Virus record (IMG/VR): IMGVR_UViG_3300007640_000198
Coordinates: 1 to 26,089 of that record
Strand: one strand, 5' to 3'
DNA: 26,089 bases
Source of the DNA: a virus
Made by a program: the position numbers and the translations under genes. The notes under the pieces were generated by a model, which saw only the letters and a list, made by a program, of their open reading frames with translations, had not been told where the DNA came from and did no database searches. How positions within the stretch are numbered: the first letter of the stretch is position 1; the number at the start of each line of letters is the position of its first letter. This document shows positions 1 through 26,089 of this stretch, in pieces.

Positions 1-1
1 C

Positions 2-541
2 GGGGATAAAGAAGAGGACATGGAAGATGCCGCTGAAGGCATGAGTGAAGGTATCGACTTCAAAGGTGCTAAGCGTATTGATGACGCTCGTGCCAAGAAG
101 CAAGCTGAGAAGGACAAGAAGAACCCTTCAGGTAAGGACTACCGTCTTGCGCTGCGTAAGTTCCGCCCAGGTGCTTCCAACGAAGAGCGTGCGGAAGGAC
201 ACCGCGACAACATGCGCGAGAAGGGCACCAGCCCCATCAAGAACGGTAAAAAGATGTTCGAAGATGCTTACGCTGCTGTTTATGCAAGGGAAGAGATTGA
301 GCATCTCGAAGAGCGTCTCGATGACATGCCTGCTGGTGATGTAGGTCACGAGATCCACAAGAAGGCTATGAAGGCTAACCAGTCTGCTATTGACGCTGTC
401 AATAAGGACCAGAAAGCTTCTGACAAGAAACATCGCAACAGCACCAAATCCCTCAAGAAGGAAGCTCTGGAAGCAACTGGTCTCTTCACTTCTGAGGAAA
501 TCGAACACATCGGTGAGGTACTTGGCCTGGGAAAGAACTGA
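2..541 (+). CDS. Charged Lys/Glu-rich protein of unknown function, 5'-partial; upstream frame of a probable -1 frameshift pair
   Basis: The frame is open from the first bases of the window, and the acidic stretch before the first ATG (position 20) looks like coding sequence, so the true start is probably upstream. If ATG 20 were the start the product would be 173 residues. The protein is very rich in Lys, Glu, Asp and Ala, predicted soluble and largely helical. It has no signal peptide or membrane segment. Two motifs recur in the next frame: LKKEALEATGLF followed by SEEIE near the C-terminus, and an AYxxxY segment (EDAYAAVYAREEIE) in the middle. Such repeats resemble those I recall in cyanophage virion structural proteins, but I cannot assign a role. 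The frame stops at TGA 539-541, four bases after the heptamer GGGAAAG in slippery register, so this may be the short product of a gene that also makes a -1 fusion. Coding status is well supported by composition and by the shared repeat. Confidence 0.8.
   Translation, partial: GDKEEDMEDAAEGMSEGIDFKGAKRIDDARAKKQAEKDKKNPSGKDYRLALRKFRPGASNEERAEGHRDNMREKGTSPIKNGKKMFEDAYAAVYAREEIEHLEERLDDMPAGDVGHEIHKKAMKANQSAIDAVNKDQKASDKKHRNSTKSLKKEALEATGLFTSEEIEHIGEVLGLGKN
451..487 (+). repeat. 37-base direct repeat, second copy at 1215-1251
   Basis: The two copies differ at only two of 37 bases. Each encodes the motif LKKEALEATG followed by an aromatic/acidic SEEIE-like tail, once near the end of the upstream frame and once inside the downstream frame. 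Sharing the motif across the two frames supports the idea that they form one modular protein. Confidence 0.85.
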
Positions 542-562
542 CCTCCAGTGAAGAGCTGGAGG
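515..562 (+). promoter_or_regulatory. Probable programmed -1 ribosomal frameshift signal (GGGAAAG heptamer with stimulators)
   Basis: Seen directly: the heptamer GGGAAAG at 529-535 is read G_GGA_AAG in the frame of the upstream gene, the X_XXY_YYZ register. The zero frame stops at TGA 539-541. A six-base spacer (536-541) is followed by a perfect 7-bp GC-rich inverted repeat, CCTCCAG 542-548 and CTGGAGG 556-562, with a 7-base loop. An anti-SD-like GAGGT lies at 515-519, nine bases before the heptamer. The -1 frame is open from 517 through the next gene to 1476. Known: phage lambda uses the same GGGAAAG heptamer for its G/GT tail proteins, and dnaX uses the arrangement SD, heptamer, hairpin. 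Inferred: slippage fuses the two frames through GLGK-ELTSSEELEE. The alternative is a sequencing indel. Confidence 0.75.
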
Positions 563-591
563 AAGGCATTGGAGCAATTGCCGCGGCCGGT

Positions 592-1476
592 ATGAAGGCC
601 CTCGGTAGTGCTGCTAAAGCAGGTTCTAAGGTTGCTGGAAACGCAGTTAAGTCTGGTGCTAAGGTTCTCGCCAAGAAAGGTGTAGACGCCGCGGCGCACG
701 CAGCCAAGAGCGCTCTTGACGGTGATGCCGAAAAGGAAGAAGTTGAAGAGGGTTACAAGCCCACCAACTTTGAAAAGAATGAGCGCCAAGCTTATAAGCA
801 CCGCAAAGATGAAGAGGATGCTGTCCGTAAGGGTGACGAAGAAGGTGCCAATAAGCATATGAAGCGTCGTGTTGCTCTGGGTTCACCACTCGCTAAGCGT
901 ACCGAACTTATCAACAAAGGTAAGGGTCCCGCTAACGAAATGACTCGTAAGGCTCGTTCTAAGTCCATGAAGGAAGCTTATTCCGACATGTACATGGAAG
1001 TGTACAAGGGTAAGCACGGTCAGTCCGATAAAGAGTACATGGATTCGCGTTCTGACGCTGGTAAGCGAATCAGTGGCGACTCTAAGGAAGGTCCTGCTTC
1101 CTACTCCACTCGTATTCATAAGAACTCACCTCCCACACTTCCTGGTGAGAAGCCTAAGAATGTTCCTGGCCTGAGTAAAGGTGAGAAAGCAGAGTTGGCG
1201 ATGCGTAAATCCAACCTCAAGAAGGAAGCCCTGGAAGCAACTGGTTTCTTCTCAGAGGAAGAAATCGAAGCACTCCAAGAGAAGATGTCCGCTATGGACA
1301 TTGTGAGGAAGCAGGTCGAGGACAAGTACGGTAAAGGTGCTATCCACGACCCCAACGCACCCAAGAAGGAAGTTTCTCCTGAAGAGAAGAAGCGCCGCGC
1401 TGCTGAAGAAGCAAAGAACCGCGCAGCTCGCAAGAAGGAAGCAGGATACGATCCCATGCACTCCCCCCGCGACTGA
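592..1476 (+). CDS. Lys/Ala-rich protein of unknown function; downstream (-1) frame of a probable frameshift product
   Basis: 294 residues if started at ATG 592. The frame is open from 517, with no ATG, GTG or TTG before 592, and no well-spaced Shine-Dalgarno precedes ATG 592. An ATT at 568 has GGAGG five bases upstream, but that GGAGG lies inside the 542-562 hairpin. Entry by -1 slippage at 529-535 is therefore attractive and would add 313 residues to the upstream protein. Residues 1-45 are an Ala/Gly/Lys-rich helix (repeating AAKAG, AVKSGAK and AAHAAKS elements) that could be amphipathic. A long highly charged region follows, with SMKEAYSDMY around residue 123 and a second LKKEALEATGFF/SEEEIE repeat around residues 208-225. 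The basic tail ends in a Lys/Arg/Ala-rich helix. It looks like a virion internal or structural protein. I cannot name a family. A strong terminator lies directly downstream. Confidence 0.8.
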   Translation: MKALGSAAKAGSKVAGNAVKSGAKVLAKKGVDAAAHAAKSALDGDAEKEEVEEGYKPTNFEKNERQAYKHRKDEEDAVRKGDEEGANKHMKRRVALGSPLAKRTELINKGKGPANEMTRKARSKSMKEAYSDMYMEVYKGKHGQSDKEYMDSRSDAGKRISGDSKEGPASYSTRIHKNSPPTLPGEKPKNVPGLSKGEKAELAMRKSNLKKEALEATGFFSEEEIEALQEKMSAMDIVRKQVEDKYGKGAIHDPNAPKKEVSPEEKKRRAAEEAKNRAARKKEAGYDPMHSPRD

Positions 1477-1483
1477 TGACTAA

Positions 1484-1506
1484 GGGACCCTACGGGGTCC
1501 TTTTTT
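1484..1506 (+). terminator. Rho-independent terminator after the frameshift gene pair
   Basis: GGACCC (1485-1490) pairs with GGGTCC (1495-1500) around the tetraloop TACG closed by C-G, a stable UNCG-type loop. A flanking G-T pair and six T bases (1501-1506) follow. It begins eight bases after the stop codon, a classical intrinsic terminator. Confidence 0.9.
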
Positions 1507-1511
1507 CTTAC

Positions 1512-1518
1512 CTAAATA
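1512..1518 (+). promoter_or_regulatory. T4-type late promoter -10 (CTAAATA)
   Basis: CTAAATA lies just after the terminator T-run and 21 bases before the next start codon. T4 late promoters need only a TATAAATA-like -10 read by gp55-RNA polymerase. The same element recurs before most transcription units here, which supports function. Start of transcription is expected about six bases downstream. Confidence 0.75.
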
Positions 1519-1539
1519 CCAGAAAAGAAGTACTTCACA

Positions 1540-2352
1540 ATGGCAGCTCAAGGAACTGACAAGTTTGTAGTGAATAGGGCCGGAGTTAGTTACCAGGCTC
1601 TCTATACTGACTTGGTACAAAACATCTCCACCGATGTCTCTATTGGCACCCAGGATAACCTAGGGGCTCAGCTTATCGTTAGTGGCAATAGCAATTCAAA
1701 CCTCTCCCAAATCAATATCCGTAGGGAAGAAGCAGACACCGTCGACTTTAAGTTGATCTCCTTCCTGTTGGGCGCTGACACGGGCATAACGACGTCACTC
1801 TACGACAATGCCAATATCTCCCTACACACTGATACAGCGCCCGTTGTAGGCGACGACAGCGTAACTCAGAACGTGTACCTACAGGCAACTGCACCCGGAG
1901 GAATTATCCTCGGCGCTGGTGCCGGTGAAAAGATGCGCATCGACGCTTCTGGCCGTATTGGTATTGGAACCTCTTCACCCACTGCACCCCTTCACGCTCA
2001 GGTTACTACCACCAGTTCACAATATGTTCTTGGTCCTGAAGTTTCTGCTATCTTCGAAGTAAACTCAGATAATAAGATTGTAATTCAATCTTCGACTACT
2101 GGCTCCTCTTCCGTAGCTTTCGGTGATGCCAACAGTTATGACATTGGTATGGTTACATATAACAACAACACCAATGAAATGACCATCAGCACCAACGGTA
2201 CTGAAAGGGTCACCATTAAGAGTACAGGTGTTATCAACTTCTCCACCATCGACACCTATGCCGACAACACCGCGGCAATTAGCGGTGGCATGGACGAGGG
2301 TGACCTCTACCGAACAACAGACGGTACTTTGAAGATTGTTTACGCACCCTGA
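1540..2352 (+). CDS. Fibre-like virion structural protein
   Basis: 270 residues, starting at ATG 1540 with purine-rich AGAAAAGAAG about nine bases upstream and its own late promoter. The N-terminus, with DKFVVNRAGVSYQ near residues 7-19, resembles a start I recall in cyanophage fibre-like proteins. Residues around 130-152 contain the EKMRIDASGRIGIGT and SSPTAPLH motif typical of phage and bacterial fibre/adhesin shafts ('RIDSSGNVGIGTTSP'). The C-terminus, SGGMDEGDLYRTTDGTLKIV, is like the GDLYxxxDGxLKVV ending of many phage fibre proteins. It is Ser/Thr/Asn/Gly rich, consistent with beta-structured trimeric fibres. No catalytic motif and no intramolecular chaperone domain is visible. Likely role: virion surface decoration or a fibre component. 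Host receptor binding is possible but not shown by the sequence. Confidence 0.8.
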   Translation: MAAQGTDKFVVNRAGVSYQALYTDLVQNISTDVSIGTQDNLGAQLIVSGNSNSNLSQINIRREEADTVDFKLISFLLGADTGITTSLYDNANISLHTDTAPVVGDDSVTQNVYLQATAPGGIILGAGAGEKMRIDASGRIGIGTSSPTAPLHAQVTTTSSQYVLGPEVSAIFEVNSDNKIVIQSSTTGSSSVAFGDANSYDIGMVTYNNNTNEMTISTNGTERVTIKSTGVINFSTIDTYADNTAAISGGMDEGDLYRTTDGTLKIVYAP

Positions 2353-2362
2353 TAGACAAACC

Positions 2363-2401
2363 AACCAGGACCGGTTATAACAGAGGAGTCCTGGTTCTTT
2401 T
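2363..2401 (+). terminator. Probable terminator hairpin with a ribosome-binding-like site in its loop
   Basis: AACCAGGAC (2363-2371) and GTCCTGGTT (2388-2396) form a perfect 9-bp stem with a 16-base loop, followed by CTTTT. The T-run is short, so termination may be partial. GAGGAG (2383-2388) in the loop edge is the only Shine-Dalgarno-like sequence before the small gene starting at 2405, though its spacing is long. Confidence 0.6.
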
Positions 2402-2404
2402 GTT

Positions 2405-2602
2405 ATGACCGTCCAAGAAGTACAAGCCGAGGTTCAACTGCTGAACCTGAACAACATCCGCAAGTTCCCCTGCTCCCGCAGTAAGGTTGAAGACTTCTAC
2501 AACATGTGGCAGCGTTTCGGGCCCCAAGCTGCTCGGGACATTATGATTCCTTCCATTTGGAACCAAGACGTTCCCCGCCCCTCGGAGTATTTCTATGGAT
2601 GA
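2405..2602 (+). CDS. Small protein of unknown function (65 residues)
   Basis: ATG 2405 follows directly after the hairpin at 2363-2401. The 65-residue product begins MTVQEVQAEVQLLNLNNIRK, continues with an amphipathic helix region and a DFYNMWQRFGPQAARD segment, and ends PRPSEYFYG. It has no membrane segment and no family motif I recognise. It overlaps the next small gene by eight bases (ATGGATGA), which suggests translational coupling. The pair sits between a fibre-like gene and gene 25, so a small accessory or assembly role in virion formation is possible. Codon use matches the neighbours and the tight overlap supports a real gene. Function is unknown. Confidence 0.65.
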   Translation: MTVQEVQAEVQLLNLNNIRKFPCSRSKVEDFYNMWQRFGPQAARDIMIPSIWNQDVPRPSEYFYG

Positions 2603-2744
2603 TAGACCCTTTGAGCTCTGGTACAAGAAGCCAGGTACAGAAGAGTACATCAAGATCGACGTTGCGTTGGATGAAATCTTCAATAGATTGAGTGCCCTAG
2701 AGGGCAAACCGGAAGACGACAACGGTCTTGGTCTAACAGACTAA
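2595..2744 (+). CDS. Small acidic protein of unknown function (49 residues)
   Basis: A short frame: ATG 2595 to TAA 2742-2744. The product reads MDDRPFELWYKKPGTEEY, then IKIDVALDEIFNRLSALEG, and ends KPEDDNGLGLTD. The middle resembles a short amphipathic, possibly coiled-coil helix (VALDEIFNRLSALE). CGGAG at 2583-2587 is a suitable ribosome-binding site seven bases before the start. Its start overlaps the end of the preceding gene and its stop codon lies inside the late-promoter element CTAAATA, immediately before a terminator. That packing, typical of phage small genes, argues that it is translated. No function can be assigned. Confidence 0.65.
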   Translation: MDDRPFELWYKKPGTEEYIKIDVALDEIFNRLSALEGKPEDDNGLGLTD

Positions 2745-2747
2745 ATA
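2741..2747 (+). promoter_or_regulatory. T4-type late promoter -10 (CTAAATA) abutting a terminator
   Basis: CTAAATA overlaps the stop codon of the 49-residue gene and ends one base before the left arm of the terminator stem at 2748. A T4-like start about six bases downstream (near 2753) would begin the RNA inside that left arm, so locally started transcripts would not form the terminator. Confidence 0.65.
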
Positions 2748-2771
2748 GAGGCGGGAAACCGCCTCTTTTTT
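2748..2771 (+). terminator. Rho-independent terminator before gene 25
   Basis: GAGGCGG (2748-2754) pairs perfectly with CCGCCTC (2759-2765) around a GAAA tetraloop, followed by six T bases (2766-2771). It is a strong intrinsic terminator, ending one base before the gene 25 start codon. Confidence 0.9.
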
Positions 2772-2772
2772 A

Positions 2773-3177
2773 ATGAGTACCAACATAAAGAAGAAGGTGA
2801 AGAATTTTACAGACATTTCTTTATCCTTCGAGCCAAATCCAATTACTGGCGACCTCACATTACTGAGCAATGAAAGAGCAATTAACCAGGCAATTACGAA
2901 TATAGTCATGTTTGCTCCTGGAGAGAACCCATTTGACCATGATATTGGGTCTAGAGTCTATGATTATCTCTTCGAGTCCATCGGGCCCGCTACTGCTGGT
3001 CTAATTCGCAATGAAATTGAGCGTTCTATTAGGTTTAATGAGCCGAGGGTTGAGCTAATTGACGTCAGGGTGGAAGAACGAGAGGAACAAAACCAGTTTG
3101 ATGTTAATATCGAGTACAAAATTGTCGGATATGAGCAGATTTTCTACTTTGCGACTATTCTGAGACCCACTCGATAG
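2773..3177 (+). CDS. 25: Baseplate wedge protein gp25-like
   Basis: 134 residues, close to the 132 of T4 gp25. The family pattern is visible: KNFTDISLSFEPNPITGDLT at 11-30, the NERAINQAITNIVMFAPGE helix-turn, the GSRVYDYLFE segment and the SIRFNEPRVELIDVRVEE strand near residue 88. The gp25/GPW family forms a lysozyme-like wedge subunit that clamps gp6 and gp7 and is shared with contractile injection systems (TssE, R-pyocin). Here it precedes gene 6, as in cyanophages. There is no Shine-Dalgarno: the start codon comes one base after the terminator T-run, and an RNA begun at the CTAAATA at 2741-2747 would have a leader of only about 20 bases. The start is fixed by the family's N-terminal length. 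Confidence 0.93.
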   Translation: MSTNIKKKVKNFTDISLSFEPNPITGDLTLLSNERAINQAITNIVMFAPGENPFDHDIGSRVYDYLFESIGPATAGLIRNEIERSIRFNEPRVELIDVRVEEREEQNQFDVNIEYKIVGYEQIFYFATILRPTR

Positions 3178-3180
3178 GGT

Positions 3181-3187
3181 CTAAATA
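3181..3187 (+). promoter_or_regulatory. T4-type late promoter -10 (CTAAATA) before gene 6
   Basis: CTAAATA lies four bases after the gene 25 stop and 23 bases before the GTG start of gene 6. A small inverted repeat, AGACCC 3163-3168 and GGGTCT 3177-3182, overlaps its first two bases, so again a stem arm lies upstream of the expected RNA start. Confidence 0.7.
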
Positions 3188-3210
3188 ATGAAAAGAGCTG
3201 GTATTTTATT

Positions 3211-5061
3211 GTGGCTGGTGCAATTAACCTTACTGAGGTCGATTTTGACCAAATTAAGACAAATCTGATCAACTATCTCAAGTCGACTGGGCGATTTAGC
3301 GACTATGACTTCGACGGAAGCAACCTTCAAGTCATACTGAACCTGATTTCATATCAAGCTCAGCTCAATTCTTATAGTACCAACATGATTGCCAACGAGA
3401 GTTTCCTCTCGTCGGCTAGTTTGCGTAAGAATGTGGTGGCAAATGCCAGGATGGTGGGATACTTCCCGACGTCCACTCGTTCCGCATTTAGTGAAATCTC
3501 CTTCTCATACCAGCTCGACGAGACGGATTACCCAAGCGGTTTCCCAAAAACACTCCAAATTCAGCCCGGCATCGTATTTGTCACCGAAGACGGCAAAAAC
3601 AGCCTCACATTCAACACAATCGACCCCCAGCAAGCCGGTGTGAGCTCCACCGGGCTTGTGGCGTTCACCGATGTTGTTATCTATGAGGGAACCTACCTCT
3701 CCGCATCTTTCACAAGAGACACCACAAAGTACAACCAGAAGTTCATTCTGGAGAATTCTAACATCGATACCTCAACACTTCGCGTCAAAGTCCAGGAAGA
3801 TCCAAACCAAGAGGTCATCGTAGAGTACACTCTGGCGGAAAACTTAGTAGAGATTGACGGAAGTAGCCGAGTTTATTGGATCGAAGAGGTTACAGATTCC
3901 AAATACGAACTAACTTTCGGCGATGGGTTCTTCGGGAAAGCACTACAAAATGGATCAAAGATTTCAATTAACTATCTTGTAAGTTCTGGCGTTAATGGAA
4001 ATGGCGTCCAAGGCACTGGTTCCTTTGGTTTTGCCGGAAAGGTAATTGACAGTAAAGGTGCAGCTGTCACTATCGAGCCCACAGTGACCAGTGTCTCCCG
4101 TTCGCAGGGTGGTGCTGACATTGAAGACGTAAGTTCTATCAAGTTCCGGGCGCCGCGGGAAAACGCAGCACAAAGTCGTTGCGTTATTGCAGAAGACTAT
4201 GAGACTCTCATTCGGAACATTTTCCCCTCCACAGAGGACATCTATGTCTTTGGTGGTGAAACTCTAGACTCCCCACAATATGGTAGGGTTTTCGTTGCAA
4301 TTAAACCAATTGGTGCCGATAGGCTGACCAACCAGGCCAAAAACTTTATTAAGAAATCTCTCAAGAAGTATAGAATTGCTTCTCTGGATATTGTTATCAT
4401 CGACGCAGATATTCTTTATGTTGAGGTTCAGTCTGTTGTTTACTATGATGACAAGAAGACCCTCAAAGACTCCTCCAACATTTCTTCAGATGTAAAGGGA
4501 ACTCTTAATAATTATGGTTCTTCCTCTACTGTTTCTAAGTTCGGTGGTGCCATTCGCTACTCTCGTATCGTTGGTGCCATTGACGATTCGGATAAGTCTA
4601 TCACTCGGAACAACACCACCCTCCGCATGAGAAGGGATCTCGCTCCTCTCTTTAACACTTCTGCTTCTTATGAGTTGTGCTTCGAGAATAGCTTCAAAAA
4701 CATCCCCAACTCAGGGCAGGCTAGTGTCTACTCTACTGGTTTTAGAGTTCTGAACGACACGAACACTTATTATTTCGAAGACGACTCCAACGGAGCCATC
4801 TATCTATTCTACCTCCAAGACAACCAAAAGGTAATTGTCGACGCAAACTTCGGTACTGTTGACTATTTGAAGGGTGAGATTCTGCTCGGATACTCCTCCC
4901 CCGTAACCATTGTAAATACAACTGTAAGCGCCGATGTCGTAGAAGTAAGAGCAATCCCAGAGAACCAGGATATCATCGCCAAGCAGACGATTTACCTAGA
5001 TCTGGATGTTTCTAAATCCGACATTGTTTCTATCGTAGACACAGAAATTACAGGATCATGA
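3211..5061 (+). CDS. 6: Baseplate wedge protein gp6-like (baseplate J family)
   Basis: 616 residues (T4 gp6 is 660). The start is GTG; no in-frame ATG is available and the encoded INLTEVDFDQIKTNLINYLK is the canonical cyanophage gp6 N-terminus. Following motifs fit: FSDYDFDGSNLQVILNLISY at 30-49, then the YSTNMIANESFLSSASLRKN helix and the GYFPTSTRSA segment, as in T4 (NMAISEMFLDSAQLR). The central region includes EITGS-like beta segments and SRVYWIEEVTDSKYELTFGD near 212, and RCVIAEDYETLIRNIFPS around 322 matches the baseplate-J core. gp6 dimers form the iris of the wedge that contacts gp7, gp8, gp25 and gp53. It overlaps the next gene by four bases (ATGA), so translation of the two is probably coupled. 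Confidence 0.93.
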   Translation: MAGAINLTEVDFDQIKTNLINYLKSTGRFSDYDFDGSNLQVILNLISYQAQLNSYSTNMIANESFLSSASLRKNVVANARMVGYFPTSTRSAFSEISFSYQLDETDYPSGFPKTLQIQPGIVFVTEDGKNSLTFNTIDPQQAGVSSTGLVAFTDVVIYEGTYLSASFTRDTTKYNQKFILENSNIDTSTLRVKVQEDPNQEVIVEYTLAENLVEIDGSSRVYWIEEVTDSKYELTFGDGFFGKALQNGSKISINYLVSSGVNGNGVQGTGSFGFAGKVIDSKGAAVTIEPTVTSVSRSQGGADIEDVSSIKFRAPRENAAQSRCVIAEDYETLIRNIFPSTEDIYVFGGETLDSPQYGRVFVAIKPIGADRLTNQAKNFIKKSLKKYRIASLDIVIIDADILYVEVQSVVYYDDKKTLKDSSNISSDVKGTLNNYGSSSTVSKFGGAIRYSRIVGAIDDSDKSITRNNTTLRMRRDLAPLFNTSASYELCFENSFKNIPNSGQASVYSTGFRVLNDTNTYYFEDDSNGAIYLFYLQDNQKVIVDANFGTVDYLKGEILLGYSSPVTIVNTTVSADVVEVRAIPENQDIIAKQTIYLDLDVSKSDIVSIVDTEITGS

Positions 5062-8000
5062 ACGACAAGGTCACCGCCTCCACTCAGGTAGATTCTCTAC
5101 TCCCAAACTACATCTACGACAACTATTCTAATTTTGTGAACTTCATGGAACACTCCATGAAGTCACAAGAGCGTTTGGGTTTTGGTCAGGACATCCTACA
5201 AAACCTCCAGAAGTACCGCGACTTCGATACCTACAAGGACGGTATTGTAGAATATAACACACTAGCCGCAGCAATTGATGCAGACGATGATGAACTGGAA
5301 TTGGTTAGTGGTTTTGGATTCCCTGAAAGGGACGGTGTTATTTTACTAGACGACGAGGTTATTTTATATCATTCTAGGGAAGGGAACATACTCTATGGTC
5401 TGCAGCGCGGCGCTGCAGCCACCACCGTTCTCCCTACTCTGCGCTCAGACGGCCACTATGCCGTCACCAAGGCGGCTGCGCACGGTAAGGGTGTCCAGGT
5501 CCAGAACCTCTCGGTTCTCTTCCTGGTGGCGATGCTGAGCACCATTCACGAGTCGTTCACTCCCAACATCAGCAGCGACCGTGTATCTAAGCAGGTCAAC
5601 CGCTCTTCCCTCTTACAAAACATTAGAGACTTCTTTGCGTCTAAGGGTTCTGAGCTCGGCATCCAGTCCCTCTTTAAGATGCTGTTCGCTCAGAACGACG
5701 TAGAGGTAAGCTACCCAGGCGACCGTATGGTTAAGACATCGGACTCTACGTGGGCCGATACGGCCCTTCTGAGGGTGGTCCCTATACCTGAGGCCCTCAC
5801 CAACCCAGAGACGACCTGGTCGACGCCAGAGAGGGCAGTAGGCAATATTGTCAAACTGATCAATTATAACAACAAGGAAGTTCTAGCAAGGTTCTATTCT
5901 GACTACGTTTCCATCTACCCCTTCCAGGACACCGTACAATACGAGTTCTCGGTAGAGATTGACTCCGTGAACGGAGACGTTCGTTCAAACCCCTCCACGA
6001 GTCTCACAAGGGCCTTAGAGGTCTTTGGTGGAACGGATGACCGTGATGATGTTACGACTATTACTGTAGAGTCGACCATTGGTTTCCCTGAAGCCGGCTA
6101 TGTCTTCATCGATGGGGAGGGCATTCAGTACACAAGTAAGACCGCAAACCAGTTCCTCGGTTGTTCCCGTGGTGCTGTATCTTTGACGGTAGATCATAAG
6201 ATTGGAGCTAAGGTCTGGGGCCCTTATTATCTACATGCAGAGTGGACCGTTGACGGAGAAACGTTCTCTAGTGACTCTTGGCCACTCGGTCTCGTCGACC
6301 AAGTGGACATCGTCCACGCTGGTCTCCTCATGGAACCAGGCGACGAAATCACACCCGGTGGCCCCGGTATGGTCGATCCTGAGAACCACACGCTAAACAG
6401 CTGGATTGAGAACTACGACGACGAGCTCGCAACCCAGGAAAACGTATCCCATCTAGCTTACGTTGGATACATTCAGGAAAACGGATCCGGTCTAGCTTAC
6501 GTTGGCAACTACACCAAAGGGGTGAGTGGAGTTTACTTCGATGAGAAGTATGTTTATGTAATGTCCTCCAACCTCCCCTCCTATGAGATTGAGTCTTTCA
6601 GTACCGATGGGAGCGTTGGTGGAGATTTGAAGGGTGAGAACGCCTGTTACGTCATCCCACAACGCAATTCAATTAGAAAGAACGAAGACAATATCAGAAA
6701 GGGAACTGACATTATTGGTGTGGCAGTAGACGGTGTTCCTTTCTACAGCAACGTTTCCAAAGAGTCCACAGTGTATGGAAAGGTTCTTAGATATAAGGTC
6801 AACACCCCAGGCGATGGGTATGTGAAGCCAACCGTCTTCACAGAAGGTGGAGCACAAGCAACTGCCGTCGTTAGTGGTGGTCGCGTCAAAGACATTCTCC
6901 TTCGCTTCTCGCCAACTTACACCACACAACCTTCTGTTGTGGTTTCTGACGGCCGAGGCGCCGAGATCTCACTAACCTTCGACAACTATGGTAGGATCCT
7001 AACCGCCAATGTCGTTAATGGTGGAGAAGGATATAACACCACACCCGGTGTTGACGTCTACGACTCTACCGATCGCGGTGAGGGCGCACGCCTTACTACT
7101 ACCATCTCTGGTGGTAAGGTTGTTAGTGTTACTATTGTAGATCCAGGACTGGACTACAACCCAGAAACCACAGTAGCTAATGTCGTATCGGTCGGTGAGG
7201 GATGTACCGCAGAAGCAATCTGTGAGGAGTGGGTCTATGACGAATACACAAAAGTTCGACTCAACCCAAACCAAGACCTCGACGGCAGTAACGCTTTCCT
7301 GTTCCCAGACGAAAACGGAGTCAATTCTAAGTTCGCCTATCTTGGAAACCCACTCTACCTAAGGGAAAGTTTGGGGGATAACGGTGAACAACACTCACCC
7401 ATTCTGGGTTGGGCGGTAGATGGTAACCCAATTTACGGACCATATGGTTTCACCAACGGAGTGGATGACTCTGGTGGTATTACGGCACAGTCTAGTGGTT
7501 ATTATCTCCCTGAGGACAGGACTGCATGCATCCCACTCAATTCTGACGATTCGGCTATCGATCCCCCCTCCACCGAAGCGTTCAGGATGGGAACCTTTGT
7601 TCAAGACTACGTTTGGGATCCCGCGGTTGCTGGCATTGTCGGAGGTGCCCTTTTGACGGACCCGAACAGGGACTACATTCAAACCGAGAATGAAGAGGAC
7701 ATCAATTTCACAAAGCAAGTCACTACGATTCTCGACCGCTCCAACGGAAAGGTTTGCAATACTCCAGAATTCCCCGCGGAACTGTATCCAGAAGGTGTGT
7801 TTGTTTATTTTACCCCTGTCTTCGGTACTACCGCTTTTTACCCATACGTAGTTGGAGACTTCTTTGCCAACAGACCACAATCCCAAAAACCAGTTCTTTT
7901 GGTTGATGGGGAAGTCATGCAAACCGACATGCCAGAGTCGGCGTATGACGACAGAAGGTATATTAGGAACTTCAGTAAAACCTACAGGAGAAGAAATCCA

Positions 8001-11000
8001 TACCTCACATCAACGAAAGAAGAACTCGAGGTGGAAATTACAGGATACGGTGGTACCGGAAAGGGTAGCATTGCGAGCATCCTCGTCGATGACGGCGTGA
8101 CAACTGGAGACGCTGCCGTTGGTGACTATCTCTATTTTGATAATGAAGATACGGATGGTGCCGGTGCCTCTGCTGTTGTAACTCACGTCAAACCCAACTT
8201 ACAAGTTGTAATTTCTACAAACGCAACCTCCGAGCCTGTCGGTGGTGAAGAAATTGTAACTCGCCTGATGTCACATAGGCAGAGAATTGTCCTCTCTGGC
8301 ATTGAGAATGAGGCAGACACTTACACCTTCCCCAGAGGGTTTACAATTTCAACCTCTAGTGGAGCAACTGCGGTAGTTGGAGACTACAATGCACAAGATA
8401 AGGTCCTAATTGTCCAGACTGTCTCTGAGGAGATGGTTAAGTATGGAGATGTCTTCGAAGATGCAAGGGGCACATCCATCCAATTACCAGAGAACGCTAC
8501 AGCAAACGAAACTCTCCTGTCTGGTGACATCGTTGGTGGTGTCTCGACGCACCTATCATTCCAAGTTCCCGAGAGCGAAGATGCCAACGCTGGCGACCTT
8601 TTCTGGTCCTCAGCGAGCGGGAGACTCTACATTTTCTTTGATGATGGCGACACCCAACAGTGGGTTTCTGCCTTCCCCGTTGGTATGCGTTCTTTCGCTT
8701 CCGGTTCGAAGGACACGGTTCTGAGTCCATTCGACTACGCCAAGTTCGATATGAACTTCCTGAGGGACCAGGCGATACCAAACAACTCCACATACATTTC
8801 AGAATGGAGCGTCTCCCAAAGGAACGCTGGTGGTGTTTTCCCACATTCTTATGTGGACGAAACTGGTCTGGTTACCAATCCCGTAGGGAATAGGTTGAGA
8901 TACACCAGAGATTGGAGTGTGAGTTGGAGTGATGTTAATGTGACTAACAGCACTGTAGCAATTCAACCCCCTAATACAGGTTATGCGGCCGCGCTGACGA
9001 ATTTAATTGTAGAGGAAGCCACAACAACCAAGCACAGAATAGTTCAATACGCCACATTCGTAGGAACCAACACATACACAGTCTCCGCGTATTGTAGGAG
9101 GGCGACTGGAAGTAGGGATGTTGTATTGAGCTGTTACGAAAGGGGAAATGAACGATGGGCGGTTTCGTTCTCACTGGACAACGAAGACTGTCGGATTTCA
9201 GTAGGTGCCACCTCGAGCGGTTCTTACGAGACTGGTGGTGGTACATTTGAAGTTCTCAGTTTCTCGAATGAAGATGTCGGAGATGACTGGCACCGCTTAA
9301 CAGTGGTGGTTAAGGACACAGGTCCAACAAATCTGGGCCAATTTGCCCTCTGTTTGATACCAGACATCAACACACATTATGATAATTCATATCTTGGGGA
9401 TGTCGGCGAATCGCTCTATGTTTGGGGAACACAGGTCACCACAGGAATTCTACCTTCTGCAAACTTCGTCCCAACAGATAACAATCCAAACACAGCCGCA
9501 CGTTTCACCCACGACCCAACCACCCTGGAACCCCTCGGTCTCCTAATCGAACCCATGGTGACGAACTACGCCACTAACAATACAGTTTATTCTGGAATGT
9601 ACGTCGATGAAGTTCCAGGTGGAGTTGAGGTCACCACAGATGTCATTGCGCCAGATGGATCCACAACTGCTTGGGTTCATGGTGAAGGTATCGGAATTAG
9701 GTACATCACCGTCCCTGCTGGGGATAGTTACACCTTCTCGTTCTTCGCCAAGGAAGGTGAGAGTAGTCAGGTTTGGGCTTCGTGTGGTTTTAACTCAGAA
9801 GACCGAGACTCAAATGTCAAGATACATGACTGGGAAACTGGAACCACGAACGCAACCTGGACGAGGGTCGATTACATCAACGGTTGGTCTAGGTTCTATA
9901 AGACATTCACCAGCACAGCAGAAACAAACTTTATTATCCAGTTCAACTCAGCGACTGAGGGTGTTGTTTTGTGGGGACCTCAGCTTCAAGCTGGAAGCGT
10001 GGCCACTTCGTTTATGTTCTCCTACGAAGGAGTCGATGACACGACCGTTAAATCTGGCGATTCACTATCCATCACTGGAACAAATTTCGGCACCTCAATC
10101 GACGAGTTTAGTTTCTTCTTCGAAGGTACTGCTGCTGGTGAGGTAAATGGAACAGACGATCAGGCACTACTTACACTGAGTGCAACTTCGGGAGCAACTC
10201 CAGTCACTCTATTGCGAGATGGCATCACGGGGGAAACCCTGTTGAACTCGGATGTTACCGCTCTTGACATCACAGCCACCGACACCACCGCTTGGGTTGG
10301 TGGTACGAATAAGTACTCCACCGGTGTGGCTCTGAACGACGCTATCCTTTATACTGACGGAACACAGACGGCAACGGACACCACAACCAATGCACTAATC
10401 AATATGACGGAGTTGGCGATTGGTGCCTCGGCAAATGGTGGGGACAGTTTCAACGGTGTCATTTCTAGGGCTTCTCTTTGGGCCTCCAAACTGACCACCA
10501 TTGAGTTGGCTTCGATTAGTAACGTTACAACCACAGCAAACGTCACAAACACCCACACGGGTTCCACAATCGCTATCTCAGACACAGCCCCCTCGAGGAG
10601 GGCTGACGGCTCACCGAACAAGCGTGGAGACCTCTGGTGGTCGTCCTACACCGGTTTCCTTTACATCTACAACGCAGACGACGTTAGTGGGTTCCCAGAC
10701 GGCTATCGTAAATGGACTTCCGAGTGGGTCTGCACTGACCCAACCGGTATGATTTCGATGGAGGGTGCTTCTAACAACTATGAATATAGTACACTAAGTG
10801 CCGGTGGTGGTCCAAATTATGAAGATAACGTTCGCGTTGTCATCTCCGACACCTCACCTTCTCTCTTACCCAACGGCGATCCTATCACGAAAGGAACTCT
10901 TTGGTGGTCCCCGATTAATGGTAAGATGTATATCTACTATGTCGACTCAGACACCTCTCAGTGGGTAATTACCAACCCAACCGGAACTCTGTCTGGCGAA

Positions 11001-12674
11001 TACTCACTCGACGGGATAGTCGTTGGTGACGGTAGTGGGCAACAGACAGTCATCTCTATCATACCCGAATCCGTAAACAGAAACGTCCTTTGGGTGGAAA
11101 GTCTGAAAAACATGTTTGTTGGTGATGCAATTGAAATCACATGGGGCACACCTGGTTCAAGTCAATCCAAACAGGATATGACCATTCGTGAGATTCTCTC
11201 AGACCGTTCAATTAAGGTCACAAAAGATACAACAAATCAACAACAACCCATACCCCATGGGGCGATCGTCACCAACCGAAGCCGTTACGTTTATAGAATC
11301 ACCACAGATGTCGATAACGGTCTGCGGCCTGGAATTGAGATTGAGGTTACCTCACCTCTGAACCCAACAATGGATGGCAAATATACTGTCCAGAGTGTTG
11401 GGGACGTCGATGTTGCAGAAGGAACGGCAACTATTCTAGACGGCCGAGTCGTTTCTGTCGAAGTAACCGAACCCGGATTCAACTACCCAGAAGACTTCTA
11501 TGTCTATTTTAACGGTGGTGCTGGTGTTGGTGCTTATGGTTACGCAAACGTAGAGAACGGGCAAGTTCAGAGTGTGGACATCATCGAAGGTGGTGTGAAT
11601 TACGTCACAGTCCCTGACGTTGTCTTTAGCGACGAGAACAGCAGCAAGTCCTTCACTATCTTCACTGACGAAGTATTCGTTGCGGATCCCGACCTAGTCT
11701 ACATCACCACCGATGACACTGTTCAAATCTTTACCCCCTGTGCGATTGCTAAGGTTGAACTCCTCTCCGGTGGATTTGGTTACAATAAACTACCACTCCC
11801 AATCGGAAGAATTCTCCGTGCGAGTGAGAGGGCTGAAACCAAGATCACCATGGACGGAACGACTATCGGTGAAGTTGAGGTTCTGGATGGTGGTGCACGT
11901 TACGACAGCCCAGTCGCTGTGTTCTCAGACTCAACCGGAAACGGTTATGGTGCAACTGCAGACGTTACGGTAGTCGACGGTGAAATTACCGAAATCACAG
12001 TAACCAACCAAGGAACCAACTATGTTGAACCTTACCTGGACCTGGTGGAACTCGGTGGGGCCTACCCAATGACAACCACAAACATCGGGCCGATCAAGTC
12101 TGTGTCGGTTGTGAATCCCGGAAGGAACATCTCTTCCGAAAGGTCCTTGGCTCCAGAATTGGTTATGGACGTAAGGTTGGTCTTTAGGAGGGTAGATAGT
12201 TACTCCCACCTCTTCACTATCGGTGACGAGATCTACCAAGGTTCTGCCAACCAAAAGTCAGCAACAGCGAATATTGAGGAATACGATGCAATTCGTCAAA
12301 TTCTCAAGCTAACCAACGTTGAAGGACACTTCCTCTCAGATCGAATGATATATGGGCCAGCCGGAACTGGAGGAATGGTCATCATGAGCGGCCAGGGTGA
12401 ACTTTACATCCACGTCGACGGAATCTCAGAACCCAAGGGTAGGTTTATCACAGACAAATCCAAGGTGAGTGAGTCCTACCCAGTAATCCAAGACTCGGAA
12501 TACTACCAGTGGTTCTCATATGAGATTGCTTCCTCACTCCAGAAAGTCCAATACGAAACCTTCGTCAAAGACATTATCCACCCGGCCGGTTTCCAAATGT
12601 TCTCGTCTGTGAGACTCGGAAGTTCCGCGACTTGCGTAACAAACTCACCAGAAGTAGAGATTGAAATAACATAA
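5058..12674 (+). CDS. 7: Giant gp7-like baseplate wedge protein carrying YHYH and carbohydrate-binding-like modules
   Basis: 2538 residues against 1032 in T4 gp7. The N-terminal part (about 14-222) aligns by eye with T4 gp7: NYIYDNYSNFVNFMEHSM and LLQNIRDFFASKGSELGIQS before LFKMLFAQNDVEV. The extreme C-terminus (2487-2512) carries EIASSLQKVQYETFVKDIIH before PAGF, matching the gp7 'DVIRFVHPVGF' region. Between lie, in order: a duplicated GFP..G.V.ID.E.I.Y...G..RGA module (about 80-120 and 325-385); a YHYH-type domain (IIGVAVDGVPFY near 551 and SPILGWAVDGNPIYGPYGF near 778) split by GGxGY repeats; three G.L[FW]WS...YI....QWV modules (about 1180, 1850, 1945); two jelly-roll-like modules ending YVWGTQV and VVLWGPQLQAGS; a LamG/lectin-like stretch (about 1676-1818); and more GGxGY repeats (2128-2335). 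The probable role is a wedge backbone displaying glycan-binding modules. The gene follows gp6 directly, as in T4. Confidence 0.82.
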   Translation: MNDKVTASTQVDSLLPNYIYDNYSNFVNFMEHSMKSQERLGFGQDILQNLQKYRDFDTYKDGIVEYNTLAAAIDADDDELELVSGFGFPERDGVILLDDEVILYHSREGNILYGLQRGAAATTVLPTLRSDGHYAVTKAAAHGKGVQVQNLSVLFLVAMLSTIHESFTPNISSDRVSKQVNRSSLLQNIRDFFASKGSELGIQSLFKMLFAQNDVEVSYPGDRMVKTSDSTWADTALLRVVPIPEALTNPETTWSTPERAVGNIVKLINYNNKEVLARFYSDYVSIYPFQDTVQYEFSVEIDSVNGDVRSNPSTSLTRALEVFGGTDDRDDVTTITVESTIGFPEAGYVFIDGEGIQYTSKTANQFLGCSRGAVSLTVDHKIGAKVWGPYYLHAEWTVDGETFSSDSWPLGLVDQVDIVHAGLLMEPGDEITPGGPGMVDPENHTLNSWIENYDDELATQENVSHLAYVGYIQENGSGLAYVGNYTKGVSGVYFDEKYVYVMSSNLPSYEIESFSTDGSVGGDLKGENACYVIPQRNSIRKNEDNIRKGTDIIGVAVDGVPFYSNVSKESTVYGKVLRYKVNTPGDGYVKPTVFTEGGAQATAVVSGGRVKDILLRFSPTYTTQPSVVVSDGRGAEISLTFDNYGRILTANVVNGGEGYNTTPGVDVYDSTDRGEGARLTTTISGGKVVSVTIVDPGLDYNPETTVANVVSVGEGCTAEAICEEWVYDEYTKVRLNPNQDLDGSNAFLFPDENGVNSKFAYLGNPLYLRESLGDNGEQHSPILGWAVDGNPIYGPYGFTNGVDDSGGITAQSSGYYLPEDRTACIPLNSDDSAIDPPSTEAFRMGTFVQDYVWDPAVAGIVGGALLTDPNRDYIQTENEEDINFTKQVTTILDRSNGKVCNTPEFPAELYPEGVFVYFTPVFGTTAFYPYVVGDFFANRPQSQKPVLLVDGEVMQTDMPESAYDDRRYIRNFSKTYRRRNPYLTSTKEELEVEITGYGGTGKGSIASILVDDGVTTGDAAVGDYLYFDNEDTDGAGASAVVTHVKPNLQVVISTNATSEPVGGEEIVTRLMSHRQRIVLSGIENEADTYTFPRGFTISTSSGATAVVGDYNAQDKVLIVQTVSEEMVKYGDVFEDARGTSIQLPENATANETLLSGDIVGGVSTHLSFQVPESEDANAGDLFWSSASGRLYIFFDDGDTQQWVSAFPVGMRSFASGSKDTVLSPFDYAKFDMNFLRDQAIPNNSTYISEWSVSQRNAGGVFPHSYVDETGLVTNPVGNRLRYTRDWSVSWSDVNVTNSTVAIQPPNTGYAAALTNLIVEEATTTKHRIVQYATFVGTNTYTVSAYCRRATGSRDVVLSCYERGNERWAVSFSLDNEDCRISVGATSSGSYETGGGTFEVLSFSNEDVGDDWHRLTVVVKDTGPTNLGQFALCLIPDINTHYDNSYLGDVGESLYVWGTQVTTGILPSANFVPTDNNPNTAARFTHDPTTLEPLGLLIEPMVTNYATNNTVYSGMYVDEVPGGVEVTTDVIAPDGSTTAWVHGEGIGIRYITVPAGDSYTFSFFAKEGESSQVWASCGFNSEDRDSNVKIHDWETGTTNATWTRVDYINGWSRFYKTFTSTAETNFIIQFNSATEGVVLWGPQLQAGSVATSFMFSYEGVDDTTVKSGDSLSITGTNFGTSIDEFSFFFEGTAAGEVNGTDDQALLTLSATSGATPVTLLRDGITGETLLNSDVTALDITATDTTAWVGGTNKYSTGVALNDAILYTDGTQTATDTTTNALINMTELAIGASANGGDSFNGVISRASLWASKLTTIELASISNVTTTANVTNTHTGSTIAISDTAPSRRADGSPNKRGDLWWSSYTGFLYIYNADDVSGFPDGYRKWTSEWVCTDPTGMISMEGASNNYEYSTLSAGGGPNYEDNVRVVISDTSPSLLPNGDPITKGTLWWSPINGKMYIYYVDSDTSQWVITNPTGTLSGEYSLDGIVVGDGSGQQTVISIIPESVNRNVLWVESLKNMFVGDAIEITWGTPGSSQSKQDMTIREILSDRSIKVTKDTTNQQQPIPHGAIVTNRSRYVYRITTDVDNGLRPGIEIEVTSPLNPTMDGKYTVQSVGDVDVAEGTATILDGRVVSVEVTEPGFNYPEDFYVYFNGGAGVGAYGYANVENGQVQSVDIIEGGVNYVTVPDVVFSDENSSKSFTIFTDEVFVADPDLVYITTDDTVQIFTPCAIAKVELLSGGFGYNKLPLPIGRILRASERAETKITMDGTTIGEVEVLDGGARYDSPVAVFSDSTGNGYGATADVTVVDGEITEITVTNQGTNYVEPYLDLVELGGAYPMTTTNIGPIKSVSVVNPGRNISSERSLAPELVMDVRLVFRRVDSYSHLFTIGDEIYQGSANQKSATANIEEYDAIRQILKLTNVEGHFLSDRMIYGPAGTGGMVIMSGQGELYIHVDGISEPKGRFITDKSKVSESYPVIQDSEYYQWFSYEIASSLQKVQYETFVKDIIHPAGFQMFSSVRLGSSATCVTNSPEVEIEIT

Positions 12675-12684
12675 ACAACGGGTT

Positions 12685-12731
12685 GAGGCATCCCAGATAA
12701 ATAACTGAAACAGGACTTTCTGGGATGCCTT
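12685..12731 (+). promoter_or_regulatory. 11-bp inverted repeat enclosing a late promoter and burying the gene 8 start codon
   Basis: AGGCATCCCAG (12686-12696) and CTGGGATGCCT (12720-12730) are perfect complements, plus a G-T pair outside, with a 23-base loop. The loop holds ATAAATA (12697-12703) and a CAGGA ribosome-binding-like site (12711-12715). ATG 12725-12727 of gene 8 is inside the right arm. No T-run follows, so this is not a simple terminator. RNA started at the loop promoter would lack the left arm and leave the start open. Readthrough RNA would sequester it. T4 genes e and soc are known cases of this logic. Confidence 0.75.
12697..12703 (+). promoter_or_regulatory. T4-type late promoter -10 (ATAAATA) for gene 8
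   Basis: GATAAATA is a one-base variant of the T4 late consensus TATAAATA, 21 bases before the gene 8 start and inside the loop of the surrounding inverted repeat. The expected RNA start is near 12709. Confidence 0.78.
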
Positions 12732-14212
12732 CAGTAACCACAAACGATCTTAGGATCTTAAATACGGAGAACTTGGTCGAGGATCTCTCCGATCTAGCGA
12801 ACACTGGTTTGGCCTACGTTGCTATTGGGCGCCCTGTGGAGTGGGAGTCTGGCGACCAGACTCCACCAATACCATCAAACAACAAAGACGAGTTTAACGA
12901 ACTCTTCGATGAAATGATGGCACTCAAGAAAATTGAGAATGGAACGTCCTATCCGCTAATTTCAAGATATGAGTGGGTGTCTGGTTCCTTTTATGATATC
13001 TATAGGCACGATTATTCAGAAACTAACACCTCAAGGACCGGCGCCAGCAATCTCGCCAGCGCTCGTTATGTTGTAATCAACCAGAACAACGACGTTTATG
13101 TTTGTCTGAATAACAAAGGTGGTCAACCTTCCACGGCAGAGCCCCAAAACGAAGGAGACACCCCTTTCTACACATCAGACGGTTATCAGTGGCTGCGCGT
13201 GTATCAGCTAACCACAGCAAACCTAGAGCAGAGCACATCTGCCCTAATTCCTGTCATCACTGCCGCAGAAAACGATCCTATCACCACCACAGACGGAGCT
13301 GTCTACACGGCCTTAATCGACAATCCTGGAGCAAACTACACCTCTTCACCAGCGGGTGCAACTAACCAGATTAACGACTACTATTGCAGAATCACTGGAG
13401 ACGGCACCGGGGCTGTTGCGAAAGTCACTGTAACCAATGGTCAGATCTCCGACATCACAATCGTTAGGTTTGGTAGTGGCTACACCTATGCACATATTGA
13501 CTTTAGGGCAAACTTTGTGTACAAGAGCCTTGAGGACCTCGACAACAGAACCAACGCCCTCAACCCCCTCGGCGATGGAACTTTCGCTTCGACAGTCATT
13601 ATTGGTCCCAGCGGTGGTTGGGGAACTGACTTGGTTCGCGAATTGTCGGCGACCAAGTGTGGTGTTTTTATGCCCCTCGACTTCAACGAGACTGACTTCC
13701 TCACAGGAACCACGTTCCGCCAGGTTGCTATTCTGAAGGGTGTGGAGGCAATCCCCACTCTAACGAACCCAGTAACGATGGACGCCACGTTCGCTGTTAG
13801 GGTCACAACAGTAAACGCAGAAGCTCCAATTTACACACCAGGTGAGCTTATTTCCCAATCAGTTACCGTCGACGGTCAGACCAAGACTGCGTGGGGAATT
13901 GTTGCCCAATGGGGTGGAGACGACGAGGTTAATGGCATTCTCTCTTATGTCCAAGATCCACGTGTAAAGACCGATGACGATGGTGGCATCTACGAGTTCA
14001 CAGGAACTAGCCCAATTATTGGACAAACTACCGGAAAGATTGGGATTGCTGACAACTTCGACGGTGACGAAAGTAACAGAACCTTCGAAAACGGGTACTC
14101 TCGACCAGAAGTGGTCAAGTATACTGGGGAACTTATCCACCTTAGTAACACCACACCAGTCTTGAGAAGTTCGTCACAGACAGAAAAGTTGTCGATTATT
14201 ATATCATACTGA
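12725..14212 (+). CDS. 8: Baseplate wedge protein gp8-like with an inserted GGxGY-type region
   Basis: 495 residues against 334 in T4 gp8. N-terminal LAYVAIGRPVEWESGDQTPP (about 29-48) corresponds to the T4 'IFITFGRSEPW' strand. ARYVVINQNNDVYVCLNNKG near 112, TTFRQVAILKGVEAIPTLTN near 333 (T4 'GFRQISIITNPLEA') and the C-terminal TGELIHLSNTTPVLRSSSQT before EKLSIIISY (T4 'SGEMIYMENRPPII...EEINILFTF') fix the family. The extra length includes residues about 185-260, with NPGANYTSSP, GTGAVAKVTVTNGQISDITI and FGSGYTYAHI: one GGxGY-type repeat of the kind also present in the two giant neighbours. gp8 forms a dimer on the outer wedge and contacts gp7 and gp10 in T4. ATG 12725 has CAGGA nine bases upstream and lies inside a potential RNA stem. 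Confidence 0.88.
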   Translation: MPSVTTNDLRILNTENLVEDLSDLANTGLAYVAIGRPVEWESGDQTPPIPSNNKDEFNELFDEMMALKKIENGTSYPLISRYEWVSGSFYDIYRHDYSETNTSRTGASNLASARYVVINQNNDVYVCLNNKGGQPSTAEPQNEGDTPFYTSDGYQWLRVYQLTTANLEQSTSALIPVITAAENDPITTTDGAVYTALIDNPGANYTSSPAGATNQINDYYCRITGDGTGAVAKVTVTNGQISDITIVRFGSGYTYAHIDFRANFVYKSLEDLDNRTNALNPLGDGTFASTVIIGPSGGWGTDLVRELSATKCGVFMPLDFNETDFLTGTTFRQVAILKGVEAIPTLTNPVTMDATFAVRVTTVNAEAPIYTPGELISQSVTVDGQTKTAWGIVAQWGGDDEVNGILSYVQDPRVKTDDDGGIYEFTGTSPIIGQTTGKIGIADNFDGDESNRTFENGYSRPEVVKYTGELIHLSNTTPVLRSSSQTEKLSIIISY

Positions 14213-14228
14213 CCCTTTCTTATCCAGT

Positions 14229-14235
14229 CTAAATA
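14229..14235 (+). promoter_or_regulatory. T4-type late promoter -10 (CTAAATA) before the DUF4815 gene
   Basis: TCTAAATA lies 17 bases after the gene 8 stop and 30 bases before ATG 14266. An AAGGA ribosome-binding-like site at 14242-14246 is rather far from the ATG. A small 5-bp stem (GAAAC 14245-14249, GTTTC 14258-14262) could shorten the distance. Confidence 0.75.
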
Positions 14236-14265
14236 CTAAAAAAGGAAACCAACACCAGTTTCACC

Positions 14266-17200
14266 ATGGCAAGCGAAAAGAACCTCAACGTTTCACCCTA
14301 TTATGATGACTTTGACCCTAATAAGAACTACTATCGTGTTCTTTATAAGGCTGGTTATCCAATTCAAGCTAGAGAACTAACCACACAACAGTCCATTCTT
14401 CAGGACCAGGTTGAGAAGCTGGCGTCTCGCCTTCTCGCCGAAGGTGATAACGTAGTTCCCGGTGAGTTTTCTCTGATCTCACCATCTCCATATGTCCGCT
14501 TGTCGACTTTCACGAATGGCGCGGAAGTCGAAGACTTTGTTGGTTATACCATAACTGGCGCGACGTCTGGTGTCGTCGCTACTGTTATTTTCGCTGTCGC
14601 TGCTAGTACAACTGACGACTCTATTCTTTTCGTTTCCTATGACGATTCTGGGACCGATGAGGAAAGTACCACTTTCCTGGAAGGTGAGATTCTGGAGTCC
14701 AGCAACCCAAACGCAATTACAGGTACTGTTGGTGTCGATGGCGTTTCTCTCCCTGTCGACGTTCCCCCAATTGGTGAGGGTGCTCTGTTTACCGTAGGTG
14801 AGGGTTCATATTACATCAACGGGACAATTGTCCGCAACGACGATCAGACTATTGTTGCTTCCAAGTATGACACTCGTTTCTCTGCGAAGTGTGGTTTTGT
14901 TGTAACTGAGACCTTCGTCACTTCCGATCAAGATCCCTCGCTGCTGGATAACTCACAAGGTTCTTCCAACTTCGCTGCCCCTGGTGCCGATCGTCTGAAA
15001 ATCACCCTGACCCTGGCCACTCGCGACATTGACGACGAGACTGATAATAACTTTGTCGTTCTGGCGGAGGTTGTGCAGGGTAACATCCTTCGCACCCCCG
15101 GCAACACTGTAAAGTGGGACTGGCTCTATGAAATCCTAGCGCGGCGCACTTATGACGAGTCTGGTGACTATATCGTTACCGATTTCGCAACTAACCTCCT
15201 AGAGTATCATAACGACGACGATGAAGACCAAGTGGGTCTTTTTGATGCCGACGATGATGGTCTCTATCCTGCTGTTCCTGGTTCAGAGGACCAAACCCCA
15301 CTAACTTACGATGAAGCAGATTCCAAGTATGTCGTGGCAGTCGATCCCGGTAAGGCTTATGTGAAGGGTTATGAGATTGATCTCACTAACCTCTCCTACA
15401 TGTATGGAACTAAAGCACGAAGCACCAAGTTCCGCCCAAACACCCTCGCCGCAATCACTGAGGGTTTCAACCTGACCCTTTCCAACGTTTACGGAACCCC
15501 GGATTTCCAGAACATCTCTGGTGTTGGTTCTTCTGTCGCATTTAACGATGTTGTTCTTTATCGCGACTTCGGCGATGGTTTTGTTGGCGATAGTGCTTCC
15601 AACGGCCGGCCTCTGAACCGAGGCAACGCCCCATGGAGGACCTATCACATCCTCGCAGACGGTAACATTGGTAGCGCACCAACTGGTTACACTGAGGTTT
15701 ATAAGGAAGGTCGTGGTTGTGTTGTCAACACTTCTAGCACCATCCGTCGAGGTGACTCAATTGGTAACGCTCGTGTTCTTGTAGCACACGAGATTACACC
15801 AAAACCCGCTGGTGTCATCCGCCCCCGCTACATGCTCCCAGAAGACCGAGTCAACCTGGGTGACGGGTTCTTTGGTTACAACTCCACATTCAAGTTGGGC
15901 GTCATGCAAGGCGTCTACTTCACGGAAATCGCACTATCCAACGTCAAGAACGGTGGAACCGAATGGGTAGCCGGTGAGTTGGTTGAAGGTGAGACCTCAG
16001 GCGCCACTGGTGTTGTTGAGGTTGGTTCAACGTCGACGACCCTGATTCTCTCCAACGTTGTTGGTTCTTTCAAGCCGGGTGAGAAAGTCACCCAAGGTAA
16101 TAAAGTTTCCGAGATCCTCCTCAACGACGATGTTTCCTCCCTCGTCTTCATCAACAGAGGAACTAATAACAACACTTACGACCTCTCAAACGAAACCAGT
16201 TTGAAGTTTAAGGCCCTTGGTGCAACCAAGACTCTCACTTTCAGTGCTGGAGACTTCACTAAGACTTCTTACGGAATCTTCCTCACGAATAGTGGCCGCC
16301 GTAAGCTCAGAGACTTCCCTGTTGCAGCAGACACCACAAAGGGTGGAATTATCTACACAACTGTTGAGACTTCCCCCTCTGGTGTTGACGGATATTGCCT
16401 GTTCCGTAGGGGAATTGTCAATAACACTCTCGGCCTGGCTAAGTCTTTCTATTCTCCTCTGGCTGACACTAACGACTTCTCTGCTGACATTTCTGCAGAA
16501 ACAAACGAAGACTCTAACGTTATCGACGTAGCAAATGGAGCTCTCTTCAGGGGTCAAGCCAACAGCACAACTCTAGTTTGCAACAACTACACTGGAGACG
16601 CCTCCAAACAACTTCTTCCAGGTGACATTATCTCGTTTGTCGATGACCTCGGAAGCGACATCACCAGTGTGGTTCTGTGTGCAACCAAGCCCGTTGGTTA
16701 TGGTGCCAACAAAACCAAGTCACGAATCATCCTGACCGTTCCCCTCCCTGCAAACGTAAGCAACGCAACTGTTCAGAGGGTTCGTAGTAAAACTCGTGGC
16801 AACCAGCGCCAGACCCTGGTTTACCAGCTTCCAGCTGAAACTATTTCCACTCTGGAGACCAATTCTGAAGAGACATCCATCTCTTATCAGATTCTTCGTG
16901 AGTTTATTGTTAACGTCCAAGCTGGAGCAAGCTCCATCACTCTGACCACAACCGCAAACAACGAGACCTTCATTGACTCCACAAGTAGAACTTCGGTTGC
17001 TGTTGCCCAGAACCTCTCAGACACAACTGACGCTGGTCAGTTTGAGGGTCGTGCCCTAACTGTCAATAGTGTTGATGTTTCGCAAGACAACGGCAAGAAG
17101 GTCATTCTGAATCTCGGTCAAACTCTGACTGACTCTCTGAAGATTAAGATTCTGATTCCCGTCTTTGTGTCCGACGCAATTGCTAAGCGAAAGAAGGCAA

Positions 17201-20200
17201 TTGTTGACCATGAGATCGAACTCGGGCCCGACAATGGAACCAACGGTGACGTTATCTCTCTCGGTTTGGCTGATGTTTATGAAGTAACAGCTATCACTAA
17301 GGACGGCCGTAACTACATCGACAACTACACCTTTGATAACGGACAGCGCGATAACATCTATGACATCTCCCGTCTGGTTCTGAAGCCAGGTCGTCGCCGT
17401 GTTGGCGGAACCGTCACTGTAACCTGTAGCTACTTTGAACACACTGGCACTGGTGACTTCTTCTCTGTTAACTCCTACACCGACGAAGGCGGAGTTAACT
17501 ACGAGAACATCCCAACCTACACCTCCAAGAACATCCTTCGTAGAGAAACTACTTATTCTAAGGATAAGAACCGCAACACTATCTACCTGAGGGACTGTGT
17601 TGACTTCCGCCCCGTTGTTAACACAATCGGTAGTGATGCGACTGTCTTGGCTCGCGTCGTCGATGGTGCAGATGAGCAGAACGCCATGTCCTTCAAGGAC
17701 AGCACCAACGGAGGTAATGCCTTTGCACCACGCATGCCTCTAATTAACACCCAGTTCATCTGTGACCTGCAGTACTATCAGGCACGTTACGACTCCCTTT
17801 TCCTACAGTCCGACGGCGCTCTTGCTCTGATTTCTGGTGAGGCAGCAGACGACCCCCAACCTGCAAAGGACATGTCTTCGGGAATTCGTCTCTATGACTA
17901 CTTCCTACCCCCCTACACCTTCAGCCTCTCTGACATTTACACCAAGAAGTTTAACTATAAGCGTTACAGGATGCAGGACATTGCGGCCATCGATCGTCAG
18001 GTCCAAAACTTGACCGAATTGGTCACCCTCTCCCTGTTGGAGCAGGACGCCATCAACATGAACGTTCGAGACGCTGCCACTGGACTCGACCGCTTTAAGA
18101 ACGGAATTGTTGTCGACAACTTCAGCAACCACGCAAACGGAGAAACCAAACTCACCCAATATCGCTGTGCGATCGATCCCGAAAACGACATTCTCCGTGC
18201 ACCTTACTTCATTGACCAACTTGAATTGGAAGACGTCGTTCAAACTAACAAAGGGCGTTCTGATAAGAATTATGCTCTGAACAACGGGATCATCACCCTC
18301 GACTATACACCAGCACGTCTGATCAACCAACCAAAGGCAACTCGCTGGATCAATGTTCAACCATACTCAGTCTTCACCTACGAAGGTGAGTTGCGTCTAT
18401 TCCCCGACATTGACACCTTCAGCGATCAGAACCGTCTCCCAGACCTCAGAATTGAAGATAACTCCCTCTTCAACGCTATGGTTGACCAAACCCAAACCAT
18501 GAACGGTGGTGGAATGGGTACCGTCTGGGGTAGGTGGAGTGAAAGTGGACAGACCCGCTCCAGAACACAAACCCAGACTACAATCAATGTAACCTCTTCC
18601 CGTATGGAGAGGACCTCTTACGGCGATCGTGTGGTTGACGTTCAGGTTGCCGAGAAGATGCGAACCATTCCCGTTCGCTTCACCGCCTCTAACCTGAAGC
18701 CAAACACAACCTATTATGCCTTCTTCGATGGTGTAAACGTAACTGATTGGTGTATCCGAGGACGGCTGAGTACCAACTTCTCCGATGGCGTAAGGCGTTA
18801 CACCGGGGCAGATAATACGAGCTCTAAGTTCAGCGATGCTCTCGTAAGTGACGGTGTTGGACGCATTCAAGGTTATTTCCTTGTTCCCTCTGGTCGTGCA
18901 CCAAAAGGTGACTCTGGCCTTAACGTCACCAAGCGTTTCTGGGGAGTTCAGTATAGAACCAGTGGTACTTCTCGTAGCTTCTCCACCGGAACCAGAACTC
19001 TGCGTTTGACAGATAACGTTCAAAATCCAAGCGATCTGGAACTGGTTGGTGGCATTTGTGAAACTAACTTCACCTCTTCCGGTGTTATCTCTGACGTTCA
19101 GGAGACGATCGTCTCCACCCGCATCCCCGAGTTCTCAACCAGCACACGAATAACCGACACTGAGACTCAGCAGATTCCTCAGCCCGTCATTAACAACATC
19201 ACCAATGTCACCAATGAAATCACCAACGTAACTAACGTAACCGAGGTCACTGAGGTCACCAACGTAACTAACGTAACCGAGGTCACTGAGGTCACCAATA
19301 ACATCGTCCGTCAACAAGAACCCAACCGATGGGATCCCGTTGCACAAACTTTCTCGGTTAGCTCTAAGACCGCACCAGAAGGTGTGTTCCTTACCAGTGT
19401 TGATGTTTTCTTCCGAACCATCGACAAAAAGGCCCCCTGTGAAGTTTATTTGGTAACAACAGATGGTCAGGTTCCTACTGAAATAATCCTCCCACACTCC
19501 CATGTAACTAAGACAGCCAAGACTACCATCAAGGTTCGCTGCACAAAACTTGTCGGTTCAACAACAACCCTCAGAAGTGGAACGCGCGTTAAGGGTGCAA
19601 AGTCCGGTTGCGTTGGAACACTCTCTTCTGCTGTTGTATTCAGTTCTGCCGGCACCAACGCCTCCACGAACGTCAATAACTCAACTTACAACCTCGTTAT
19701 TGGTAGTTACGAAGGTGCTCAGGGATTTGAACCAGGTGAGCAGATTATTCCTCTCGTAAGCCCACGTCTCGCCGATAAGTTCTACATCGCCGGTGACACC
19801 TACCGTCTGACCCGTGCAGACATCGTCAAGCTCGGATCCGGTTACACCAACGCAACTGTTACATTCTCGGCACCCCAACTCCCCGGTGGAACAAGAGCTA
19901 CCGGAATCTGTAAGGTTGCAGATGGTCGAGTCTATGAGGTTGAGGTCACCAACCCAGGAAGCGGTTACACCAGCATCCCAACCGCAACTGTTTCGGGTAA
20001 CGGTAAGGGTGCAACCATCACTTGCCGTGCAGACTTCCGAGATGGTCGCGCTGTGAGAATGGGCTGCACAGCCTCCAACGACGCAACAGTTGCAACCAGG
20101 TTCGAGTTCAAGGCGCCAGTTTTCATCGCCCCAGACACCTATTATGCCTTTGTCGTTAAGTCGGCAACCTCTCTGGACTACACAGTCTGGACTGCTAAGA

Positions 20201-21735
20201 TGGGTGAGTTTGAGATCGGTGCGAACGGAAAAGTCACAAACAAGCGTGTAACTAAACAGCCTACACTTGGTGCACTGTTCAAGTCGCAAAACGGTGGCCT
20301 TTGGACGGAAGACCAGACACAGGACATGGCTTTCCGAATTTACTGTGCAAACTTCAAGACTAACACGGTCGCGCAGGTCGAGTTACAAAACGAACCACTT
20401 GATGTTCGTGTCCTCCTAACCGATCCAATTGAAACCAACAATGACGGTTCAGACACCACTTCCTTCGCCTTCGGAGACAACCCAAAGATCGTCAAGGTTC
20501 ATCACCACATGCACGGGCTTGCACCTGGCGACTACGTAGCCATCGGTGGTGTTGTAAACAACCCAGGTGGAATTCCAAACGAGGAACTCAACACACTCCA
20601 CACGGTTATTGCCTCCGACATGGAAGCTTTCACCTTCGAAGTGACCACCTCCGCCACCTCATCCGGGCGTGACGGTGGATCCTCAGTCAGCTGCTCTTAC
20701 AACCGACCCTTCGAAGTCATAAACGTGACATCTGGTGTTATGGACTTCACCACAACTAACGTTGTTGCTGGTGTTAAGTCTATCGCCCACGCAGGAACTA
20801 CCGGCAGCAACTCCGGGGGTCAGTACAACCAAGACGGTGGGTTTAACATCAAACTGACCGAGAACTTCTATTACAGCAACTCTCGTCAGATTGCAAACTA
20901 CCTCAACGAGGCTAAGTATTTGGCCAGAACCAACGGAAGGAGCCTGAGGACCTACATCAACCTCAGCACCGCAAACAACCTAGTTTCCCCTGTCATCGAC
21001 TACACAAGGACTAAGGGAACGATTGTTAGGAACATGATCGACAACCCCAACTCGGTCGATTCGATCTTCTCACCTAACAACTTCACTATCACCTTCGACG
21101 GAGACATCACAGCTTCAGCACTGACCGTCGGTGACCCACTCGAGTTCACCGAGGGTGGTACTAACTACTCAGCAAACATCACCAAGATCAACTACAACAC
21201 AGGAAAGATCACCTACTCTGGCCAATACGCCTCCATGATCAACGAGTCAACGACCTTCACCAACGCCACACTGGCTGCCCTGGATGTTGAAGACATCACC
21301 GAAACTGAGGGTGGTGGTTACTACCCAGAAACCAGCAACTCTGGTTCCGCCTGGGCGAAGTGGATCTCCAGACTGTTTGAGTTTGAAAACGAGTGCGATG
21401 GAATTGAGGTCCGAATGGCAGCAGTCTTCTACGACACCAACGACATCAAACTCTACTACAAACCAAGAAACACTGGTTTCGACGGAGACTTCGGTGACGT
21501 GGAGTGGGTGCCCTTCAACGGAAACGGACTTCCTGACGGTGTCGGCAACATCAAAGCAAGGTCGTCCAACAATGTTGACCCCAACTCAATGAGCCCCAAA
21601 GCTTGGACTTCGCTGACCTGGACAGTTCAAGACATTGAGAAGTTTGACGGACTCTCAGTGAAAATTGTTATGACTGCCAACAACCCAGCAAAGGCACCTC
21701 TGATCGACGACATCCAAATCGTCTGCTCAGAATAA
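14266..21735 (+). CDS. Giant DUF4815-type virion structural protein (baseplate/tail-fibre associated)
   Basis: 2489 residues. The N-terminus, NVSPYYDDFDPNKNYYRVLY then AGYPIQARELTTQQSILQDQ (about 8-48), is the hallmark of DUF4815 proteins of T4-like cyanophages. Further conserved-looking landmarks are IYLRDCVDFRPVVN near 1105, RWINVQPYSVFTYEGELRLF near 1364, NLKPNTTYYAFFDGVNVTDW near 1476, NRWDPVAQTFSV near 1687 and LGALFKSQNGGLWTEDQTQD near 2004. Around 1643-1680 is a low-complexity NVT/EVT stretch containing a perfect 12-residue tandem duplication. Residues about 1852-1924 hold two GGxGY repeats (SGYTNATV, GSGYTSIPTATV). There is no signal peptide or catalytic motif. It sits where T4 has genes 9 and 10 (fibre socket and baseplate pin), so a fibre-attachment or peripheral baseplate role is reasonable, but orthology to either is not shown. 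Confidence 0.85.
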   Translation: MASEKNLNVSPYYDDFDPNKNYYRVLYKAGYPIQARELTTQQSILQDQVEKLASRLLAEGDNVVPGEFSLISPSPYVRLSTFTNGAEVEDFVGYTITGATSGVVATVIFAVAASTTDDSILFVSYDDSGTDEESTTFLEGEILESSNPNAITGTVGVDGVSLPVDVPPIGEGALFTVGEGSYYINGTIVRNDDQTIVASKYDTRFSAKCGFVVTETFVTSDQDPSLLDNSQGSSNFAAPGADRLKITLTLATRDIDDETDNNFVVLAEVVQGNILRTPGNTVKWDWLYEILARRTYDESGDYIVTDFATNLLEYHNDDDEDQVGLFDADDDGLYPAVPGSEDQTPLTYDEADSKYVVAVDPGKAYVKGYEIDLTNLSYMYGTKARSTKFRPNTLAAITEGFNLTLSNVYGTPDFQNISGVGSSVAFNDVVLYRDFGDGFVGDSASNGRPLNRGNAPWRTYHILADGNIGSAPTGYTEVYKEGRGCVVNTSSTIRRGDSIGNARVLVAHEITPKPAGVIRPRYMLPEDRVNLGDGFFGYNSTFKLGVMQGVYFTEIALSNVKNGGTEWVAGELVEGETSGATGVVEVGSTSTTLILSNVVGSFKPGEKVTQGNKVSEILLNDDVSSLVFINRGTNNNTYDLSNETSLKFKALGATKTLTFSAGDFTKTSYGIFLTNSGRRKLRDFPVAADTTKGGIIYTTVETSPSGVDGYCLFRRGIVNNTLGLAKSFYSPLADTNDFSADISAETNEDSNVIDVANGALFRGQANSTTLVCNNYTGDASKQLLPGDIISFVDDLGSDITSVVLCATKPVGYGANKTKSRIILTVPLPANVSNATVQRVRSKTRGNQRQTLVYQLPAETISTLETNSEETSISYQILREFIVNVQAGASSITLTTTANNETFIDSTSRTSVAVAQNLSDTTDAGQFEGRALTVNSVDVSQDNGKKVILNLGQTLTDSLKIKILIPVFVSDAIAKRKKAIVDHEIELGPDNGTNGDVISLGLADVYEVTAITKDGRNYIDNYTFDNGQRDNIYDISRLVLKPGRRRVGGTVTVTCSYFEHTGTGDFFSVNSYTDEGGVNYENIPTYTSKNILRRETTYSKDKNRNTIYLRDCVDFRPVVNTIGSDATVLARVVDGADEQNAMSFKDSTNGGNAFAPRMPLINTQFICDLQYYQARYDSLFLQSDGALALISGEAADDPQPAKDMSSGIRLYDYFLPPYTFSLSDIYTKKFNYKRYRMQDIAAIDRQVQNLTELVTLSLLEQDAINMNVRDAATGLDRFKNGIVVDNFSNHANGETKLTQYRCAIDPENDILRAPYFIDQLELEDVVQTNKGRSDKNYALNNGIITLDYTPARLINQPKATRWINVQPYSVFTYEGELRLFPDIDTFSDQNRLPDLRIEDNSLFNAMVDQTQTMNGGGMGTVWGRWSESGQTRSRTQTQTTINVTSSRMERTSYGDRVVDVQVAEKMRTIPVRFTASNLKPNTTYYAFFDGVNVTDWCIRGRLSTNFSDGVRRYTGADNTSSKFSDALVSDGVGRIQGYFLVPSGRAPKGDSGLNVTKRFWGVQYRTSGTSRSFSTGTRTLRLTDNVQNPSDLELVGGICETNFTSSGVISDVQETIVSTRIPEFSTSTRITDTETQQIPQPVINNITNVTNEITNVTNVTEVTEVTNVTNVTEVTEVTNNIVRQQEPNRWDPVAQTFSVSSKTAPEGVFLTSVDVFFRTIDKKAPCEVYLVTTDGQVPTEIILPHSHVTKTAKTTIKVRCTKLVGSTTTLRSGTRVKGAKSGCVGTLSSAVVFSSAGTNASTNVNNSTYNLVIGSYEGAQGFEPGEQIIPLVSPRLADKFYIAGDTYRLTRADIVKLGSGYTNATVTFSAPQLPGGTRATGICKVADGRVYEVEVTNPGSGYTSIPTATVSGNGKGATITCRADFRDGRAVRMGCTASNDATVATRFEFKAPVFIAPDTYYAFVVKSATSLDYTVWTAKMGEFEIGANGKVTNKRVTKQPTLGALFKSQNGGLWTEDQTQDMAFRIYCANFKTNTVAQVELQNEPLDVRVLLTDPIETNNDGSDTTSFAFGDNPKIVKVHHHMHGLAPGDYVAIGGVVNNPGGIPNEELNTLHTVIASDMEAFTFEVTTSATSSGRDGGSSVSCSYNRPFEVINVTSGVMDFTTTNVVAGVKSIAHAGTTGSNSGGQYNQDGGFNIKLTENFYYSNSRQIANYLNEAKYLARTNGRSLRTYINLSTANNLVSPVIDYTRTKGTIVRNMIDNPNSVDSIFSPNNFTITFDGDITASALTVGDPLEFTEGGTNYSANITKINYNTGKITYSGQYASMINESTTFTNATLAALDVEDITETEGGGYYPETSNSGSAWAKWISRLFEFENECDGIEVRMAAVFYDTNDIKLYYKPRNTGFDGDFGDVEWVPFNGNGLPDGVGNIKARSSNNVDPNSMSPKAWTSLTWTVQDIEKFDGLSVKIVMTANNPAKAPLIDDIQIVCSE
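19222..19293 (+). repeat. Perfect 36-base tandem duplication (two units) in the DUF4815 gene
   Basis: Units 19222-19257 and 19258-19293 are identical base for base, each encoding TNVTNVTEVTEV. The flanking codons (NNITNVTNEI before, TNN after) extend the same three-residue rhythm. The period is consistent with a beta-solenoid or trimeric shaft linker. Exact identity at synonymous positions indicates recent expansion. Confidence 0.9.
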
Positions 21736-21754
21736 ACAAACAAAACACCACATC

Positions 21755-22012
21755 ATGAAAGACAACAACAAGCTCCAAGTTGAGGGGCATAGTGAACTCT
21801 ACAAAGACCCCCACACGGGGGTCATTGTGAATAGAGGATGCAGCGACAGGCAACGATACAGAATTGCCAAACAACAGGCAAGGAAGTCTCTGGAATCGGA
21901 AGTCGAAATCGATTGCCTCAGGGACGAGGTGGAGAAACTCTCCCACCTCTCCGAGGAAATTGAAGAAATCAAATCACTCCTAAAAGAACTACTCGGGAAG
22001 AATGTTTCCTGA
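21755..22012 (+). CDS. Small coiled-coil protein of unknown function
   Basis: 85 residues. N-terminal KLQVEGHSELYKDPHTGVIV then NRGCSDRQRYRIAKQQAR leads into a long charged helix ending CLRDEVEKLSHLSEEIEEIK and SLLKELLGK with clear heptad character (residues about 45-82). Small proteins of this plan ('..G...L.KD..TGAVIN...' then a Lys/Glu helix ending SLLKELL) are common in cyanophage structural blocks. I recall them but cannot give a function. The helix suggests oligomerisation or binding to a structural partner. The gene starts 19 bases after the giant DUF4815 gene with no late promoter and no clear Shine-Dalgarno between them, so it is probably on the same transcript. Confidence 0.82.
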   Translation: MKDNNKLQVEGHSELYKDPHTGVIVNRGCSDRQRYRIAKQQARKSLESEVEIDCLRDEVEKLSHLSEEIEEIKSLLKELLGKNVS

Positions 22013-22016
22013 ACAC

Positions 22017-22023
22017 CTAAATA
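22017..22023 (+). promoter_or_regulatory. T4-type late promoter -10 (CTAAATA) before the tail-collar gene
   Basis: CCTAAATA begins a few bases after the preceding stop and 25 bases before the TTG start. The expected RNA start near 22029 leaves the AGCAGG ribosome-binding-like site (22035-22040) in the leader. Confidence 0.75.
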
Positions 22024-22048
22024 ATCATTGAAGTAGCAGGTTAGAGCC

Positions 22049-23368
22049 TTGGCACTGAATTTCCCGTCAGATACCTCCAATCCTTATGTGGATCCTATTT
22101 CGGGGGTGAAATACATTTACAACACAGCAGTTGGTGCTTGGGAAAGTGCCATCCAACCACCAACGATTGTTTCCAATTCGGAACCTACACTCTCGATTGA
22201 AGGTTTTCTATGGTGGGACGACACCAACAGTTCCCTAAAAGTCTATGACGACAGTCAGTGGAAGGAAGTTGCACCAAACATCTCCACGCAGGTTGCTGTT
22301 AGTGACACCCCTCCTGGTGGTGCTGGTAACGGTTCACTTTGGTTTGATACCGAGTCTGGTAGAATTTACGTTTATTACATCGACGCGGACAGTAGTCAGT
22401 GGGTTGTTGCTTCCCCTCTGGAACCTGCTGTTGCCGGTAATGTTGTTTCTTCCACCACCGCACCCGCAAGCTCAGAGTCCATTGAAGGTGACCTCTGGTA
22501 TAACACCACCACCGGAGAACTATACGTCTTCACTTCTAGTGTTTGGGTTGTAACTCAGAACGCAGTGAGTGGTGTCACAACCGTCACCGCAGGAACTAAC
22601 ACTTCAGTCACAGGAACTGCCGCCGATCCTGTGGTCAATGTTCCAAACGCAACAACAAGTGTCGCTGGTGCTATTCAGATCGCAGACCAGTCCACAGTCA
22701 ATGCAGGCTCCTCCACAACCACAGCTATCACACCTTCGGGTCTTGCCTCTGGTATTTCCAACTACCTCCCCGACGCAACTGAAACGTCTAAGGGAGTTAT
22801 GGAAATTGCCACTTCCACCGAAGTAGCAACCGGAACCGACAACACAAGGGCTATCACACCAGCAGGTTTTGCTGGGGCAATCAACTCCCTGGGAATCTCA
22901 AACCCAACTGGTTCCATTATTACCTTTGCTGGTTCAACAGCACCTGCTGGTTATCTGGAGTGTGATGGTTCTGCCGTTGATAGAACCACTTACGCAACTC
23001 TCTTTGGTGTAATTGGAGAGACTTTTGGTGCTGGTGACACGACTACCACCTTCAACGTTCCCGACCTCCGTGGTGAGTTTATCCGTGGTTGGGACGACGG
23101 CCGTGGAATTGACTCAGGTCGCGCCTTTGCTTCCACACAGAACTCTCAGAACCTGGCGCACTCCCACAACGTAACAGACCCAGGACACCAACACACCGCA
23201 ACTCTCTCCGACGACACTGCGGCCGCTACTGTTGGTGCTTCTACTGTTGGTGGGGCCCCTTCTGCCGCAACCACCGACAACACAACCACCAACATCACAA
23301 TCGACAACGCCGGTGGTAGTGAGGCCCGGCCTCGTAACATTGCTCTGCTTTATTGCATCAAGTTCTGA
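22049..23368 (+). CDS. Tail-collar (gp12-like) short tail fibre / adhesin
   Basis: 439 residues from TTG 22049. The encoded MALNFPSDTSNPYVDPISGV is the usual start of such cyanophage fibres, and AGCAGG lies eight bases upstream. Residues 1-35 are an N-terminal module shared with the next gene (NFP....Y....G..Y...W). Residues about 48-171 contain three G.LW[WFY] modules (FLWWDDTNSS, SLWFDTESGRIYVYYIDADS, DLWYNTTTGELYVF). Two copies of a GV/I-IA-TEV-AGT-ITP repeat follow (204-233, 245-274). Residues about 287-358 form the phage tail-collar domain (GSIITFAGSTAPAGYLECDG, FNVPDLRGEFIRGWDDG), then HSHNVTDPGHQH (371-382), reminiscent of the metal-binding histidines of T4 gp12, and the ARPRNIALLYCIKF end typical of the family. 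Probable role: irreversible adsorption to the host surface. Confidence 0.9.
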   Translation: MALNFPSDTSNPYVDPISGVKYIYNTAVGAWESAIQPPTIVSNSEPTLSIEGFLWWDDTNSSLKVYDDSQWKEVAPNISTQVAVSDTPPGGAGNGSLWFDTESGRIYVYYIDADSSQWVVASPLEPAVAGNVVSSTTAPASSESIEGDLWYNTTTGELYVFTSSVWVVTQNAVSGVTTVTAGTNTSVTGTAADPVVNVPNATTSVAGAIQIADQSTVNAGSSTTTAITPSGLASGISNYLPDATETSKGVMEIATSTEVATGTDNTRAITPAGFAGAINSLGISNPTGSIITFAGSTAPAGYLECDGSAVDRTTYATLFGVIGETFGAGDTTTTFNVPDLRGEFIRGWDDGRGIDSGRAFASTQNSQNLAHSHNVTDPGHQHTATLSDDTAAATVGASTVGGAPSAATTDNTTTNITIDNAGGSEARPRNIALLYCIKF

Positions 23369-23374
23369 TAAATA
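23368..23374 (+). promoter_or_regulatory. T4-type late promoter -10 (ATAAATA)
   Basis: GATAAATA overlaps the last base of the tail-collar stop codon and lies 18 bases before the next ATG. AAGGA (23381-23385) is a well-placed ribosome-binding site seven bases before the start. Confidence 0.78.
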
Positions 23375-23392
23375 ACTAGAAAGGAACCTCCT

Positions 23393-23683
23393 ATGGCCAA
23401 CATAAACTTCCCTGCGACACCAGCACTAGACGACACCTATCTTGCCGATAATGGGGTCAATTACCAGTGGGACGGCGAAAAGTGGAAACTCTTCGTCGAT
23501 GCTACAACCTCCCAGGTTTCTTTGTGGGCGAGGAATGCAACAAACACTGACATTTATCCCTCTTATGCCGGTGACGACATTAACGCAAGAGATGGAGGTG
23601 GAACTATTAATGCGTCACTGAACGCGGATGGGTCAATTGACTTCATCACTCTGAACATCGACGGTCTCCCAACGCTACCTTGA
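23393..23683 (+). CDS. Short fibre-like protein (96 residues)
   Basis: ATG 23393 has AAGGA seven bases upstream and a late promoter 18 bases upstream. The N-terminal 33 residues (ANINFPATPALDDTYLADNG then VNYQWDGEKWK) follow the same pattern as the start of the preceding tail-collar protein, suggesting a common attachment or trimer-forming head. The rest contains SYAGDDINARDGGGTINASL and ends FITLNIDGLPTLP, with no collar, lectin or chaperone domain. It may be a truncated fibre, a connector, or an accessory subunit that shares a docking site with longer fibres. The 3' neighbour starts two bases after its stop, implying translational coupling. Function is inferred only from the shared head and position. 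Confidence 0.78.
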   Translation: MANINFPATPALDDTYLADNGVNYQWDGEKWKLFVDATTSQVSLWARNATNTDIYPSYAGDDINARDGGGTINASLNADGSIDFITLNIDGLPTLP

Positions 23684-23685
23684 TT

Positions 23686-24087
23686 ATGGCTGCTACTTTT
23701 CAGGTTAACATAAACATTATGGCTGGTGTGGACTTCACTCAGGAGTTCACAATCAATAACGCCGACATGACTCCTACCGACATCACGGCCTTTAACTTCT
23801 TTGCTAAGTTGGCGAAGCATGAGGGTGCACTCAATGCAGACACCTCAACTTCCGACAACTTAGTCTATAAGGCTATGCCGTTCGCTACCACCATCACAAA
23901 TGGTGTCGGTGGAGTTTATGAAATCTCACTGACCGCCGAACAGACACAAAAGTTAGAAGAGGGTAAGTACGTTTATAGCGTGGTGATGCAGGACGGTGGT
24001 GGTGCTTATTCTGAGGTTGTTAGCGGTCTCGCATTCGTCAACATTGCTTTCGGTCACATGGCATCAGGGACGGTGGAGAGCCTTTGA
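23686..24087 (+). CDS. Virion-associated protein of unknown function, possibly fibre accessory
   Basis: 133 residues from ATG 23686. A TTG at 23680, overlapping the previous stop, is a possible alternative start adding two residues. The N-terminus, AATFQVNINIMAGVDFTQEF, then NADMTPTDITAFNFFAKLAK and, near the end, GVYEISLTAEQTQKLEEGKY with VYSVVMQDGG, follow the plan of small phage beta-sandwich proteins of the BppU-N/DUF2479 kind ('F.I..G..F...F......T.YT....IR'). This match is weak and by eye. It follows the 96-residue gene by two bases with no Shine-Dalgarno, so coupling is likely. Lying between two fibre genes, it probably acts in fibre attachment or assembly. Confidence 0.78.
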   Translation: MAATFQVNINIMAGVDFTQEFTINNADMTPTDITAFNFFAKLAKHEGALNADTSTSDNLVYKAMPFATTITNGVGGVYEISLTAEQTQKLEEGKYVYSVVMQDGGGAYSEVVSGLAFVNIAFGHMASGTVESL

Positions 24088-24099
24088 TGTAAATGTTTT

Positions 24100-24125
24100 T
24101 AGGTCAAATAAATAACATTGACCTA
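24100..24125 (+). promoter_or_regulatory. Inverted repeat enclosing a late promoter (AATAAATA)
   Basis: TAGGTCAA (24100-24107) and TTGACCTA (24118-24125) are perfect complements with the ten-base loop ATAAATAACA, so the T4-type late -10 AATAAATA (24107-24114) lies in the loop, as at gene 8. RNA started about six bases after the element would lack the left arm. No T-run follows the stem. The long fibre gene starts 15 bases after the right arm. Confidence 0.75.
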
Positions 24126-24139
24126 GACCAATTACCCAA

Positions 24140-26089
24140 GTGTCTTATAACATTTTCCCCAGTGGAAATAACAGGAAGATCGTCATCCCTTCCGGCCAAC
24201 CAAACAATAACATTTTCCCCAGTGGCAATAACGGGGAGATCGTCATCCCTTCCGGCCAACCAAACAATAACATAATCTCAAACACACAGGCCGGAACTGA
24301 GCCTTTCAACGTCTTTATCGTCTCCGAAACACAACCAACCGCTCGTGATAATGGTGGGGTTCTTGTTGAGGGTGACGTTTGGTGGAACACCACCTTAGAG
24401 AAATCTTATTACTGGGTCAGTGACACTTGGGAACTGAGCACCGGTGCCGATGGTGCAATTGCACCAGGGTCAAACATCAGCCTCTTAACCAACGACGTTG
24501 GTTATCTTTCTGGTGCGAGTTCAATTGGTGATTTGGGTGACGTCGACACAACTGGAGTTGTCGATGGCTCTGTTCTCGTTTGGGGTGGTTCTTCTTGGGT
24601 AATTGGTAACCGCACCGACGTCGAGAGCATTGGAAATCTGTCTGACGTAACCATCACAACAGTGGAAGAGGGTGATCTTCTGCGTTATGACGGTTCCGAG
24701 TGGGTCAACACTGAACTGGTAATTGCAGACATCCCAGATCTCTCTTCCGTTTATGCATCAGCGGCGCAGGGTGCTCTTGCCGACACCTCCCTGCAGGGTT
24801 CTGACATTGGCACACTTGTCCAACCTTACAATAACCACACAGTCGTTGACTCTCTTTATGTAAGGACTGACAATAACTTCACCGACGATGACCACAACAA
24901 ACTGGATGGAATTGAAGAGGGAGCGGAGGTCAACGTCAACGCCGACTGGAACTCCGTCTCTGGCGACTCGGAAATTCTGAATAAGCCAGTTCTCGGAACT
25001 GCGGCCTTTGAGGACACAACTGCCTTTGCGACACCAGCACAAGGTGCTCTGGCAGACACCTCACTCCAACCAGAAGACATTGGAGTTAGCGTTCAAGCTT
25101 TCAACACAAACACAGTCCTGGACACCAATTATGTCCACACCGATAACAACTTCACCGACGCAGAGAAAGCCAAGCTTGCTGGAGTCCAAGACGGCGCTGA
25201 AGTGAATGTCAATGCCGACTGGAACGCCACCTCAGGCGACGCTCTTATCCTCAACAAGCCCCTTCTTGGCACCGCAGCATCCCAAGACACCACAGACTTC
25301 GCAACGGCCACACAGGGCCTCCTGGCTGACTCTGCTGTCCAACCTGGTGATGGTCTGAGTGAACTAACCAACGACGCCGGTTACCTGACCAACATCACGA
25401 ACCAACTTTTGGGGGAGCTTAGTGATGTAACCTTTAGTGGTCTGGCAAATGGTCAAGTTGTAACTTACGATGGTGCTGGTTGGGTTAACCAAGATCTCCC
25501 CAGTGTCGATCTGTCTTCATCTTCAATTGACAGTCTGGAAGATGTTAACACCTCAGGGACAGTTCTCGTTGATGGAATGGTCCTCACTTGGGACGACTTG
25601 GACCAAGAGTGGATTCCTGGTTTGGTTGATGTAACCATCCCCGTAACGAGTGTCAATGCTCAAACTGGTGATGTTGTCCTAAATGCCGATGACATCGACG
25701 ACACCACCACAACCAATAAGTTCGCAACGGCAGCCCAGTTGGCAGCTGTCGACAGCTCTTTACAACCAGTCGATGTTGGTGTGACTGTTCAGGCTTATGA
25801 CGCTGGGACAGTAATCGATCCCACTTACGTCCACACCGATAACAACTTCACCGACGCAGAACAAACCAAGCTCAACGCAATTGAGTCCAATGCGCAAGTG
25901 AATGTCAATGCCGACTGGAACGCCACCTCAGGTGACGCTCTTATCCTCAACAAGCCTCTTCTTGGCACCGCAGCATCCCAAGACACCACATCCTACGCAA
26001 CGGCCGCACAGGGCCTCCTGGCTGACTCTGCTGTCCAACCTGGTGATGGTCTGAGTGAACTAACCAACGACGCCGGTTACCTGACCAAC
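24140..26089 (+). CDS. Long repetitive tail-fibre protein, 3'-partial
   Basis: The frame is open from 24122 (in-frame stop at 24119-24121) to the window end: 650 codons with no stop. GTG 24140 is the first plausible start (MSYNIFPSGNN). There is no ATG and no Shine-Dalgarno, and the leader from the promoter at 24107-24114 would be about 20 bases. Two 20-residue tandem repeats come first, then GDVWWNTTLEKSYYWVSD near residue 78, then alternating modules: LSDV...G..L.[YW]DG..WV (four variants); TDNNFTD.E..KL..I/V..A and VNVNADWN.TSGDA.ILNKP (three copies near residues 240, 335 and 567); and LTND[AV]GYL (three copies). These modules are characteristic of long phage fibres of marine myoviruses. 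The receptor-binding tip and any chaperone domain lie beyond the window. Confidence 0.87.
   Translation, partial: MSYNIFPSGNNRKIVIPSGQPNNNIFPSGNNGEIVIPSGQPNNNIISNTQAGTEPFNVFIVSETQPTARDNGGVLVEGDVWWNTTLEKSYYWVSDTWELSTGADGAIAPGSNISLLTNDVGYLSGASSIGDLGDVDTTGVVDGSVLVWGGSSWVIGNRTDVESIGNLSDVTITTVEEGDLLRYDGSEWVNTELVIADIPDLSSVYASAAQGALADTSLQGSDIGTLVQPYNNHTVVDSLYVRTDNNFTDDDHNKLDGIEEGAEVNVNADWNSVSGDSEILNKPVLGTAAFEDTTAFATPAQGALADTSLQPEDIGVSVQAFNTNTVLDTNYVHTDNNFTDAEKAKLAGVQDGAEVNVNADWNATSGDALILNKPLLGTAASQDTTDFATATQGLLADSAVQPGDGLSELTNDAGYLTNITNQLLGELSDVTFSGLANGQVVTYDGAGWVNQDLPSVDLSSSSIDSLEDVNTSGTVLVDGMVLTWDDLDQEWIPGLVDVTIPVTSVNAQTGDVVLNADDIDDTTTTNKFATAAQLAAVDSSLQPVDVGVTVQAYDAGTVIDPTYVHTDNNFTDAEQTKLNAIESNAQVNVNADWNATSGDALILNKPLLGTAASQDTTSYATAAQGLLADSAVQPGDGLSELTNDAGYLTN
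24149..24268 (+). repeat. 60-base tandem repeat, two units, at the start of the long fibre gene
   Basis: Units 24149-24208 and 24209-24268 differ at three of 60 bases and encode NIFPSGNN[RG][KE]IVIPSGQPNN. Each 20-residue unit is itself two similar ten-residue halves built on I-P-S-G. A third unit begins (NII) and diverges. Confidence 0.92.
25133..25393 (+). repeat. Long direct repeat in the fibre gene; second copy 25829-26089
   Basis: The two copies are offset by 696 bases (232 codons, in frame). The last 83 bases (25311-25393 and 26007-26089) are identical, and the similarity reaches the window edge, so the true repeat may be longer. A third, more diverged copy of the first part lies near 24858-25050. 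They encode the TDNNFTD to LTNDAGYLTN module. Confidence 0.9.

Follow-up and report, generated by a model that had tools for sequence, protein, structure and literature searches.

In dnaX (tau/gamma), a cellular polymerase gene of E. coli in which frameshifting gives the shorter product, the -1 frameshift signal has three parts, namely a Shine-Dalgarno (SD)-like element about 10 nt upstream, a slippery heptamer (A AAA AAG), and a stem 5-6 nt downstream. In phage T7, gene 10A/10B (major/minor capsid) gives a short and a C-terminally extended form by -1 frameshifting. The G and GT products of phage lambda, one short and one extended, arise by a -1 shift on a G GGA AAG that lies late in the upstream ORF; heptamers of the GGGAAAG type are shift-prone in E. 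coli, and neither of the two products is found in mature virions (PMC5009743). With regard to T4-like phages, a study listed among the references of PMC10885494 (Vladimirov et al. 2022) appears, from its title, to argue against frameshifting in their tail chaperones. Within our incomplete coverage of the literature, we found no other work on recoding in T4-like phages, and no example of frameshifting in a cyanophage.

Here we report a site in a window of 26,089 bases (the whole stretch of DNA that was analysed), which is a virus fragment from a T4-like cyanophage (record IMGVR_UViG_3300007640_000198). It is metagenome-derived with no reads behind the sequence, and its DNA matches belong to Kyanoviridae (e.g., S-N03, MA10, and S-H34). 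Near its left end, two overlapping reading frames precede genes for the baseplate proteins gp25 and gp6 and further tail genes. We consider it very probable that -1 programmed ribosomal frameshifting takes place where these frames join, so that a putative virion protein is made in a short and a long version; this builds on what is observed, i.e., the anatomy of the site, the switch of coding frame, its rarity by chance, and the presence of like cassettes in the same gene family. The locus resembles lambda G/GT in its heptamer, in a shift that comes late in the upstream ORF, and in its short and extended products. It differs in that neither frame matches a tail-chaperone family (so that membership in the G/GT type was not supported), in a far longer extension of about 312 aa, in the presence of SD and stem stimulators, and in the annotation of relatives as virion protein, whereas the lambda products are absent from mature virions. 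It shares the three-part signal with dnaX, although that gene is cellular and is shortened by the shift, and the proposed virion protein in two lengths recalls T7 10A/10B, to which, however, the protein is unrelated; moreover, the cyanophage cassettes lie at borders of shuffled modules and vary from phage to phage. The mechanism is thus already known, and what appears to be new is the place, a cyanophage family with varied cassettes at module borders.

Two other stretches of the window may be mentioned. A small ORF at 2405-2602, whose counterpart in S-CREM2 is annotated as tail assembly chaperone, has no noted frameshift signal. An ORF at 24093-24275 overlaps, in a different frame, the beginning of the gene that follows, and near-identical repeats (TFSPVEITGRSSSLPANQTI / NNIFPSGNNGEIVIPSGQPN) are present in both frames.

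The 0 frame of the junction (positions congruent to 2 mod 3) is open from the left edge to the TGA and would encode the short product; because the gene is truncated at the left end of the window, the N-terminus and length of this form cannot be read. The -1 frame is bounded by stops at 514 and 1474. These bounds and the 0-frame stop confine any switch to a 24-nt overlap (517-541), which contains the heptamer. The initial annotation had proposed a -1 frameshift here from a GAGGT 9 bases upstream of an in-register heptamer, a 6-base spacer with the zero-frame TGA, a perfect GC-rich 7-bp stem, and a -1 frame open across the junction to 1476 with no good start before ATG 592, and direct reading bore out each of these elements (Table 1). 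It had also noted a repeat of 37 bases common to both frames; the repeat exists but extends over 55 nt at 85% identity, and the 37 nt contain 2 mismatches. Thus, a heptamer of the X XXY YYZ type lies in register within the frame overlap, the stem falls within the 5-9 nt expected of bacterial -1 sites, the optional SD-like stimulator expected about 10 nt upstream is present, and the downstream frame is open and coding without a start of its own. The duplex of GAGGT with the anti-SD is worth -7.9 kcal/mol, a value equalled or bettered at 2.7% of codon positions in family genes. RNAfold adds a G-U pair to the stem, and the 45 nt 3' of the heptamer fold with -15.7 kcal/mol (z -2.9, 1/200 shuffles). 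The earliest ATG, GTG, or TTG of the -1 frame is the ATG at 592, which lacks an SD at normal spacing.

Table 1. Location of the features discussed, in window positions unless another sequence is named.
Feature	Location	Strand	Remarks
0-frame ORF	2-541	+	179 aa seen; ends in ...EVLGLGKN and stop; 5' end cut by window edge
Family motif KKEALEATGLFTSEEIE, copy 1	451-505	+	just 5' of cassette
GAGGT, Shine-Dalgarno-like	515-519	+	9 nt 5' of heptamer; sequence
Slippery heptamer G GGA AAG	529-535	+	0-frame register; sequence
-1 frame extension	535-1476	+	about 312 aa past heptamer; frame open from 517
0-frame stop TGA	539-541	+	inside 6-nt spacer AACTGA
Stem-loop CCTCCAG (542-548) / CTGGAGG (556-562)	542-562	+	7 bp, 7-nt loop; 6 nt after heptamer
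Family motif KKEALEATGLFTSEEIE, copy 2	1215-1269	+	in -1 extension; DNA 85% identical to copy 1
Intrinsic-terminator-like stem + T6	1484-1506	+	3' of -1 frame stop; sequence
AAAAAAG cassettes, covarying pair	L016 3444-3492; L180 4228-4273		relatives of window gene
AAAAAAG-TAG with good SD and long stem	L165 6046-6122		metagenome contig
S-BM3 site	L184 3019-5303 (OQ319121.1 63340-65624)		SBM3_00120 and SBM3_00119 in the annotation

When codons were scored with models trained on genes of the family and of the window, the 0 frame was preferred as far as position 535, and the -1 frame took over at 538. In the stretch ahead of the earliest ATG (538-591), the -1 frame gains +5 to +9 bits, whereas the remaining frames lie at -15 to -26. 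The score therefore switches already at the junction, ahead of ATG 592, suggesting that the two frames are read as one protein with the switch inside the overlap, as the frameshift reading of the initial annotation had implied. Against continuous relatives, the junction can be aligned in a single frame (GLFTEEEINAI-LEADEQFDEAM) in which the slip segment forms about 9 inserted residues, although this alignment is weak.

The products of both frames are members of a Lys/Glu-rich protein family of mosaic make-up in T4-like cyanophages (Kyanoviridae); it comprises phrog_1418 and related PHROGs, and its modules are shuffled among phages. The match to phrog_1418 has an E value of 6e-12, and membership is supported by modules (YKGKHGQSDKEYMDSRS..SGDSK, EATGLFTSEEIE, and DMPAGDVGHEIHKKAMKAN) shared with S-N03, ME01, S-H34, and IMG/VR relatives; the -1 extension is homologous to proteins of these three phages. 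Since Pfam gives no match to the family and all its PHROG matches are of unknown function, the description as a T4-like structural gene given earlier is an inference; relatives of the gene do carry the annotation virion or structural protein, and on these annotations alone its product is probably a virion protein. Family members in isolates are mostly one continuous frame, including those of S-N03 (635 aa), ME01 (577 aa), S-H34, S-RIM2, RN05-S, and others, and S-N03 has a terminator similar to that of the window 3' of its single ORF. Relatives with one continuous frame had been named in advance as a finding that would refute the frameshift. Most relatives are indeed of this kind, yet they do not refute it, because cassettes of the same design are present at frame breaks elsewhere in the family, including one in the isolate S-BM3 and one covarying pair. 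Searches by DNA pattern, junction peptide, profile, and neighbouring genes, which covered viral contigs and one scan of genome contigs, did not identify any relative spanning the window junction, and records very near the window may be left out of the searched set; conservation of the exact cassette has thus not been established. The closest contig (L014) is 94% identical over the shared parts and continuous, and starts downstream of the junction. An unannotated match in S-B43 was rejected as a frame break, as the frame is open and merely lacks annotation; this open frame (L018 2327-3513) belongs to the same mosaic family, and the equivalent stretch of S-H68 is also unannotated.

By fetching 80 further family loci (about 300 further IMG/VR family loci were left out) and scanning each family ORF for a -1 frame past its stop, we found that most continuations are ordinary ATGA overlaps. 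S-RIM2, ACG-2014a/d, and many IMG/VR family genes were rejected as cassettes for this reason, having ATGA-type overlaps with a start codon. Continuations that lack a start and score as coding were detected in the window, L016 (the same contig as L114), L165, and L180, and in each of them the last base of a strong heptamer lies 3-6 nt ahead of the stop codon's end; L152 has a start-less continuation as well, but without a coding score (-0.78). Together with S-BM3, the three metagenome contigs share one design, in which AAAAAAG, the heptamer of dnaX, lies at the stop, the -1 frame is open and start-less, and a strong stem is present.

In L016 and L180, the heptamer is followed after 5 nt by a stem of 7 bp, a 1x1 internal loop, and 5 bp, and all 12 pairs are kept between the two, three of them via double compensatory changes and two via single changes. 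This count comes from a hand alignment fitted to the stem; no covariance model is available because MAFFT placed the loop gap wrongly in the two-sequence alignment. Fold z-scores are -3.6 (L016) and -5.4 (L180), and neither cassette has a good SD. The -1 frames of the pair are homologous directly after the heptamer, and a stretch before their first shared start codon (AKQQDTER) differs by synonymous changes only; L180 has one earlier GTG in the -1 frame, which is not conserved. The L165 cassette is weaker than the others, with a 45-nt fold of -11.1 (13% of background) and a GTG shortly after the stop, although over 70 nt its fold is strong (z -3.5). A MAFFT alignment of four cassettes was uninformative, since they are non-homologous except for the pairs L016/L180 and L165/S-BM3.

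The S-BM3 site was found by running the family scan on isolates. Its first gene ends in AAGGAG, 8 nt, AAAAAAG, and TAG, the -1 frame remains open for 257 more codons, and the downstream structure is strong (-28.3 kcal/mol, z -6.8, 0/200 shuffles). Over the SD, slip site, and stop, S-BM3 and L165 agree in all 27 nt; most differences in the codons on either side are synonymous. In Sf-FS3, an isolate with the same upstream module, there is no stop at that point and the frame reads on as KEKTKKEEVEVVDEG, a linker that the -1 product of S-BM3 (VVKEG) resembles. SBM3_00120 and SBM3_00119 are therefore probably one frameshifted gene, for which we predict the junction KSAKK-VVKEGDYTDAEK and a short form ending in ...EKSAKK.

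When the fetched DNA (1.34 Mb) was scanned for a heptamer at most 12 nt from a stop with no start, a long -1 continuation, and a strong fold, the scan returned the family cassettes together with L042 and L058. The latter two are G/GT-type tail chaperone genes by PHROGs (phrog_569/680/313), which are known frameshift sites, showing that these criteria detect real sites and return few others. The chaperone pairs (L042 204-922 and L058 3464-4212) have GGGAAAAAAA and GGGAAAC at the overlap. Where the heptamer lay far from the stop, we regarded the match as an overlap within another gene that had arisen by chance.

Several points count against frameshifting, namely the lack of a sequenced relative across the junction, the single continuous frame of most isolates, the metagenomic origin of the fragment without reads, the absence of experimental evidence, and the fact that an extra G (CTG GGG AAA GAA CTG) would make the two frames continuous. 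The break could then be an accident, in which a sequencing or assembly error or a real mutation removed one base from the G run of a once-continuous mosaic ORF, as the continuity of most relatives might suggest. Dropping one G out of GGGG would by itself yield G GGA AAG, so that little weight can rest on the heptamer taken alone, and simulated deletions in homopolymer runs leave a strong heptamer in 3-4% of cases. Among single-base deletions simulated at 21,474 places across the window's other genes, 2.6% left a strong in-register heptamer in the overlap, only one combined it with a stem of at least 7 bp, and none had heptamer, stem, and SD together. Across 45,387 family codons, 24 strong heptamers lie in register; of 5,582 codon positions in family genes, none is followed at 5-8 nt by a GC-rich stem of 7 bp, and SD and fold quality jointly as in the window occur at one of 7,701 family positions. 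These chance figures carry lower weight as the finding was picked from many windows. Nevertheless, loss of a G leaves the stem at 6 nt and the SD unaccounted for, the other long genes of the contig are all intact, and a heptamer lies exactly at the break in four other family members, one of them an isolate, with a covarying stem in two. We therefore regard an accidental break as improbable.

Even less probable, in our judgement, are two adjacent genes with a downstream ORF that is started independently or by termination-reinitiation, at ATG 592 or at the non-standard ATT 568. A strong SD-like GGAGGAAGG (558-566) does lie just 5' of ATT 568, the family ORFs of L005 and L012 end soon after the EATGLF motif, and ATGA-coupled genes follow many family ORFs; such an origin is, however, hard to reconcile with the absence of a standard start before 592 and of a suitably spaced SD at 592, with the coding character of the -1 frame upstream of that ATG, with an extension that has no N-terminal module known from family genes, and with the conservation of the L016/L180 -1 frame 5' of the first shared start codon. 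RNA-polymerase slippage instead of ribosomal frameshifting could also give a long form, and the AAAAAAG runs of the related cassettes could in principle slip, but six As are short for such slippage and the runs of GGGAAAG comprise only 3 bases. Given that conserved stems at 5-7 nt and SD elements are stimulators acting on ribosomes, we give this explanation hardly any credence.

According to the frameshift model, ribosomes in the 0 frame would reach G GGA AAG with the SD-like GAGGT behind them and the stem ahead. Most of them would stop at the TGA and release the short form, while a fraction would slip back by one base to GGG AAA and read on to 1476, adding the extra residues through the junction GK-ELTSSEELEEG.... 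Slippage in the host, its efficiency, and the use of both forms in the particle, including any fixed ratio between them, are inferred without experimental evidence.

At the level of the family, we lean, with clearly less assurance than for the window site itself, towards the view that cassettes of SD, heptamer, and stem recur at module borders, either built independently or shuffled, that phages set the ratio of short to extended protein and gain or lose the extension via the cassette, and that T4-like phages use frameshifting in virion genes other than chaperones. With several cassettes identified, one of them in the cultured phage S-BM3, recoding in cyanophage particle assembly becomes directly testable. 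Genes annotated as separate in such genomes, as in S-BM3, may encode a single protein made in two lengths, and recoding signals can here be seen arising within a rapidly shuffled gene family.
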